From Thermanaerothrix daxensis (GTDB taxonomy: Bacteria; Chloroflexota; Anaerolineae; Anaerolineales; Anaerolineaceae): a stretch of DNA of 64,000 nt. The notes beneath the pieces are model-generated. The model was not told where the DNA came from, searched no databases, and saw only the letters and a program-made list of their open reading frames with translations. A program made the position numbers and the translations under genes. This document shows, piece by piece, positions 1 to 64,000 of this stretch; the stretch's first letter is position 1, and every line of letters begins with the position of its first letter. Location of the stretch: positions 372,001 to 436,000 of the forward strand of contig NZ_LGKO01000005.1 of the NCBI RefSeq assembly GCF_001306145.1, read 5' to 3'.

Positions 1-1484
1 ATCTTAATGCCTCGGAGCAAGAGAAAAATCAAATTGATCAAGAAACCGCGTTATTAGCTGGCAAGAATAGGTTGTGTAAGAATAAACCCAGAATCTTAAT
101 GATCGTGCCTTGGTTAAATCTTGGCGGGGCCGATAAGTTTAATCTTGATTTAGCCAAGTTGTTAACCCGTTCTGGGTGGGAAGTTTCGATACTTACTACA
201 TTAACCAGTGAGGATCCATGGTGGCAAGAGTTTTCAAAAATCACACCTGATATCTTTATGCTTCACCGTTTCTTGACCATTGAACACTACCCATCTTTCA
301 TTCGCTGTTTTATTGAATCTAGACAACCTGATGTGATTTTCTTAAGTAATAGTGAATTCGGTTACTTGTTACTCCCGTCGTTAAAGCGTTGTTGGCCCAA
401 TCTTGTCTTCATTGACTACTGCCACATGGAGGAAGAGGATTGGATCGACGGTGGATATCCTATGCTTTCCATTAAGCATCAGAATTACATAGATCTTACT
501 CTGACAGCAAGTGAGCATTTGAAAAAGTGGATGATTGAACATGGGGCAGATGGAAGAAAAATAGAGGTGTGTTATATTAATGTGGATACAAAGGAATGGG
601 AACCCTCAGAAGAGGTTCGCAAACAAGTAAGAAATGAGTTAAGTATACCCGATGATCTTCCTGTTTTGTTATATGCGGCTAGATTATGCAAACAGAAACA
701 GCCTTTGCTGCTCGCAAACGTGATTAGGGTTCTAGCAAAACGAGGTTTGAAATTCCTCGCAATAGTTGTGGGGGATGGTCCTGACAAGGGGGAGCTTGTC
801 TCCTTCATCAACCACAACAAGCTTCAGAATTTTGTGAAGATTATGGGAGCGTTACCCAATGATCAAGTACGTCGACTCATGCAAGCAAGTGATATTTTTT
901 TTCTTCCTTCTGAATGGGAGGGCATTGCACTCTCGATTTATGAGGCAATGGCTTGTGGTCTAGCCGTCGTTGGTGCTGATGTAGGGGGGCAACGTGAGTT
1001 GGTAACAGAGTCTTGCGGAATTCTTCTCAAGCCATCTGGAAATTTCCAGAATGATGCGATAGCATATGCTCAGATATTGGAGCGCTTAATAACCAATGAA
1101 AAAGAACGTAAGTGTATTGCTGATCATGCTCGATATCGAGTTGAGAGCTTATTTAATCAAGAAGAGATGATTTCGCGTTTTTTATATCTAATTGAAAAAG
1201 CATTTCAAAATCGCAAAACGCTAGAAACTATCGCTGATTGTGAGTCAGCAATGATCATTGCTAAGCGCAAGGCTCAAATGTATAGTTCAAAAACACAGAC
1301 CTCAGTTGAGCTGCTGAATATGCAATGGAAACCGCCGACTATCAACTCAAGGTTATATTTCTGGCTTCGGGCTCGACTTAGTACCCTATATAACTATGGA
1401 AAACGCCGTGGATGGAGGTGGATGGTGAGAATCAAGGAGGTATTGGTGAGATTTCTTATTCCCGATGAGTATGAGGAACTATAA
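1..1484 (+). CDS. GT4-family glycosyltransferase, 5' end outside window
   Basis: This is a GT-B fold, retaining (GT4-type) glycosyltransferase, probably acting in surface polysaccharide assembly. The N-terminal Rossmann half carries the glycine-rich LNLGGADKF motif. The C-terminal half has the nucleotide-sugar E-x7-E region (SEWEGIALSIYEAMACG). About 90 residues of basic, Trp/Tyr-rich tail follow the GT domain and may contact the membrane. A TTG at 72 could start the gene, but the frame is open without a stop from that codon to the window edge (23 more codons). No convincing ribosome site precedes 72, so I treat the gene as truncated by the window. Its DNA is AT-rich, like the next glycosyltransferases. 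An IS element begins 50 bp after the stop. The sugar and acceptor are unknown. Confidence 0.85.
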   Translation, partial: LNASEQEKNQIDQETALLAGKNRLCKNKPRILMIVPWLNLGGADKFNLDLAKLLTRSGWEVSILTTLTSEDPWWQEFSKITPDIFMLHRFLTIEHYPSFIRCFIESRQPDVIFLSNSEFGYLLLPSLKRCWPNLVFIDYCHMEEEDWIDGGYPMLSIKHQNYIDLTLTASEHLKKWMIEHGADGRKIEVCYINVDTKEWEPSEEVRKQVRNELSIPDDLPVLLYAARLCKQKQPLLLANVIRVLAKRGLKFLAIVVGDGPDKGELVSFINHNKLQNFVKIMGALPNDQVRRLMQASDIFFLPSEWEGIALSIYEAMACGLAVVGADVGGQRELVTESCGILLKPSGNFQNDAIAYAQILERLITNEKERKCIADHARYRVESLFNQEEMISRFLYLIEKAFQNRKTLETIADCESAMIIAKRKAQMYSSKTQTSVELLNMQWKPPTINSRLYFWLRARLSTLYNYGKRRGWRWMVRIKEVLVRFLIPDEYEEL

Positions 1485-1534
1485 TTTTCAACAAATAACC
1501 TAGATACCGGAACTAGGTTACTAAAGTACAAAAG

Positions 1535-2464
1535 ATGCTCTGTTGCAAAGATCAGATAAACCGAGACAACACTTAGCAATGGATATTATAGATCAGCCTT
1601 TTGACAATCGGCTCTCGCCGCTGCAAGCTGCGCTTGCGAGAGCGAATGGTGTCACCAAACTTGCGTTTGATCACCGAGTTGACCGTTTCGCTCTTCCAAC
1701 GCTGTCCATACAGACCCTCCAGGCGCGCTTGAGAAACCAAATTGGCTCGCGCTCTGCGTTCAGGGTTCAACAAATTGCCGCCCCGTCGTACCGGCGGGAT
1801 CAGATCGTCGTCGTGAACAGTTTGACCGTCAAAACCCGAGTCAGCCAACATGAGCCAGGCTTTCCGTTTGCTCTGGTAATGTCCATAGCGGCGGGCGTCT
1901 CGCCGCAAGCCGGCCAGATACGCCACATCGCTGCCCGGTCCCCAGCCCGATCGCCAGGCCAGGATGAACTGAGAAACTCTGCCAACCGCATATACCCCTT
2001 TTACCCAACGCTGGTAGAGACGTCCTGTGCGGGTTTGGTAGTACAGGCTTGCCTGCCCCCGCGAAAAACCGGTGCTGTCCGCAGCAATCCCCGCTTCATC
2101 CGCTCCAACTTCATCCAGAAGCGGCTTCTTCATCTTCTCAAAATCTGCCATGCGCAGCTTCCGAAAGGTGCGCTGAAAGGTGGTGTGATCCGGAACACGC
2201 GACAGCCCCAGCTCCTGACAGACCTGGTCACTGGCCAGCAACCGCTCTTCCATGTCCCGGTAACTCAGGTCGAGATAGAACATCAACAAGACACAAGCGG
2301 CGAGCTGCGGCAGGGTGAAATGATGGGGACTTTTGGGGTGCGAATAACGTGGCAGCGCTTGCTGAGTCAGGCAATAGGCAATGCGAGCCGTTCTAACGTA
2401 ACGGCTTTCTCGTCGTTTCATGGCACCTATTTGCCAAATTCATTCAATGTTTGCAACAGAGCAT
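1535..2464 (-). mobile_element. IS5-family insertion sequence, apparently complete
   Basis: A 930-bp element is bounded by perfect 15-bp inverted repeats: atgctctgttgcaaa at 1535-1549 and its reverse complement at 2450-2464. The flanks carry the same 7-bp word, acaaaag, at 1528-1534 and 2465-2471, as expected for a target-site duplication. It is 8 bp if the last base of the right repeat is counted. The single transposase gene fills the element on the minus strand. Intact ends, matching flanks and an uninterrupted gene suggest a recent insertion. The subgroup within IS5 is an inference; an 8-bp duplication would fit the ISH1-like group. Confidence 0.88.
1573..2421 (-). CDS. IS5-family DDE transposase
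   Basis: This 282-residue transposase cuts and inserts its own element. The N-terminal part (about 1-100) is the DUF772-like helical region typical of IS5 transposases (LTLPQLAACVLL, LSYRDMEERL in outline). The catalytic DDE triad can be read as Asp in AADSTGF, Asp in LADSGFDG and Glu in RWKSETVNSVIKRKFG. The length is normal for the family and there is no internal stop or frameshift, so it is probably active. It is the only gene in the element. Confidence 0.9.
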   Translation of the reverse strand: MKRRESRYVRTARIAYCLTQQALPRYSHPKSPHHFTLPQLAACVLLMFYLDLSYRDMEERLLASDQVCQELGLSRVPDHTTFQRTFRKLRMADFEKMKKPLLDEVGADEAGIAADSTGFSRGQASLYYQTRTGRLYQRWVKGVYAVGRVSQFILAWRSGWGPGSDVAYLAGLRRDARRYGHYQSKRKAWLMLADSGFDGQTVHDDDLIPPVRRGGNLLNPERRARANLVSQARLEGLYGQRWKSETVNSVIKRKFGDTIRSRKRSLQRREPIVKRLIYNIHC

Positions 2465-3162
2465 ACAAAAGACAATAAGAGCGAACATTAGTCCAAAAGT
2501 GGTATGAACAGAGGTTCAGGCAAGAACTCTTCGGCATGTTGTCCACAGGTTTCCGTTCTTTTGCGTACTGAGGGATATAAAACTATGATGATGAAAATCG
2601 GTTTCCTGGGTTGTCAAGGATTTCTACACTGATCTGACGAAGCTTCTTATAATTGTATGGTTGGTATAGGGTTTATCCCCAGATACCCGGGAACTACCAA
2701 AAACAAAATATTGTTCGAAAAGACAGTGGTACTGATTGCAATTATCTGTGCTATAAAGTAATCAATCAATTATCTGCTCTCGGTAATTGGAAATATCCAC
2801 CAAACCCCATAAAAATGCTGTTAGGGCAATATGGCCTCTCTGGATTTTGCATGAATAAGGATTGCTACATGGATTAAAGTCGCTTTCACGTATAGCTATG
2901 GTCAAATGTCCATGATATCTCTTACATACAGTGTTGCAACGAATTGCAGTTTTAATTACTTGTCCATTGCTCATATGATTTTGTTTGTTTTCAATATATG
3001 GCAGTTCCCTAAAAAAGGTATTACACATGCAAGATATGAGTGCGATTTGATTGTCCATGTGATTCTCAGCTATTGCCCGGTTGTACAACAATGCTTTTCC
3101 AGTATTCGCGGTGAATTTTCTCTAGCTGGGGACTCTAGTTAATCGGGGGGGGGCTAGTAACG
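2465..3162. other. AT-rich intergenic stretch with no recognisable gene
   Basis: Nearly 700 bp separate the IS element from the next glycosyltransferase. Open frames at 2653-2877 (+), 2906-3142 (+) and 2762-3091 (-) overlap one another, lack ribosome sites and resemble no family I know. The composition is AT-rich like the rest of the polysaccharide patch. It could be decayed coding sequence or a long 5' region. A run of nine G just before 3163 is the only unusual local feature. Confidence 0.5.
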
Positions 3163-4461
3163 ATGTTGAAAACTCCCAAAGTGGCGATTATTTCAGGGGT
3201 TCAAGGTGATACCCGTCGCTATCGCGCGTTTCATCTGCGTGAACAGTTATTGTTATGCGGTGTAGAGTGTGAGTATAGTCACATAACGTTTCCTGGGGTA
3301 GGTGACTTTGCAGACTGGGCAGATGTACTCATTCTGCAACGAGTAACCTGGAACCGGCTTGTAGAGGCACTCTTGCAAAGAGCCAAAAGACACGGGGCTT
3401 TAGTGTTTGCGGATGTGGATGACCTGGTTTTTTCTCCAGAGGCTTATCGGTGGATTAATTCCCCTGATTTTGTAGACCCAATTCGCTTGGGGTTATATCG
3501 AGAAAACCTTAATTTGAATCGCGAAACTCTTATTCATTGTGATGGAATTATTGCCTCAACCGATTTCCTTGCCTTTCACGCCTCTCAGCTCTCAAAGCCG
3601 ACCTGGGTGCATCGAAATGGTTTCAGTTTAGAGATGTGGATGCATTCACTAGATGCTCTTAAAACAATGGGCTCTGAGCTGAACGAGCGGATTGTTCTCG
3701 GCTATGCAAGTGGAACGCCCACCCATAATCGCGATTTTGAGATCATCAAACCTGTTTTGCAACGTTTGTTAGACGAATACCCTTATTTGCATTTACACTT
3801 GGTCGGTCACATCCATCCAGGGGAGGACTGGGGACAAGCAACAACGCGGGTTCATCGCTTGCCTTTTGTACCGTGGCGTAGTTTGCCTAAAGTTTTGGCT
3901 CAATTTTCGATAAATCTAGCCCCTTTACGATTAGATAATCCCTTTTCTCAATCCAAGAGCGAAATCAAGTATGTGGAAGCGGCATTAGTTAAAGTGCCAA
4001 CAGTAGCCAGCCCTACCGCGGCTTATAGATATGCAATCCAACATGGAAAAAATGGCTTTTTAGCCGCTGATTCTTGGGATTGGGAAGAGATTCTTCGACG
4101 TCTTGTTGAAGATGCTAATTTGAGGCGAGCTGTAGGAGAATGTGCCTACCAGGATGTGAGTTTTCGGTATGCTCCATGGAAACGGGCAGCGGAGATTAGT
4201 GCGTTGTTCAATAATGCATTTGAGCAATTAGGGGGAGCGTTTTACATTCCTGAGAGAGATCATCATCCCATTGATGATCCCCGGGTCTTTCAACATATTT
4301 GGCTGAGTGAGGCCGTGGAATGCCGCCCCAATTTAATTGAGCGGGGTTGGTATACCCTTCGAGCCCGTGGCGTAAATGTCCTCCTAAGGGAGATATGGAT
4401 ATTTATCCGGCGCATGCTTGCCCCAATTTTTCCTTTTCGCCAGTCAAAATCTCTAAGATGA
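3163..4461 (+). CDS. Glycosyltransferase, GT4-like (GT-B fold)
   Basis: A 432-residue GT-B glycosyltransferase of the type found in polysaccharide clusters. The N-terminal half lacks the classic glycine-rich GT4 loop but has an acidic ADVDDLVF segment. The C-terminal half contains the nucleotide-sugar-binding region, SKSEIKYVEAALVKVPTVAS, in which the glutamate pair of GT4 enzymes is placed at KYVEAAL. The last 80 residues are basic and amphipathic and may associate with membrane. The start at ATG 3163 is preceded by a G-rich tract that could serve as ribosome site. The stop overlaps the next glycosyltransferase start by ATGA, so the two are translationally coupled. Donor and acceptor sugars cannot be told from sequence. 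Confidence 0.8.
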   Translation: MLKTPKVAIISGVQGDTRRYRAFHLREQLLLCGVECEYSHITFPGVGDFADWADVLILQRVTWNRLVEALLQRAKRHGALVFADVDDLVFSPEAYRWINSPDFVDPIRLGLYRENLNLNRETLIHCDGIIASTDFLAFHASQLSKPTWVHRNGFSLEMWMHSLDALKTMGSELNERIVLGYASGTPTHNRDFEIIKPVLQRLLDEYPYLHLHLVGHIHPGEDWGQATTRVHRLPFVPWRSLPKVLAQFSINLAPLRLDNPFSQSKSEIKYVEAALVKVPTVASPTAAYRYAIQHGKNGFLAADSWDWEEILRRLVEDANLRRAVGECAYQDVSFRYAPWKRAAEISALFNNAFEQLGGAFYIPERDHHPIDDPRVFQHIWLSEAVECRPNLIERGWYTLRARGVNVLLREIWIFIRRMLAPIFPFRQSKSLR

Positions 4462-5360
4462 GTAATCAACCCACAGTTTCTGTTTGTATTGTCAATTTGA
4501 ATGCGGCGCTCTTTTTACGCCAATGTCTGCAAAACTTGCCCGCCGCTCTTCCCGATCTTGATTTTGAGGTTATTGTAGTGGATAACGGTTCCAGTGATGA
4601 CTCTTTGCGGATGTTAGAAGAAGAATTTCCCTGGGTTTACCTCATTCGTAATTCCCAGAACATGGGTTATACACGCCCAATGAATCAAGCCCTGAGATTA
4701 GCGAAAGGAAGATATCTGGTTCAGCTAAATCCAGATACGCTGCCACAACCGGGTGCATTTTCCACCCTTTACTTTTTTATGGAATCCCATCCTGAAGCAG
4801 GTATTTGCACTCCAAAAGTCTTAAATCGCGATCATACTTTGCAGTATCAATGCCGGCGTAGTGCTGCTCGCCCCTGGGACGTAATCACATATTTTACGGG
4901 GCTTTGGCGCCTTTTCCCTAAAAATCGTTTGTTTGGCAGGTATTTGATGACTTATCTACCTGAAGATGAGATCGCTGAAGTAGAAGCCGTTTCGGGCTCT
5001 TGTATGATGATTCGTCGCGGCGTAATTGAACAGATTGGCTATCTTGATGAGACTTTCTTTGCGTATCAGGAAGATGCTGATTTTTGTTTTCGCGCGCGCC
5101 AGGCGGGATGGAAGATATACTACGTACCCATGGCTGAAGTCATTCACTTTGGCGGAAAAGGGGGATCCAGTTCAGAACCTTATCGGGCTATTTTCGAATG
5201 GCATCGGAGCTATTACTATTACTACCGCAAACACCTTGCCAAGGAGTATTCATTTGTCATCAATGGATTTATGTATATGGCCATGGCTGTAAAATTAATT
5301 ATTAGCCTTCTCCGAGCGTGTTTCTCAAAAGAAAAGGTGGTTGGGACGAAAAAACCTTAA
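4458..5360 (+). CDS. GT2-family glycosyltransferase (rhamnosyltransferase-like)
   Basis: A 300-residue GT-A inverting glycosyltransferase. It begins with the GT2 N-terminus VSVCIVNLN, has the nucleotide-binding VVDNGSSDDS loop, the metal-binding NPDT (DXD-equivalent), and the late acceptor segment FAYQEDADFCFRARQAGW typical of rhamnosyl/WcaA-like enzymes. I choose ATG 4458 rather than the longer frame from 4347 because 4458 overlaps the upstream stop by four bases and gives a normal N-terminus; the longer frame adds 37 residues without homology. A C-terminal hydrophobic helix (MYMAMAVKLIISLL) may anchor it to membrane. It likely adds one sugar to the same polysaccharide as the upstream enzymes. 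Confidence 0.86.
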   Translation: MSNQPTVSVCIVNLNAALFLRQCLQNLPAALPDLDFEVIVVDNGSSDDSLRMLEEEFPWVYLIRNSQNMGYTRPMNQALRLAKGRYLVQLNPDTLPQPGAFSTLYFFMESHPEAGICTPKVLNRDHTLQYQCRRSAARPWDVITYFTGLWRLFPKNRLFGRYLMTYLPEDEIAEVEAVSGSCMMIRRGVIEQIGYLDETFFAYQEDADFCFRARQAGWKIYYVPMAEVIHFGGKGGSSSEPYRAIFEWHRSYYYYYRKHLAKEYSFVINGFMYMAMAVKLIISLLRACFSKEKVVGTKKP

Positions 5361-5562
5361 CAGCTATGGAGTTCTCTTATTTCCTGGTCCTGTCCCTTCT
5401 CTACTCAAGGTTGGTGCCCGAAACTTCTAGGGGATATTGCTCAGAGGAACGGCAATGGGATTAAGTACCTGGGGGCAATTCTTGGAGAGACAACATGAAA
5501 GAAATCCTTGGGTGAGGTTCCTAACTTACTAACTTTGATTAGCAACATATTGTTAGCTATGT

Positions 5563-7016
5563 CAATACCTTCGCCAATTAGCCTGATGGAACAGGTTCTT
5601 TGACAGGGTGAATGCGGCCTAGAGCAGCCACTTTGTGGAAAAGCTCGGAAACTAAATTATCATCGGGTTTTTGCGGAAGCATTTGGATTGTCTCCATCAC
5701 ATATCGGTAGCCTCGGCAGTAAGCTTTCAAATCCAAAACACTGAAATTGGGGTCTTCTTGTCGGTACTGGCACATTAACACTTGAGAAACATCGGTCATG
5801 AACAGCGCCAGGTTGGCGGCATTGGTGACAGCGGTTGGGGTAATGTTCATGAAATCTTCCAGCCCCCAGAACTGTTTAGCGTCCCTGAAATTGACCTCGA
5901 TTTGGAATCTCAGACTGTAATAGTCAATCAACTTGTCGTAAGACAGTTCCAAATCGCTGGAAAACAGGATCACGTTGGCCCAGGCTTTGGTTGCCCGATT
6001 CGCTCTGAGCAAAATGACCACGTTCAAAGGGTCTGGGAAGTCCTTGTGGAGCAACTGCATCTGGTAAGTGCGGGTCTCGAAGCCGTCTTCGATCTGGGTC
6101 TCCTTCAGGTACTGGTCTGGGATATGGCGCACATCCACCGGCTCGCCCAGTCTGGGTGTTGGGCCCCGTTTGGGAGATGGACCCGCGTAGGCGAAGTGTA
6201 AAGCAGCATCGTAGCGCAGCTTGGAAATCAGATGCAGCTGGCATTGCCGCACCATGTGGAAAGCCGGATGGTTACCAAAATGACCGTCCAATACCAGGTA
6301 AGTCAGATGGAGCGTGCCTTGAATGGTGTTCAGAAATTGCAGCATTTTCTGGATACGCTGCAACTCCGGGTTGAGCACTACGTCTGCCTTGTTCTTATTG
6401 CGACTGCCCTTGGGACGTCCGGGTTTCCGCTTTGGTTGGGCAGGTTTGGCTTTCTTGGCTTCCTTTTTCGCCTTGCTGGCTGCTTTTTCTTCTTCTGTGT
6501 GGCTCATCTGTTCCACGCAGATTGGATAGGAGCGTCGCTGCTGGGTGCTCACCAAGGACAATGTGAAAAAGGACAACCCCGGCACCGCTTTTTGCTGCAA
6601 ACTGGAGAAAAAGTAGCCCAAACCATGCGTTTGCTTGCCTGCTTTCGTGACGACACACTCATCCCCTACCAACAGGTAGGTGTCCTGACAGTCCAACAGA
6701 TGCTCACGAAAGAATGTCCAGAATACCTGCGCCCAGGGTATGATCGTGTAGAAGAAACGCTGCACGGTCCGGTAGCTGCCACCTTTTTCGGCCCAACGGG
6801 ATATCCCTAGCATGGTTACTCGGCCCGTCATTGCAAGCATGGCTACAATGATCCGGCTCAATTGCCGCATAGTCGTTTTTGAAATGCTGTTCTGTATTGG
6901 TTGTAAAAGTGCTAAAATGTCTGTCATGGGCTTTTTGGGTGAGTTTTGGCCTTGGCGGACTTATACTCTACTCCAAAAAGCCCTATCTGCTTACGTTATT
7001 TTTGGCGAAGGTATTG
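5563..7016 (-). mobile_element. IS4-family insertion sequence
   Basis: A ~1.45-kb element holds one transposase gene on the minus strand. Matching 15-bp inverted repeats flank it: caataccttcgccaa at 5563-5577 and its reverse complement at 7002-7016. The word tatgtcaata occurs at 5558-5567 and 7019-7028, overlapping the left repeat and lying just outside the right one. The target duplication and the exact tips are therefore ambiguous by a few bases. The transposase frame is intact. Confidence 0.8.
5578..6927 (-). CDS. IS4-family DDE transposase
   Basis: This 449-residue transposase has an RNase H-like DDE core split by a long insertion, as in IS4 enzymes. The catalytic residues read as Asp in LVGDECVVTKAG, Asp in LVLDGHFGN, and Glu in YSLRFQIEVNFRDAKQFWG. 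The last matches the Y-(2)-R-(3)-E-(6)-K signature of the IS4 family. A very basic Lys/Ala/Pro stretch (about 150-185, including KRKPGRPKGSRNKNK, an AT-hook-like GRP) sits between the first two Asp residues. The length is normal and there is no interruption. The first codon lies close inside the right inverted repeat. Confidence 0.88.
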   Translation of the reverse strand: MTDILALLQPIQNSISKTTMRQLSRIIVAMLAMTGRVTMLGISRWAEKGGSYRTVQRFFYTIIPWAQVFWTFFREHLLDCQDTYLLVGDECVVTKAGKQTHGLGYFFSSLQQKAVPGLSFFTLSLVSTQQRRSYPICVEQMSHTEEEKAASKAKKEAKKAKPAQPKRKPGRPKGSRNKNKADVVLNPELQRIQKMLQFLNTIQGTLHLTYLVLDGHFGNHPAFHMVRQCQLHLISKLRYDAALHFAYAGPSPKRGPTPRLGEPVDVRHIPDQYLKETQIEDGFETRTYQMQLLHKDFPDPLNVVILLRANRATKAWANVILFSSDLELSYDKLIDYYSLRFQIEVNFRDAKQFWGLEDFMNITPTAVTNAANLALFMTDVSQVLMCQYRQEDPNFSVLDLKAYCRGYRYVMETIQMLPQKPDDNLVSELFHKVAALGRIHPVKEPVPSG

Positions 7017-7247
7017 TATATGTCAATATACAAATATTCAAGTTTTACCGAACTATTGAGCACCTGGTAACTCAGAGTTAAGTCCCACGCGCATTTGGTG
7101 TCGGGACAACGATACTGCGGGATCGACAGGAATGCAGAATCGGCCGGGTTCAGCATAGATTATCAGTAAACAATACAGTGGGACCGGTGTCAATCGATCA
7201 GCCCGGTAATTACCAAAGCGCTCTGTTGTGGCTTTAGCCCCAAGTTC
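7017..7247. other. Short intergenic segment, no gene assigned
   Basis: This stretch lies between the IS4 element and the end of metG. It contains gggatcgacagg at about 7119-7130, which recalls the 5' end of tmRNA. However, no tag frame ending in a stop, no 3' tRNA-like domain and no matching closing stem are visible, so I do not call an RNA gene. Confidence 0.4.
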
Positions 7248-9038
7248 TTACCCCGTCTGTCCCAGGCGGGCGCGCTCCTCGGCGGCCACGGTTGGGTCCA
7301 GTTTGCGGAAGAGCGGCTGGGGCGGTTGCAGGCGCTGACCGGCTCTCAGCTCACTGGGCTGCCAGTGGGCGGTTGCTCCTTCGGGATGGTAGCGCAGGAC
7401 GGTATGCTCGCCTAGTGCATCGGTGACGGTAGCGGTGCTTTGCGTTCCAAACAGCGGCTTGTCGTATCCCAGATAGCGATGCAGTTTTTCGCTGCTGAAA
7501 GGAAGGAAAGGCGCAAATAGTAACTTGAGCGAATCTATCGCTCGCAGTGCCGTAAAGATGGCCCGTCCGGCCGCGGTTTTATCCGTCTTGATGCTCAGCC
7601 AGGGGGCTGTTTGCTCCAGGTAGCGGTTGACTTCGGTGGCCAGCCGCATGGCCTCGCCCAGCGCCGCGCGGAGGTGCACGGCTTCGAGTTCTTGCCCCAC
7701 GGTTTCAAAGCCCTGCTCCACTGCTGCCAGGAGTTCTTGATCCTGTGCAGTCAGTTCTCCTGGATCGGGTACTACGCCTTCCCAGTGCTTATAGGCAAAG
7801 GAGAGCACGCGGTTGGCTAGATTGCCCCAAGTAGCGACCAGTTCATCATTGTTGCGCTTGACAAAATCTTCCCAGTCCCAGTCGGTGTCGCGGTACTCCG
7901 GCATGTTGGCTGTGAGGTAGTAACGCAGTGGGTCAGGATCGTAGCGTGTGAGGAAATCCCGTCCCCAAACTGCCCAATTGCGGCTGCCAGAAATCTTCTG
8001 ACCTTCCAGGTTCATGAATTCGTTGGCCGGTACATCGTAAGGCAGCACGAACGGTCGGGGGTTGCGGCTGCCCAGCAGAGCGTCCAGGGTTTCACCGCTC
8101 CCAATTAACTGGCCAGGCCAAATGATGGCGTGGAAGGGGATGTTATCCTTGCCAATGAAGTAATAGGAGCGTGCTTCGGGGCTGTGCCACCAGGCATGCC
8201 AGGCTTCGGGCTCACCAACCAGGTGGCTCCATTCAATCGTTGCCGAGAGGTAGCCAATAACCGCCTCGAACCACACATAAAGGCATTTCCCTTCCATTCC
8301 CTCTACTGGCACGGGGATGCCCCAATCCAGATCACGAGTGATGGGACGCCCTTTCAACCCCTCGGTCATGATCAGCCCCAGGGACTGGCGCAGCACATTG
8401 GGACGCCAGTAGGATTCCCGTGCGCGTAAAAAATCGGTGATTTGGGGCTGTAATTTGGCAAGATCAAGGAAGTAGTGCTCCGTCTGGCGCAGTTCGGGCA
8501 CTGAGCCGTCAATGCGCGAACGCGGGTCAATCAGTTTTTCGGGATCCAAAACATTGCCGCAACGGTCGCATTGATCGCTGCGCGTTTTGGGAAAACCGCA
8601 GATGTAGCAGGTGCCCTCTACGTAGCGGTCGGGTAAAAAGCGCTGCTGGGTGACCGAGTACCACTGTAACTGGCGATCCCGGTAAAGGTAGCCGTTTTTC
8701 AGCAGCGCCAGGAACATCTTCTGAGAAACATTGAAATGGTTCTCGGTGTGGGTACTGGTAAACAGATCGTACGTCAGACCCAACTGCTGAAAGAGCTCTA
8801 AAAATGTGGTGTGGAAGCGCTGGTACACGACGAGAGGGGAGGTTTTCTCGGCATCCGCCCGCACAGTGATCGGGGTGCCGTGGGCGTCGGAACCCGAAAC
8901 CATGAGCACGCGCCGCCCCTTCATCCGTTGATAGCGGGCGAAGATATCGGCGGGCAAGTAGGACCCGGTGAGATTGCCCACATGGATCTCGGCGTTAGCA
9001 TACGGCCAGGCAACAGCCACCAGAATGGGTTCAGACAT
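7248..9038 (-). CDS. metG: Methionyl-tRNA synthetase
   Basis: This enzyme charges tRNA-Met and initiator tRNA with methionine. The 596-residue class I synthetase shows the HIGH-equivalent region near the N-terminus (AEIHVGN) and a zinc-binding knuckle with CYICGFP and CDRCGN. Its KMSKS-equivalent loop is KISGS, a permitted but less common variant. The anticodon-binding helical domain fills the C-terminal third. It lacks the C-terminal EMAP/Trbp111-like dimerisation domain of longer MetG forms. ATG 9038 is preferred over GTG 9047 because GAGGTG lies six bases before the ATG. The gene stands alone, divergent from the regulator at 9297. Confidence 0.95.
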   Translation of the reverse strand: MSEPILVAVAWPYANAEIHVGNLTGSYLPADIFARYQRMKGRRVLMVSGSDAHGTPITVRADAEKTSPLVVYQRFHTTFLELFQQLGLTYDLFTSTHTENHFNVSQKMFLALLKNGYLYRDRQLQWYSVTQQRFLPDRYVEGTCYICGFPKTRSDQCDRCGNVLDPEKLIDPRSRIDGSVPELRQTEHYFLDLAKLQPQITDFLRARESYWRPNVLRQSLGLIMTEGLKGRPITRDLDWGIPVPVEGMEGKCLYVWFEAVIGYLSATIEWSHLVGEPEAWHAWWHSPEARSYYFIGKDNIPFHAIIWPGQLIGSGETLDALLGSRNPRPFVLPYDVPANEFMNLEGQKISGSRNWAVWGRDFLTRYDPDPLRYYLTANMPEYRDTDWDWEDFVKRNNDELVATWGNLANRVLSFAYKHWEGVVPDPGELTAQDQELLAAVEQGFETVGQELEAVHLRAALGEAMRLATEVNRYLEQTAPWLSIKTDKTAAGRAIFTALRAIDSLKLLFAPFLPFSSEKLHRYLGYDKPLFGTQSTATVTDALGEHTVLRYHPEGATAHWQPSELRAGQRLQPPQPLFRKLDPTVAAEERARLGQTG

Positions 9039-9207
9039 AGAAGTCACCTCAGAGACACAAAATGCAGCACATGTGCCGAGATTTTATCACGAAACGCCCG
9101 CCTGTGGGGCATGGGGTAGTCCTCTAGTTGGGGGAAAATTACACGCTCGGTTATTGTGTCAACTTTACTGATAGGTGCAACAGGTGTGATCCTGCTATTT
9201 GGTTCGA

Positions 9208-9247
9208 TTGTTTCAGTCTTGACAGAAACAAGTGAAGAATATACAAT
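9208..9247 (+). promoter_or_regulatory. Promoter with overlapping palindromic operator
   Basis: A sigma70-type promoter, TTGACA at 9219-9224, 17-bp spacer, TACAAT at 9242-9247, lies 50 bp upstream of the regulator start. A palindrome with 7-bp perfect arms, ttgtttc (9208-9214) and gaaacaa (9225-9231), straddles the -35 box. This size and position suit a winged-helix MarR/GbsR dimer, so negative autoregulation is likely. The promoter is read directly; the operator role is inferred. Confidence 0.7.
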
Positions 9248-9296
9248 AAAACAAATCCAATTTTAGCCTTTGGAGATTTTCAGGAGAAGTAGGCTT

Positions 9297-9809
9297 ATGG
9301 TGTCAGACGAAGCGGATAGTGGCTCGGATAGTCCTCCCCTTCTTTCTGGGGACTCCGAAGCCTTATCCCAGTTCATTGAAAACATGGGATTGTACTTCGA
9401 GGACTATGGCATCCCGCGCATTGGGGGCCGAATCCTGGGGCTGCTCCTGGTGGCGCGGCGCCCGGTCTCGCCCGAGGAGATGAGCGAGGTCCTTCAGGTC
9501 AGTCGGAGCAGCATTTCGACCAACTTGCGTTCTCTGCTCATGGCGGGCCTGGTTGAACGGGTCTCGTTGCCGGGTGAACGTTCGGACTACTACGTTATCT
9601 CGGAAGAAGCCTGGGAACGTTCACTGGAGATGCGCCTGGAGGGCATTCAGGCCCTGCGCGAAATCGCCGAAGAGGGCCTGCAAGGACTGGATGCGGGCCA
9701 CCCGGCGCGCCAACGGCTGGAAGAAATGCTTTCCTGGACAGCTATGGTGGAGGATGCCTACCGCAAGTTACTCGAAGCCTGGCAATCTCGTAAGGAGGTT
9801 CCAGCCTGA
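9297..9809 (+). CDS. GbsR/MarR-like winged-helix transcriptional regulator
   Basis: A 170-residue DNA-binding protein. The middle carries a winged helix-turn-helix: GRILGLLLVARRPVSPEEM leads into the helix-turn-helix VLQVSRSSISTNLRSL, and a wing with ERSDYYVI follows. N- and C-terminal helices should form the dimer interface, as in GbsR. ATG 9297 has AGGAGA nine bases upstream; a TTG at 9270 in the same frame is less likely. Downstream lie an ABC ATPase and a permease, which it probably controls, and a palindrome covers its own promoter. The inducer is unknown. Confidence 0.82.
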   Translation: MVSDEADSGSDSPPLLSGDSEALSQFIENMGLYFEDYGIPRIGGRILGLLLVARRPVSPEEMSEVLQVSRSSISTNLRSLLMAGLVERVSLPGERSDYYVISEEAWERSLEMRLEGIQALREIAEEGLQGLDAGHPARQRLEEMLSWTAMVEDAYRKLLEAWQSRKEVPA

Positions 9810-9843
9810 ACGGCTAAGGACGTTCATGATCTAAAGTCCTTTA

Positions 9844-9878
9844 GCCACCGGCTGGAATCCCACCAGCCGGTGGCTTTT
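9844..9878 (+). terminator. Intrinsic terminator between regulator and ABC genes
   Basis: A 12-bp perfect stem (gccaccggctgg with ccagccggtggc), a 7-base loop and TTTT follow the regulator. It would make the regulator transcript partly separate from the exporter genes, or act as a read-through valve. No strong second promoter is visible in the 37 bp before the ATPase gene. Confidence 0.75.
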
Positions 9879-9915
9879 GCACCGGCGATCTTGCTGAAGG
9901 AATAGGAGGTCTGCC

Positions 9916-10818
9916 ATGCGCTACCTGGTCATTCGCACTGAGAACCTCAGCAAGCGCTTTGATCGCCGGACGGCACTCGATCGGGTTACCCTCGATGTTG
10001 AGCCGGGCGAAATTTATGGCGTCTTGGGGCCAACCGGCGCCGGTAAGTCAACTCTGGTTCAGTTGCTTTTGGGGATGATCCGTCCCACCCAAGGCCGGGC
10101 GCTGGTCCTAGGCTTGGAGCCGGCGCGCCAGGGCATGGCATTGCGTCAGCGGGTAGGGTATGTTCCCGAACAGGGGGTATTCTATCCCTGGATGCGTGGT
10201 GAAGAGGTGTTGCGGTTTCTAGCCCAGACGCGGCGCGTTTCGCTCACCGAAGCCACGTTTGATCTGGCGGCACAATTTGGCCTGGATCTGAGCCGCCCGT
10301 TCAGGGCTTATTCGCCAGGCGAGCGCAAAGCTTTATTCCTGGTGCAGGCCTTCATGCATCCGGCAGACGTGCTGATCCTGGATGAGCCCATGCTTGGGTT
10401 GGAAATCACTGCTCAAGACGTGTTTTCACGCCTGGCGCGGCAGGTGCGAGCCGAGGGTCGTACCATCTTCTTTACCACCTCCTCACTACTTGAAGCTGAG
10501 CGTTTGTGTGATCGAGTAGCATTGCTGTGGCAGGGGCGTGTTTTGGCAGTGGAACGTGGCGTCCAGTTGCGCGCCAAGACATTGCGCCGCATTGAAATGC
10601 GTTTTGCCACGCCTGTGGCTTGGGAAGAGTTCGCTGGTTTGCCCAACCTGGAAGAACTTCAATTAGAGGATAACAAACTACGCTGCACGCTGCGGGGAGA
10701 CCCGGATGCCTTTCTAAAGGTCGCCAGCCGCCATCGGATTACTGACTTTATCAGTCAGCAGCCCAGCCTGGATGAGATCTACCGCCGCTACTACGGGGTG
10801 GGTGGGTATGCTGCCTGA
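9916..10818 (+). CDS. ABC-2 type exporter, ATP-binding subunit
   Basis: A 300-residue ATPase energises export by the permease that follows. Walker A is GPTGAGKST (about residue 37-45) and Walker B is VLILDEPM. The signature helix is SPGERKA instead of LSGGQ, a deviation seen in some ABC-2 (DrrA/CcmA-like) ATPases. The switch histidine position appears replaced by Ser in the TTSS segment. The C-terminal ~80 residues form the domain common to DrrA-like exporters. ATG 9916 has GGAGG seven bases upstream. The end overlaps the permease start by 11 bp. The substrate is unknown. Confidence 0.88.
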   Translation: MRYLVIRTENLSKRFDRRTALDRVTLDVEPGEIYGVLGPTGAGKSTLVQLLLGMIRPTQGRALVLGLEPARQGMALRQRVGYVPEQGVFYPWMRGEEVLRFLAQTRRVSLTEATFDLAAQFGLDLSRPFRAYSPGERKALFLVQAFMHPADVLILDEPMLGLEITAQDVFSRLARQVRAEGRTIFFTTSSLLEAERLCDRVALLWQGRVLAVERGVQLRAKTLRRIEMRFATPVAWEEFAGLPNLEELQLEDNKLRCTLRGDPDAFLKVASRHRITDFISQQPSLDEIYRRYYGVGGYAA

Positions 10819-11584
10819 AATGCTGGTAGCCACGCTTCGTGCACGTGGAAGGTGGCTGCTGGGATGGGGCGCAGGATTGTGGATAGCCATTTTTGTGTGG
10901 AAAATTGGGTTGCGGTTCCTGCCCATTGGTAACCTTCCGGGTTGGCTGGTGCTGACGCTTAACGCCGGGGCGGATGACGATGCACTGCTGTTTACATTGG
11001 TCTTGCCCTGGTTAATGGGTGTCCCGCTGCTTGGTGAGGCTGCACGTTGGCTGGGAGAAGCAACGTCGCGCGAGACCGTGGCTTTTCTGCTGACTCTTCC
11101 GGTATCACGCTGGGTGCTCTTTCTGAGTGGGTGGGGCTTTCACATCCTCCTTCTACTCATCCTGCTGGGTATCAGCCTGATGGGGTTGTGGGTTGGGCAA
11201 GGCGTTTTCAGTGGATCGTGGAACGCAGTGGAACCCCTTTCCCATCTTGTGGCACTGGGCTTGCTCTTGGGACTCGTAATTCAAGGTGGTATGCTCATTG
11301 CGCTCTACACGGCCAGCTTTCGATTGGGATTTGGAGGTGCGTTCGGGGGCTTGCTGGTCAGTTTTCTTCTCTACGGATGGACTCAACATTTCCCACTCTT
11401 AAATTGGATGCGCTTTCTCCTACCATGGTATTACTACCTTGCGGGAGGGTGGAGCGAAGGAAGCAGGGGATTATTGGGGGTGATGGGGGGTATTAACGTG
11501 TTGCTGGCCGTGTGGCTGTTCTGGGCATTTGTCTATGGGCGGCTCACAGAAGCCTCCGAAAGGCAAAAGATAAAGAAATGTTAA
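10808..11584 (+). CDS. ABC-2 type exporter, permease subunit
   Basis: A 258-residue integral membrane protein with about six hydrophobic segments and the ABC-2 pattern. An N-terminal helix (WLLGWGAGLWIAIFVWKIG) is followed by a cytoplasmic loop containing RETVAFLLTLPVSR, the usual coupling region. ATG 10808 lies inside the end of the ATPase gene, so the two are translationally coupled; a longer frame from 10772 lacks a ribosome site. It forms an exporter with the ATPase. The cargo (lipid, peptide or drug) cannot be told. Confidence 0.82.
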   Translation: MLPEMLVATLRARGRWLLGWGAGLWIAIFVWKIGLRFLPIGNLPGWLVLTLNAGADDDALLFTLVLPWLMGVPLLGEAARWLGEATSRETVAFLLTLPVSRWVLFLSGWGFHILLLLILLGISLMGLWVGQGVFSGSWNAVEPLSHLVALGLLLGLVIQGGMLIALYTASFRLGFGGAFGGLLVSFLLYGWTQHFPLLNWMRFLLPWYYYLAGGWSEGSRGLLGVMGGINVLLAVWLFWAFVYGRLTEASERQKIKKC

Positions 11585-11715
11585 CCGAATGCTAACATCT
11601 TCTTTGCTTAGTTTTAAGGCACAAAGGGTAAGATATAGTCGTAAATCCTCCTCCTGGTTCAGGTTTTACTCCTGGTGGGTTGGTGAGACAGGGCAAGTCA
11701 ATCTAATATCGGTGT

Positions 11716-11760
11716 GTAGAGAGGGCGCGGAGAAGGCGCCCTCTCTACGTTTGCTTTTGA
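11716..11760 (+). terminator. Strong intrinsic terminator after ABC operon
   Basis: A 13-bp perfect stem, gtagagagggcgc at 11716-11728 pairing with gcgccctctctac at 11736-11748, is followed by a T-rich run (gtttgctttt). It ends the ABC exporter operon. The small open frame across it (11589-11786) has no ribosome site and is not a gene. Confidence 0.85.
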
Positions 11761-11894
11761 AAGTAAAGGTAAGACCTCGGCTGTAAGGTGTCAGTTTCTT
11801 GCGCCTTGCCCTTTCCTCCATGGCCTCTTGTGGCTGGAGGGCGGGTGGGCGTGCTACCTGCTACAAATGAGTAGGGTTGCGGTTGCATTTATTG

Positions 11895-11900
11895 TATAAT
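11895..11900 (+). promoter_or_regulatory. Likely -10 box for nfeD-slipin operon
   Basis: TATAAT stands 25 bp before the GTG start of nfeD in a 340-bp gap that otherwise holds only the terminator. No good -35 is found at the standard distance. The transcript would begin near 11907 and includes a GAGGAG ribosome site. Confidence 0.45.
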
Positions 11901-11924
11901 GGATGATAGAGGAGAGCCTCCACC

Positions 11925-12542
11925 GTGATAAATCCCCTGATTGACCCCAATGTGGCGTACTTTCTGCTCGTGGTAGGCCTGGTGCTGGGTGTGCTGGCAT
12001 TGTTTTCCCCCGGTACGGGTATTCTCGAAATCGGCGCTCTCTTTGCCCTGGTGTTGGCGGGATTCGGCATCGTCCGTCTGAGCATTAATGCCTGGGCACT
12101 GGGGTTGTTGATCGTAGGAGTGATCCCGTTTCTAATGGCGCTGCGCTTCTCGCGGCGCTGGTTTTACCTAGCCATCGCCTGTGTGGCTTTTGTGGTGGGG
12201 TCCATCTTTCTCTTTAAGACACCGGAAGGGGGATTAGCAGTGAACCCGCTCCTGGCGGGGATCACTTCAACCATTGCTGTAGGTTTGTTCTGGTTGGTGG
12301 GTTGGAAGGGCCTGGAGGCGATTCGACGGCACCCCGATATCTCCATGGAACGGCTCATGGGAGCAGTGGGTGAGGCTCGCACGGCGATTCATCGTGAGGG
12401 CACCGTCTACATCAATGGCGAGGAGTGGAGCGCACGCAGCGATGTTCCCATCCCGATGGGGGCCAAGGTGCGTGTGATTGGGCGTGAGGGATTGGTGCTG
12501 ATTGTGGAAGCATTGACTTCGCAATCACAAACTGAATTGTAG
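11925..12542 (+). CDS. NfeD-family membrane protein
   Basis: A 205-residue protein with about four to five N-terminal transmembrane helices and a C-terminal OB-fold (about 140-200: MGAVGEARTAIHREGTVYI, GAKVRVIGREGLVLIVEAL). It lacks the N-terminal ClpP-like serine protease domain of long NfeD proteins, so it is a short form. NfeD proteins partner with the SPFH protein encoded next, 20 bp downstream, and the pair is associated with membrane microdomains. The GTG start is preceded by GAGGAG about ten bases upstream. Confidence 0.86.
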   Translation: MINPLIDPNVAYFLLVVGLVLGVLALFSPGTGILEIGALFALVLAGFGIVRLSINAWALGLLIVGVIPFLMALRFSRRWFYLAIACVAFVVGSIFLFKTPEGGLAVNPLLAGITSTIAVGLFWLVGWKGLEAIRRHPDISMERLMGAVGEARTAIHREGTVYINGEEWSARSDVPIPMGAKVRVIGREGLVLIVEALTSQSQTEL

Positions 12543-12562
12543 CCCTATAAGGAGGTGTTTGC

Positions 12563-13474
12563 ATGGAACTGATCTATTGTCTAATCGGCGTTATCGTTGT
12601 GGGTGGTATTGCCTTTCTGGCGGCAGCCATTCGCATCGTGCCCGAGTACCAGCGCTTGGTGGTTTTTCGTCTGGGGCGCTGCCTGGGTTCACGCGGTCCC
12701 GGTTTGGTATTACTTATCCCGTTCATTGATCGTGGGGTGCGGGTGGACTTACGTGAGCAGGTGCGTGAAATCCCGGCTCAGACCGCCATTACCAGTGATA
12801 ACGCGCCCATCTCCATTGATTTCCTCTGGTACTATAAGGTGTTTGATCCCGTGCAAAGTGTCTTGCAGGTGGCCAATTTTGAGGCTGCCGCTCAGGGTAT
12901 TGCTACCACCACTTTGCGTTCAGTTATTGGTGCCATCATGCTCGATAGCGTGCTCTCGGAGCGTGAGCAAATTAACCACGCATTACGCACCCGCTTGGAT
13001 GAGGTAACGGAGCGATGGGGGGTTAAGGTTACCAATGTGGAGATCCGCGAGATTATCCCGCCGCGCGAGGTGCAGGAGGCCATGAATCGCCAGTTGTCGG
13101 CCGAGCGCAATCGCCGTGCCATCGTCACCGAATCGAATGGTACGCGTGAGGCGGCGATTAACGTGGCTGAGGGTGAGAAGCAAGCAGCCATTCTCAAGGC
13201 TGAGGGTCAGAAGCGCGCCTCAATTTTGATCGCGGAAGGCGAGCGAGAAGCGCAACTTTTGCGTGCCGAGGGTTATGCTGCCGCGTTGGAGAAGATTTTC
13301 TCGGTAGCCAATCGCCTGGATTCGAAAACCCTCACCTTACAGTACTTTGAGACCCTTAAGAGTATGGCGGCTTCGCCCTCAACGAAGTACATCTTCCCGA
13401 TGGAATTTACCAGCCTGCTGGGGGATTTCCTCCGCCTGCGCGGTGAACAAGGTGGAAGTGCACCTCAATCCTAA
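12563..13474 (+). CDS. SPFH/band 7 protein (slipin/stomatin type)
   Basis: A 303-residue membrane-anchored scaffold. One N-terminal hydrophobic helix (YCLIGVIVVGGIAFLAAA) is followed by the band 7 domain, with VPEYQRLVVFRLGR and the conserved REIIPPREVQEAM segment. A coiled coil of heptad-like AEGEKQAAILKAEGQKRAS repeats follows. The length and N-terminus match bacterial slipins rather than flotillins. AAGGAGG lies seven bases before the ATG. The upstream nfeD gene is its standard partner. Confidence 0.92.
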   Translation: MELIYCLIGVIVVGGIAFLAAAIRIVPEYQRLVVFRLGRCLGSRGPGLVLLIPFIDRGVRVDLREQVREIPAQTAITSDNAPISIDFLWYYKVFDPVQSVLQVANFEAAAQGIATTTLRSVIGAIMLDSVLSEREQINHALRTRLDEVTERWGVKVTNVEIREIIPPREVQEAMNRQLSAERNRRAIVTESNGTREAAINVAEGEKQAAILKAEGQKRASILIAEGEREAQLLRAEGYAAALEKIFSVANRLDSKTLTLQYFETLKSMAASPSTKYIFPMEFTSLLGDFLRLRGEQGGSAPQS

Positions 13475-13541
13475 CTTGTGAGATCTGAGCGGGGAGTCGG
13501 CGGTTGAGTTCCGGCTCCCCGCAACTTGACACACGACGAAC

Positions 13542-13997
13542 TTGGTCACCACCGTTCACTATCAGATCCTGGAAGCCAACTGGCGGGATATCCAAGCCCT
13601 TTACCGCCTGGAGAAAGCCTGTTTTGGCCGGGATGCCTGGCCTTTGCTGGATATTGTGGCCGTGACCACCTTGCCAGGGGTGGTGCGGTTGAAGGCCGTC
13701 GTGGATGAGCAACTGGTTGGGTTTATTGCCGGGGAGGCAAAGCCCAAAGAAGGGCTTGGCTGGATTTTAACCCTGGGGGTCAGTCCGGAGTATCGGCGGA
13801 TGGGAATTGGACGAGCGTTGTTATTGGAATGCGAGCAGCGCTTGAAAATGCCACGCATTCGCCTGAGTGTACGACGCACAAATTGGCCAGCCATCCATTT
13901 GTACCATCGAGAGGGGTATCGCGAAGTGGATGTCTGGCGACATTATTATAGCGACGGGGAAGATGCGTTAATCCTTGAAAAAGTAGTTGACTCATGA
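13542..13997 (+). CDS. GNAT N-acetyltransferase (RimI-like)
   Basis: A 151-residue GNAT enzyme using acetyl-CoA. The pyrophosphate-binding motif A is readable as LTLGVSPEYRRMGIGRALL (about 82-100). Motif B follows with LSVRRTNWPAIHLYHREGYREV, and the C-terminal YYSDGEDALILEK resembles RimI. The substrate could be a ribosomal protein N-terminus or a small molecule. The TTG start is chosen because the family N-terminus begins there, but its ribosome site is poor. An intrinsic terminator follows. Confidence 0.8.
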   Translation: MVTTVHYQILEANWRDIQALYRLEKACFGRDAWPLLDIVAVTTLPGVVRLKAVVDEQLVGFIAGEAKPKEGLGWILTLGVSPEYRRMGIGRALLLECEQRLKMPRIRLSVRRTNWPAIHLYHREGYREVDVWRHYYSDGEDALILEKVVDS

Positions 13998-14070
13998 GCC
14001 AAGAGCGTATATCATAGAGGCAGGGTCTATGAAGAAACATCCGGTCTTGACTTTAATACGATGTCTACGC

Positions 14071-14097
14071 GGCACGCGTTATTTCGCGTGCCTTTTT
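14071..14097 (+). terminator. Intrinsic terminator after GNAT gene
   Basis: A perfect 8-bp stem, ggcacgcg (14071-14078) with cgcgtgcc (14085-14092), a six-base loop and TTTTT. Confidence 0.85.
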
Positions 14098-14137
14098 GCT
14101 TGTTAAACCCTTTTCAATCCATGAAAGGAGATGCATG

Positions 14138-14380
14138 ATGGATTACGGGATGATCGGCAAGCGTGAGAAGGCCAGACGATATGCCCAGGAGCGCGAGCGC
14201 ATTCGCTTTCAGACCTTTACGGTCACCGTCGAGGGAGAGAACAACTCGCATGTGGTCCAATATGACCATGGCAAATGGCAATGCGATTGTGAATTCTTCC
14301 GCAGCCGAGGCGTTTGCAGCCACACTATGGCGCTGGAGATTGTTCTGGAAAACATGCTGACCCACCCAGTTAACTCATAG
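14138..14380 (+). CDS. SWIM zinc-finger mini-protein
   Basis: An 80-residue protein. A basic N-terminal helix (KREKARRYAQERERI) leads into a short beta region and a SWIM-type zinc site with CDCEFFRSRGVCSH (CxCxnCxH). SWIM domains bind DNA or proteins and are usually part of larger proteins, so a free-standing one is unusual. AAAGGAG precedes two tandem ATGs (14135 and 14138); spacing favours 14138. The gene is monocistronic, between two terminators. Its function is unknown. Confidence 0.8.
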   Translation: MDYGMIGKREKARRYAQERERIRFQTFTVTVEGENNSHVVQYDHGKWQCDCEFFRSRGVCSHTMALEIVLENMLTHPVNS

Positions 14381-14405
14381 GGAAGGCAATAGAATAGCCT
14401 CTTGT

Positions 14406-14444
14406 CCAGCAGGTCCCACAGACAAGGGACCTGCTGGTGTTTTT
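14406..14444 (+). terminator. Intrinsic terminator after SWIM gene
   Basis: A 12-bp perfect stem, ccagcaggtccc with gggacctgctgg, an 8-base loop, then TGTTTTT. It lies in the convergent gap before chrA. Confidence 0.88.
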
Positions 14445-14476
14445 CCCGGCGGAGTTATCTCTCCCAATATCCCTGA

Positions 14477-15637
14477 TTATCGAAGAAGCGTAATCACCCC
14501 ACCTAAGAGCGCTCCCCCTAAAATGAGCCAGGTGGTGTTAATTTTATATTTTGCCAGCAATCCGAACGTTGCTCCTGCAATCAGCAGGCTGGGCAGGTCA
14601 ACCAGCGAAGTCCGTGCCAGGTGCCAGGTCACGGCAGCCATCAGGCCCAGAGATGTCGCATTAACACCGTCCAAAAAAGCAGCGGCCCATTTGGATCCTC
14701 GCAGGCGAGGGATGAGGGGGCTGGAAAGAGCCACGAAGAAAAATGAGGGCAGAAAGATTCCCAGTGTCGCCAGAAGGGCGCCTGGCAGGCCCCCCAGGAG
14801 ATAGCCGATGAAGGTGGCGCTGGTGAACAGGGGGCCCGGTGTCATTTGCCCAACCGCAATGGCATCCAGGAGTTGCTGATCGCTTAGCCAGCCGTAACGC
14901 ACGACCAGGTCGGCGCGCAGAAATGCCAGCAGCACGTAACCGCTTCCGTAAAGAATGGCTCCGACCTTGAGAAAAATCAGAAATAAACTGGTCAGACTAA
15001 AGGGCAAGGAAGATGTGGTACTCAGTAAGTTTAGGCCAGCTAGGGGTAGAAGCGCGAAGCCCTGCTTTCGCAACGATAACTCCCTGAGATTGGTAACCAG
15101 CGCAAAGATGACCCCGCCTCCCAAAAGGAGAGCAACCTCATTGATTCCCAAAAAATAGCTCCCCAGGACCAACCCCGCTACCAGAATTGGGAAGGGACGA
15201 TTGAGCACTTTGTGCCCTAAATCCCACAGCGCTTGGAGAATGATGACCACAATGACGGGTTTGATGCCATACAGCACACCACTTATCTGGGGAAGGTTGC
15301 CAAAATTAACGTACAACCATGCCAGGCCCAGTACCATCAAAACGGCGGGGAGTGTGAAGCCCAATCCACCGATAAAGAAACCGGCCCATCCGGCACGGCG
15401 TAACCCCAGGTGAATGGCCATTTCGGTGGAGTTGGGCCCCGGAATCAGGTTGGTGGCTCCCAGGAGATCCAGAAACTCCTGATCAGAGAGCCAGCGACGT
15501 CGCTTGACCACTTCGTTGTGCATAATGGCGGTGTGGGCAGCCGGTCCGCCGAAAGCGGTCAAACCCAATTTGAAAAACAGGCTGGTTACCTCAAGCAAGT
15601 TTTGCCGATCGCTGGTATGCGCGGGGGCTGTTTGCAT
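14477..15637 (-). CDS. chrA: Chromate transporter ChrA, two-domain form
   Basis: A 386-residue membrane protein of the CHR family, which exports chromate or related anions. It is the long form with two homologous halves. The first contains FGGPAAHTAIMHNEVV and NLIPGPNSTEMA; the second contains YGSGYVLLAFLRADLV and GQMTPGPLFTSATFIGY. The PGP motif in each half is diagnostic. About ten to twelve membrane helices are expected. It follows tRNA-Ser on the same strand after a terminator. ChrA homologues may have roles other than chromate export, so the substrate is an inference from family. Confidence 0.9.
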   Translation of the reverse strand: MQTAPAHTSDRQNLLEVTSLFFKLGLTAFGGPAAHTAIMHNEVVKRRRWLSDQEFLDLLGATNLIPGPNSTEMAIHLGLRRAGWAGFFIGGLGFTLPAVLMVLGLAWLYVNFGNLPQISGVLYGIKPVIVVIILQALWDLGHKVLNRPFPILVAGLVLGSYFLGINEVALLLGGGVIFALVTNLRELSLRKQGFALLPLAGLNLLSTTSSLPFSLTSLFLIFLKVGAILYGSGYVLLAFLRADLVVRYGWLSDQQLLDAIAVGQMTPGPLFTSATFIGYLLGGLPGALLATLGIFLPSFFFVALSSPLIPRLRGSKWAAAFLDGVNATSLGLMAAVTWHLARTSLVDLPSLLIAGATFGLLAKYKINTTWLILGGALLGGVITLLR

Positions 15638-15649
15638 TAGATTGGGCCC

Positions 15650-15680
15650 TAAAGAAAAACGACAGGCAATTTTGCCTGCC
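15650..15680 (-). terminator. Intrinsic terminator after tRNA-Ser
   Basis: On the minus strand a short stem (caggca with tgcctg, extended by A-T pairs) at 15663-15678 is followed by GTTTTTCTTT. It lies directly downstream of the tRNA gene and upstream of chrA. Confidence 0.7.
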
Positions 15681-15720
15681 TCGCTGACCGGGGGATGAAC
15701 TGGGAGATTTAAAAATCAGG

Positions 15721-15808
15721 CGGAGAGGGTGGGATTCGAACCCACGGTGGCCCAAAGGACCACAACGGTTTTCGAGACCGCCCCGATCGTCCACTCCGGC
15801 ACCTCTCC
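15721..15808 (-). tRNA. tRNA-Ser (anticodon CGA)
   Basis: An 88-nt class II tRNA. The acceptor stem GGAGAGG pairs with CCTCTCC, discriminator G is the Ser type, and the T arm is GTGGGTTCGAATCCCAC. The anticodon loop has CGA within GGTCTCGAAAACC. A long variable arm (tggtcctttgggcca region) identifies a class II tRNA. The CCA end is not encoded, since the bases after the discriminator are CCT. It reads UCG serine codons. Confidence 0.95.
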
Positions 15809-15822
15809 GAGCGGGTGCCTTT

Positions 15823-15828
15823 ATTATA
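15823..15828 (-). promoter_or_regulatory. -10 box of tRNA-Ser promoter
   Basis: On the minus strand TATAAT lies 15 bp before the tRNA 5' end, at a usual spacing for a tRNA with a short leader. The hexamer 17 bp further upstream, TTCCGT, is a weak -35 match. Confidence 0.5.
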
Positions 15829-15864
15829 ACAGAGAGACCTCACTTACGGAAAGAGCCGTTCTTG

Positions 15865-17262
15865 TTATGGCAAAGAGAGGACTTCGCCGCGTGCGGGATA
15901 AATGGTTGAGGGAAGTCCTGCCTGGCGCATTTTTTCCTGCAGGGCTTCCGCTGCAGGGGCTTCGCCATGAACCAGGATGATCTGCCGTAAGCCAACCCGG
16001 CTGGCCTGGGCATAGCGCAGAAGCATGTCTTGCCCGGCATGGGCGGAGAAACCATCAATGGTCACCACTTCGGCACGGCGATCAAAGAGTTCGCCAAAAA
16101 TGCGCACGACCGGCGCGCCTTCTGCCAAACGTCGCCCCAGGGTATCGGGTGCTTGCCAGGAGACGATGAGCACTGTGTTGCGCGGATTCTGGATGTTGTG
16201 TTTCAAATGGTGCAAAATGCGCCCGGCTTCGGCCATGCCCGAGGCAGAAATGATGATCATTGGATCGGTGCGGTCGTTAAGGGCGCGTGATTCCTCCACA
16301 GATTGCACATAATGCAGTTGGGGGTAATTTAACGCCGGGTGTCCACCGGTTTGTACAAAAGCGCGGGTTTCTTCGTCAAATAAATCGGTGAACTGCTGGA
16401 AAATGCGGCTGGCTGCCACAGCCAATGGACTATCTACGTAGATGGGCACCGGGGGAATCTCACCCGCCTGGAGCATCCGGTTATAGCAGTAGACCAGTTC
16501 CTGGGTGCGTCCAACTGCAAAGGCGGGGATGATGACCTTGCCCCCGCGCTCGAGCGTGCGCAGGGTTACTTCTCGCAGCCGCTGGTAGGCCTCTTCGGGA
16601 TCGTGGTGAGGGCGATCGCCGTAAGTGCATTCCATCATCAGGTAATCCACCGCCTCAGGGAGTACGGGGTCGCGTAACAGGGGAAGCCGTTCGCGTCCGA
16701 TATCTCCAGAAAACCAGAAGCGAAAGCGCTGGCCATTCTCCTCAATATCCAGAACAATCGCAGCCGAACCCAAGATGTGGCCGGCATCTACCAGGGTGGC
16801 CTGAACACCGGGCACCGGTTCAAATGGCTGCTGGTACGGGATGCCCCGAAAGAGTGGGGCCACTCTTTCGGCATCGGCGATGGTGTAGAGGGGTTCCAAG
16901 GGGGGTTCGCCCCGCTTACGGCGCTTCTTGTTGACGTAATTGACATCGGCTTCAAGGACGTGGGCGGAGTCGCGTATCATGATATCTGCCAGGGCCGCGG
17001 TGGCTGAGGTGGTGTAGATCGGCCCGTTGTATCCCTGTTTGACCAGATTGGGCAAATTGCCGCTGTGGTCAATATGCGCGTGGGAGAGGATCGCCGCCGA
17101 AATACGGCGGGGGTTGAAGGCAAATGCCAGATTTCGGCGATAGGATTCTTCGCGCCTACCCTGGTAGAGCCCACATTCCAGGAGCAGAGCGTGTTCGTTA
17201 ACTTCCAGCAGAAATTGAGCGCCGGTGACCGTTTGGGCTGCACCGAGGAAGTGAATACGCAT
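15865..17262 (-). CDS. Beta-CASP metallo-beta-lactamase-fold ribonuclease
   Basis: A 465-residue zinc-dependent RNA-processing nuclease of the CPSF73/Ysh1-like beta-CASP group. The MBL metal motif is SHAHIDHSGNLP (about 60-71), with further ligands at DAGHILGS and the late SAHAGQ. The beta-CASP insert covers roughly 210-350 and holds VIIPAFAVGRTQEL and IISASGMAEAGRI. The RMMBL C-terminal segment with IILVHGEAPAAEAL closes the fold. It lacks the extra C-terminal domain of RNase J. AAAGGAGC precedes the ATG. RNase D lies 49 bp upstream on the same strand, suggesting an RNA-turnover operon. Confidence 0.9.
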   Translation of the reverse strand: MRIHFLGAAQTVTGAQFLLEVNEHALLLECGLYQGRREESYRRNLAFAFNPRRISAAILSHAHIDHSGNLPNLVKQGYNGPIYTTSATAALADIMIRDSAHVLEADVNYVNKKRRKRGEPPLEPLYTIADAERVAPLFRGIPYQQPFEPVPGVQATLVDAGHILGSAAIVLDIEENGQRFRFWFSGDIGRERLPLLRDPVLPEAVDYLMMECTYGDRPHHDPEEAYQRLREVTLRTLERGGKVIIPAFAVGRTQELVYCYNRMLQAGEIPPVPIYVDSPLAVAASRIFQQFTDLFDEETRAFVQTGGHPALNYPQLHYVQSVEESRALNDRTDPMIIISASGMAEAGRILHHLKHNIQNPRNTVLIVSWQAPDTLGRRLAEGAPVVRIFGELFDRRAEVVTIDGFSAHAGQDMLLRYAQASRVGLRQIILVHGEAPAAEALQEKMRQAGLPSTIYPARGEVLSLP

Positions 17263-17311
17263 GGCGAGCTCCTTTCTTCAAAGCGCGGAGAGGCAGCGCT
17301 CTCGGTTGGGC

Positions 17312-18463
17312 TTAGGGATGAGCAAGGGCGAAATTGGCCTCTTGCAGAACGCGCAAAATCTCCCCGCCAAAACGCTTAAAGCGCCAGGGCGTGCTCTGCA
17401 TGAGCCGTGCCAGATCATCCGGGTGAGTGGGATTTTCGCGCGCAATACGTTCCATGAGATCGCGTGGTAGAATGATGTCCGATTCAACTCCCAGGCGGCG
17501 CCCTACTTGTTTACGCCACTGACGCAGGTGCTCCAGGCGAGCCAGAACGGCTTCATCGGGGGCACCGTTGCGAGGACGGGGAGGTGGGGGGGCGGTGAGC
17601 GCCTCGCGAATGGTGGTAAGAAGACCTTCTTGAAAGCGCGCGCGTTGTTTGGCGCTCAGGATGCCCAGGCGGGAAAGGTCGCGGGGGCTTTTGGGCAGGG
17701 CCAGGGCAATTTCCAGTAAGGCTTCGTTGCTCAATATTTTAAAGTGAGGGAGATTAGCCAGGCGAGCCTGTTCATCCCGATAGGCGTACAGCGCGTGGAG
17801 CACGGCCATTTGTTGAGGGCTCAGGTTGTAGCGCTGTGCCAGATTCCAATCCGGCCCTTTGCTCAGATCAATCACCGGAACACTAACCTCGGTAAGACGC
17901 TCAAAATCTTCCTGAGCGAGTTCCCATAACCCCTTCTGTTGAAGAGCGGCGGCCAGGCGCTCGCGTAGGGGGAGCAGATAGTGTGTGTCGTGACGTGCGT
18001 AGTCCAGCATGGCAGGGGGAAGGGGGCGCTGGGACCAGTCGGCACGCTGGTAGTGCTTTTCCAGTTGGAGGCCAAATTCTTGCTTGAGCAAACTTGCCAA
18101 TCCAACCTCACGGCGCCCCAGGATGCGGGCGGCGTGCATAGTATCGAAAATGTGGCGGAAGATGAAGCCGAAGTCGCGTTTGAGGCAGATCAGATCGTAC
18201 TCGGCGGCATGAAAAACCTTTTCAATCCGTTCATCTGCGAATACTGCCCCCAGGGGGGTAAGATCCTTCAAACACAGTGGGTCTACCAGAAAATCGGCTT
18301 CTGGGGTGGAAAACTGAATCAAACATACCTGCTCCTGGTAGGCATACAGGCTGTTCGATTCGGTGTCAACGGCGATACGAGAACTTCTAAGCAGAGTTTC
18401 GACCAGGCGGTCGAGGTCGGTGGGTTGATCAACCCAAACGAGCGGTGTGGTGTCGGTGGTCAT
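17312..18463 (-). CDS. rnd: Ribonuclease D
   Basis: A 383-residue 3'-5' exoribonuclease with the DEDDy active site: AVDTESN (Asp33, Glu35), the FHAAEYDLICL segment, and DYARHDTHYLLPL carrying the last Asp and Tyr. An HRDC domain follows (about 215-290), with WRKQVGRRLGVESDIILPR typical of a second C-terminal helical unit. It trims tRNA 3' ends or stable RNA in known members. TATAAT at 18471-18476 ends only seven bases before the ATG, so the mRNA is probably leaderless. The beta-CASP nuclease follows downstream. Confidence 0.92.
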   Translation of the reverse strand: MTTDTTPLVWVDQPTDLDRLVETLLRSSRIAVDTESNSLYAYQEQVCLIQFSTPEADFLVDPLCLKDLTPLGAVFADERIEKVFHAAEYDLICLKRDFGFIFRHIFDTMHAARILGRREVGLASLLKQEFGLQLEKHYQRADWSQRPLPPAMLDYARHDTHYLLPLRERLAAALQQKGLWELAQEDFERLTEVSVPVIDLSKGPDWNLAQRYNLSPQQMAVLHALYAYRDEQARLANLPHFKILSNEALLEIALALPKSPRDLSRLGILSAKQRARFQEGLLTTIREALTAPPPPRPRNGAPDEAVLARLEHLRQWRKQVGRRLGVESDIILPRDLMERIARENPTHPDDLARLMQSTPWRFKRFGGEILRVLQEANFALAHP

Positions 18464-18470
18464 GGTGTGG

Positions 18471-18499
18471 ATTATAGCAGAAGGTGAGCCGGGCAGGAA
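18471..18499 (-). promoter_or_regulatory. rnd promoter giving a leaderless transcript
   Basis: On the minus strand TTCCTG, a 17-bp spacer and TATAAT (18471-18476) are followed by seven bases and the rnd ATG. Transcription should start at or next to the A of the ATG. The -10 is consensus; the -35 is weak. Confidence 0.6.
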
Positions 18500-18596
18500 G
18501 TTTTCGCAAAGGTGCCGGGGATGCCAACTTCGCCTATCTGTGGAGCAAATCCCTTGACCAAGTTATGATATATTATCCTCAACAAGCGGAGGACCT

Positions 18597-19277
18597 ATGA
18601 AGGAGCGAATTCTAATCATTGAGGATGATGAGGCTATTCAGCGCATTCTCAGGCGCGCATTAACCTATGAGGGCTATGTAGTTGAATCGGCTCAGGATGG
18701 AGAGAGCGGGCTGAAGCTCTTCCGAGAGTCGCGCCCTGACCTGGTCGTGCTGGATTGGATGCTGCCGGGCATTGATGGGTTGGAAGTGTGTCAGCGCCTG
18801 AGGGCAGCCAGCAAAGTGCCGATCCTAATGCTAACCGCCAAAGATACGGTACAGGACCGGGTGCAGGGATTGGATGCGGGGGCGGATGATTACATTGTCA
18901 AGCCCTTCCAGGTAGAGGAGTTTCTGGCGCGTGTACGGGCGCTTTTACGTCGCACCGAGGCTGAGCGGGCGCCGGTGCTAAAGTTTGCTGACCTGGAGTT
19001 AGATACCCGTACCCGGCAGGCGCGTCGGGGGCAGCGGGTGATTCCGCTGACCGCGCGTGAATTTGATCTACTGGAACTGTTCATGCGCCATCCCCGACAA
19101 GTCTTGACGCGTGAGATGATTTTTGACCGTATCTGGGGGTACGACTTCAGTGGCGAGAGTAATGTGCTCGATGTGTACATCCGTTATCTGAGGCAAAAAT
19201 TAGAAGCGGAGGGCGAACCCCGCCTGATCCACACCCTGCGCAGTGTGGGTTATGTGCTGCGCGAAACCGAAGAGTAA
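18597..19277 (+). CDS. OmpR/PhoB-family response regulator
   Basis: A 226-residue two-component response regulator. The receiver domain (1-120) has the acidic pair EDD near residues 9-11, phospho-acceptor Asp53 in VLDWMLPG, the Thr in LMLTAKD and Lys in VKPFQ. The C-terminal winged helix (about 130-224) is OmpR type, with [17 protein letters not shown] and [18 protein letters not shown] lies five bases upstream of the ATG. The stop codon abuts the ATG of the sensor kinase. The target genes are unknown. Confidence 0.95.
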
Positions 19278-20669
19278 ATGTCTCTGCGACTGCGGCTGAC
19301 TCTTCTTTACACCTCACTCCTGGGCGGCGTCCTGCTCATTGTGGGGGGGCTGGTGTACATTCTGGTCAGCCAAACGCTCCTGAGTGAGGTGGATAGCCGT
19401 TTGGAGCGAGCCGCTCGGCAATTGATTGGCCGCTTACGGGTCAACCCGGCCAATCAATTCGACCAGCGGGCTGTGGTTGGTTTTCAGCCGCTGGAAACTC
19501 TATTCTTCCAGGTGTGGGATGCCCAAGGGCAATTGCAAATCTCACGACCTGCGGGGCTCACTCAACCGCTTGATCCGGTGGGTCTAACCTACGGGCAATC
19601 CATTTACCGCTCTGTCTTAAGCGGCGAAACGAACCTGCGCGTTCTTTCCGTGCCGTTGCGCAGCAATCGTGGCCCGGTGGGAGTTTTGCAAGTGGCCTTG
19701 AGCCTGGACCTGCTGTTGGTCGCTCAGCGTACATTGGCAACCCTGCTGGTGATGATGTTCATTCTCTCTGTGGGTATTGTGGGGCTGGGCACCTGGTTAG
19801 GAACCGGTTACATCCTCGCGCCCTTGCAGGTTGTCACTGAGGCGGCTTTGCAGATCACTCGCGCTGATGATCTCTCGCGCCGCATTCCACTGGCGGCTCA
19901 AGAAACGGACGTGGAGTTTCGGCAGTTGATCACTGCCTTTAACACTACCCTGGAACGGTTGGAAACCCTTTTCCACGCTCAGCGACGCTTTCTGGCAGAT
20001 GTGAGCCACGAATTGCGCACGCCACTCACGGTAATAAAGGGCGAAATTGGGTTGATGCGTCTGACCGGTACCGTTGATCCCGAATCCTTGCAGGCCATTG
20101 ATCAGGAGGTGGATCGTCTGACCCGCCTTGTGGGGGATTTGCTGTTGATGGCTCAGGCTGAAGCCGGGTCGTTGACGTTGGAACGCCAGCCTGTACCCTT
20201 GGATGACCTGGTGTCAGAGGTGGTCCAGCAAATGCAACGCCTGGCCGAAGAGACCCGTTCCCTGCGTGTGGTAGAACTGGAGCCGTTAACCATCCTGGGA
20301 GATAAGGATCGGCTCAAACAAGTTTTGCTCAACTTGGTTGGTAACGCCATCAAGTACACCCCGCCGGGAGGGGAGATACGTTTGGGACTTCGGCGCGAAG
20401 GTCGCGAAGCCCAGATCAGTGTCAGCGACAGCGGGCCGGGAATTCCAGAGGAGGATCTGCCTCACATTTTCGAGCGTTTCTACCGCGGGCGAGGCCAGGA
20501 GGGTGAAAATGCTCCCTTCGGATATGGGTTGGGACTGGCAATTGCCCAACGTATTGTGCAGAGCCATAGGGGATGGATTGAGGTCAAGTCGCGTTTGGGG
20601 CAGGGCACCACATTTATTGTGCATCTGCCGCTGGAAAATCCCATCTTAGGCAAAGAGGAGCCTGGCTAA
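19278..20669 (+). CDS. Sensor histidine kinase
   Basis: A 463-residue membrane sensor. The first helix is at 6-30 and the second around 150-175. They enclose a ~115-residue extracellular sensing region without a recognised fold. A HAMP domain follows, then the HisKA box VSHELRTPLTVIKG with phospho-accepting His244. The ATPase domain shows N box NLVGNAIKYTP, G1 DSGPGIPEEDLPHIFERFYRG and G2 GYGLGLAIAQ. It phosphorylates the response regulator encoded directly upstream. The stimulus is unknown. Confidence 0.95.
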   Translation: MSLRLRLTLLYTSLLGGVLLIVGGLVYILVSQTLLSEVDSRLERAARQLIGRLRVNPANQFDQRAVVGFQPLETLFFQVWDAQGQLQISRPAGLTQPLDPVGLTYGQSIYRSVLSGETNLRVLSVPLRSNRGPVGVLQVALSLDLLLVAQRTLATLLVMMFILSVGIVGLGTWLGTGYILAPLQVVTEAALQITRADDLSRRIPLAAQETDVEFRQLITAFNTTLERLETLFHAQRRFLADVSHELRTPLTVIKGEIGLMRLTGTVDPESLQAIDQEVDRLTRLVGDLLLMAQAEAGSLTLERQPVPLDDLVSEVVQQMQRLAEETRSLRVVELEPLTILGDKDRLKQVLLNLVGNAIKYTPPGGEIRLGLRREGREAQISVSDSGPGIPEEDLPHIFERFYRGRGQEGENAPFGYGLGLAIAQRIVQSHRGWIEVKSRLGQGTTFIVHLPLENPILGKEEPG

Positions 20670-20690
20670 GCCGCACCGGGTAGCCAGGCT
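20659..20690. terminator. Hairpin between convergent genes
   Basis: A perfect 10-bp stem, agcctggcta (20659-20668) with tagccaggct (20681-20690), overlaps the kinase stop codon. No T-run follows on the plus strand. It may terminate weakly in either direction. Confidence 0.4.
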
Positions 20691-20717
20691 CAGGGCAAGG
20701 AGGAGAAGCCGAAATCT

Positions 20718-21452
20718 CTATAGAAGGGTGCGTGAGCGCTCTTCGTTGCTGCGGCTGGGGCGTGCATTGAGGCTGTGGTAGGTGGGCTCGGGACGGGAGG
20801 GGGCGGTGGTGGATCGCGCGCTCAGGTTGGTGGGAGTTGGCGTCGGGCGCGGAGCAAAGGCAGAGGAGTTCACGGTGGGGCCAGTCGTCGCGGCAGGACG
20901 TGGGGTGCGCAGGGGGGTGCGCAACAGTGGCTGATCGCCGGTGGAAAAGAGACGCTCACCGGCCACAGAAAGGGTGCCGATGATAAGGATGCGAATGACC
21001 CAGACCATCATGGCTACGAAGATGGGGACTACGGTGATCAAAGTCTCCCGATCAATGACCGAGGTGCTGGCAGGTGTGTGGGAGACAATTGCCATTGAGA
21101 CCCCCCACCAGGTGAGCAGTGCATTGAAGGTGGCCGCCAGCAGCCAGGCGCCAAATAGATACCAGACCTCTTTGGGCTCAGAAGATCCTTGCTCGGGCGT
21201 GAAAAGACGAGCAATGCCGGCGAAATCTATCCCGCAGAAAGCGATTGCAAGAATAGTTGACCACTGTAAACCGGCGAACGAAAGACCGCCCAGCAGGTCG
21301 CGCAGGGCATAGTCGGTAGTGCTGTAATTAAAAATTTCAAAGGCCACTAGTGCGGTGAGGATGATAATCCCAAAAAGAAACCCCGGCCGCAGGCGCAGAC
21401 GGCCCGCCAGTTCGGAAAACCATTGGGTGAAGGAAAACGATCGGCTGTTCAT
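20718..21452 (-). CDS. Uncharacterised membrane protein with Pro/Thr/Arg-rich tail
   Basis: A 244-residue protein with four predicted membrane helices: FLFGIIILTALVAFEIF, a helix near LQWSTILAIAFCGI, one near YLFGAWLLAATFNAL, and one near IFVAMMVWVIRILIIG. A ~75-residue disordered cytoplasmic or exported tail follows, rich in Pro, Thr, Arg and Ser (for example PRPTPTPTNLS). I recognise no family. The start at 21452 has AAAGGAG six bases upstream. The longer frame from 21536 is rejected because a consensus promoter lies inside it. Confidence 0.72.
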   Translation of the reverse strand: MNSRSFSFTQWFSELAGRLRLRPGFLFGIIILTALVAFEIFNYSTTDYALRDLLGGLSFAGLQWSTILAIAFCGIDFAGIARLFTPEQGSSEPKEVWYLFGAWLLAATFNALLTWWGVSMAIVSHTPASTSVIDRETLITVVPIFVAMMVWVIRILIIGTLSVAGERLFSTGDQPLLRTPLRTPRPAATTGPTVNSSAFAPRPTPTPTNLSARSTTAPSRPEPTYHSLNARPSRSNEERSRTLL

Positions 21453-21500
21453 GGCATCTCCTTTTGACATTTTCAGGGAACCAGAGGGGAAGTTGCTTTG

Positions 21501-21529
21501 ATTATAGAAAATTTGTTCTATTGTGTCAA
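21501..21529 (-). promoter_or_regulatory. Consensus sigma70 promoter
   Basis: On the minus strand TTGACA (21524-21529), a 17-bp spacer and TATAAT (21501-21506): a perfect match to both hexamers. It drives the membrane protein at 20718-21452, giving a leader of about 42 nt. Confidence 0.85.
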
Positions 21530-21720
21530 GCGCCATAGGTAGAAGCCAATATAGGACCTTCCCCTACATATGGGGAGTAGTGGGGTGGTAGGAGGGATGG
21601 CTGTCCAACAATTCTCACTCTTGATTACGCAGATTGCGAATAAAAGGCGTGATCTATGAAAACCGCAAAGCGTGAAGTTGGGTTAAAATCGGGGACAAAC
21701 TTTTTCACGGAGAACACATT

Positions 21721-22119
21721 ATGGCTCTACAGCCCGGATTAAGTTACGAATGGATGATTACTGTTCAGGAGCATGATACCACCCGTGCTCTGGGGGATGA
21801 TACGTTACCCGTAGTGCTGAGCACGCCCCGTCTGATTGCCTGCCTGGAGCATGCGGCCCACCACACCCTTCTCCCTCATTTGGGGGAGGGTCAGACCAGC
21901 GTTGGGACGCTGGTCCATGTGCGCCATCTGGCAGCCACCCCTTTGGGGATGCAGGCGCGGTTTCGGGCTGAGGTGGTAGCTGTGGAGGGGCGACGTGTGC
22001 GCTTTCGTGTTGAGGCCTGGGATGAAGTGGAAAAGATTGCCGAAGGTGAACACGAACGATTCATCATTGAGCGTGCTCGCTTCGAAGAGCGTCTGGCCCA
22101 AAAAGCCGCCTCAAAATAA
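21721..22119 (+). CDS. Hot-dog thioesterase (FlK-like)
   Basis: A 132-residue single-domain hot-dog protein. It contains a STPRLIACLEHAAHHTLLPHL helix followed by a GQTSVGTLVHVRHLAATPLG strand region, as in fluoroacetyl-CoA thioesterase-like enzymes. The conserved Thr/Glu/His elements are represented by the STP loop, Glu in LEHA and His in VRHL. It probably hydrolyses a small acyl-CoA; the substrate is unknown. The ATG is preceded by ACGGAGA. A hairpin and a T-run (about 22132-22176) separate it from the convergent hacB gene. Confidence 0.78.
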   Translation: MALQPGLSYEWMITVQEHDTTRALGDDTLPVVLSTPRLIACLEHAAHHTLLPHLGEGQTSVGTLVHVRHLAATPLGMQARFRAEVVAVEGRRVRFRVEAWDEVEKIAEGEHERFIIERARFEERLAQKAASK

Positions 22120-22131
22120 TTGGGAGCGGGG

Positions 22132-22176
22132 CAGACCCGACCCTGACAGGGCCTGCCCCCTATAATCGGTTTTTTT
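22132..22176 (+). terminator. Terminator-like hairpin in convergent gap
   Basis: cggggcag pairs with ctgcccc across an internal loop and is followed, after TATAATCGG, by a run of seven T. It likely ends the thioesterase transcript. Confidence 0.55.
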
Positions 22177-22182
22177 CTAAAA

Positions 22183-22674
22183 TCACCCCTGCGGGAAGTG
22201 TTGGTGGCGTTGGACGTAAGCCACAATGCCGCCCGCTTCCAGGATCTGGCGGAAGAAAGGGGGTGGGGGAGGCAATTGCCAATGTGTCTCGCCCACCTGA
22301 AATTGCCAGGTGTGGGGATCGAGCACGGCCAAATCGCCATCATGAACCGCTGCGACCACCTCGGCGGCTTCAAAGAGGGGCAGACCGAGGTTGATGGCAT
22401 TGCGGAAAAAGATACGGGCAAAGGACACGGCAATGATTGCCGCGATGCCGCGTTTTTTGAGCGCCTCCGCTGCATATTCACGTGATGAACCACACCCGAA
22501 GTTGCGCCCGGCGACAATAATATCGCCTGCTTGGGCCTGTTCGGCAAAATCAGGCCGGGCCTCAATGAAGGCCGCTGAGGCCAGGTCGGCATTAGGGCGC
22601 ATGTAGGGGGCATAACGCCCCGGTACAATCTGATCGGTATCCACGTTATCGCCAAACTTCCAGATGCGTGCCAT
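22183..22674 (-). CDS. hacB: Homoaconitase (aconitase-superfamily) small subunit
   Basis: A 163-residue swivel subunit of the LeuD/HacB type. It forms a heterodimer with the 4Fe-4S large subunit encoded 22 bp upstream, isomerising homocitrate to homoisocitrate. The start MARIWKFGDNVDTDQIVPG and the conserved NFGCGSSREYAAEALK are readable. The substrate loop after VPGRY reads APYMRP, which resembles homoaconitase more than isopropylmalate isomerase as I remember these families. The position behind homocitrate synthase supports homoaconitase. A dual role in leucine synthesis cannot be excluded. Confidence 0.82.
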   Translation of the reverse strand: MARIWKFGDNVDTDQIVPGRYAPYMRPNADLASAAFIEARPDFAEQAQAGDIIVAGRNFGCGSSREYAAEALKKRGIAAIIAVSFARIFFRNAINLGLPLFEAAEVVAAVHDGDLAVLDPHTWQFQVGETHWQLPPPPPFFRQILEAGGIVAYVQRHQHFPQG

Positions 22675-22696
22675 GGGGATTCCTCCACAGTCAGGA

Positions 22697-25113
<2,417 letters not shown>

Positions 25114-25128
25114 TTAGGGGATAAATGA

Positions 25129-25161
25129 AAACTCCCTCACCGGTGTCTGGTGAGGGAGTTT
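25129..25161 (-). terminator. Attenuator terminator of the lysine operon leader
   Basis: On the minus strand a perfect 13-bp stem (25149-25161 with 25129-25141, aaactccctcacc and its complement) and a 7-base loop are followed by TTTTCATTT. It lies between the leader ORF and homocitrate synthase, 28 bp before the ATG, so it must be bypassed for expression. The loop and stem top (25138-25150) can instead pair with 25193-25206, across the leader stop codon, giving a 13-bp antiterminator with one bulged base. Confidence 0.88.
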
Positions 25162-25197
25162 GTGGGCTAAGATATAGGGCAAGCCGAACCCGCCAGA

Positions 25198-25272
25198 CTA
25201 CCGGTGGGGTGTCCGCTGGATCTTCTTGCCCTTCTTCAATTCCGAAATCAAGGTGGGAATAGCGTTGTTCAT
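25198..25272 (-). CDS. Lysine-rich leader peptide of the hcs operon
   Basis: A 24-codon ORF with the peptide MNNAIPTLISELKKGKKIQ followed by RTPHR. Codons 13, 14, 16 and 17 are all AAG lysine. The start lies 11 bases after a consensus -10, so the transcript begins about five bases before the ATG and there is no room for a ribosome site. The stop codon sits inside the antiterminator strand. A ribosome reaching the stop hides that strand and lets the terminator form; a ribosome stalled at the lysine codons leaves it free. Lysine-responsive leader attenuation has been reported for the Thermus thermophilus lysine cluster. Confidence 0.8.
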   Translation of the reverse strand: MNNAIPTLISELKKGKKIQRTPHR

Positions 25273-25283
25273 GATTGGGCGCG

Positions 25284-25312
25284 ATTATAGGGACTTGAGC
25301 CGATTTTGTCAA
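25284..25312 (-). promoter_or_regulatory. Consensus promoter of the lysine leader
   Basis: On the minus strand TTGACA (25307-25312), 17-bp spacer and TATAAT (25284-25289): perfect hexamers and spacing. The expected start, near 25277, is five bases upstream of the leader ATG. Confidence 0.9.
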
Positions 25313-25342
25313 GAATTTAACCTTAAAAAATGCTGGAAATCC

Positions 25343-25371
25343 TTGACAGCCCGAGAAGTACGTAGTAAATT
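25343..25371 (+). promoter_or_regulatory. Promoter of the arginine leader
   Basis: TTGACA (25343-25348), 17-bp spacer, TAAATT (25366-25371). The expected start, near 25378, is two bases before the leader ATG. The two divergent -35 boxes are only 30 bp apart. Confidence 0.72.
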
Positions 25372-25379
25372 TATGCCCA

Positions 25380-25469
25380 ATGTTTAGCCAGACGTTCTTC
25401 ACCCTGCCACGTACCCGTCGTCCAAAGCCCACCTCTGCGCGGGAAGGCGGGGTTTTGTTGTTTGGTTAG
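25380..25469 (+). CDS. Arginine-containing leader peptide of the argG-lysW operon
   Basis: A 29-codon ORF with the peptide MFSQTFFTLPRTRRPKPTSA followed by REGGVLLFG. Arg codons are 11, 13, 14 (all CGT) and 21 (CGG). It begins within a few bases of the predicted transcript start, so it is effectively leaderless. Codons 21-25 contain the segment 25442-25454 (ggaaggcggggtt), which can pair with the 5' arm of the downstream terminator (12 of 13 positions, one U-G). A ribosome stalled at Arg13-14 leaves that segment free; a ribosome at the stop covers or passes it. I infer arginine-responsive attenuation. Confidence 0.75.
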   Translation: MFSQTFFTLPRTRRPKPTSAREGGVLLFG

Positions 25470-25505
25470 CCCGTTGAGTCGTTGAATCCTAACACCAGCC
25501 CAAAG

Positions 25506-25540
25506 GACCCCTCCTTCCCAACAAGGAGGGGTCTTATCTT
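25506..25540 (+). terminator. Attenuator terminator before argG
   Basis: A perfect 11-bp stem, gacccctcctt (25506-25516) with aaggaggggtc (25523-25533), a six-base loop and TTATCTT. It ends 20 bp before the argG ATG and lies inside the leader transcript. The T-run is imperfect, so termination may be partial. Confidence 0.8.
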
Positions 25541-25559
25541 ATATCCTCAGGAGGACGTG

Positions 25560-26819
25560 ATGGTAAAAGCGCAAGTCAAACGAGTCGTGCTGGCCTACTC
25601 AGGGGGACTGGATACCTCGGTCATTGTTCCCTGGCTACGTGAAAACTATGGGTGCGAAGTGGTTTGCTTCACGGCCGACATCGGCCAGGGTGAGGAACTG
25701 GAGGGACTGGAAGAAAAGGCATTGCGTAGTGGCGCCAGCCGTTTGATCATCCGTGATTTGAAAGAAGAATTTGCGCGCGATTACCTGTTCCGTGTGCTGA
25801 GGGCGGGGGCTGTTTATGAGCGCAAATACTTGCTGGGTACGTCCATCGCGCGACCCCTCATCGCCAAACATCAGGTGGAAGTGGCCCATGAAGTAGGGGC
25901 AGATGCGGTGGCGCACGGTGCGACTGGCAAGGGGAACGATCAAGTGCGTTTTGAATTGACCTACATGGCCTTGGACCCGCGTCTGAAGGTGATTGCTCCC
26001 TGGCGCGAATGGGACATTCGCTCCCGCCAGGACGCCATCCGTTACGCTCGCGAGCGCAATATCCCGGTGACAGCTACTGAAAAGTCCATTTACAGCCGCG
26101 ATCGCAACCTGTGGCACCTTTCGCACGAGGGTGGGCCTCTGGAGGACCCGTGGAATGAGCCGGAAGAGGGGATGTACCTAATCTCAACGTCCCCCGAGAG
26201 TGCCCCGGACGAGCCGGAGTACATCGAGATTTCTTTTGAATCTGGGACGCCAGTGGCAGTCAACGGGGTGACCATGTCACCGGCTCAAATCATTAACCAC
26301 CTTAACGCAGTAGGCGGGCATCACGGCATCGGGCGGGTTGATCTGGTGGAGAGCCGTCTGGTGGGGATGAAGTCGCGGGGAGTGTATGAGACGCCGGGTG
26401 GCACCATACTGATGGCCGCTCACCGTGAATTGGAATCGCTGGTTCTGGATCGCGACACACTGCACTTCAAGGACCTGGTGGCGCTCAAATACGCTGAACT
26501 GGTTTACAGCGGTATGTGGTTCTCGCCCTTGCGCGAAGCCCTGGACGCTTTTGTGGATAGCACCCAGGGACCGGTAACGGGCACGGTGCGGCTCAAACTC
26601 TACAAAGGCAACATCATTGTGGCCGGTCGCACCAGTCCCTTCAGTCTGTACCGCGAGGATTTTGCCACGTTTGGACAGGACGATGTGTACAACCAATCCG
26701 ACGCAAAAGGATTTATCAACCTGTTTGGCCTACCGTTGAAAGTGCGTGCGCTGAACGGCCTGCCGGTTTCGGGGTTGGAGATGCCCAAGCCGGATTACAG
26801 CCGCTTCAAACGGGATTGA
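25560..26819 (+). CDS. argG: Argininosuccinate synthase
   Basis: A 419-residue cytoplasmic enzyme joining citrulline and aspartate with ATP, the penultimate step of arginine synthesis. The PP-loop is [28 protein letters not shown] and the [12 protein letters not shown] region are conserved. ATG 25560 has AGGAGG six bases upstream; the longer frame to 25482 would run through the terminator hairpin and is rejected. It is the first gene of an eight-gene operon ending in lysK. An arginine leader peptide and terminator precede it. Confidence 0.95.
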
Positions 26820-26843
26820 ACACGCTGGTTGGGAGTTTTGGAC

Positions 26844-28289
26844 ATGGCTGAGACCTCTGCTTCCTCTCCCCTGTGGGCCGGGCGCTTTGAACAGCCCATG
26901 GATGCGGCTGCATGGGCACTGAATGCTTCGCTGAGTGTGGATCGCCGTCTGGCGCTGGTGGACGTACGCGTCAACCAAGTCTGGGCTGAGGCGCTGGAGG
27001 AAGCCGGGGTATTAAGTGCTGCCGAACGCGCCGCCCTGGTAGCGGGTTTGGAAACCCTCAGGCAGGAATTTCAATCGGGTAATTTTGTGTTCCAGCCGAC
27101 GGATGAGGACATTCACACGGCAGTCGAGCGCCGCCTGCGCGAGTTGGTGGGCCCCCTGGGGGGGAAGATTGCAACCGGGCGCAGTCGCAATGACTTGGTG
27201 GCCACCGATTTACGCCTCTGGTTGATGGAGCAGTTGGGCGCCCTGGAGGGGGCTTTGTTGGAGGTGCAAAAAGCCCTGTTGGACCAGGCTGAAGCAAGCG
27301 GAGATCTCTATCTGCCGGGCTACACTCATCTACAACGTGCTCAGCCGGTCCTGCTGGCGCACTGGTGGCTGGCGTATTTCTGGCCGCTGGAACGCGACCG
27401 CCAACGCCTGGGGGATCTCTACCCGCGCATCGCGGTCATGCCGATGGGAGCGGCGGCACTGGCCGGTTCGGGATTCCCGATTGATCGGGAGCATCTGGCG
27501 CGGCGCCTGGGCTTTCTGGCGGTGGCTTCCAACAGCCTGGATGCAGTAGCCGATCGCGATTTTGCGGCTGAATTTCTCTTTGTGGCGGCTATGCTGGGAA
27601 TTCACCTTAGCCAGTTAGCCGAGATGGTGATTCTCTTCTGTAGTCAGGAATTTGGGTTCCTGGAGATCCCCGACGCCTTTGCCACGGGCTCCAGCCTGAT
27701 GCCCCAGAAGAAAAACCCCGATCTGTTCGAGTTGACCCGTGCGAAAGCCGGTACTCTGTTGGGGCATCTGACTGCATTGCTGGCGGTACTCAAGGGACTG
27801 CCGCTAGCCTACAACAAAGATCTTCAGGAGGATAAGGCACAGGTCTTTGGCGCCATGGATACCCTGCTCAGCGTCTTGCCCGTGCTGGCTGCCGCGATAC
27901 GTGCCTTACGGGTCAGGGCGGAACGTATGCAGGGTGCGGTGAGTGCTGAACTGATGGCTACCGACCTGGCGGATTATCTGGTGGAACAGGGCCTGCCCTT
28001 CCGTGAGGCCCATGCCGTGGTGGGGCAGGTTGTACGCCTGGCGTTGGCACGTGGGCAGAGCCTGGACGCCCTGGATCAGGAAGCATTGCTGGCCATTCAC
28101 CCGTTGCTGGATGAGCGTGCGTTGGCGATCCTGCAGCCACGCCATAGTCTGGCCCGGCGCAACCTGAGCGGAGGAAGTGGCCCTTTGGCGGTTCGCACCC
28201 AACTGCATGCGGCGCGGGCAGCGCTGCTGCAGCGGGTGCTCCCGGATAGCAGTGAGAACGTGCGTGAAGAGCGCACTTCCAGATCTTAG
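26844..28289 (+). CDS. argH: Argininosuccinate lyase
   Basis: A 481-residue enzyme of the fumarase/aspartase superfamily that splits argininosuccinate to arginine and fumarate. The N-terminus has LWAGRFEQP. TDEDIHTAVERRL, GRSRNDLVATDLRLW and TGSSLMPQKKNPD are the family signature regions; the last is the mobile catalytic loop containing the conserved Ser. It begins 24 bp after argG. ATG 26844 is chosen over TTG 26829 because GGGAG precedes it and the family N-terminus follows. Confidence 0.95.
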   Translation: MAETSASSPLWAGRFEQPMDAAAWALNASLSVDRRLALVDVRVNQVWAEALEEAGVLSAAERAALVAGLETLRQEFQSGNFVFQPTDEDIHTAVERRLRELVGPLGGKIATGRSRNDLVATDLRLWLMEQLGALEGALLEVQKALLDQAEASGDLYLPGYTHLQRAQPVLLAHWWLAYFWPLERDRQRLGDLYPRIAVMPMGAAALAGSGFPIDREHLARRLGFLAVASNSLDAVADRDFAAEFLFVAAMLGIHLSQLAEMVILFCSQEFGFLEIPDAFATGSSLMPQKKNPDLFELTRAKAGTLLGHLTALLAVLKGLPLAYNKDLQEDKAQVFGAMDTLLSVLPVLAAAIRALRVRAERMQGAVSAELMATDLADYLVEQGLPFREAHAVVGQVVRLALARGQSLDALDQEALLAIHPLLDERALAILQPRHSLARRNLSGGSGPLAVRTQLHAARAALLQRVLPDSSENVREERTSRS

Positions 28290-28324
28290 TCAGAACTTAA
28301 AACTTTCTCAAAAGGAGGTACACG

Positions 28325-28495
28325 ATGATGTCCACACACTGCCCTGAATGTGAAGCCCTGATTGAGGTGAACGAAGAGGTGCAATTGGGTGAAATTCTGG
28401 TTTGCCCTGACTGTGGAGTTGATCTTGAAGTGACCGCATTGGAGCCGTTTACCCTCGAACTGGCGCCCATGGAAGCCGAAGACTGGGGCGAGTAA
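28325..28495 (+). CDS. lysW: LysW amino-group carrier protein
   Basis: A 56-residue acidic carrier protein. In this pathway the C-terminal glutamate gamma-carboxyl of LysW is coupled to the alpha-amino group of alpha-aminoadipate or glutamate, protecting it through synthesis. The sequence has the zinc-ribbon cysteines CPEC and CPDC and ends in EDWGE, the diagnostic LysW tail. AAAGGAGG precedes the first of two tandem ATGs. It sits between argH and lysX, before the enzymes that act on it. Confidence 0.95.
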   Translation: MMSTHCPECEALIEVNEEVQLGEILVCPDCGVDLEVTALEPFTLELAPMEAEDWGE

Positions 28496-28528
28496 GCCCC
28501 ACCAGACTGCTTGTTGCGAGGTGTACCG

Positions 28529-29410
28529 ATGAACCATCATCGTTTGCGTATTGGTGTGCTCTATTCGCGTTTACGGGTGGAGGAGAAGTGGATTTTTGCG
28601 GCACTTGAACAGCGCGGTGTGGATTATGAGCGCTTGGACGACCGTTTTGTCCACTTCGACCTGGATAACCCTGGTCCGTGGCTTCAGTACGATGCCATTC
28701 TGGAGCGCAGTATCAGTTACGCCCGTGGCCTTTATGCTCTGCGGGTGCTCAATGCCTGGGGCGTGCCCACGGTGAACACCGCGGCAGTGGCGGAGGTGTG
28801 CGGGGATAAACTGGCCACCACTGCAGCGCTGACACGTGCGGGCATCCCACAGCCGCGCACGGTGGTGGCTTTTACAGCGGAGGCAGCCTTAGAGGCCATT
28901 GAACAATTGGGGTATCCGGTAGTGCTCAAGCCCGTAGTGGGTTCATGGGGACGCCTGCTGTCGAAAATCAATGATCGTGATGCGGCGGAAGCCATTCTGG
29001 AACACAAGGAAGTCTTGGGGTCTTACCAACACCAGATCTTTTACATCCAGGAGTACATTGAAAAGCCGGGACGCGATATTCGGGCTTTTGTGCTGGGAGA
29101 TCGCACCGTGGCAGCCATTTACCGCAAATCGGAGCACTGGATCACCAACACGGCGCGAGGTGGCCAGGGTGAGATCTGTCCGATTACCTCAGAACTGGAA
29201 GAACTCTGTGGGCGGGCAGCAGCAGCCGTTGGCGGAGGGGTGTTAGCCATTGATATTTTGGAGCACCCTGAGCGGGGCCTTCTGGTTAACGAGATTAACC
29301 ACACCATGGAATTCCACACTACGGTACCTACCACAGGTGTGGACATTCCGGGCATGATCGTGGATTACGTCCTGGCGGTGGCGCGCCAGCGTGTGGGGGT
29401 GGTGGCATGA
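28529..29410 (+). CDS. lysX: LysW ligase LysX/ArgX (ATP-grasp)
   Basis: A 293-residue RimK-type ATP-grasp ligase that attaches alpha-aminoadipate (LysX) or glutamate (ArgX) to the LysW C-terminus. It has the [19 protein letters not shown]-binding strand-loop, NTARGGQG, and the metal and substrate segment [12 protein letters not shown] near the C-terminus. Only one such ligase is present in the window, so it may be bifunctional or glutamate-specific; I cannot decide from sequence. The arginine leader favours at least an arginine role. The stop overlaps the lysY start (ATGA). Confidence 0.9.
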
Positions 29411-30441
29411 TCCGTGCAGCCATTGTTGGGGCTTCCGGCTATGCAGGTGGCGAGGTCTTGCGCCTGCTTCTGGACCACCCGGAGGTTGAGGTGGTACAGG
29501 TGACTTCACGTCGCCATCTGGGGGAGTATGTTTACCAGGTCCATCCCAACCTGCGCAAGCGCACCTCGCTTAAATTTAGCGATCCCGCCGGACTTGAAGC
29601 GGTGGATGTTCTCTTTCTGGCGCTCCCCCATGGCGAGGCACAGCACCAGATTGACCGTCTGGCAGGTTTGGCCACCTACATCATTGATCTCTCTGCCGAC
29701 TTTCGCCTTAAGCGCGCCGAAGATTACGAACACTGGTACGGAGCGCCACATGCAGCCCCTCACTGGTTAGGGCGCTTTGTTTACGGCCTACCCGAACTTC
29801 ATCGCGAAGATCTGCGCGGTGCTCACTACGCCAGCGGCGTGGGTTGTAATGCCACTGCAGCCAACCTGGCACTCTGGCCGCTCGTGCGTGCCGACTTGCT
29901 GGATACGAGTCAGCCGGTAGTGGTAGAAATCAAAGTTGGATCTTCGGAGAGCGGCGCTGAAGGGAACGTCGGAACTCATCATCCGGAGCGCAGTGGGGTC
30001 ATTCGCACCTTTTCCCCCTTTGGTCATCGCCACACTGCAGAGGTGATCCAGGAGATGGGGTTGGAACATGTGGTGCTGACCATGACGGCAGTGGACCTGG
30101 TGCGTGGGGCCCTGGCAACAGCCCACGCGCGGGTGAAAGCCGGGGTAAGCCAACGCGATCTGTGGCGCGCTTATCGTGCAGTGGTCAATGAAAACCCGTT
30201 TTTGCGGTTGGTCAAAGAGCAGCGGGGCATCTACCGTGTGCCGGAGCCCAAAATTCTGGCCGGTTCCAATTACGCTGATTTGGGGTTTGAATTGGATGAA
30301 CGCACCGGGCACGTGGTTTCCATGTGTGCCCTGGATAACCTGATGAAAGGTGCGGCGGGTTCTGCCGTACAGTGCATGAATTTGATGTTGGGGCTGGATG
30401 AGACCTTGGGGCTGACATTCCCCGGCCTACATCCCATTTAA
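29407..30441 (+). CDS. lysY: LysW-gamma-aminoadipyl/glutamyl phosphate reductase
   Basis: A 344-residue NADPH-dependent reductase of the ArgC family. The Rossmann start is [18 protein letters not shown] and the catalytic Cys is in [13 protein letters not shown]. In LysW operons this enzyme reduces the acyl phosphate made by LysZ to a semialdehyde. Translational coupling to lysX by a four-base overlap supports assignment to LysW substrates instead of free N-acetylglutamyl phosphate. It may serve both ornithine and lysine branches. Confidence 0.9.
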
Positions 30442-30464
30442 TGTTTTTAGGAGGAGGCAAGCGT

Positions 30465-31295
30465 GTGAACGGAAATGGGCATTTGCAGACCCTTGTGGTC
30501 AAACTAGGAGGTACCGAAGGGGTTGACTTTGCTGCGATTTGCCAGGACGTGCTGGCCTTACAGCGCGAGGGCTGGCAGATGGTGCTGGTGCATGGAGGAT
30601 CAGCAGAAGCCAATGCCTTGGGAGAAGCATTGGGGCATCCCCCGCGTTTTGTGACCTCACCCTCAGGTTTTACCTCGCGTTACACCGACCGCAAGACCCT
30701 GGAAATTTTTGCAGCAGCGGTTAACGGCCGTGTCAACACCTTGCTGGTGGAGCAATTGCAGGCGTTGGGTATTAACGCACTGGGGCTGTGCGGCCTGGAT
30801 GGGCGATTAATGGTGGCCCGGCGCAAGGATGCCATTCGGATTATAGAGAATGGGCGTCAGAAAATCTTGCGCGATGATTACACCGGGACCATTGAAACGG
30901 TCAATGTGGGCCTGTTGCGCCTGTTGCTCAAGGAGGGCTATGTGCCGGTGGTGGCGCCTCTGGCACTTAGTCCACAGGGAGAAGCCCTTAATGTGGATGC
31001 TGATCGTGCGGCGGCCATGATTGCTGCAGCACTGCAGGCAGCCACTCTGGTACTGTTGACCGGGGTTCCGGGGCTGCTGCGCGCCTTTCCGGATGAAAGC
31101 ACGCTCATCCCGCGCCTTACGCTGGCTGAGATGGAACGGGCATTGGGTTACGCTGAAGGTCGGATGAAGAAGAAGATCCTGGGGGCGCAGGAGGCTCTGC
31201 GCGGTGGAGTGGGACGCGTCATCATTGCGGATGGACGCGTGGGCCAGCCGCTGGTGAGAGCATTGCAGGGTGCCGGTACCTGGATTACTCCCTAG
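30465..31295 (+). CDS. lysZ: LysW-aminoadipate/glutamate kinase
   Basis: A 276-residue amino-acid kinase family protein related to ArgB. It phosphorylates the side-chain carboxyl of LysW-bound alpha-aminoadipate or glutamate. The N-terminus VVKLGGTEG is the phosphate-binding loop; MVLVHGGSAEANALGEAL and LNVDADRAAAMIAAAL are conserved. GTG 30465 with AGGAGGAGG six bases upstream is preferred over ATG 30441, which lies inside the preceding stop and upstream of that ribosome site. Confidence 0.9.
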   Translation: MNGNGHLQTLVVKLGGTEGVDFAAICQDVLALQREGWQMVLVHGGSAEANALGEALGHPPRFVTSPSGFTSRYTDRKTLEIFAAAVNGRVNTLLVEQLQALGINALGLCGLDGRLMVARRKDAIRIIENGRQKILRDDYTGTIETVNVGLLRLLLKEGYVPVVAPLALSPQGEALNVDADRAAAMIAAALQAATLVLLTGVPGLLRAFPDESTLIPRLTLAEMERALGYAEGRMKKKILGAQEALRGGVGRVIIADGRVGQPLVRALQGAGTWITP

Positions 31296-31315
31296 AAAAG
31301 ACGGAGGAGAACGTG

Positions 31316-32530
31316 ATGAGCACATTGACGATGGTGGACTCGATTCAGGCCGTTGAAGGTCGTCACACCTCGGGCCTCTATAATAAGCAGCCGATCACCC
31401 TGGTAAGAGGGGAAGGGGCCTGGCTGTGGGATGAGCGCGGACGAAATTACATTGATTGCACCAGTGGTCAGGGCGTGGCCAATTTAGGACACGGTCGCAT
31501 TGAAATTGCACGGGCCATTGCCGAGCAAGCCCAGCGTCTGATTACCTGCCCGGAGACCTTTTTTAACGATCAGCGTGCGGCACTTATGGAGGAACTCACC
31601 GCATTAACGCCGGGATTGGAGCGGGTGTTTTTCTGCAACTCCGGCACTGAGGCGGTGGAAGCGGCGCTTAAATTCAGCCGATACAGTACCGGGCGCAAGC
31701 AAATTGTGGCTACCATGCGCGGGTTTCATGGGCGGACGATGGGGGCGCTCTCGGCAACCTGGAATAAAAAATACCGCGAGCCGTTTGAGCCGCTGGTGCC
31801 GGGATTCATTCATGTGCCCTATAACAATCTAGAGGCCATGCAGACGGCAATCGGGGAAGATACGGCGGCGGTCATCCTTGAAGTGGTACAGGGCGAAGGG
31901 GGAGTTTACCCGGCAACACCCGATTACCTGCTCGGGGTTCAGGCACTGTGCCGCGAACGCGGCGCCCTGCTGATCATTGATGAGGTGCAAACTGGCTTTG
32001 GACGCACCGGACGCATGTTCGCCTATCAACATTATGATCTGCAACCCGATTTACTTTGTGTGGCTAAGTCTCTGGCTGGGGGACTGCCCATGGGGGCTGT
32101 GCTGATGGGTGAACGGGTACGCGCACTCAGCCCGGGCTTGCACGGTTCGACATTTGGTGGCAATCCCCTGGCATGCGCCGCTGCTCGCGCGACTCTGCGC
32201 ATTTTACAGCGTGAGGATTTACCGGCCCAGGCAGCGCGTAAGGGCACCTATTTCATGGAACGCTTGCGTCAAATCCGCTCACCGCTTATTCGTGAGGTGC
32301 GAGGCCTGGGACTGATGGTAGGTGTGGAGTTGAAGCAAAAGGTGGCCCCTTACCTGAGCCTGATGCAAGAGCGGGGCGTTCTGGCGCTTTCGGCAGGGCT
32401 AAATGTCATCCGCTTTTTGCCGCCCCTGGTGATCCGTGAAGCCCAACTGGATCGGGTGGTTGAAACGCTGGAAGAAGTGCTCGCCTTGGGGCCGGATGGG
32501 GCTGAGGAGCAAGGCCAGAATGGAAGGTGA
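31316..32530 (+). CDS. lysJ: LysW-lysine/ornithine aminotransferase
   Basis: A 404-residue PLP-dependent class III aminotransferase of the ArgD/LysJ type that aminates the LysW-bound semialdehyde. The conserved elements are FFCNSGTEAVEAALKFSR, the LLIIDEVQTGFGRTG strand with the PLP-interacting Asp, and LLCVAKSLAGGLPMGAV with the Schiff-base Lys. GGAGG lies eight bases before ATG 31316; a GTG three bases earlier is also possible. The end overlaps lysK by 11 bp. Confidence 0.9.
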   Translation: MSTLTMVDSIQAVEGRHTSGLYNKQPITLVRGEGAWLWDERGRNYIDCTSGQGVANLGHGRIEIARAIAEQAQRLITCPETFFNDQRAALMEELTALTPGLERVFFCNSGTEAVEAALKFSRYSTGRKQIVATMRGFHGRTMGALSATWNKKYREPFEPLVPGFIHVPYNNLEAMQTAIGEDTAAVILEVVQGEGGVYPATPDYLLGVQALCRERGALLIIDEVQTGFGRTGRMFAYQHYDLQPDLLCVAKSLAGGLPMGAVLMGERVRALSPGLHGSTFGGNPLACAAARATLRILQREDLPAQAARKGTYFMERLRQIRSPLIREVRGLGLMVGVELKQKVAPYLSLMQERGVLALSAGLNVIRFLPPLVIREAQLDRVVETLEEVLALGPDGAEEQGQNGR

Positions 32531-33617
32531 GGGTATTTTGCAGGCAACTCGCTTGACCACCCTGGTGGGGTTGTTAGAGCGCTACAGCCCGACCGGGAAT
32601 GAAGCCGAGGCTGTGGCCTGGTTGGTGGGGCGCATGCGCGCGCTGGGGTTTACGGGTGCCCGGGTGGATGAGATCGGTAACGCAGTCGGGTGGATGGGTG
32701 CAGGACCTTACCAGGTGCTGCTCCTGGGACATATTGATACCGTGCCGGGAGAAATCCCGTTGCGTCTGGAAGCAGGCCGGCTCTATGCCCGGGGGGCTGT
32801 GGATGCCAAGGGGCCGCTGGCGGCTTTTGTAGATGCGGTTGCCCAGGTGGGGGAGATGCCAGGTGTGCAGTGGGTCGTCATCGGGGCCGTTGGCGAAGAG
32901 GGGGATTCACGGGGGGCCCGCTTCCTGTTACCCCACTATCGCCCCCAAATGCTGATCATCGGCGAACCGAGCGGCTGGGAACGCCTGACCCTGGGTTACA
33001 AGGGGAGCGCCTGGGTGCAGGTTACTGCTCGACGTACTCTGGCCCATACGGCGGCACTAGCGGAAAGCGCCTGTGAAGCAGCAGTGGCGTTTTGGGAACG
33101 TCTTAAGCAGGCAGTGCTGACTTTTAATCAGGGCCGCTCCGGCATATTTGATCAATTGCTGGCAACTTTGCGCCAGATGCATTCCGATTCAAATGGATTT
33201 GAGGAGCGGGCTCAATTGCAAATTGGCTTGCGACTTCCGCCGGGGTTGGAGCGGCCGGAATTAGAGGCCTTGCTTACCGCGGCCGCAAACGGCGATACCT
33301 GGTTAATTGAAGATTTTATCCCCGCGTATCGAGCAGAGAAAAATACCCCGCTCGTGCGAGCCTTCCTGGCGGCCATTCGGGCTCAAGGGGGGCGGCCCTC
33401 ATTTACGCTTAAATCGGGCACGTCAGATATGAACCTGGCCGCACCGGCCTGGGGATGCCCCACTCTGGCTTATGGGCCGGGCGATTCCAGCCTGGATCAT
33501 ACACCGTACGAACACATTGAGGTGGAGGAGTATCTTAAGGCCGTTGAGGTTCTATCCCATGCCCTGCGCGGTCTGGCTTCAATCTTCAATGATCACTCCG
33601 GGAACAATTTCGCATAG
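32520..33617 (+). CDS. lysK: LysW-lysine/ornithine hydrolase
   Basis: A 365-residue M20-family zinc peptidase that releases lysine or ornithine from LysW. The metal ligands are in LLGHIDTVPGE, ARGAVDAKGPLAAF, GAVGEEGDSRGARF and the late SLDHTPYEHIEVEEYLKAV. ATG 32520 lies inside the end of lysJ and gives the normal N-terminus; the longer frame from 32436 does not. It is the last gene of the operon. Its 3' end overlaps the convergent GH1 gene by 25 bp. Confidence 0.9.
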   Translation: MEGEGILQATRLTTLVGLLERYSPTGNEAEAVAWLVGRMRALGFTGARVDEIGNAVGWMGAGPYQVLLLGHIDTVPGEIPLRLEAGRLYARGAVDAKGPLAAFVDAVAQVGEMPGVQWVVIGAVGEEGDSRGARFLLPHYRPQMLIIGEPSGWERLTLGYKGSAWVQVTARRTLAHTAALAESACEAAVAFWERLKQAVLTFNQGRSGIFDQLLATLRQMHSDSNGFEERAQLQIGLRLPPGLERPELEALLTAAANGDTWLIEDFIPAYRAEKNTPLVRAFLAAIRAQGGRPSFTLKSGTSDMNLAAPAWGCPTLAYGPGDSSLDHTPYEHIEVEEYLKAVEVLSHALRGLASIFNDHSGNNFA

Positions 33618-34924
33618 ATTTCCGGCGTGAAACGCTGGACCGTTTCGGCAGAGAGACTGTTGGTTTTGCAGATTTCGGCGTAAAGATCCACGCTGGGTCG
33701 GCGAATGCGTCGTTGGGTTTCGACGTCCAGCCCCCATAGACCGAAGCGCTGGGTCCAACCGCGTTCCCACTCAAAATTGTCCACCAGGGACCAGTGGAAG
33801 TAGCCCTTGATTTGCCAGTTGAAGTTGACCGCCCGCCAGACCTGATGAAGGTGTTGCACCAGGTAGCGCGGGCGCAAATCATCATCAGCATCCTCCACGC
33901 CGTTCTCAGTGATCAGGATCGGCAAACCGTATCGCTTGGCCCATGCCAGGCCCTCAAACATGCCCTCAGGCACGTTAGCCAGAAAACCGGTATCGCTTAG
34001 TTCGGCTTCCTGAGGGTATCGTGCGGTGTAGAAAAAGCCGCTTTTTGAGAATGGATTGAAGGAGATTAAGTCGCGAGAGTAGTAGTTGAGGCCAAAGAAA
34101 TCCTGCGTTTTGGCGGCTTCTGGGATCTCGGCTCGAAAAGTTGCAAAGCGCAGTTTGCCGTGCGTGATGGCATCGGGAAAGGCGGCGTTGAAGCCCTGGT
34201 GCAAGAAAGCGGCTATCCAGGCATCGGGGGGAAACCAAGTTCGGGCAGGTCGGAAACTGCGGTAGTTGAGGGCTATGCCCACCCGGGCGGTCTTTTGGAT
34301 GCGGTGGATGGCCTGATAGGCTGCTGCGTGACCCTTGACCATGTGAGCTAGCACCTGGAAGGCGGTGCGCAGGTCGTTTTTTCCGGGCGGAAATCCCCCG
34401 CCCAGGTAACCCCCGTAAACATAGACATTGGGTTCGTTGATGGTTACCCACAGTGAAACATAGTCTTTCAGTGCCTCTACCACCTTGGTAACATAACGTT
34501 CAAAGTGGCGCGGTGTTTCCTCGTTTTCCCATCCCCCTTTTTCATACACCCAGATGGGATCGGTGAAGTGATGAAGAGTCACTAACGGGGTCATGTTGCG
34601 CTGGTAGAGGCCGCGAATGATCTCACGATAGTGGTCCAGGGCATCCTCATCCCAACGATCTGGGGTGGGTTGAATGCGGCTCCATTCAATCGAAAGGCGG
34701 TGCGCGTTTTGACCTGTTTCAGCGGCGCGGTCGAAGTCCTCGCGCCAGCGTCCGCCCCACCAATTGCAGGCCAGGCCGGAACGATGCCCGTGGACGATGC
34801 GCCCGGGTTCATTTTCCCAAAGGTACCAGTTATTATTGGTATTATTGCCTTCCACTTGATGGGATGAAGTTGCCGTACCCCAGAGAAAGCCGGTAGGAAA
34901 GTAGTAGGTGGCACTTGGGGGCAT
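33593..34924 (-). CDS. GH1 beta-glucosidase/beta-glycosidase
   Basis: A 443-residue family 1 glycoside hydrolase. It starts FPTGFLWGTATSSHQVEG, carries the acid/base Glu164 in VTINEPN and the nucleophile Glu340 in ILITENGVED, and has the late SLVDNFEWERG segment that binds substrate. There is no signal peptide, so it is intracellular. It probably hydrolyses beta-linked glucosides or galactosides taken up by the cell. CAGGAG lies before the ATG. The gene is monocistronic and divergent from pncC. Confidence 0.92.
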   Translation of the reverse strand: MPPSATYYFPTGFLWGTATSSHQVEGNNTNNNWYLWENEPGRIVHGHRSGLACNWWGGRWREDFDRAAETGQNAHRLSIEWSRIQPTPDRWDEDALDHYREIIRGLYQRNMTPLVTLHHFTDPIWVYEKGGWENEETPRHFERYVTKVVEALKDYVSLWVTINEPNVYVYGGYLGGGFPPGKNDLRTAFQVLAHMVKGHAAAYQAIHRIQKTARVGIALNYRSFRPARTWFPPDAWIAAFLHQGFNAAFPDAITHGKLRFATFRAEIPEAAKTQDFFGLNYYSRDLISFNPFSKSGFFYTARYPQEAELSDTGFLANVPEGMFEGLAWAKRYGLPILITENGVEDADDDLRPRYLVQHLHQVWRAVNFNWQIKGYFHWSLVDNFEWERGWTQRFGLWGLDVETQRRIRRPSVDLYAEICKTNSLSAETVQRFTPEIYAKLFPE

Positions 34925-35000
34925 TTGCGAGGCACTCCTGGTGATGTGGGATTATGGACTAGATTTATTATATCCTTCCCGCGCCGGTGAGGGCTTCGTT

Positions 35001-35006
35001 TATAAT
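35001..35006 (+). promoter_or_regulatory. -10 box of pncC, near-leaderless start
   Basis: TATAAT is followed ten bases later by the pncC ATG at 35017, so the 5' untranslated region would be about four bases. No ribosome site fits. The -35 is not obvious. Confidence 0.55.
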
Positions 35007-35016
35007 ACCCTTGATT

Positions 35017-35553
35017 ATGGATGATGGACTGGCTCTGACCGTGAATGATGAGCTGAGTGCCCAAGTTGGTTTGCTCCTCCGCCGACACGGGTTGTACCTG
35101 GTAGTGGCAGAATCGTGCACCGGTGGGTTATTGGGGCATCGCATAACGAATGTCCCGGGATCTTCCGATTACTTCCTGGGAGGCGTCATTGCCTATGCGG
35201 ATTCGATCAAGCAGGCTTTGCTGGGAGTAAAGGCCGAAACCCTAATCCGTTTTGGGGCGGTAAGCCGCGAGACGGTACTGGAGATGGCGCATGGTGTGCG
35301 AGAGCGCCTGTGCCCGCCGGGTATTACCCCGGCGCAACTGATTGGCCTGGCCATTAGCGGTATTGCCGGACCGGGCGGTGGTACCCTCGACAAGCCAGTG
35401 GGCTTGACCTGGATCGCTTTGAGTACGGCTGAGGGGGAGTGGGCCTGGTCATATCACTGGGAGGGGGATCGGCTCCACAACAAGGCCTCCTCTGCGGAGC
35501 AGGCCCTGCGCCTTTTGCTGAACTATTTGGAGGGATATGGGTCATCGCGTTGA
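35017..35553 (+). CDS. pncC: Nicotinamide-nucleotide amidohydrolase (CinA C-terminal type)
   Basis: A 178-residue stand-alone CinA C-terminal domain that deamidates NMN to nicotinate mononucleotide in pyridine nucleotide recycling. The conserved ESCTGGLLGHRITNVPGSS and ISGIAGPGGGTLDKPVG are family signatures with the active-site Ser and Thr. There is no N-terminal molybdopterin-like domain. ATG 35017 is placed by the family N-terminus; upstream codons to 34987 would overlap the promoter. The end overlaps the next small gene by 17 bp. Confidence 0.9.
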   Translation: MDDGLALTVNDELSAQVGLLLRRHGLYLVVAESCTGGLLGHRITNVPGSSDYFLGGVIAYADSIKQALLGVKAETLIRFGAVSRETVLEMAHGVRERLCPPGITPAQLIGLAISGIAGPGGGTLDKPVGLTWIALSTAEGEWAWSYHWEGDRLHNKASSAEQALRLLLNYLEGYGSSR

Positions 35554-35770
35554 AGTGATCCTACGTACCCAGGGTGGGCGTCAACTCCCCTGGATGGTTG
35601 TTCACCAGGGGCGTGTGCTCCCCATCACAGAATGGGGACGAGCCTGGGTGGACTGGGATGGCGAGCACTACCTGGTTCGCCTTGAAGGGCAGATTTGTGA
35701 ACTGTGGCACAATACTGCCGAAACCGTGTGGTATTTGCGCGATGTGGCCGGTTCAACTCACCCGGCCTGA
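35537..35770 (+). CDS. Small Trp-rich protein of unknown function
   Basis: A 77-residue soluble protein with six tryptophans, for example in ITEWGRAWVDWDGEHYLVRL. The predicted structure is mostly beta strand and there is no signal or membrane segment. It overlaps the 3' end of pncC and is followed nine bases later by the glycosyltransferase gene, so it looks like a real operon member. I recognise no family. A spurious frame is possible, but tight packing and a start with GGAGG nearby argue for a gene. Confidence 0.6.
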   Translation: MGHRVEVILRTQGGRQLPWMVVHQGRVLPITEWGRAWVDWDGEHYLVRLEGQICELWHNTAETVWYLRDVAGSTHPA

Positions 35771-35779
35771 GGAGGACCT

Positions 35780-37024
35780 GTGGACAGTCCCAGACGGATT
35801 GTTATTCTGACCGCGGATGCGGGTTTTGGTCATCGGAGTGCGGCCAATGCGGTCGCCGCTGCTCTGCAGGAGCGCTTTGGAGCGCAGTGTGAGGTCCACA
35901 TTCTCAATCCGTTGGAGGACAAGCGAGTGCCTTTCATCTTGCGCGAGAGCCAGTCGGATTATGACATTCTGGTACGGAAGGCGCCTGAACTTTATCGCCT
36001 GGGATTTGAGGTTTCCGATGCCACCCTGCCCAGCGCGGTCGTTGAGGGGGCGCTGACGGTAATGCTGTTTGAGGTCCTGTGGGATCTCGTTCATGAATAT
36101 CGCCCCGACGCCATTCTAACTACCTACCCGCTCTACCAAGCCCCGCTGACAGCGGTTTTTACCGTCTCACGTCGCTTTGTACCATTGCTAACCGTCATTA
36201 CCGACCTGGTGACTGTGCACCGTTTATGGTTCCACGAACGTGTAAATTACTGTCTGGTTCCTACACCGGCGGTTTATGATCTGGCATTGGAGTATGGACT
36301 GGCACCGGAAAAAGTGCGCTTGACGGGCATTCCCGTGCATCCACGCTTTGCCCAGGAAAAGCGCCCCAAACCCGAGATTCGCCATGCGCTGGGCTGGCAC
36401 CCAGATCTGTTTACCGTCATGGCGGTTGGGAGTCGCCGGGTTTCAGGGCTGATGGATATGCTGCACGTGCTGAATCATTTTGGGGCTCCCCTGCAGGTTG
36501 TGGTGGTAGCCGGCAAGGATGAGGAACTCTATGCTGACTTACAACGCGTGGAGTGGCATGTGCCGGCTTTCTTGTACCTGTATGTAAGCGAGATGCCGGC
36601 TTTTATGCACGCTGCCGATCTGCTCATTTCGAAGGCGGGAGGGCTCACGGTAACTGAAGCCCTGGCCAGTGGTTTACCCATGGTGCTCATTGATGTGATC
36701 CCCGGTCAGGAAACCGGCAACATGCAGTATGTGGTTGAAAACGGCGCTGGAGATTGGGTCGAGCAGCCCCTTCAGTTTTTGGAGGTTCTGGCGCACCTGC
36801 TCCAGAATGACCGGGCTTTGCTCCGTCAGCGTGCCGAAAACGCGCGGCGGTTAGGGCGTCCGCTGGCGGCCTATGAGGTGGCAGAATTGGTTTGGGAGGC
36901 GGCCCAAACTGGGCCTGTGCGTAAGGCAGCCGGCAAGCTGGCCGGAAGGCGCTCTCTACTCGACCTGCTCAGGCTGAATCAGGTGCACTGGAACGAGGCG
37001 GCAGAGACGGAGGAGGCTGAGTGA
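35780..37024 (+). CDS. GT28 diglyceride glycosyltransferase (MGDG synthase-like)
   Basis: A 414-residue GT-B enzyme of the MGDG synthase/UgtP group that adds hexose to diacylglycerol at the membrane. It opens with the diagnostic ILTADAGFGHRSAANAV. The C-terminal donor site is readable in LLISKAGGLTVTEALASGLP, followed by PGQETGNMQYVVENGAG. It is probably involved in glycolipid synthesis or polar lipid modification. GAGGAGG lies before the GTG start. The stop overlaps the next gene as GTGA. Confidence 0.87.
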   Translation: MDSPRRIVILTADAGFGHRSAANAVAAALQERFGAQCEVHILNPLEDKRVPFILRESQSDYDILVRKAPELYRLGFEVSDATLPSAVVEGALTVMLFEVLWDLVHEYRPDAILTTYPLYQAPLTAVFTVSRRFVPLLTVITDLVTVHRLWFHERVNYCLVPTPAVYDLALEYGLAPEKVRLTGIPVHPRFAQEKRPKPEIRHALGWHPDLFTVMAVGSRRVSGLMDMLHVLNHFGAPLQVVVVAGKDEELYADLQRVEWHVPAFLYLYVSEMPAFMHAADLLISKAGGLTVTEALASGLPMVLIDVIPGQETGNMQYVVENGAGDWVEQPLQFLEVLAHLLQNDRALLRQRAENARRLGRPLAAYEVAELVWEAAQTGPVRKAAGKLAGRRSLLDLLRLNQVHWNEAAETEEAE

Positions 37025-37725
37025 GACGTGCAGATGTCGTGGTGTTAATCTCAGCCCACGCCGAGTGGCAGGTGGTCACGGATTTTTATTCGTATCCCCC
37101 GCAGGGGCAAACCCCTTTCGGGGATTTTTTTGAAATGGAGATCGAAGGGTTAAGGGTGGTGTTTGTATATGGGGGGTGGGGGAAGATCTCGGCGGCGGCT
37201 TCGGCTCAGTATACCATTGATCGTTGGCAGCCCCGTCTATTGGTCAACCTGGGAACCTGTGGGGGAATCGCCGGCCAGGTGCAGAAGGGAGAGATCCTCC
37301 TGGTAGAGCAGACCCTGATCTACGATATTTTGGAGCAGATGGGGGATCCTCAGGAGGCGTTGGATTTTTACACCACTTCTTTGGATGTCACCTGGGTGGG
37401 GGAGCGGGCTCCTCTGCCGGTACGCCGCGCGCGTTTGCTCTCTGCAGATCATGATTTAGATCCCTGCGAAGTCCCCATACTAAGGGAGCGCTTTGGGGCA
37501 GTGGCCGTGGACTGGGAAAGCGGGGCCATTGCCTGGGTAGCAGCGCGTAATTGTTGTCCCTGTCTGATCCTGCGCGGCGTGAGCGATCTGGTGGATGAGC
37601 ACCGGGGCGAAGCCTATGTTGCCTTTGAGGTTTTTCAACAAGGGGTTGAGGCTGTCATGCGTCCCTTGCTGGTAACGCTCCCGACCTGGCTTTTGCTCTG
37701 GGCGGAGAAAAGGTTGAAAGATTAG
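37021..37725 (+). CDS. Nucleosidase/phosphorylase-like protein (MTAN type)
   Basis: A 234-residue PNP/UDP-family protein resembling 5'-methylthioadenosine/S-adenosylhomocysteine nucleosidase. LVNLGTCGGIAG is the conserved core and VDWESGAIAWVAA is the purine and ribose site, with Trp replacing the usual Met before Glu. LRGVSDLVDEHRG carries the catalytic Asp. Substitutions around the active site mean the substrate is uncertain. It is coupled to the glycosyltransferase by a four-base overlap and ends the operon. Confidence 0.78.
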   Translation: MRRADVVVLISAHAEWQVVTDFYSYPPQGQTPFGDFFEMEIEGLRVVFVYGGWGKISAAASAQYTIDRWQPRLLVNLGTCGGIAGQVQKGEILLVEQTLIYDILEQMGDPQEALDFYTTSLDVTWVGERAPLPVRRARLLSADHDLDPCEVPILRERFGAVAVDWESGAIAWVAARNCCPCLILRGVSDLVDEHRGEAYVAFEVFQQGVEAVMRPLLVTLPTWLLLWAEKRLKD

Positions 37726-37763
37726 CCCTAAGGTCCACCCAGCCTGATTTGATATCAAAATTT

Positions 37764-37779
37764 TGTGATGATTTTCACT
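37764..37779 (+). promoter_or_regulatory. Possible Crp/Fnr-type site upstream of ccmE
   Basis: TGTGA-N6-TCACT differs from the Crp/Fnr-type palindrome TGTGA-N6-TCACA in one base. A perfect 12-bp palindrome, tttgatatcaaa, lies just upstream (37747-37758). Both are in the ~270-bp gap before the cytochrome c maturation operon. No regulator is assigned. Confidence 0.35.
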
Positions 37780-37993
37780 ATTTGTTTGTGCCAGTTATCC
37801 GTAGTCGGTGGATGGCAGAGATGATATACTGGCCAAATTGGAGGTAAAAAGTAAACATTGTACGTATTATCAATTCTTATGTCATCGTGCCTTATGTTCT
37901 CACCTTTGGTTAATCTTTGCATGGCATAATTAGGCCGGATATTCCGGGCTAGACAAGATATCGGTACAATATTTCATGACCAAAGGAGGTCAA

Positions 37994-38509
37994 ATGTCTC
38001 AACCCGCTGTTGAAATCCCCAGGCCAGGTGGCAACCGCGCCAAGTTTATTGTGGGTGGCTTATTGATTGTTGCGGCCATTGTTTATTTGATTGCTTCTTC
38101 CACCCAGGCCAGCGCGCAATATTTCCTGACTGTAGAAGAACTTCGGGCTAGAGCCGATGAAGTGAGGGGTCGTGAGGCGCGCATTTCGGGGGCTGTGCTT
38201 GGGGACACAATTCAGTACGATCCACAATCCTTGCAATTGAGTTTTGAGATTGCCCACGTGCCCGGCGATAATAAAGAAATTGAAGTGCAGGGAGGATTGG
38301 CGGCTGTACTGCACGCGGCGGTGAATGACCCCACCCGACCTCGTATCAAGGTTGTCTACCACGGGGTCAAGCCCGACCTCCTGCGTCATGAGGCCCAGGC
38401 CATTGTCACGGGCAAGTTGGGTGAAGATGGGGTATTTTACGCTGAGGAATTGCTTCTCAAATGCCCTACCAAGTATGAAGAAGCCCTGCCCGAACAGGCG
38501 GGGAATTAA
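37994..38509 (+). CDS. ccmE: Cytochrome c maturation haem chaperone CcmE, CxxxY type
   Basis: A 171-residue membrane-anchored haem chaperone. One N-terminal helix (about 17-36) is followed by the OB-fold domain with VYHGVKPDLLRHEAQAIVTG. The haem-binding position carries Cys157 in KCPTKYEE, forming a C-x3-Y motif instead of the His-x3-Tyr of proteobacterial CcmE. The Cys variant is known from archaea and some anaerobes. ATG 37994 has AAAGGAGG upstream; the ATG at 37976 does not. It opens the ccm operon. Confidence 0.88.
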   Translation: MSQPAVEIPRPGGNRAKFIVGGLLIVAAIVYLIASSTQASAQYFLTVEELRARADEVRGREARISGAVLGDTIQYDPQSLQLSFEIAHVPGDNKEIEVQGGLAAVLHAAVNDPTRPRIKVVYHGVKPDLLRHEAQAIVTGKLGEDGVFYAEELLLKCPTKYEEALPEQAGN

Positions 38510-38596
38510 CGCGCCGGGTGATTGTCCAAAGTCACACCGCGTTGGGATGTTGAACTGAGCTTACCTCTTCGCGGGTGACCAAACGAGGAGAGGATT

Positions 38597-40654
38597 ATGG
38601 TGGCCGAAATAGGGTTTGGTGCGCTTATCGTTGCTTTTGTGGTTTCAATTTATGGAATCGTGGCCGGCATTTATGGGGCGCGTCGTCACGCAGAGCCCTG
38701 GCTGGAGAGTGGGCGCCGGGCCATGTTGCTCACCTGGCCGCTGATCACGCTTGCGGTGCTTTGTCTGGTGGCCCTGTTGGTGGGTGGTCACTATGAGGTG
38801 CAGTATGTTTATAACGTGACCAGCAGTTTCATGCCCCTTTATCTGAAAGTAACGGCTTTGTGGGGTGGCCAGGCGGGTTCATTAGTTTTCTGGTCCTGGC
38901 TTATGGCAGCCTTTGCCTCCGCGGTAACACTGCGCAAATGGGATCGAGACCGTGAATTCCTCCCCTGGGTAATCGTGGTCACGCTGGTCACACTAGCATT
39001 TTTCCTTGGGCTGGTCATCTTTGTGGAAAATCCTTTTGTTCGGTTTTGGCAGATGCCAGATGGTCGGCAGGCAGTGGCGATGTTTGCCCCGCGCGGGGCT
39101 TTGCCGCTCGTGCCGATGGAGGGGCGCGGGCTCAATCCGCTTTTGCGCCATCCGGGGATGATTTTGCACCCCCCAATGCTTTATTTGGGTTTTGTGTCTT
39201 TTGTCATTCCCTATGCGTTTGGCATTGCTGCGCTGGTAACGGGCCGGACGGATGATCGGTGGATTCGCATTACCCGGCGCTGGACCCTGGTAGCCTGGTT
39301 GTTCCTCTCATTGGGGTTGATTTTAGGTAGCCGCTGGGCGTATGATGTCCTGGGGTGGGGGGGCTATTGGGGCTGGGACCCGGTTGAGATTGCCGCTTTC
39401 ATGCCCTGGCTGAGCGGCACGGCCTTCCTTCACTCAGTGATGATCCAGGAAAAGCGAGGACTTTTCAAGCGCTGGAATATGATTTTGATCATTCTGACCT
39501 ATGCGCTGGTCATTTTTGGCACCTTCCTGACTCGCTCGGGAGTGCTTTCCTCGGTGCATGCCTTCGCTCAGAGTGCCATTGGCCCGCTGTTCTTTGGCTT
39601 TATTGCCATCACCTTCCTTGGCTCCTTGGGGTTGTTACTATACCGCTGGAATGATCTGCGCTCCGAAGGAGTCATGACCTCGTTGCTTTCGCGCGAGGCG
39701 CTTTTCTTGCTCAACAACCTGCTTTTTATGGGCGTTCTGGTGGTGTGCTTCTGGGGGGTCATTTATCCCCTCATTTCAGAAATCATCACCGGGCAAAAGG
39801 TAACCGTAGGCCCCTCCTACTATGAACGCTCCACGGGTCCCCTATTTGCTGCTTTGTTGCTCCTGATGGGCATTGCCCCCCTTTCTGCCTGGGGGCACTC
39901 GACGCTAAAGACGTTGGGGCGTGCCCTGTGGAAGCCTTTGGTGGCCTCTGTGGTGATTGTCGTTGGCTTGTGGGTAGGAGGAATCCGCGCGTGGAGCGCT
40001 TTACTGGCTTTCTGGCTGGTTGCTCTGGTGTCGTTAGTGACCTTGTATGAGTACTACCGGGCTGTGGTGGCGCGGCATCGTCGAACGGGTGAGAATTACC
40101 TGCGGGCATTATGGAACCTGGCCGGGCGCAACCGCCGCCGCTACGGCGGGTACATCATCCATCTGGGGGTGGTTCTGATGGCGCTGGGGATCATCGGAAT
40201 TGAACTTTTCCAAACGGAGACCCAGGGGACGGTCCAGCCGGGTGGCTCATTGCGCCTGGGAAATTACACCATGCTCTTCCAGCGCCTGGATGTGTTTGAC
40301 ACGCAGGACGGACGCAACGTGGCGCGGGCGGTGGTCTCGGTTTTTAAGGGGGATCGCTACGTGGGTGAGTTGCACCCACGTCGGGATTTCTTTTACGATT
40401 CTCAGCAAACCATGACCATTCCAGGGGTACGTAGCACAATGGAAGACGACTTCTACGTCCTCCTGGTGGATTGGCAATCCTCCGCCCAGGGGATTACCTT
40501 CAAGGTTTACCATAATCCCCTGGTTAACTGGTTGTGGGTAGGTGGGTTGGTCTTCATTCTGGGGACGCTGGTAGCGGCCTGGCCGGACCGCGAAGCCGAA
40601 CCAACCCGTGCTCGGGCTACGCAATCCCTGGCGGCGCAGAGGGTGAGACCGTGA
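38597..40654 (+). CDS. ccmF: Cytochrome c haem lyase subunit CcmF
   Basis: A 685-residue integral membrane protein with about 15 helices. The tryptophan-rich haem-handling motif WGGYWGWDPVEIAAFMPWL is clear, and FLTRSGVLSSVHAFA is a second family signature with the conserved His. CcmF receives haem from CcmE and attaches it to apocytochrome with CcmH. The last ~150 residues form an extracytoplasmic beta domain followed by a terminal helix. GAGGAGAGG lies before the ATG. The stop overlaps ccmH as GTGA. Confidence 0.95.
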   Translation: MVAEIGFGALIVAFVVSIYGIVAGIYGARRHAEPWLESGRRAMLLTWPLITLAVLCLVALLVGGHYEVQYVYNVTSSFMPLYLKVTALWGGQAGSLVFWSWLMAAFASAVTLRKWDRDREFLPWVIVVTLVTLAFFLGLVIFVENPFVRFWQMPDGRQAVAMFAPRGALPLVPMEGRGLNPLLRHPGMILHPPMLYLGFVSFVIPYAFGIAALVTGRTDDRWIRITRRWTLVAWLFLSLGLILGSRWAYDVLGWGGYWGWDPVEIAAFMPWLSGTAFLHSVMIQEKRGLFKRWNMILIILTYALVIFGTFLTRSGVLSSVHAFAQSAIGPLFFGFIAITFLGSLGLLLYRWNDLRSEGVMTSLLSREALFLLNNLLFMGVLVVCFWGVIYPLISEIITGQKVTVGPSYYERSTGPLFAALLLLMGIAPLSAWGHSTLKTLGRALWKPLVASVVIVVGLWVGGIRAWSALLAFWLVALVSLVTLYEYYRAVVARHRRTGENYLRALWNLAGRNRRRYGGYIIHLGVVLMALGIIGIELFQTETQGTVQPGGSLRLGNYTMLFQRLDVFDTQDGRNVARAVVSVFKGDRYVGELHPRRDFFYDSQQTMTIPGVRSTMEDDFYVLLVDWQSSAQGITFKVYHNPLVNWLWVGGLVFILGTLVAAWPDREAEPTRARATQSLAAQRVRP

Positions 40655-41184
40655 GTAAGATCAAAACTGGCGAAGTGCGCTTTTTCTGGCAAGGCTGGGT
40701 TTGGGGGGCAATGCTTGTGCTGATCCTGGCGGGGATCGTGGTGCAGCCGGTGCTGGCCCAGCAGCCCACTCCCTCCGATGACGAGGTAAATGCGATTGCC
40801 AAGACCATGTACTGCCCCGTCTGCGAAAACGTGCCTCTGGATGTATGTCCAACGCAGGCGTGTGCCCAGTGGCGTGAGTTGATCCGTCAGAAACTGGCAG
40901 AGGGCTGGACGGAGCAACAAATCAAGGATTATTTCGTGGCGCAGTACGGGGATCGAGTGTTGGGAGAGCCGCCTCGCCGCGGCCTGCATTGGCTGGTTTA
41001 TGTGCTTCCCCCGCTTTCGTTTTTGATCGGTGTTGTCATTGTGATTAACGTTATCAGAAGCATGCGCCGACCTCTGTCTCTGAACGCCTCATCCCCCTTG
41101 GGGGCGGATGCGCCATCCGCCGCAGAGGATCCTTATTTGCAACAGTTGGAAGAGGAGTTGCGTCGGCGCGAACGTGGCGAGTAA
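40651..41184 (+). CDS. ccmH: Cytochrome c maturation protein CcmH
   Basis: A 177-residue thiol-reductant component of the haem lyase complex. A signal anchor (about 13-36) precedes the CcmH/NrfF domain with MYCPVCENVPLDVC (Cys55, Cys58), followed by a C-terminal helix (about 111-133) and a charged tail. The reduced Cys pair handles apocytochrome CxxCH thiols. The GTG start overlaps the ccmF stop; longer frames lack a ribosome site. There is no fused CcmI TPR domain. Confidence 0.92.
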   Translation: MSKIKTGEVRFFWQGWVWGAMLVLILAGIVVQPVLAQQPTPSDDEVNAIAKTMYCPVCENVPLDVCPTQACAQWRELIRQKLAEGWTEQQIKDYFVAQYGDRVLGEPPRRGLHWLVYVLPPLSFLIGVVIVINVIRSMRRPLSLNASSPLGADAPSAAEDPYLQQLEEELRRRERGE

Positions 41185-41214
41185 GCGCCCGAATTTTAGA
41201 GATGGAGAGGTAAG

Positions 41215-41778
41215 ATGAGCACCGAATCCAAACCGACCACGGGTTCGCGTTCGTTATCCCCTGTGATTATTGTGGTTTCGTTTGTGTTGTTGATCGGCTT
41301 TCTATATCTGATCGGTCAGGGGCTTCGCCGTGCCTATGCCGGCCCGATCGCGATTGGGCAAAAGGTACCAGCGTTTGAATTGACCACATTTGAGGGGGCG
41401 GTTATTCGCACAGCCGACTGGCAGGGCAAAGTGATCGTGGTCAATTTTTGGGCATCGTGGTGTAAGCCATGTGAGCAAGAGGCCGCTGATTTAGAACAAG
41501 CCTGGCAGCGCTATCGCCCCGGAGGGGAGGTGTTGTTCCTGGGGGTGGACTATGTGGATACCGAGCCGGAAGCCCGTGCGTTCATCGAAAAGTTTGGCCT
41601 CACTTATCCTAACGGCCCGGATTTGCGAACCAAGATTTCGCAAATGTTCCGCATCCAGGGCGTGCCCGAAACCTATATCATTGATCGTGGCGGTCGCTTG
41701 GCCTTTGTGAAGAAAGGTCCTACGACGCTGAACGAAATTACCGGGGTCATTGACCAGTTGCTGGCTCAGGCCCCATAA
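41215..41778 (+). CDS. ccmG: Thiol-disulfide oxidoreductase CcmG/TlpA type
   Basis: A 187-residue membrane-anchored thioredoxin-fold reductant. The N-terminal helix covers about 16-34. The active site is WASWCKPC (Cys83, Cys86), and the cis-Pro region is QGVPETYIIDRGG, as in CcmG/ResA. It passes reducing power to CcmH or apocytochromes. AGAGG lies before the ATG. Position between ccmH and the ccmI-like gene supports CcmG. Confidence 0.92.
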   Translation: MSTESKPTTGSRSLSPVIIVVSFVLLIGFLYLIGQGLRRAYAGPIAIGQKVPAFELTTFEGAVIRTADWQGKVIVVNFWASWCKPCEQEAADLEQAWQRYRPGGEVLFLGVDYVDTEPEARAFIEKFGLTYPNGPDLRTKISQMFRIQGVPETYIIDRGGRLAFVKKGPTTLNEITGVIDQLLAQAP

Positions 41779-41793
41779 GGAGTGTATGGTTTT

Positions 41794-42333
41794 ATGGAAC
41801 TGGGTACATTGTTTCTCATCCTGGCGCTGGCATTACTGGTGGGTTTCTACCTCAGCCAGCCCTTTTTTGATGCCCGCCTGCGTCGAATCTCGAAGGCTGC
41901 GCAAGCAGCAGCGGATAGCCGCGAGCACCTTCGTTCCAGCCTGTTGGCGGAGCGTGATCGCCTGATTAATGCTTTATTGGAACTGGATTTTGATTATGCC
42001 CTGGGAAAGATCCCCGAGGAGGATTATCCGGTCCAGCGCGAAACCATGCGTCAGGCGGCAGTACAGGTTCTACGTCAACTGGATGAACTCGAGGTATCGG
42101 TTGCAGAAGGCGAGGCCGAAGAGCGCCTGGAAGCCGCTCTGGCGGCACGGCGGGCCGAACGCAGGGGTGAAGCCCTACCCGAAGAAATGGATGAGATTGA
42201 ACGCCTGATAGCCGAGCGCCGACGCGAGCGCCAGGGTAAAGTGGCTGGCTTTTGCCCTCAGTGTGGCCAGCCGGTGCGGCGTGATGATCGCTTCTGTCCC
42301 AAGTGTGGTGCGGCGCTTCAGGGGGGAGCATGA
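41794..42333 (+). CDS. CcmI-like membrane protein with zinc ribbon
   Basis: A 179-residue protein. An N-terminal helix (about 4-25) leads into long helical, Glu/Arg-rich coiled coil. The segment LLELDFDYALGKIPEEDY is typical of the c-type cytochrome biogenesis CcmI N-terminus. The C-terminus is a zinc ribbon, FCPQCGQPVRRDDRFCPKCG. It lacks TPR repeats. ATG 41794 is preferred over GTG 41782, which coincides with the ribosome site. The stop overlaps the next gene (ATGA). Confidence 0.72.
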   Translation: MELGTLFLILALALLVGFYLSQPFFDARLRRISKAAQAAADSREHLRSSLLAERDRLINALLELDFDYALGKIPEEDYPVQRETMRQAAVQVLRQLDELEVSVAEGEAEERLEAALAARRAERRGEALPEEMDEIERLIAERRRERQGKVAGFCPQCGQPVRRDDRFCPKCGAALQGGA

Positions 42334-44267
42334 GCATCTTAATGAACCGTCATTGCCGTATAAGTGGACTTATCCTCATAGCGGTCTGGCTTGTCTTCGG
42401 CCTGGTGGGGTGTTCGCTGGCCGCTGATGTCACCCCTCCACCCAATGTACAATCGTTTGTGGCTGCTCAGCCCACTCCCACTCATGCCACGCTTCCTCTG
42501 GTCCCTCCTGACCCGCGGCAGGGTGAGGCTATCTATCGCGAAAAATGTGCGCCTTGCCACGGGGAAAGCGGTCTGGGGGATGGCCCACAGGCCACGCAGT
42601 TACCGGTGGCGGTACCCGCGCTGGCCGATCCTCAACTGGCCCGCGAGGCCAGCCCTGCCGCCTGGTATGCGATGGTGACTCAGGGTAATGTGGAGCGCTA
42701 TATGCCGGGTTTTCGCTCCCTGAGTGACCGTCAGCGCTGGGATGTGGTGGCCTATGCTCTTTCCTTGAGCCTTTCCGAGAAGATGTTGCAGCGCGGCGCC
42801 GAAATTTATGCGCGGGAGTGTCAGGCATGCCATGGCCCGAAGGGCGAAGGAGATGGCCCACGTGCGAAATCTTTGGGCATCACTTTGTCGAATTGGCGAA
42901 GCGAGCCCGGAATCCTGGCTGAGCGTTCTCTGCGCGAGATTTACAAGGCGGTTCAGGCGGGGGTGACCCCTGCCATGCCGGCGTTTGCGCAGACCTTGAG
43001 CGATGATGATCTGTGGGCTGTGGCGGGTTATGTGCGCTGGCTCTCATTTGTTTCGCCCTCTCCTACTCTAGGAACTACTGGGGTGGAAGCCACGCCGCTG
43101 GCAGCCACCCCTCCTGCGGGCTCTGCTTCTCAGGCAACGCAGGCTCCTACCACTTTGCCCTCGACGGTGGCACTGGTCACGGTCAAGGGTCAGGTTAACA
43201 ACGTAACCCTGGGAAAGGCATTAACCGGCGTTGAGGTGCGTTTACTGGCCTTTGATGGCATGACCGCTGCTTTTGAGCGCTCAGCGCGCACCGATGCGCA
43301 GGGACGTTTTACCTTTTCCGAAGTCGAGATTCAACCTGGACGGATTCTGCTGGCCACAGTAAGTTATCAGAACCTTTCCTTTGAGTCCCAGGCTTATCAT
43401 GTCCAGGATCAAGATATGACCTCGACCGACCAACCGATTGATCTCTCGGTGGCTGTATATGAGACCACCACCGACACCTCCGTGCTCTACGCAGATCGCA
43501 TGCATGTTTTCCTGGACGTGCTGAACAACGAGCGTCTGCAGGTGGTGGAACTTTTGCTCTACAGCAATGTGAGCGATCGGGTGTTGGTGCCCTCCGAAGC
43601 AGGTGGTCCCGTGTTTACTGTGGCTCTCCCCGCCGGGGCTGAAAATCTCCAGTTTCAGGATGGGACATTGGGGGAGCGTTATGTGGCGACCAGCGGCGGC
43701 TTTGGCGATACCGAACCGGTCTATCCGGGGATGAGCCACCAGCTCTTGTTCGCATATGAACTGCCGATGGCACGCCAGGTGTCGTTGAGCATCCCGGTAC
43801 CTATGCCAGTGGAGGCGGCGGTGATCATGGCCCCCCAAGAGGGAGTGAGCCTGAGCGGCCCTCAGTTGCAGGCGATCGGTACGCGTCAGGTGCAGGGGGT
43901 GAATTTGCAGGTTTTCACCGCTTCGGCACTGCAGGCGGGGTCAACCCTTGATCTCACGCTGGGGGTGCGGCGTGCTTTTCCCTGGCGCTTAAACCTGAAC
44001 GCCGGCAATAGTTTGATTGTGGGACTGGTGGTATTCATCGCAGTGGCCTTGGGACTGGGTGTGTGGTACTGGCGACAAGTCCGTCTTCCGCAGAGGACGG
44101 AGCCATCCCCAGAGATTGAAAGCGAAGACCCGGTGGCCATTCTGGATGCAATCATCGCCCTGGATGATCTCTACCGGGCAGGTGAATTGCCAGAAGAAGC
44201 CTACCGCACACGACGGGAGGAATTGAAAGCCCGCCTGCGGAACTTGAAACAGCCTAAGGACTCCTGA
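42330..44267 (+). CDS. Dihaem cytochrome c lipoprotein with carboxypeptidase-regulatory-like domain
   Basis: A 645-residue exported protein. The lipobox LVGC (Cys28) implies membrane anchoring. Two cytochrome c domains carry CAPCH (73-77) and CQACH (164-168). A Thr/Pro/Ala linker is followed by a beta-sandwich region (about 290-560) resembling carboxypeptidase-regulatory-like domains. A transmembrane helix near the C-terminus (NSLIVGLVVFIAVALGLGVW) precedes a cytoplasmic helical tail, LDDLYRAGELPEEAYRTRRE. That tail recalls part of the upstream CcmI-like protein. It is probably an electron carrier made together with its maturation machinery. Confidence 0.8.
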   Translation: MSILMNRHCRISGLILIAVWLVFGLVGCSLAADVTPPPNVQSFVAAQPTPTHATLPLVPPDPRQGEAIYREKCAPCHGESGLGDGPQATQLPVAVPALADPQLAREASPAAWYAMVTQGNVERYMPGFRSLSDRQRWDVVAYALSLSLSEKMLQRGAEIYARECQACHGPKGEGDGPRAKSLGITLSNWRSEPGILAERSLREIYKAVQAGVTPAMPAFAQTLSDDDLWAVAGYVRWLSFVSPSPTLGTTGVEATPLAATPPAGSASQATQAPTTLPSTVALVTVKGQVNNVTLGKALTGVEVRLLAFDGMTAAFERSARTDAQGRFTFSEVEIQPGRILLATVSYQNLSFESQAYHVQDQDMTSTDQPIDLSVAVYETTTDTSVLYADRMHVFLDVLNNERLQVVELLLYSNVSDRVLVPSEAGGPVFTVALPAGAENLQFQDGTLGERYVATSGGFGDTEPVYPGMSHQLLFAYELPMARQVSLSIPVPMPVEAAVIMAPQEGVSLSGPQLQAIGTRQVQGVNLQVFTASALQAGSTLDLTLGVRRAFPWRLNLNAGNSLIVGLVVFIAVALGLGVWYWRQVRLPQRTEPSPEIESEDPVAILDAIIALDDLYRAGELPEEAYRTRREELKARLRNLKQPKDS

Positions 44268-44278
44268 AAGGGTAAGAC

Positions 44279-45019
44279 GTGGCGATGATTGAAGTGCATC
44301 ATCTCACCAAACGTTATGGCCCCAAGGTGGTACTGCGCAGGCTGGATCTGCGTGTGGAGAAGGGTGAGTTTGTTGCACTGTTGGGACCCAATGGCGCAGG
44401 GAAGACCACTTTACTGCGCATTCTGGCTTCTCTCTCCAAGCCGACTCTGGGTGAGGTTTGGATTGCCGGTTATCGGTTAAGAGACCAGGCGGCTTGGGTA
44501 CGACGGCGTCTGGGGGTGGTCTCACATCAGCCCCTGCTCTATGGGGATTTGAGCGCTGAGGAGAATTTGCGTTTTTACGCCCGACTTTATGGACTGGAAA
44601 ACGCGGAGACGCGAATTCGCGAGGTTTTGACCCTGGTAGGACTTTGGGCGCGGCGGCGTGACCTGGTACGGACTTTTTCGCGCGGGATGCAGCAGCGACT
44701 GGCCATCGGGCGGGCCATTTTGCACGATCCAGAAGTGCTTTTGCTAGATGAGCCGCACACCGGGCTGGATCAGGAGGCCTGCGACATGCTCGATCAATTG
44801 TTGCGGCAGGTGGCTGCGAGAGGTCGGACAGTGGTCATGACCTCGCATGATCTGGCGCGGGCGGCTGACCTGGCTTCACGTTTTGATGTGCTTAGCGGGG
44901 GGCACATTCAAGCGAGTGTGCGGCGCGAAGACCTGGCCGGAGATGCATTGCTGACATTTTACCGTCAGGCTTTGGGGTCTGAAAACGCTACGGAGGGAAC
45001 GGGGGAGGTGCATTTGTGA
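44279..45019 (+). CDS. ccmA: CcmA haem-exporter ATPase
   Basis: A 246-residue ABC ATPase of System I. Walker A is GPNGAGKTT, the signature is FSRGMQQRLAIGRA, and Walker B is VLLLDEPHTGLD with the His switch in MTSHD. With CcmB and CcmC it drives release of holo-CcmE. GTG 44279 has AAAGGG upstream; ATG 44285 is an alternative. The stop overlaps ccmB by GTGA. Confidence 0.9.
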   Translation: MAMIEVHHLTKRYGPKVVLRRLDLRVEKGEFVALLGPNGAGKTTLLRILASLSKPTLGEVWIAGYRLRDQAAWVRRRLGVVSHQPLLYGDLSAEENLRFYARLYGLENAETRIREVLTLVGLWARRRDLVRTFSRGMQQRLAIGRAILHDPEVLLLDEPHTGLDQEACDMLDQLLRQVAARGRTVVMTSHDLARAADLASRFDVLSGGHIQASVRREDLAGDALLTFYRQALGSENATEGTGEVHL

Positions 45020-45705
45020 AAGCGACGGGGGCGGTTTCATTCTGGCAGGCCACTCTGGCCGTGTTGTGGAAGGACCTGGCAGCCGAGTGGCGCAGTCGCG
45101 AGTTGCTCTCAGCAATGCTGGTTTTTGCCCTGTTGGTGATCTTTATTTTCAATTTTGCCCTGGAACTGCAGACCCAGTTGCGTGCCGGCCTTAGCGCAGG
45201 GATTCTGTGGGTCACCCTCATTTTTGCGGGCACGTTGGGGTTAAATCGCTCATTAGCCGTTGAAAAGGATCGCGGCTGCCTGGATGGTCTCCTGCTGGCA
45301 CCAGTGGATCGGGCAGCCATTTATGCAGGAAAAGCACTGGCTAACTGGGTTTTCATGCTCATCGTGGCCGCGATTATGCTGCCCCTGTTTGGGATTTTCT
45401 ATAATGCCTCTCTAGTACTGCCGGGCGTTGTCCTGGTGGTCCTGCTGGGCGCTGAGGGTTATGTGGCAGTGGGGACGCTGTTGGCTAGCATGGCGGTTCA
45501 GGCCCGCACGCGTGACATTCTTCTTCCCATTTTGTTGTTCCCGGTGGTTATCCCGGTGGTGGTAGCCGCGGTCAAGGCTACAGGGGGCTATTTGCAGGCT
45601 TTACCCCTGGAGGAGATTCGTCCCTGGCTCAACCTTCTGGGGGTGTACGATGTCATTTTCACTTCGGTGGCTTTTATGGTATTTGATTCTATTCTGGAAG
45701 AATGA
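45016..45705 (+). CDS. ccmB: CcmB haem-exporter permease
   Basis: A 229-residue membrane protein with six helices. The N-terminal cytoplasmic helix has LWKDLAAEWRSRELLSAML. FAGTLGLNRSLAVEKDRG and LAPVDRAAIYAGKALANW are CcmB signatures. It is the permease partner of CcmA, coupled by a four-base overlap. The C-terminus includes LGVYDVIFTSVAFMVFD, as in other CcmB proteins. Confidence 0.92.
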   Translation: MKATGAVSFWQATLAVLWKDLAAEWRSRELLSAMLVFALLVIFIFNFALELQTQLRAGLSAGILWVTLIFAGTLGLNRSLAVEKDRGCLDGLLLAPVDRAAIYAGKALANWVFMLIVAAIMLPLFGIFYNASLVLPGVVLVVLLGAEGYVAVGTLLASMAVQARTRDILLPILLFPVVIPVVVAAVKATGGYLQALPLEEIRPWLNLLGVYDVIFTSVAFMVFDSILEE

Positions 45706-45720
45706 GTAGAGGAGGTTTCC

Positions 45721-46419
45721 ATGTCAACAACTCCCCGAGCCTTAGTGGTACTGGATGTCATTGCTGGTCTGGCGTTGGCAGTAGCAGCCGGTATGGTTTT
45801 TTTCTATGCCCCGTTAGAGCGGGTCATGGGAGCGGTTCAGAAGGTGTTTTACTTTCACGTGGCGGCTGGCTGGGTGGGCATGTTGGGCTTTGGGTTGGCG
45901 GCGGTGGCGGGTATTATCTACCTGATGAGGCGTCGCAGCCGGTGGGATTTACTGGGGGTGGCGGCTATTGAGATCGGTCTGGTCTTTACGTTGATCAACG
46001 TGGTCACCGGCATGATCTGGGCACGCCCGGTCTGGAATACCTGGTGGACATGGGACCCGCGCCTGACGACGGCCACGATCATGGAACTGGTTTACATTGC
46101 CTATCTCATGTTGCGCCAGGGCATTGAAGATCCGGAACGACGAGCGCGTTTTGGAGCCGTTTATGCCATTGTGGGTTTCCTGAGCGTCCCGCTGACTTTC
46201 TTTTCCATCCGCATCTTCCGTACCATTCATCCAGTGGTTTTGGGGAGCGGTGACCCGACGGCGACCGGTGCTTTCAGCATGACCCCCCGAATGACCCAGA
46301 CGCTGATGGTCAGTCTGGTGGCGTTCTCGCTGCTGTTTGTGGCTTTGCTCTGGCATCGCCTGCGCCTGGGCGAGTTGGGCGAACGGGTAGAACAACTACG
46401 TCTTAAGTTGCAATCCTAG
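45721..46419 (+). CDS. ccmC: CcmC haem-delivery protein
   Basis: A 232-residue six-helix protein that loads haem onto CcmE. The tryptophan-rich motif is readable as WGTWWTWDPRLTT-like (here NTWWTWDPRLTTATIMEL), with flanking His in YFHVAAGW and IHPVVLGSG. AGGAGG lies before the ATG. It lies directly downstream of ccmB, in normal ccmABC order. Confidence 0.93.
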   Translation: MSTTPRALVVLDVIAGLALAVAAGMVFFYAPLERVMGAVQKVFYFHVAAGWVGMLGFGLAAVAGIIYLMRRRSRWDLLGVAAIEIGLVFTLINVVTGMIWARPVWNTWWTWDPRLTTATIMELVYIAYLMLRQGIEDPERRARFGAVYAIVGFLSVPLTFFSIRIFRTIHPVVLGSGDPTATGAFSMTPRMTQTLMVSLVAFSLLFVALLWHRLRLGELGERVEQLRLKLQS

Positions 46420-46433
46420 TGAGGAATAAACTT

Positions 46434-46622
46434 ATGGAACAACCGGCCAATACATTTACTTACTTTATTGCGGGGTATGCGGTCATCTTTGGAGCTATGC
46501 TCATTTACCTGGTGAGCCTGGTGGTGCGGTGGCATCACTTGCGTCAAGATGAGGCCCTGTTAACCCAACTTGAAGCCGAGAAGGCCAATCCCCAGGCAAG
46601 GGATCAGGCATTCTCACCTTAA
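46434..46622 (+). CDS. CcmD-like small membrane protein
   Basis: A 62-residue protein with one central helix (FIAGYAVIFGAMLIYLVSLV) and a basic, then acidic cytoplasmic tail (RWHHLRQDEALL). This matches CcmD in size, topology and gene order after ccmC. CcmD assists CcmABC in release of holo-CcmE. GAGG lies eight bases before the ATG. Small size makes sequence evidence weak. Confidence 0.7.
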   Translation: MEQPANTFTYFIAGYAVIFGAMLIYLVSLVVRWHHLRQDEALLTQLEAEKANPQARDQAFSP

Positions 46623-46632
46623 GCGACGGCGC

Positions 46633-47250
46633 ATGGCAAAGGCACAGCGTTTTTATGCCGTCTGGCAGGGGCGGCAGCGTGGGGTGTTTGATTCCTGGGA
46701 GGCCTGTAGGGCGCGGGTGGAGGGGTATCCGGGTGCCCAGTTCATGAGGTTTGAGACCCGCGAGGCCGCTGAACAGGCGTTGCAGAGACCTTACCAAGAT
46801 GTTGTGGCCGAGCGCCAGAGCCCTCCGCGTCCGTCTCAATCACCAGCACCATCGCAGGGCTATTGCGTAGATGCGGCTTATGACACAGCCCGTCAACGCC
46901 TGGAGTATCGCTGTGTGTACCTCCCTTCACGCCGCGAGATCTTTCGGGTTGGTCCCCTGCCCGATGGGAGCAATAACATTGGGGAATTCCTGGCCATTGT
47001 CGAGACGCTCATGTATCTGGCAGAGCGCAACGATCCAGCACCAGTTTACTCAGACTCGGAGATCGCCCTGCTATGGGTGGCTCGGAAACGCTGTCGCACG
47101 CGGTTGCCTGAAAGTCCGGAACGGGCAGCCCTTTTTGAACGCATCCGGCGAGCAGAACAATGGTTGCAGTCTCATACGTTCAGCAACCCATTGCGCAAGT
47201 GGAAGACAGACCAATGGGGGGAGAATCCCGCCGATTTTGGGCGCAAGTAA
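46633..47250 (+). CDS. Ribonuclease HI with viroplasmin-type N-terminal domain
   Basis: A 205-residue RNase H. Residues 1-50 form the caulimovirus viroplasmin/hybrid-binding domain (FYAVWQGRQRGVFDSWEAC). The catalytic domain follows, with Asp in GYCVDAAYD, Glu in NIGEFLAIVETL and Asp in VYSDSEIALLWV, as in Bacillus halodurans RNase HI. It removes RNA from RNA-DNA hybrids. It lies 10 bp after the ccmD-like gene. ATG 46633 gives the family N-terminus. Confidence 0.88.
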   Translation: MAKAQRFYAVWQGRQRGVFDSWEACRARVEGYPGAQFMRFETREAAEQALQRPYQDVVAERQSPPRPSQSPAPSQGYCVDAAYDTARQRLEYRCVYLPSRREIFRVGPLPDGSNNIGEFLAIVETLMYLAERNDPAPVYSDSEIALLWVARKRCRTRLPESPERAALFERIRRAEQWLQSHTFSNPLRKWKTDQWGENPADFGRK

Positions 47251-47268
47251 GCAGGGTGGGGAATTAAA

Positions 47269-47307
47269 GCCTCCAACGGGGCCTTGCATGCGTACCCCGT
47301 TGGAGGC
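47269..47307. terminator. Bidirectional terminator between rnh and trpB
   Basis: A perfect 13-bp stem, gcctccaacgggg (47269-47281) with ccccgttggaggc (47295-47307). On the minus strand it is followed by TTTTAATT; on the plus strand by GTTTC. It ends trpB and probably also the ccm operon. Confidence 0.82.
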
Positions 47308-47356
47308 GTTTCAGGAGGTGTGGCACACGGAGAGGTCCGTGGTGGCACGCTCTTTC

Positions 47357-48736
47357 CTAGGCAACCTGGCTCTGGGAGATCTGAGGTAGCCGTGAGGGTA
47401 TGGCAGCGATTTCTTCTTCGGGAAGGGCCAGGTCTTCTAATTGCCCGTTATTATAGGCATTATAGGCACTCAGGTCGAAGTGACCATGACCGGAGAGGTT
47501 GAAAAGGATGACCCGTTTCTCACCCGCTTCTTTGGCTTTCAGGGCTTCGTCAATGGCAACCCGAATGGCATGAGCGGACTCGGGTGCCGGCAAGATCCCT
47601 TCGGTACAGGTGAAGAGCACAGCGGCTTCGAAAACGGACCGTTGAGGCACAGCAACGGCTTCGATGTAGCCCGCGTCATAAAGGGCACACAGGGTAGGTG
47701 CCATGCCATGGTAGCGCAAACCACCAGCGTGAATGGCGGGTGGGGTGAATGAGTGTCCCAGGGTGTACATTTTCATCAAGGGGGTCATGCCGGCAGTGTC
47801 GCCGAAGTCGTAGGCGTAGATGCCACGGGTGAGCGAAGGCGCGGCGGTGGGTTCAACCGCGATCAATCGGGTGCGCTGGCCGTTGCGCAAATTCTCGCGC
47901 AGGAATGGGAACGCAATGCCCGAAAAATTGGAGCCTCCTCCGATGCACCCGATGACCATGTCCGGATACTCGCCGGCCAGGTCCATTTGCTTGAGGGCCT
48001 CTTCTCCGATTACGGTTTGGTGCAAGATGACATGGTTGAGCACCGAACCCAGGCTGTATTTTTTCTTCCCGCCCGAGGTCGCAGCCACTTCGACGGCTTC
48101 GGAGATGGCAATGCCAAGGGACCCGGGATGGTCGGGGTTGGTTGCCAGGATGGCGCGCCCGGCTTGAGTGCGGTCGGTGGGGCTGGCAAAAACCTGAGCG
48201 CCATAGGTTTCCATCAGAAAACGACGGTAAGGCTTTTGCTGGTAGGAAACTTTGACCATGTAGACTTCCAAGTCGAGGTCAAAAAAGCGGCAGGCCATGG
48301 CCAGGGCTGAACCCCACTGCCCGGCGCCGGTTTCTGTGGTTAAAGCATGCGTTCCCGCCACCTTGTTGTAAAAAGCCTGAGCCAGGGCGGTGTTCGTTTT
48401 GTGACTGCCGGATGGGGAAACACCTTCGTATTTGTAATAAATGTGCGCCGGTGTATCGAGAACCTTTTCAAGCCGGCGAGCACGAATCAAGGGGGTGGGG
48501 CGGTAGAGTTTATAGGCCTCGCGCACGGGCTCAGGTATCTCAATGTACCGCTCTTGACTGACCTCTTGCAGGATCAATTCCATGGGGAAGAGCGCACTAA
48601 GGGCATCTGGGGTCAGGGGTTGACCGGTTGCCGGATGCAGGGGCGGGCTAAGAGGTACCGGCATGTCGGCTAGAATGTTGTACCAGTAGCGGGGCAGATC
48701 GTTTTCATTAAGGATGTAGCGGGTCTGTTCGGACAT
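47357..48736 (-). CDS. trpB: Tryptophan synthase beta-like enzyme, TrpB2 type
   Basis: A 459-residue PLP enzyme that converts indole (or a similar nucleophile) and serine to tryptophan. The PLP Lys113 is in [14 protein letters not shown], and the phosphate loop is [10 protein letters not shown]. The long N-terminus (about 60 extra residues, [19 protein letters not shown]) and overall length mark the TrpB2 subgroup, which usually lacks TrpA. No trpA is in this window. AAAGGAGG precedes the ATG. A Trp-specific T-box and terminator lie upstream. Confidence 0.9.
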
Positions 48737-48807
48737 GGTAAACCTCCTTTGGAAATGTGAATTAGATAAAAGACGCCATTTAGCGGTTTGTGATTACACA
48801 CCGAAAC

Positions 48808-48846
48808 AAAAAGCGTGTTCGCCTCGCTTGGAGGCGAACACGCTTT
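48808..48846 (-). terminator. T-box terminator before trpB
   Basis: On the minus strand a ~16-bp GC-rich stem (aaagcgtgttcgcctc with its complement) is followed by TTTTTGTTT. The T-box sequence lies just upstream (48849-48866), so the hairpin competes with a tRNA-stabilised antiterminator. Confidence 0.9.
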
Positions 48847-49133
48847 GGTGTCCGCGGTGCCACTCCAGTTAGGCGGCTTTTCTAACGAAAATCCCCTGGT
48901 GAAAGCACACAGGGGAAAAAGCCAGCCTCACTCGTTGCGGGTACGGTGGTCGAGCCACGATACCCTTTGCCCTGATAACGGTGGCGACTCCGGCTCAGGC
49001 TACTTTCCTGCTTGGCAGGAGTTCGCCCTGCAACTCCGAGGTCCATTCGGCAACGCTGTACGTGCAGGCTCTCACCTTACCCTGCTCTCTGGAACGCCCT
49101 GGCGCTGCTTACTCGCCCTCTTCATCGTCTTTC
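48808..49133 (-). promoter_or_regulatory. Tryptophan T-box riboswitch
   Basis: A T-box leader on the minus strand. It starts with the canonical GATGAAGAGGGCGAGTAA region (about 49110-49127) and has the AG-rich stem I segment. The specifier codon TGG (49043-49045) is within GAATGGACC. The T-box sequence GGAGTGGCACCGCGG (about 48852-48866) pairs with the tRNA acceptor end. A terminator follows. Uncharged tRNA-Trp should stabilise the antiterminator and switch on trpB2. The specifier and gene product agree. Confidence 0.93.
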
Positions 49134-49151
49134 GCTATTTTGTTTTGCCTG

Positions 49152-49179
49152 ATTATATAGGTTTCAGGTGTTTTGTCAA
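49152..49179 (-). promoter_or_regulatory. Promoter of the T-box/trpB transcript
   Basis: On the minus strand TTGACA (49174-49179), a 16-bp spacer and TATAAT (49152-49157). The start would be near 49145, about 12 nt before stem I of the T-box. Confidence 0.85.
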
Positions 49180-49224
49180 TAGTTGATTTGAAATTTTTAA
49201 GAATCTGAGGCCTCGGATTTTGAT

Positions 49225-49470
49225 CTACGACGTGGCCTTAGGGCGTTGGGTGAGTGTAGCGGAAAGCACGATTAAGAAGAGATAGACAGTGACAGCGATG
49301 AGGATATACGCAGTGGGACGGATGTTGAGGTTCATTAGGAGGAGACTGATGAGTAACCCTCCCAGCGGAACGGCTAGGCAGGAAATTGTGAGAGCCCTGC
49401 GTTGTAGCCGACGCAACCCATAGCAGGCGAGACAAGCAATCGCCCAGAGTGCAACCACTATATAGTACAT
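49225..49470 (-). CDS. Small three-helix membrane protein, unknown
   Basis: An 81-residue membrane protein with three hydrophobic helices (about 2-18, 30-46, 54-71) and a short basic loop, YGLRRLQRRA. No family is recognised. GGGGAGA lies seven bases before the ATG, and a promoter (TTGTAT-17-TATAAT, minus strand, 49547-49575) stands upstream, supporting a real gene. Confidence 0.62.
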   Translation of the reverse strand: MYYIVVALWAIACLACYGLRRLQRRALTISCLAVPLGGLLISLLLMNLNIRPTAYILIAVTVYLFLIVLSATLTQRPKATS

Positions 49471-49546
49471 GGCATTCTCCCCGTAGGTGACTATCGTTGA
49501 AGAGGTGTGAGAGATGAAACGATCGGATAGACACCTATCTAGCTAC

Positions 49547-49575
49547 ATTATATAAAAATTTTTCATTGAATACAA
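49547..49575 (-). promoter_or_regulatory. Promoter of the 81-residue membrane protein
   Basis: On the minus strand TTGTAT (49570-49575), a 17-bp spacer and TATAAT (49547-49552). It precedes the gene at 49225-49470 by about 75 bp. Confidence 0.6.
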
Positions 49576-49685
49576 TAATAAATCTTTATTGTTATTGGGT
49601 AAAAAAACCATCTCCAGAAGCCCAAGGATTAAACACCCCAGAGGCGATGGAGATGGAGGTTACAAAAATGATGCGGTGTGCGGGC

Positions 49686-50036
49686 TTAAAGTACGTGCCG
49701 GTTCATCAGGTCCATTTCGCGGAGCAGGTTCAAGCCGATTGCGCTGCCTTGCATGACCAGGAACAGCCCAATCCCTGTAAAGAGGGGGGTACTGATGTTA
49801 GTGATGAGGAACGATACTGCGGAAGGCTGGCGCAGCACCTCAGCCAGGCTCAGACTTTGATTGGTCAGGGTGATCTGAATGTTGACCACCTGGGCAATGA
49901 CATCCGCCAGGAACGCAGCCAGGACAACCCATGAGAAAATACTTAGCAAGGTGGTTACCAGAACGAGTGCCTTGCTACTGTAGAGCATCGGCTCGCTGGC
50001 TTCGACCGCTTCGGGTAAATTGGGGGTTTCTTCCAC
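49686..50036 (-). CDS. Small membrane protein with two helices, unknown
   Basis: A 116-residue protein. After an acidic N-terminus there is a helix near residues 23-48 (LVLVTTLLSIFSWVVLAAFL) and another near 85-100 (LFTGIGLFLVMQGSAIGL). AAGGAG lies six bases before the GTG start. I recognise no family. It may be part of a small membrane-protein pair with the 81-residue gene downstream, though a ~215-bp gap and separate promoter divide them. Confidence 0.6.
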   Translation of the reverse strand: MEETPNLPEAVEASEPMLYSSKALVLVTTLLSIFSWVVLAAFLADVIAQVVNIQITLTNQSLSLAEVLRQPSAVSFLITNISTPLFTGIGLFLVMQGSAIGLNLLREMDLMNRHVL

Positions 50037-50261
50037 TTTGGGCTCCTTGAAAATGAAATGGTTTTGTCCTCTCCAGGTGAGGACAGGTCCATTCTAACAC
50101 GGATCGGTAAAGGCGAAAGCGCGGATTGGGTGCACGAGAGAGGGATGAAGACTGGCGCATTCAGGGGAGAGGGCTTAAAATAAGGGAGCTGCATTAAGCG
50201 AGGAGCAGGTTTTGTTGCTTCCTGCTTACCTTGTAAAAAACAATCATTCAGGAGTAGTCCC

Positions 50262-50873
50262 TTGACATTTCCAAATCCATTTTATCGCTGGCGCCCGCAT
50301 CCCTGGCATGGGTTAGAAACCGGTCCCCAGCCCCCACAATTGGTCTATGCTTATATCGAGTTAACCCCGTTCGATCTGGTCAAATACGAAGTCGAAAAAA
50401 CCACCGGGTATCTTAAGGTGGATCGGCCTCAACGTACGTCATCCCAGCCCCCTACTCTGTACGGATTTATCCCGCGCACCTACTGCGGTGCAAGGGTGGG
50501 GGCCTTGACCTCGGGGACTTACCGAGGCGATGGAGATCCGCTGGATATCTGTGTTATCAGCGAGCGCCCAATTGCCAAATCAGAGGTGATCTTGACCGCA
50601 CGGGTCATTGGGGGAATGCTGATGATTGACAATGGCGATGCCGACGACAAGATCATCGCCGTTTTGGCCAATGATCGCTTTTGGGAAAGTGCTAATGACG
50701 TGAGTGACCTTCCAGATGTGCTGGTAGAACGCTTACGGCACTACTTCAGTACTTATAAATTAGTGCCCGGCAAGGAATCTACCACCTTTATTGAGCGTAT
50801 TTATGATGCTCAACACGCAATGCGGGTGATTGAGGCTGCCATCCAGGACTACATTGACATGTACGGCGGTTAG
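50262..50873 (+). CDS. ppa: Inorganic pyrophosphatase, family I
   Basis: A 203-residue cytoplasmic enzyme hydrolysing pyrophosphate. The metal-binding [10 protein letters not shown] is a slightly altered form of the family motif, and [13 protein letters not shown] provides further Asp ligands. [10 protein letters not shown] and [13 protein letters not shown] are conserved. The TTG start has AGGAG upstream. The 3' end overlaps the convergent DinB-type gene by four bases. Confidence 0.9.
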
Positions 50874-51379
50874 TCCGTAGTAGAGGTTGGGTTGTCCTGC
50901 CGCCGACGCCAGGCTTCAAGGTCGGCGGCATGCTCTTCCTCATGCTGTACCACCCACTCATAGACAAAGTCAGCAAGGCCTTTTCTCAGCCAGGGGAAGC
51001 GGGTGGGAGCACTTAATTCCGGCTCAGTAAAGGCTTCCAGGCGGCGCAAGGTCTGTACCCGAACACCCTGGAAATCTGCCCATGCGCGTTCCCAGGGGCA
51101 ATCTTTAGATTTTTCATACCAAAGGGCATTTTGGTGATCGGTATCAAAGGATTTGAAATGTAGGGTGGAGGGCTTGATCCCCTGGCGCATCTGGTACAAG
51201 AGCGTGACTGTTTCGGCTTCCCACATTGCCAGATGAGCCAGTACGTCTTTCGCAGACCATATCCCTACCGCTCCTGGTTGGGTGAGCAGATCGGGTTCCA
51301 GCCCTTCAATGGCGCGCAGCAGGCGCTCACGACTGCGCTGGAGAGCCTCGAAAAGGGTTTTCTTGTCCATGGATCCCAT
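50870..51379 (-). CDS. DinB/DfsB-like four-helix bundle protein
   Basis: A 169-residue protein of the DinB superfamily. Helix 1 has [16 protein letters not shown]. The metal-site histidines appear in [10 protein letters not shown] and [15 protein letters not shown], in the family spacing. Such proteins are putative metal-dependent thiol transferases or hydrolases; the function here is unknown. It is the last gene of the leftward block and its start overlaps the thyX stop by one base. An internal ATG nine bases later is possible. Confidence 0.8.
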
Positions 51380-52794
51380 TAGGCTCGCAGGAAGTATTGG
51401 GTTTCAATTTGTTGCCAGGTTTCTTCCGGGTGGACGAGCAGGAATTGCCCCAGTAAAGGCGTAGCCTCGCGGATCCGTTCCGCCATGCGCTGGGCCAGCC
51501 GCCGCAGGGAGAAGTGGGCATTGGGTGCACTTCGCAATGCAATCATGTGCCAGGCCTGACGGAAGTTGAGTCGTACCAATGCTCGGCGGCGGAAGGCATT
51601 GGGGACGACGTAGGCGGCCACGTCCGGGTTCCAGGCTGCAAGTTCACGGTAAGTTTGGTCAGCAGTGCTCATGACTTGCTCATAGGACTCGAGCAAACCA
51701 GCGGCTTCAATGGCACGCGGGATGGTGTAGCCCAGGTATGTGCTCAGCGGCTGTGGGCTAAGGGTCATCATGCGATGACGTTTGAGTTCAAGGTAACCTC
51801 CTTGATCCAGCACGAGAACGAAGGTGTAGCCAACATGTTCCAGTTCACGGATTGGGGGTGTAAAGCGATCCAGGCCACCCAGGATCATTCGCGCCAAAGT
51901 ACTTATCTGTTCGGGAGAGCGTTCTCTAATGGCCTGACGCGCCTGCTCGAAACTCAGGTGAGAGTAGCGAAAGAGGCAGGCGGCCAGGGCGGTTTCTTCG
52001 GCGTTGTGATCCCAGGCTACTAAGTGGCACCAATCCTCCATTTCAGGAGGAACGGCAGGAATTTCTCGTGCCAGTTGGCGTGGCAAGGTCTGAAGGTAGG
52101 GCACTGCCTCGGCGTATTTGACCAGGGTGGGCACAGAAGCCTGAGCGACGGCTTTTATTTCTGCGCCTAGTGCGCGTACCTCCTCCAGCGGATGAGAAAG
52201 CATTTTACGGAGGGTGTGTTCCAGCGCGCGGGCATTGATGGTGACCCCCACATTAGCCAGGGCTGCCGCCGGCAAGTAGAAGCGGCACACATCCACATAC
52301 TTGGAGCGAATGCGTCGCTCCCATGCGTTTTCGTCTTCGTCGGATCGGCGCGGAAACTGAGCGGCGATTACCTCGCGCACTTTGGGCAGTGCCTCATGGT
52401 AATGGGCAAAGAGGGTTCGACAGGTCTCTAGATAGCGTTTTTCAAGGGAATGCCCGGCCAGTTCAGGGGGGCGGTAAAAATCTTCCGTTCCCCATTTCTG
52501 GTAGCGTGTGGATTTTTCGGTGTATGAAGCCAAGCGGCACGATTCCAGGGTTTCGATTGCCAGGCGTGAAACGTTCTCCACGGCGATATGAAGAACCGCG
52601 TGTTCTGCGACCGAGGCATGGCCATACCCTACCACCCATTTTTCATGGAAGGCGGCACTCTTTTCTTCCGTCAGTTCGGCGGCAATGTCGCGAAAACTTT
52701 GGGGGGAACGCGAGGTCTTGGCAAACGTGACAGCAATGGTTTCAGGGGGCAGGGATTGAGGGTCCAGCAAGTAAACCTGGCGTTCAGGGCACAT
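51379..52794 (-). CDS. thyX: ThyX-type thymidylate synthase with two fused domains
   Basis: A 471-residue flavin-dependent thymidylate synthase, about twice the usual length. Residues 1-230 and 235-471 both resemble ThyX. The first half has GHASVAEHAVLHIAVENVSR and SYTEKSTRYQ but lacks the RHR motif. The second half has ELEHVGYTFVLVLDQGGYLE followed by KRHRMMTLSPQ, and LVRLNFRQAWHMIALR near the end. Each half keeps part of the active site. It overlaps ribF by 11 bp, linking it with the FAD supplier. Confidence 0.85.
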   Translation of the reverse strand: MCPERQVYLLDPQSLPPETIAVTFAKTSRSPQSFRDIAAELTEEKSAAFHEKWVVGYGHASVAEHAVLHIAVENVSRLAIETLESCRLASYTEKSTRYQKWGTEDFYRPPELAGHSLEKRYLETCRTLFAHYHEALPKVREVIAAQFPRRSDEDENAWERRIRSKYVDVCRFYLPAAALANVGVTINARALEHTLRKMLSHPLEEVRALGAEIKAVAQASVPTLVKYAEAVPYLQTLPRQLAREIPAVPPEMEDWCHLVAWDHNAEETALAACLFRYSHLSFEQARQAIRERSPEQISTLARMILGGLDRFTPPIRELEHVGYTFVLVLDQGGYLELKRHRMMTLSPQPLSTYLGYTIPRAIEAAGLLESYEQVMSTADQTYRELAAWNPDVAAYVVPNAFRRRALVRLNFRQAWHMIALRSAPNAHFSLRRLAQRMAERIREATPLLGQFLLVHPEETWQQIETQYFLRA

Positions 52795-53713
52795 GATTCA
52801 GGATCTCCCGGGCTTTGCGAATGTCATTTTGGATTTGGATTTTCAGGGCCTCGATGCTGGCAAAGCGTTGCTCGGGGCGCAGGCGGGCAACAAAATCCAG
52901 TTTAAGCGTTTGGTGGTAGAGATCACCGGTAAAGTCCAAAAGATGGGCTTCTAGGTGTCGCTGGGGCAGGGGAGAATCGAAGGTTGGACGCAGACCCAAA
53001 TTGGTGACCGCGGCGAGGCGCTTTGCGCCAACCCAGGCCCAGGTAGCATATACACCATTGGCGGGAAGCAACTTCTCGGGCCATATGGTCAGGTTGGCAG
53101 TGGGAAATCCCAGGGTGTGTCCCCGGCCGTCCCCTCGCACGACTGTGCCCTCAATGGAGTAAGGTCGCCCCAACCACCGGTTGGCGGCTTCGATCTCGCC
53201 CTGGAGGATCAGGTGGCGGATATGGCTGGAGGAGATGGGTTGCTCGCCTTCTTGAATGGGATGGGTCAGGATGACCTCATACCCCAATTGACGTCCGATG
53301 GCCTGAAGCCGTTCAGGGGTGCCTTCCCGACCACGTCCCAGCGCAAAGTCGTAGCCGATGACCAGATAGCGGACTCCCAGGTGAGCGGTTAGCCATTGCA
53401 TGAATTCTGCGGCGCTCAGGCTGGCCATGTTGAGGTCAAACGTGAGCGTAACCACCCAATCAACCCCCAGTTCGCCTAAATAGCGAGCACGTTCGTCTGG
53501 GCTGGTAAGATAGCCGGGAGGGGGATTCTTGCCCAGCACGACGGTTGGGTGAGGGAAGAAGGTAATGACCACGGCAGGATGACCTTGTTGATGAGCACCT
53601 TCCACCAGTGTATGGGTTAGTGCCTGATGCCCGCGGTGAACGCCATCAAAAGTGCCGATGGTTATCCACGAATTTTGGAGCGAGAGCGCATCGAGAGAGG
53701 TGACATGATTCAT
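52784..53713 (-). CDS. ribF: Bifunctional riboflavin kinase/FAD synthetase
   Basis: A 309-residue enzyme making FMN and FAD. The N-terminal nucleotidyltransferase has ITIGTFDGVHRGHQAL, and the ATP site is completed by ISSSHIRHLI. The C-terminal kinase domain has VVRGDGRGHTLGFPTANL and VYATWAWVG. It is commonly found beside truB, as here. A terminator separates it from truB. The 3' end overlaps the start of thyX, which needs FAD. Confidence 0.94.
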   Translation of the reverse strand: MNHVTSLDALSLQNSWITIGTFDGVHRGHQALTHTLVEGAHQQGHPAVVITFFPHPTVVLGKNPPPGYLTSPDERARYLGELGVDWVVTLTFDLNMASLSAAEFMQWLTAHLGVRYLVIGYDFALGRGREGTPERLQAIGRQLGYEVILTHPIQEGEQPISSSHIRHLILQGEIEAANRWLGRPYSIEGTVVRGDGRGHTLGFPTANLTIWPEKLLPANGVYATWAWVGAKRLAAVTNLGLRPTFDSPLPQRHLEAHLLDFTGDLYHQTLKLDFVARLRPEQRFASIEALKIQIQNDIRKAREILNHVP

Positions 53714-53766
53714 GCTATCTGCTCACTTGTGTACATCCAAGGGATCTGTGATGAAGTGACGTTTGC

Positions 53767-53805
53767 AAAAAATCGCAGCAATCCCACTGCACGGTGATTG
53801 CTGCG
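53767..53805 (-). terminator. Intrinsic terminator after truB
   Basis: On the minus strand a perfect 10-bp stem, cgcagcaatc with gattgctgcg (53774-53805), is followed by ATTTTTTGC. It divides the nusA-truB block from ribF-thyX-dinB. Confidence 0.87.
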
Positions 53806-53867
53806 TTCCTCACAAATCTTTCCCGGCCGTTGGAGTTCCCCAAGTGGCTTGATCATCCTTGGCCGTG

Positions 53868-54782
53868 CTATGAGAAGAACACCTTCTTAGGCTGCCACTC
53901 GTTGGTAGTTTCATCAAACTCCAACAGAGCAACCAGTTCCCCTTGTTCGTTGATGGCACGCACCATTTTGCCAATGCCAGGCTGCCCGGGGATGCGATGT
54001 CCGTGCCGGATAAGTTCGACCTGTTCGTGGTCCAATTCGATAGCAGGCCAATCGGCTAGGGCTTCGGCAGCCGGGATGAGGTACTGGTACCAGGTGCCGT
54101 TTTCAAAAGCCTCGCGCAGTTTTCGCAGGGGTACGGCATCGCGCAGCGTAAAGCGTCCGCTACGCGTGCGGCGCAAACCCACCAGATGAGCACCACACCC
54201 CAGCACTTTGCCAAGATCGTTAGCCAACGAACGAATGTAGGTGCCGGATGAGCAGTGGATGTCAATCACAGCCTCGGGAGGGGCCCATTCGAGCAGTTCC
54301 AGGCTGTATACCTTTATCTTACGTGGCTGCAGGTCCACCTCTTCACCTTCGCGTGCCATTTCATAAGCCCGACGTCCCTGGACCTTGACCGCCGAGTAGG
54401 GCGGTGGCACCTGCTCAATTTCCCCCACAAATTGCTGAAGGGCTTCCACAAATTGTTCCTCAGTGATCTCAACAGGCGAGGTGCTTGTGACCCGACCCTC
54501 GGAATCATAGGTGTCGGTGGTTTCGCCCAGGCGGATAACGGCCTGGTAGCGTTTGTCAGAGGCAGAGACGTACTCGCTAAGTCGCACCGCCGGGCCGATC
54601 AGGACCACCAGCACTCCCGAAGCCCGCGGATCAAGCGTTCCCGTGTGCCCGGCGCGGCGGATGTTGGTTCCCTTACGAATAATCTGTACCACGTCGTGAG
54701 AAGTCAACCCCACCGGCTTATCAACGACGAGGACGCCCGAGATGGCATTTTTAATATCAAACTGACGTGTTCGATCACTCAT
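53868..54782 (-). CDS. truB: tRNA pseudouridine-55 synthase
   Basis: A 304-residue enzyme that makes pseudouridine 55 in the T loop of tRNAs. The catalytic Asp is in GHTGTLDPRASGVL. KPVGLTSHDVV and YSAVKVQGRRAYEMAREG are family motifs, and a PUA-like C-terminal region follows. It begins 15 bp after nrnA. Position and order are standard for the nusA-infB operon. Confidence 0.95.
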   Translation of the reverse strand: MSDRTRQFDIKNAISGVLVVDKPVGLTSHDVVQIIRKGTNIRRAGHTGTLDPRASGVLVVLIGPAVRLSEYVSASDKRYQAVIRLGETTDTYDSEGRVTSTSPVEITEEQFVEALQQFVGEIEQVPPPYSAVKVQGRRAYEMAREGEEVDLQPRKIKVYSLELLEWAPPEAVIDIHCSSGTYIRSLANDLGKVLGCGAHLVGLRRTRSGRFTLRDAVPLRKLREAFENGTWYQYLIPAAEALADWPAIELDHEQVELIRHGHRIPGQPGIGKMVRAINEQGELVALLEFDETTNEWQPKKVFFS

Positions 54783-54797
54783 GCTTGCTTCCCCTGC

Positions 54798-55787
54798 TCA
54801 ACCTTTGGCCGTTATGGAATTTGACTTAATGACCTGTTGCTCCCATAATTCTTGTGTGGCTTTGAGTACTTTTTCCTGCACATCCTCCAGATTCCCATAG
54901 AAGTCAGCACCAGCGGCGGCGGGATGTCCGCCCCCTCCGAAGCGGGCTGCCAGGGCTGAAACATCCCAGCCGGGTTTGGCCCGCCAGCTTACCTTGATGC
55001 GCCCATCGGCATGCTGAATGAAGAGCACTGCAATATCTCCGTCTTCAATCCCTGAGAGAATATCCGTCAGATCTGCATCGTCATTACCCTGGTAACCAGC
55101 GGCGGCACGATCGGCCTGGGTAAGGGTTGTCCAAATCAACCGACCCTGACGTTTCAGGTTGACCAACCCATAGCCCCAGAAACGGGCCGCCTCGAAGGAA
55201 CGGTGGATCAGCGCACGTTTGTAGAGTTCGGGCAGGTTAGCCCCTTTCTCCATCAGGTCGGCTGCCAGGCGCAGCGCCTTGGGAGTCATATTTGAGGTTC
55301 GAAACCCAATTGTATCGGTAATTATGCCGGTTAGCAAGGCGCTGGCCACTTCTGGTGTGATGGGTAAATCCCAGGCGGGGAGGTGCTCGGCGAGGATGGC
55401 GGAGGTAGCCACGGCCTCTGGGTCAATCAAATTAACCCGAGCAAAACCGGGGTTGGTCACGTGATGATCAATGCAGAGATCTACCTGGTAACCATTCAAG
55501 CCCGAAGCAATCCGTGGTACGTCGGCGGTATCCAGAACAATGAAGAGATCAAATGGAGGCTGGACATCGTGGCGAATCTGGTCGGCTCCGGGCAGGTGGC
55601 GAAAAACATGTGGAAAACCATCCGGGAGCACCATTTGAACGTTGCGCCCGGCCTCTTGTAAGGCCAATCCCAGACCCAGGAGCGATCCCACAGCATCGCC
55701 ATCCGGCCGGATGTGCGTGGTGATCAGCACGCGCTGAGCCGCATTGAGCATCTGGCGGATGGTGGTATCCAGTTCAGCATTGGTCAT
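54798..55787 (-). CDS. nrnA: DHH-family nanoRNase/pAp phosphatase NrnA
   Basis: A 329-residue phosphoesterase degrading short oligoribonucleotides and pAp. The DHH motifs are THIRPDGDAVGS, VLDTADVPRIAS and CIDHHVTNPG. The C-terminal DHHA1 domain carries RFGGGGHPAAAG. The start overlaps the rbfA stop as ATGA. It lies between rbfA and truB, its usual place. Confidence 0.94.
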   Translation of the reverse strand: MTNAELDTTIRQMLNAAQRVLITTHIRPDGDAVGSLLGLGLALQEAGRNVQMVLPDGFPHVFRHLPGADQIRHDVQPPFDLFIVLDTADVPRIASGLNGYQVDLCIDHHVTNPGFARVNLIDPEAVATSAILAEHLPAWDLPITPEVASALLTGIITDTIGFRTSNMTPKALRLAADLMEKGANLPELYKRALIHRSFEAARFWGYGLVNLKRQGRLIWTTLTQADRAAAGYQGNDDADLTDILSGIEDGDIAVLFIQHADGRIKVSWRAKPGWDVSALAARFGGGGHPAAAGADFYGNLEDVQEKVLKATQELWEQQVIKSNSITAKG

Positions 55788-56203
55788 GCTGTTTCGTCCT
55801 CGGCTTCGCTCTCATCCGGCGCTGTGGGTTGTTCCGGGGCTCCGGGGGTTGAGGTGCTGCTCCGTAATGCAGCCAGCAAACGCTCGATGCGGTCGGCGCG
55901 TTCAGGTGTGGGATCCCAATGAAAGCGCAGCCGCGGAAAGACGCGCAGTTCGATACGATCGGCCAGCAGGCGACGAATGTAACCGCTGGCGTGGTTGAAG
56001 GCTTCCAGGATTTCAGGCGCACGCTGACTGCCCTCGACCGCTGAGACGTAGATATCGGCATAGGCGAATTCACGATCCACTTTTACACCGGTAATGGTAA
56101 CCCCACTCAGGCGAGGATCGCGAATCTCGCCCATGACCAGCATTTCGGAAATCTCTTCCTGGATCCGTTCGGCTATGCGTTGCAACCGTTGAGGTGTTGG
56201 CAT
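55784..56203 (-). CDS. rbfA: Ribosome-binding factor A
   Basis: A 139-residue KH-like protein that matures the 30S subunit and binds its 16S rRNA. It begins with RLQRIAERIQEEISEMLVMG, followed by VTITGVKVDREFAYADIYVS, and RVFPRLRFHWD near the end of the fold. The last ~25 residues are an acidic, Pro-rich tail. It lies 19 bp after infB. Confidence 0.93.
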   Translation of the reverse strand: MPTPQRLQRIAERIQEEISEMLVMGEIRDPRLSGVTITGVKVDREFAYADIYVSAVEGSQRAPEILEAFNHASGYIRRLLADRIELRVFPRLRFHWDPTPERADRIERLLAALRSSTSTPGAPEQPTAPDESEAEDETA

Positions 56204-56222
56204 GGTTCTTTACCCGACTTTC

Positions 56223-58016
56223 TCAAGATTGACTACTTTTGCGCTCGATCACATAACACTCAATTTCATCGCCAACCTGAATGTCATCAAAACCCTTAAA
56301 ACCGGCGCCACATTCCATACCGGCACGCACTTCCCGCACATCCTCTTTTTCGTGCTTGAGCGAGGCAAATTCCCCATCATAAATAACCTCACCCTTGCGG
56401 CGAATGCGCACGCGTGCCCCTCGGCGGAATTCACCCTGCAGGACCCGACAACCAGCCACATTGCCCACCTTAGAGATGTGGAAGACGGCCAGCACTGTAC
56501 CTTTGCCCACTGGCACCTCTTTTTCAGGTGGTTCCAGCATACCCTTAAGGGCTTTTTCAATGTCCTCGGTCAGGCGATAGATGACATCGTAAAGACGTAT
56601 TGATACGCCTTCACTTTCAGCCAGCCGCCGGGCGGCATGGTCGGCCTGTACATTGAAACCCAGGATGATGGCATGGGAGGCTGAGGCCAGCATCACATCG
56701 CTTTCGCTCACATTGCCGGTTTCGGCGTGCAGGATGTTAATACGGATCTCACTGTTTTTGCTCAAATCATTGAGCGACGAGATGATCGGTTCCAGCGAGC
56801 CCTGTACATCCGCCTTGATGATCAGACGCAGTTCCTGGGTCTCACCGGCCTGTACTTTGCTGAAGAGATCTTCCAGGGAGGCTTTTGGCAGGGCTTGACG
56901 GCGTTGTTGCCGCTGCAACAGGCGTTCCTCAACCACCTGGCGGGCTTCGCGCTCACTGGCATAAACCCGGAAGAGTTCGCCCGCATCGGGTACTTCGTTG
57001 AGGCCCATGACCTGCACGGGGGTGGAAGGTCCGGCTTTGCGCAGTTTGCGACCACGGAAATCAAACATGGCGCGGATACGCCCGTAGGCGGTGCCAGCGA
57101 CCACAATGTCTCCTGCTTCCAGGGTGCCGTTGTAAACCAGAAGCGTGGCTACAACCCCGCGGGCGCGGTCAATTTTGGCCTCGATGACGGTACCAAAGAC
57201 CTGCCCATTGGGGTTGGCCTTGATATCCAGACTATCGCTGACCAGCAGAATGGCTTCTAACAGGTCTTCGATGCCTTGTTTTAACTTGGCAGAAACCGGC
57301 ACTACAATGGTATTGCCACCCCATTCATCGGGTACCAGACCCACCTCGGCCAATTGACGTTTGGTGAAGTCGGGGTTGGCGTCAGGGCGATCAATTTTAT
57401 TGAGTGCCACGATGATCGGCACCCGTGCTGCGCGAGCATGGGCAATGGCTTCTTTGGTTTGAGGCATGACGCCATCATTGGCAGCCACAACCAGGACGAC
57501 GATGTCGGCACCCTGGGCACCGCGTGAACGCATGGCTGTAAATGCTGCATGGCCGGGTGTATCCAGGAAGGTTATCAACCGCCCTTTGTGTTCAACTTGA
57601 TAGGCGCCAATGTGCTGGGTGATGCCACCGGCTTCGCCAGCGGCCACGTTGGTGTGGCGAATGGCATCCAACAAAGTGGTCTTGCCATGATCCACATGGC
57701 CCAGAATCGTGACCACGGGAGGCCGCGGCTGTAAGAGCCGGGGATCCTCTTTGGCGATCAACTGCCGCCACAATGGCACCTCGCCAGTTTCCTTCTCCTC
57801 TTCTTCCTCATGAACTTCGGGCTTGGCTTCAAACCCCAATTCAGAAGCCACGATGGCCGCAGTGTCAAAGTCCACCATCTGGTTGATGTTGGCCATGACA
57901 CCGTTGTCCATGAGGATGCGAATCACCTGTATCGGGCTGGCCTGCATGCGCTGAGCCAGCTCGCGGACGGTAAGGCTTGCCGGTAGTTCGATGGTCTTCG
58001 ACCCGTTATCGCTCAT
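56223..58016 (-). CDS. infB: Translation initiation factor IF-2, short form
   Basis: A 597-residue GTPase that places initiator tRNA on the 30S subunit. G1 is [10 protein letters not shown]3 is DTPGHAAF and G4 is NKID. The N-terminal IF2-N module (about 10-60, [19 protein letters not shown]) is followed by only a short acidic linker, so the long N-terminal region of many IF-2s is missing. Domains II, III and the C-terminal tRNA-binding domain are complete. It follows ylxR by about 75 bp. Confidence 0.95.
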
Positions 58017-58091
58017 AGATGTTCCTCACTTTCTAGTTGGTTTCCTGCGTTGGTCGAGCGATCGGGGCGAGCACCGGAGTGACGGAGACTT

Positions 58092-58433
58092 TTACCCGGC
58101 GGGGGCGCCTGGATCGCGGGACCCGGTTTGGGGTTGCGGCGCGGTTTCCTCTTCTGGCAGGGTGGCCATGAAGGCCAGCAGGTGCTCCCGGTCGGTTGGA
58201 GATAACTCTGTCCGTAGAGCCTGAGCCAATGGCCCTTTGAGCGCCCGTTCCCAGCAAGACCGCTGATTGTGCAGGTAGGCTCCGCGTCCGCGCATCTTGC
58301 CTGTTGGATCCACCTTCACCCCGTCCGGGGTTCGCACCAGCCGTATCAGGCTGCGCTTGGGGAGCACCTCGCGGCAACCCACGCAAGTACGCTGCGGAAC
58401 GTGTTTGGTGCGCCGGGGTTTGGCTTTAACCAC
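58092..58433 (-). CDS. ylxR: YlxR-family RNA-binding protein
   Basis: A 113-residue DUF448/YlxR protein. The family motif is readable as RTCVGCREVLPKRSLIRLVR and GRGAYLHNQRSCWERALK. The C-terminal ~35 residues are an unusual Pro/Gly-rich tail. YlxR is a nucleic-acid-binding protein encoded between nusA and infB in many bacteria. The GTG start has GGAGC directly upstream. Confidence 0.88.
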   Translation of the reverse strand: MVKAKPRRTKHVPQRTCVGCREVLPKRSLIRLVRTPDGVKVDPTGKMRGRGAYLHNQRSCWERALKGPLAQALRTELSPTDREHLLAFMATLPEEETAPQPQTGSRDPGAPAG

Positions 58434-58460
58434 CGCTCCTTTTCCTCCGTTACTCCATGC

Positions 58461-60395
58461 TCAGAGTTCCCATTCATCCCAATCTTCATCTTCGCGTTTG
58501 TGCTTTTTGCGAATTACCACCTGATCCCGATCGGGATCGTATTCCAAAGCCACGGGTTTCTTTTTCTTCTTGGCTTTCTTCTTCCCTTTACTTCGCGTGG
58601 TAATTTCCTCTTCTTCCTCCTCATCTTCGTCCAAAACGACTTTGGTGAAGATATCACTTTTGAGGGAGAAGAGTTGATCGAAGGAAATTTCCTCTTCCTC
58701 GTGTTCTTCTTCGCTTGTTGCCGGTGCAGCCTCAACCGGGGCTTCAGTGATGGGTTCGGGTTCGAGGCTCATCTCAATTTCTGGTGTAGAGGCAACAGCC
58801 TCCATCACCGGGGGCTCTTCGGTGACCATTTCCACTTCAGGAGTTGGTGTTGCTTCTATCTGGGTTTCGGGTTGAGCCTCCAGTTCGCGCATACGCTCTT
58901 CCAGGCGCGCCATCAGCTTGTTGATTTCCTGCATGGCGCGTGGCCCAATTCCATTGAGGCGGAAGATTTCCTCGGGACGCACTTTCATTTGCACGGCCAT
59001 CTCGCCCACGGTTGTGTAGCCGGCTTCCTGGAGGATGTAAGCCACGTGCTCGGGCAATCCACTATCGAGGATATTGGTCTCGAAGGCGTCCGGCGGGATT
59101 TGGGCCTTGATCTCGGCCAGTTTATCACTCTCGATGGGCTTGGCAGCGACAGCCGGAGCGCCCAGGGTTACCCGACGCTCTACCCGATCTACAAAGCGGG
59201 TCAGCGTATCGTACTCTTCGGGGGTCAGGGGGCGCCCTTCCGCCTTGCGTGCCAACATGTCCTCGATTTGAGGAATTTGATCTGCCAGTTGCTCGGCGAG
59301 CGGGGCGTAGGCCGGATCCTTCTGGAGTCTGTGCAGGGCATCGGCGGCGGCCTCGGTCAGGCTCTTGATATCAATGCGCCAACCGGTTAGGCGAGCAGCC
59401 AAACGGGCATTCTGCCCATCTCGCCCGATGGCAAGGCTCAGTTGGTCTTCCGGAACAACGACGGTGGCTGTCTTGCCGTTGGGATTTTTCTCGTCCAGGT
59501 ACACCCCGGTCACGCGGGCCGGGCTCAGGGCTTTGGCGATGAAGACGGCCGGATCTGGATTCCATTCAATGACATCAATCTTCTCATCGTGGAGTTCGCG
59601 CACGATGGCCTGGATGCGCACACCGCGGATGCCCACGCAGGCACCCACCGGATCCACCCCGGGCTGGGTGGCGGAGACAGCGACTTTGGCACGTTCGCCG
59701 GGTTCACGGGCTATGGATCGAATTTCTACGATGCCGTGATAGATCTCGGGCACCTCGGTCTCCAGCAGGCGGCGCAGGAAGTTCTTGTGCGTCCGCGAGA
59801 GGATAATCTGAGGGCCACGCGGCGTGTCCTTGACCTCGGCCACCAGGGCGCGTACGCGATCGTGCACACGGAAACGCTCGCCGGGGATCATCTCCTTGCG
59901 TGGCATGGTGCCCTCGGCCCGCAGTTCCAGGCCAATGGTTAGCCCCTGCGGGGTTACTGCCTGGACAATGCCACTCACAATCTCCCCTAGTTGCTTCTGG
60001 TAGTAATCCAGTTGCATTTGGCGTTCAGCATCGCGAATGCGCTGCTGAATGACCTGACGGGCGGTTTGAGCAGCCACACGTCCAAAGTCTTTAGGGGTAC
60101 TGTCTACAATGATGGTCTGGCCGATCTCAACATTGGGATCAATTTTGCGGGCTTCTTCCAGCGAGACCTCCGTGTGGGGGTCCTGCACGGTTTCCACCAC
60201 TTCCTTTTCGGCCAGGATGGTCACCTTACCCGTTTCGACGTCTATTTTGGCTTCGATGTGCTGGGCCCCGGAGGCATTAACGGCTTTGCGGTAGGCCGAA
60301 ACCATTGCCGACTCCAGGGCTTTGATGATGACCTCCTTGGGCAGTTGTTTCTCTTCAAGCACCTCGTTGAAGGCCAGAGTAAATTCGTTCTTCAT
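58461..60395 (-). CDS. nusA: Transcription termination/antitermination factor NusA
   Basis: A 644-residue RNA polymerase-binding factor. Domains run N-terminal RNAP-binding (1-125), S1 (about 135-200), KH1 and KH2 (about 205-345, including [21 protein letters not shown] and [19 protein letters not shown]), then a helix-hairpin-helix region (about 450-510). The last ~110 residues are a highly charged tail alternating acidic and Lys-rich blocks, which is not part of standard NusA. ATG 60395 gives the family start. No rimP gene precedes it. A strong promoter stands upstream. Confidence 0.92.
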
Positions 60396-60524
60396 ACCTG
60401 CTCGCTCTCCCAAAATCTCACTACAGAATTTGTGCTCAAGGTTTATTCGCATTCTATAAGCAGAAAAGTGGGACTGGCCCACTTTTCGGTGCTTGCGCTT
60501 TCTGTGGCGACGTTGACGTTTCGC

Positions 60525-60553
60525 ATTTTAACACAATCTTGTGGGGGTGACAA
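60525..60553 (-). promoter_or_regulatory. Promoter of the nusA operon
   Basis: On the minus strand TTGTCA (60548-60553), a 17-bp spacer and TAAAAT (60525-60530), 130 bp before nusA. A plus-strand TATAAT (60567-60572) for the lipoprotein gene lies back to back with it. Confidence 0.7.
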
Positions 60554-60566
60554 GGGCGAAAGTGTA

Positions 60567-60572
60567 TATAAT
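60567..60572 (+). promoter_or_regulatory. -10 box of the SH3 lipoprotein gene
   Basis: TATAAT lies 56 bp before the ATG at 60628. No convincing -35 at 16-18 bp. The divergent nusA promoter overlaps this region, so the two may interfere. Confidence 0.45.
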
Positions 60573-60627
60573 ATGCGCAAAGACTCGGTCGGTCGTTGCG
60601 TGGGTATATCAGGAAAGGAGTGCTCAA

Positions 60628-61590
60628 ATGAAGTTTTTCCACTTTATTCTGGCATGTCTATTGGGGGGGCTGCTCCTTGCGGGGTGTGGCGGAAAGGCTG
60701 AACTAACCCCTACCGTCGTAGAACCCCCTGTGCCGACTTCCACCCCATTACTGTTTCCGACCAGTACCCTTGCTGTGCCCACATCTCCGCCTCTGCCCAC
60801 TCAGCCCCTTACCTCACCCACTTTATCTTTGCCTGCACTTACTCCCACCCCAGCAGACAACCAGCGCTTTGCAGTGATTCTGGTGAAACCAGAAGAACGT
60901 CTGGCCGTTCACGAAGGTCCCGGCCTTACGTATCGCGTTGTGGGGACTTTGCCCTATGATGCTACCGATGTGCGAATAACTGGCCGACAGGCTCAGGCAG
61001 ATAATATCACCTGGGTAGAGATTCAGCGGATCTCAGATGAAACCTTGAAGGGATGGGTGAATGCCCGTTTTCTGACCCAATACGTTCCCACGGAGGCCTT
61101 CTGCAACCCTGAGACCGAGAATCTGATTCGGCAATTCGAACAGGCAATCCTCCAGGCAGATGGCCGTTTGCTGGCTTCGCTGGTTAGCCCTGTCCATGGG
61201 GTTGATATCTGGCTCTGGCGTACTGGACGGGCGATTAACTTCGATGCCGCCCATGCCCGCTGGGTGTTTGATAGCACTTACGTCCACAACTGGGGTGTGC
61301 ACCCGGCCAGTGGTCAGGAGACTCGGGGATCGTTTCAGGAAGAGGTGCTTCCGGCTTTACGCGATGGCATCGCTACGACGCATGAAGTGCGGTGTGATGA
61401 TCTCACGGTACCGGGCCTTGCGAAGGAATTCGTCTGGCCGGCGCACTATCGCAACATCCATGCCTATAAAATTTACAAACCCGCAACACCGGGTGTGGAT
61501 CTGGATTGGCGCGTCTGGCTGGTGGGGATTGAGTACGTAGACAATAAACCCTATCTCTTTGCGTTAATTCATTATCAATGGGAACCCTAG
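60628..61590 (+). CDS. SH3-domain lipoprotein
   Basis: A 320-residue exported lipoprotein. The signal peptide ends in the lipobox LLAGC (Cys20). Then comes a Pro/Thr/Ser-rich linker (about 25-85), typical of Chloroflexota surface proteins. A bacterial SH3-type domain follows (about 90-155, with LAVHEGPGLTYRVVG). The last ~160 residues form a domain I do not recognise, with WLWRTGRAINFDAAHARWVF. AAAGGAG lies seven bases before the ATG. Its function is probably cell-surface binding. Confidence 0.75.
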   Translation: MKFFHFILACLLGGLLLAGCGGKAELTPTVVEPPVPTSTPLLFPTSTLAVPTSPPLPTQPLTSPTLSLPALTPTPADNQRFAVILVKPEERLAVHEGPGLTYRVVGTLPYDATDVRITGRQAQADNITWVEIQRISDETLKGWVNARFLTQYVPTEAFCNPETENLIRQFEQAILQADGRLLASLVSPVHGVDIWLWRTGRAINFDAAHARWVFDSTYVHNWGVHPASGQETRGSFQEEVLPALRDGIATTHEVRCDDLTVPGLAKEFVWPAHYRNIHAYKIYKPATPGVDLDWRVWLVGIEYVDNKPYLFALIHYQWEP

Positions 61591-61631
61591 GCGTTAAGCG
61601 TTCCCATTAAGTTGATCTTGGGAGGAAAAGG

Positions 61632-63309
61632 GTGGATACAGAAACCGGATTAATCGACAACATTGCGGGTCGCAATTGGGGTAAGGTCGATGTCAGAGGA
61701 TGGGTCAACGTCGTTTTGTTGTTTGGAATCATCTTTGTTGGAGCGTTACTGCGCCTCGCCCCGGTTCTCTCGGCTGGGTTTCCTCTCAATGATGGGGGAT
61801 TGTTTTATGAGATGGTGAGAGATTTACAGGCAAACAATTACCACCTGCCACTTTATACCACTTATAACAACTTGAACATCCCTTTTGCTTACCCACCTCT
61901 GGCTTTCTTTATTGCAGGCTGGCTGAACGATTACCTTAAGATAGATTTGCTCGTACTTTTCCGGTTTCTTCCTGTGATTTTTAGTATTCTCACCATCCCG
62001 GTTGTTTATCTCCTGGCGCGCGAATTCTTTGAAAACGAAGTTGCCTTTCTTGCAACGTTTACATTTGCTTTGCTCGTTCCGGGTTATCAGTGGTTAATCG
62101 TGGGTGGGGGGCTGACTCGTTCACCTGCCTTCTTTACCGGAACCATTGCCCTGTGGGTGTCTCTTAAATGGTTTAAGTCCGGGCATCTTCGCTATGCCGT
62201 TCTCACAGGTCTTTGCTTGGGGGTAACTCTCCTTTTCCACCTGGAGATCGCCTGGGTTACATTCGTAAGTACGGTGGTGATCGGGTTTTTCAAGGGGCGT
62301 TTAAAGCGAATACTGCGTGGAACTCTGATCGCCGTTCCTGTTATGCTAATGGTATCAGCGCCTTATTGGCTAACAATGCTAGCACGTTATGGTGTATCCA
62401 TCTTTGCCCGTGCTATGGGAACAGGGAATTTGTTTGCATTTAACATCATCCTGACCAAACTTATCTTTAATAATTACACCCAGGAATCTTATTTCACGCC
62501 CTTTGCAGTTTTTGCTTTATTGGGGTGGATCTACAGCCTGATGTATGGGGAAAAATGTCTCTCTATTTGGGTGCTGGTACTTTTATTTCTTGGTCCGCGA
62601 AGCATAAATCGCTCGATTTCGATTCCGGTGGCCTACTTGAGTACGGTGGGTATCGTCAATGTGTTGTCGCCCGTGTTTCGTGCACCTCGGGGACAGTATT
62701 CGACAGGCTCTCCTTTGCCAGGGAGCGTCTTTGCCGGTACCTCTCCATTGTTTATAAGGAATGGTCCTTATATCCTACGTGACATTAATTTTCAATGCCT
62801 ACTATAACCCTGTTTTGGACGATCCGCTTAAGCACCTGCCTAAGGCTGACCTGGCTGCCTTTGGGTGGCTATCCTCAAATATTCCCATGGAAAGTGAGGT
62901 TTGGGTGGTCAGTTGTGCTTCAGATTGGGCTGTAGATCTAGTTTCCGAGTGGTTTCCGGCGCTTGCTCGGCGCAAGAGCATTCTAACAGTCCAGGGGACT
63001 GAATGGTTGCCCAATGGAGAGTTTGCCAGGATGGGAAAGGCCTGGGCTGAAATTAGATTTTGTTATCGAGATGAGAATGCTCTGAGTTGCCTTGAAGAAT
63101 ATGCCAGGAAACACGCTTTAAATTACACTCACATTTACCTGTCCGCCCCGGACTCTTCGTGGAGTTGTTCGGATGGCGGAAATTTATATCGTCTGAAGCA
63201 CCAGTTGGAGCAGGCGGCGCATTATCGCAAGATTTACTCGGAGAAACAGGTGGTTATTTTTGCCAGGGAAGAACAGAACACTTTAGAGACCGATTCATCA
63301 AAACAATAG
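61632..63309 (+). pseudogene. Membrane glycosyltransferase (GT39/PMT-like) with two apparent frameshifts
   Basis: The frame from GTG 61632 encodes about ten membrane helices with an early luminal acidic segment (SAGFPLNDGGLFYEM) in the position of the catalytic Asp of GT-C enzymes. The frame appears to change near 62690-62700 and again near 62757-62765. It continues in another frame as VLISYVTLIFNAYYNPVLDD and a C-terminal soluble domain ending at 63309. Read through, the product is about 560 residues, normal for the family. The gene is either broken or the assembly has two single-base errors. The donor is probably a polyprenyl-linked sugar. Confidence 0.7.
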
Positions 63310-63339
63310 ACCCCTTGAAGCGTGGAGGCAGGCGACATT

Positions 63340-64000
63340 ATGGAAAACCCTACTGATTTTCTCTGGTGGCGAGATGGCGTCATCTACCAGATTTACCCAC
63401 GTTCGTTCGCCGATAGCAATGGGGATGGTATTGGTGACCTGCCGGGTTTAATCTCCCGACTTGACTATTTGGCGGATTTGGGAGTAGATGCCATTTGGCT
63501 TTCACCCATTTATCCATCTCCCGATGTTGATTTTGGTTACGATGTGGCAGATTATCTCTCCATTGATCCACGTTTTGGCAGGATGGAGGATTTTGATCGT
63601 CTGATCGAAGCGGCTCATCACCGTGGCATTCGGGTGATTTTAGATCTGGTGCTCAATCACACCTCTGATCGTCATCCCTGGTTCCAGGAATCGCGGCGCT
63701 CACGGGATAATCCCTATCAGGATTGGTATCTCTGGCGCGATCCGCGCCCCGGGGGGCGTCCCCCAAATAACTGGGCATCTGTGTTTGGGGGAAGGGGGTG
63801 GGAATTCGAGCCCCAGCGTGGTCAGTTCTATTTCCACATGTTCTACAAGGAGCAGCCGGATTTGAATTGGCGCAATCCGAAAGTGCGCCAGGCCATGTTG
63901 GATGTGTTTCGTTTCTGGTTGGAACGAGGTGTGGATGGCTTTCGCCTGGACGTTTTCAATGTCTACTTTAAGCATCCTGAATTCCCTAATAATCCATTCC
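63340..64000 (+). CDS. GH13 alpha-glucosidase-type enzyme, 3' end outside window
   Basis: The first 220 residues of an alpha-amylase family protein, cut by the window edge. It opens with WWRDGVIYQIYPRSFADSNG, then VILDLVLNHTSD (conserved His) and DGFRLDVFNVYF, where Asp204 is the catalytic nucleophile. The spacing fits the oligo-1,6-glucosidase/trehalose synthase/alpha-glucosidase subgroup. There is no signal peptide. GGAGG lies before the ATG. It may work with the GH1 enzyme (33593) in oligosaccharide breakdown. Confidence 0.9.
   Translation, partial: MENPTDFLWWRDGVIYQIYPRSFADSNGDGIGDLPGLISRLDYLADLGVDAIWLSPIYPSPDVDFGYDVADYLSIDPRFGRMEDFDRLIEAAHHRGIRVILDLVLNHTSDRHPWFQESRRSRDNPYQDWYLWRDPRPGGRPPNNWASVFGGRGWEFEPQRGQFYFHMFYKEQPDLNWRNPKVRQAMLDVFRFWLERGVDGFRLDVFNVYFKHPEFPNNPF

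What the first reader, a model, noticed from the sequence alone, without database searches (positions are those of the whole stretch)
25343..25559. Arginine leader attenuator upstream of argG and the LysW operon
TTGACA-17-TAAATT promoter, 29-codon ORF with Arg-Thr-Arg-Arg (CGT codons), and an 11-bp terminator ending 20 bp before argG. Segment 25442-25454 inside the ORF pairs with the terminator 5' arm (25506-25518) at 12 of 13 positions. Stalling at Arg13-14 ends ~20 nt before that segment. This implies that arginine level gates not only argGH but all six lysW-lysK genes.
Basis: partly seen in the sequence, partly recalled or inferred. Interest (0 to 1): 0.85.

Follow-up and report, generated by a model that had tools for sequence, protein, structure and literature searches.

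The report
Arginine leader-peptide switch before arginine operon
A short gene with arginine codons and a conditional stop signal sit just in front of an arginine-making operon, so that ribosomes stalling for lack of arginine probably let the operon be read; the arrangement recurs in many related bacteria and has a lysine counterpart facing the other way.

Summary
Before argG lie a promoter, a 29-codon ORF with Arg-Thr-Arg-Arg (CGT codons), a 13-pair terminator, and an alternative pairing of the terminator's 5' arm with a segment 18 nt after the last Arg codon (-27.4 kcal/mol). In 83 of 96 distinct argG upstreams, the window's own included, a short ORF with at least 3 Arg in 5 codons precedes a terminator, against 4 of 480 shuffles. 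The antiterminator pairing co-varies between lineages (0 of 10,000 permutations). Arg-cluster codons are 78% CGT against 14% in argG. The ORF is probably leaderless. Best reading: ribosome-mediated transcription attenuation sensing arginyl-tRNA. The genes behind argG are better read as the LysW-type arginine operon, probably shared with lysine in this genome, which shows no ArgJ or DapB match and one ligase and one kinase. A lysine-codon leader of the same design faces the other way before homocitrate synthase. My searches of open-access papers found no arginine leader of bacterial arginine biosynthesis. No expression data exist; the mechanism is inferred from sequence, and the protector pairing is weakly supported.

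The parts
25343..25371 (+). Arg-side promoter TTGACA-17-TAAATT
   Evidence: promoter to start spacing in relatives
25380..25469 (+). 29-codon arginine leader ORF, probably translated from a leaderless or nearly leaderless transcript
25410..25421 (+). control codons CGT ACC CGT CGT (Arg11, Thr12, Arg13, Arg14)
   Evidence: sequence; cluster in relatives
25423..25430 (+). segment 1, candidate protector CAAAGCCC that pairs with 25450-25457; would lie under a ribosome stalled at Arg13-14
   Evidence: local fold (15 of 100 shuffles fold as well); permutation test weak, (665 of 10000)
25440..25457 (+). segment 2, antiterminator strand, 18 nt after the last Arg codon
25504..25535 (+). intrinsic terminator hairpin; its 5' arm plus loop (25504-25522) is the partner of segment 2
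25560..26819 (+). argG, argininosuccinate synthase
   Evidence: NF001770, TIGR00032
26841..28289 (+). argH, argininosuccinate lyase
   Evidence: TIGR00838
28325..28495 (+). lysW/argW carrier protein
   Evidence: TIGR01206
28526..29410 (+). LysX/ArgX-type ligase, the only one found in this genome; substrate-loop signature Thr-Thr, not Asn
29407..30441 (+). argC/lysY reductase
   Evidence: TIGR01850
30441..31295 (+). lysZ/argB kinase, the only one found in this genome
31313..32530 (+). lysJ/argD aminotransferase
32511..33617 (+). lysK/argE hydrolase (start codon uncertain)
   Evidence: NF003367
25284..25312 (-). Lys-side divergent promoter TTGACA-17-TATAAT
25198..25272 (-). 24-codon lysine leader ORF MNNAIPTLISELKKGKKIQRTPHR; Lys-Lys-Gly-Lys-Lys codons at 25236-25222
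   Evidence: K-rich ORFs before hcs in 11 of 19 family loci
25188..25203 (-). Lys-side antiterminator strand, pairs with 25161-25142
   Evidence: -17.1 kcal/mol, 8 of 1000 shuffles as good
25129..25161 (-). Lys-side intrinsic terminator
23929..25101 (-). homocitrate synthase (lysS/hcs), followed by hacA 22697-23935 and hacB 22183-22674

Best explanation
It is a leader-peptide transcription attenuator that senses charged arginyl-tRNA and controls an argG-argH-lysW-lysX-argC-lysZ-lysJ-lysK operon. RNA polymerase starts just upstream of, or at, the leader AUG, and a ribosome starts on the nearly leaderless RNA. If arginine is plentiful the ribosome runs to the stop codon; segment 2 is covered by the ribosome or paired with upstream leader sequence, the terminator forms and transcription stops before argG. 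If arginine is scarce the ribosome waits at CGT-ACC-CGT-CGT, masks segment 1 and leaves segment 2 free, 18 nt downstream. Segment 2 then captures the terminator's 5' arm and loop as soon as they are made, and transcription continues. Shown here: anatomy, recurrence in relatives, codon bias, and covariation of segment 2 with the terminator arm. Inferred: translation, stalling, read-through, and co-transcription of the eight genes. The protector pairing (segment 1 with 2) is plausible but weakly supported.
For: 83 of 96 distinct argG upstreams (the window's own included) have an Arg-cluster ORF before a terminator, 4 of 480 shuffles do. In the same test the next residue, Val, reaches 34 of 96, probably as a shifted-frame shadow of CGT repeats (inference), Leu 18 and Lys 2. 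Segment 2 lies a median 19 nt after the last Arg codon in 86 leaders. Segment 2 against terminator arm plus loop: 46 cluster representatives sum to -775.6 kcal/mol with their own arm against -633.4 (sd 15.6) with permuted arms, 0 of 10,000. Arg-cluster codons: 218 of 281 CGT against 14% in argG. A promoter is recognised in 69 of 83 leaders, 51 with 10 nt between -10 box and start, and no Shine-Dalgarno-like run in 83. Combination unique to the two leaders in the window. A lysine leader of the same design faces it.
Against: No expression data. In the large LPRTRR group (40 leaders) the segment 2 pairs are nearly invariant, so they say little, and the duplex there is weaker than in the window. 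The first, narrower pairing tests were weak: median z -0.8, 23 of 86 leaders at rank 5 of 100 shuffles or better; and own against permuted arms without the full loop, although 0 of 5000 permutations reached it, differed little in the mean (-12.2 against -11.8). The loop was added after I had read the sequences. The protector pairing is not significant (665 of 10,000; median z -0.49, 12 of 86 at rank 5 of 100 or better), and the whole-leader fold uses a different upstream partner. 13 of 96 upstreams fail the automatic test (one search lists them); by eye 6 of them carry the ORF and an imperfect hairpin, 7 do not convincingly. The window terminator's T tract is interrupted. In the phylum sample 15 of 27 newly fetched loci lack the leader. 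An Arg leader before the genome's own argF-like gene was not found.
Confidence: 0.87

Rival explanations
1. Nascent-peptide arrest: the leader peptide itself (LPRTRRPKPTS) acts in the ribosome tunnel and senses free arginine, as the fungal arginine attenuator peptide does (recalled), rather than codons sensing tRNA charge.
For: In the LPRTRR group (40 leaders) the peptide around the cluster is conserved.
Against: Between groups little beyond the Arg cluster is kept (leaders, position tallies). The strong CGT preference fits decoding, not peptide identity. The stall to segment-2 distance is nearly constant.
Confidence: 0.07
2. Dual sensing: the leader reads both arginine and lysine, because a Lys codon follows the Arg cluster (RRPK, RRKK) and the operon may serve both pathways.
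For: 35 of 86 leaders have Lys within three codons after the cluster, 32 at position +2. One ligase and one kinase were found for both pathways.
Against: Lys is absent from that place in 51 of 86; the +2 ones belong largely to one related group and may reflect RNA pairing constraint (inference). Lysine has its own leader on the other strand.
Confidence: 0.12
3. The ORF is chance and the hairpin is a constitutive terminator of a short transcript, with argG driven by another promoter or a repressor such as ArgR.
For: No translation or transcript evidence; promoter-like sites alone are no more common than in shuffles. ArgR boxes were not searched.
Against: Recurrence far above shuffles and Arg specificity, codon bias, covariation.
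Confidence: 0.04
4. A metabolite riboswitch or T-box controls the operon and the ORF is incidental.
For: Structured leader, z -4.7.
Against: No Rfam family reaches its gathering score in the leader, nor in the argG or hcs leaders of 16 further loci (the one hit is a SAM riboswitch elsewhere in L039).
Confidence: 0.02

Closest known systems
Ribosome-mediated attenuators of amino-acid operons (E. coli trp and his, recalled; M. tuberculosis ilvB1, passages of PMC13236596)
   Same: Leader ORF with codons for the pathway's amino acid, intrinsic terminator, competing antiterminator set by where the ribosome stops.
   Different: Arginine is the sensed amino acid; near-leaderless start; one of a divergent pair with a lysine leader.
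Lysine leader peptide of the Thermus thermophilus lys cluster (recalled: Tsubouchi and others 2005; no paper on it seen here)
   Same: Leader-peptide attenuation before homocitrate synthase of a LysW-type pathway; resembles the minus-strand Lys leader here.
   Different: Different phylum; recalled as controlling lysine, not arginine; according to PMC10433800 (passages) Thermus makes arginine by the classical route.
orf34-speF leader of Salmonella (PMC6386406, passages)
   Same: Short upstream ORF whose consecutive arginine codons sense arginine and steer alternative mRNA structures.
   Different: Controls ornithine decarboxylase (polyamines); acts through Rho, translation and RNase G decay; that paper reports no intrinsic terminator in the leader. 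Here the target is arginine biosynthesis and there is an intrinsic terminator.
Fungal arginine attenuator peptide (recalled)
   Same: Short upstream ORF that reports arginine level on an arginine-biosynthesis gene.
   Different: Translational stalling by the peptide in eukaryotes; no terminator.
Leaderless polycysteine ORFs of mycobacteria (Canestrari 2020; only its title seen, in a reference list shown; the paper is not held)
   Same: Leaderless short ORF whose codons sense an amino acid.
   Different: Cysteine, in mycobacteria; mechanism not checked here.

Membership tests
Ribosome-mediated transcription attenuator | Short leader ORF with a run of codons for the end product of the operon | tested here: met
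   83 of 96 upstreams against 4 of 480 shuffles; Arg 83, next residue 34
Ribosome-mediated transcription attenuator | Intrinsic terminator between leader ORF and first gene | tested here: met
   25504-25535; 87 of 96 upstreams have one in the last 230 nt
Ribosome-mediated transcription attenuator | Antiterminator pairing that excludes the terminator, at a set distance from the control codons | tested here: met
   -27.4 kcal/mol in the window; 0 of 10,000 permutations; median 19 nt; narrower tests weaker
Ribosome-mediated transcription attenuator | Protector (1:2) pairing that is masked by the stalled ribosome | tested here: inconclusive
   Hairpin present in the window, but permutation 665 of 10,000; pairs conserved but mostly invariant in the LPRTRR group
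Ribosome-mediated transcription attenuator | Read-through rises on starvation for the amino acid | not testable with these tools
   Needs transcripts
Leaderless leader peptide | Transcription start at or within a few nt of the start codon, no Shine-Dalgarno | tested here: inconclusive
   Inferred from -10 to start spacing (10 nt in 51 of 83; 8 nt in the window) and 0 of 83 Shine-Dalgarno-like runs; no start site mapped
LysW-dependent arginine pathway (ArgX type) | LysW carrier, LysX/ArgX ligase and LysYZJK beside arginine genes, no acetyl route | tested here: met
   Operon order and families; no ArgJ match; one kinase and one ligase found. ArgA was not searched, so the acetyl route is excluded only as far as ArgJ and a second kinase go
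LysW-dependent arginine pathway (ArgX type) | Ligase uses glutamate | tested here: inconclusive
   Substrate-loop signature Thr-X or Ser-Leu in 52 of 57 argG-linked ligases (5 not read) against Asn-Ser in 15 of 15 second copies; the NTARGG motif does not separate them; activity not testable here
T-box or riboswitch | Rfam family match | tested here: not met
   Only a tRNA in the window at gathering scores
speF orf34 (DUF2618) | Conserved core with two arginines, upstream of speF | not tested
   Pfam was not run on the leader; by eye the core quoted in PMC6386406 is absent, and the gene downstream is argG

The most novel reading that the evidence does not exclude
One intergenic region carries two back-to-back, near-leaderless attenuators, one reading lysyl-tRNA and one reading arginyl-tRNA, which gate the two arms of a single shared LysW pathway. 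In this organism, whose only LysX-type ligase and LysZ-type kinase found lie behind the arginine leader, plentiful arginine would also shut the last steps of lysine synthesis, a cross-control that the lysine leader cannot override. Across Anaerolineae this would be a lineage-wide arginine attenuator of arginine biosynthesis, a class I did not find described for bacteria in the papers searched.
Probability: 0.5. Interest if true: 0.75.

Novelty: new variant of a known kind. Interest (0 to 1): 0.66.

Why it matters
Leader-peptide attenuators are textbook for Trp, His, Thr, Phe and the branched-chain amino acids (recalled). I found no arginine one acting on bacterial arginine biosynthesis in the papers searched. 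Here it recurs in many Anaerolineae, a group for which my two searches on Chloroflexi leader peptides listed no study of such leaders, with an unusual CGT codon preference and an apparently leaderless start, and it is paired with a lysine counterpart. It gives a direct handle on how a shared lysine/arginine pathway is balanced, and a pattern (near-leaderless start, control codons, terminator) by which other leaders in Chloroflexota can be sought.

Tried and rejected
Riboswitch or T-box: rejected, no Rfam match at gathering score in the leaders. Antiterminator tests with only the terminator arm plus half the loop gave weak effects; including the whole loop gave the strong result. That change was made after I had read sequences, so one search is a refined test, not a first one. 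The protector pairing was tested and is not convincing. RNAalifold within groups gave mostly invariant pairs, and no structure for the 1:2 zone of the 13-leader group. An Arg leader before the genome's own argF-like gene was sought and not found. The NTARGG motif of the ligases does not separate the two kinds.

Rows dropped: 6 loci with under 230 nt upstream and 8 duplicates before (110 to 96); loci without both an Arg ORF and a perfect-stem terminator before (leader part). Four later loci (L123, L126, L129, L130) were offered to because one search had shown Arg ORFs in them; L123 is a duplicate of L072 and L129 is not among the 86 kept. One search printed 27 of 86 leaders. One search kept the best 80 of 558 confirmed stretches. 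Three of 18 upstream ligase matches were too short or weak for the tree.

Literature: an arginine or Chloroflexi leader was sought (open-access PMC only). PMC4833913 and PMC8632094, passages seen, do not describe one. Lopatovskaya 2010 and Canestrari 2020 are not held, so an earlier description in other papers is not excluded.

Full report
What is there. The window lies in a 3.0-Mb genome (G000) whose nearest named relative by ArgG is an uncultured Thermanaerothrix sp. (L031, 99% identity), family Anaerolineaceae, phylum Chloroflexota. Promoter TTGACA-17-TAAATT (25343-25371), ORF 25380-25469 (MFSQTFFTLPRTRRPKPTSAREGGVLLFG), and a 13-pair terminator (25504-25535) are present. The claimed 13-nt pairing is 11 Watson-Crick plus one G-U; 0 of 2000 shuffles reach 12 of 13. 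The best full duplex is 25440-25457 with 25504-25522, -27.4 kcal/mol, 1 of 1000 shuffles as good. With a ribosome taken to mask 12 nt past the last Arg codon, the RNA made up to the terminator loop folds into this antiterminator (-32.4 kcal/mol); once the 3' arm is present, the minimum-energy fold is the terminator, so the choice would have to be kinetic, as in known attenuators (recalled).

Is it more than chance. Of 96 distinct upstreams of at least 230 nt, 83 hold an ORF of 10-45 codons with at least three Arg in five codons followed by a terminator; 4 of 480 dinucleotide shuffles do. Counting every amino acid the same way, Arg reaches 83, Val 34 (probably the shifted frame of CGT-CGT), Leu 18, Lys 2. 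Of the 13 that fail, six (L040, L065, L071, L084, L093, L107) show by eye the Arg ORF and an imperfect hairpin; seven do not convincingly. The window itself, scanned for short ORFs 4-13 nt after a promoter-like box, gives 39 rows on both strands, and only this ORF and its minus-strand neighbour are followed by a terminator. Promoter-like and terminator-like sites taken alone are near chance frequency.

How it is built in relatives. The Arg cluster is written R-x-R-R, R-R-P-R-R and the like. Counting back from the last Arg of the cluster, 81 of 86 leaders have Arg one codon before it and 78 three codons before it. The cluster uses CGT for 218 of 281 Arg codons (78%), while argG of the same loci uses CGT for 14% and CGC for 62%; other leader codons up to the cluster end in T in 205 of 723. 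Segment 2 starts a median 19 nt after the last Arg codon. Testing own against permuted terminator arm plus loop on 46 representatives gives -775.6 against -633.4 (sd 15.6) kcal/mol, 0 of 10,000 permutations. Narrower earlier tests were weaker and are reported as such: 23 of 86 leaders at rank 5 of 100 or better; 0 of 5000 permutations but a small mean difference. The protector pairing is visible in the window, 25423-25430 with 25450-25457, but its permutation test is not significant (665 of 10,000). In 69 of 83 leaders a promoter is recognised, with 10 nt between -10 box and start codon in 51 (8 nt in the window), and none of 83 has a Shine-Dalgarno-like run: I infer a leaderless or nearly leaderless start.

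What the operon does. The genome gives no ArgJ match (the control search rings in 10 of 14 genomes) and no DapB match (control 12 of 14), one LysZ/ArgB kinase and one LysX-type ligase; it is 97% complete by the table. ArgA was not searched. In 62 of 80 named loci argG is followed by argH, lysW and lysX; of the other 18, eleven have less than 1.7 kb after argG and seven (L032, L033, L034, L036, L043, L052, L086) have at least 3.4 kb and show only argG-argH. Eighteen loci have an upstream match to LysX, 53-60% identical except L077 (26%), 15 of them with hcs, hacA or hacB upstream too. A midpoint-rooted tree of 73 ligases puts the window's with the 57 argG-linked ones and 15 second copies apart (support 0.485 on one side, 1.0 on the other). 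At the loop that PMC10433800 (passages) describes as deciding substrate, where Sulfolobus LysX has Asn-Thr and ArgX Gly-Phe, the 15 second copies have Asn-Ser, while of 57 argG-linked ones 49 have Thr-X, 3 Ser-Leu and 5 were not read; I placed that loop by the alignment. So the operon behind argG is best read as the LysW-type arginine operon. In this genome, with one ligase and no DapB match, it probably serves lysine too, as PMC10433800 reports of the single enzyme set of Thermococcus kodakarensis for lysine and ornithine.

The lysine counterpart. On the minus strand, promoter TTGACA-17-TATAAT, ORF 25272-25198 with Lys-Lys-Gly-Lys-Lys, an antiterminator pairing (-17.1 kcal/mol, 8 of 1000 shuffles as good), and a terminator precede hcs. 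Of 19 loci with this hcs, the window's own included, 11 have a K-rich short ORF upstream, several reading GKEKKPD or AKDKKPD, and 8 have none, one of these (L168) because its upstream DNA is not held; in 6 of the 11 the scan also finds a terminator between such an ORF and hcs (counted from its rows). Of 11 more distant hcs loci one has a K-run, not convincing. Three relatives with a distant hcs (about 35% identity) show by eye AK(A/S)KR leaders before a terminator.

Range. One search found argG in 158 of 201 phylum genomes; loci were fetched for the best 30, of which 27 were new. The seven of these from the same order have Arg ORFs, five more (L130, L131, L132, L135, L136) look positive by eye, and 15 do not (L133, L134, L137, L138 read; L139-L149 judged from the listing only). 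Some of the negatives seem to have an acetyltransferase-like gene directly before argG (by eye; not tested).

Verdict. It is a new variant of a known kind: ribosome-mediated attenuation with arginine as the signal, apparently leaderless, and paired with a divergent lysine leader. Searches of open-access papers gave no arginine leader of bacterial arginine biosynthesis; the nearest is orf34 of speF (PMC6386406, passages). Most subscription papers are not in that library. All function is inferred from sequence.

Noticed in passing
25102-25312 (-): Divergent lysine leader: consensus promoter, ORF with KKGKK, antiterminator and terminator before homocitrate synthase; same design as the arginine leader.
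   Followed up: yes
L044, L067, L106, minus-strand leaders before the distant hcs: Short ORFs with AKAKR or AKSKR followed by a similar CGCGCTCTCC hairpin: perhaps lysine leaders of a second homocitrate synthase type.
   Followed up: partly
18 of the loci L050-L108, upstream of argG: Two LysX-type ligases in one locus, with different substrate-loop signatures (Asn-Ser in the 15 read, against Thr-X in most argG-linked copies), suggesting separate lysine and arginine ligases in these Anaerolineae.
   Followed up: partly
86 leaders: Strong CGT preference in the Arg control codons (78% against 14% in argG), unexplained; could be tRNA sensitivity or RNA structure.
   Followed up: partly
L134, L137, L138 upstream of argG: By eye an acetyltransferase-like reading frame directly precedes argG and no Arg leader is seen; the leader may go with the LysW-type route.
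   Followed up: no
L170-L174: Five carbamoyltransferase-family hits in the genome, two of them adjacent and next to what looks like a carbamate kinase gene.
   Followed up: no
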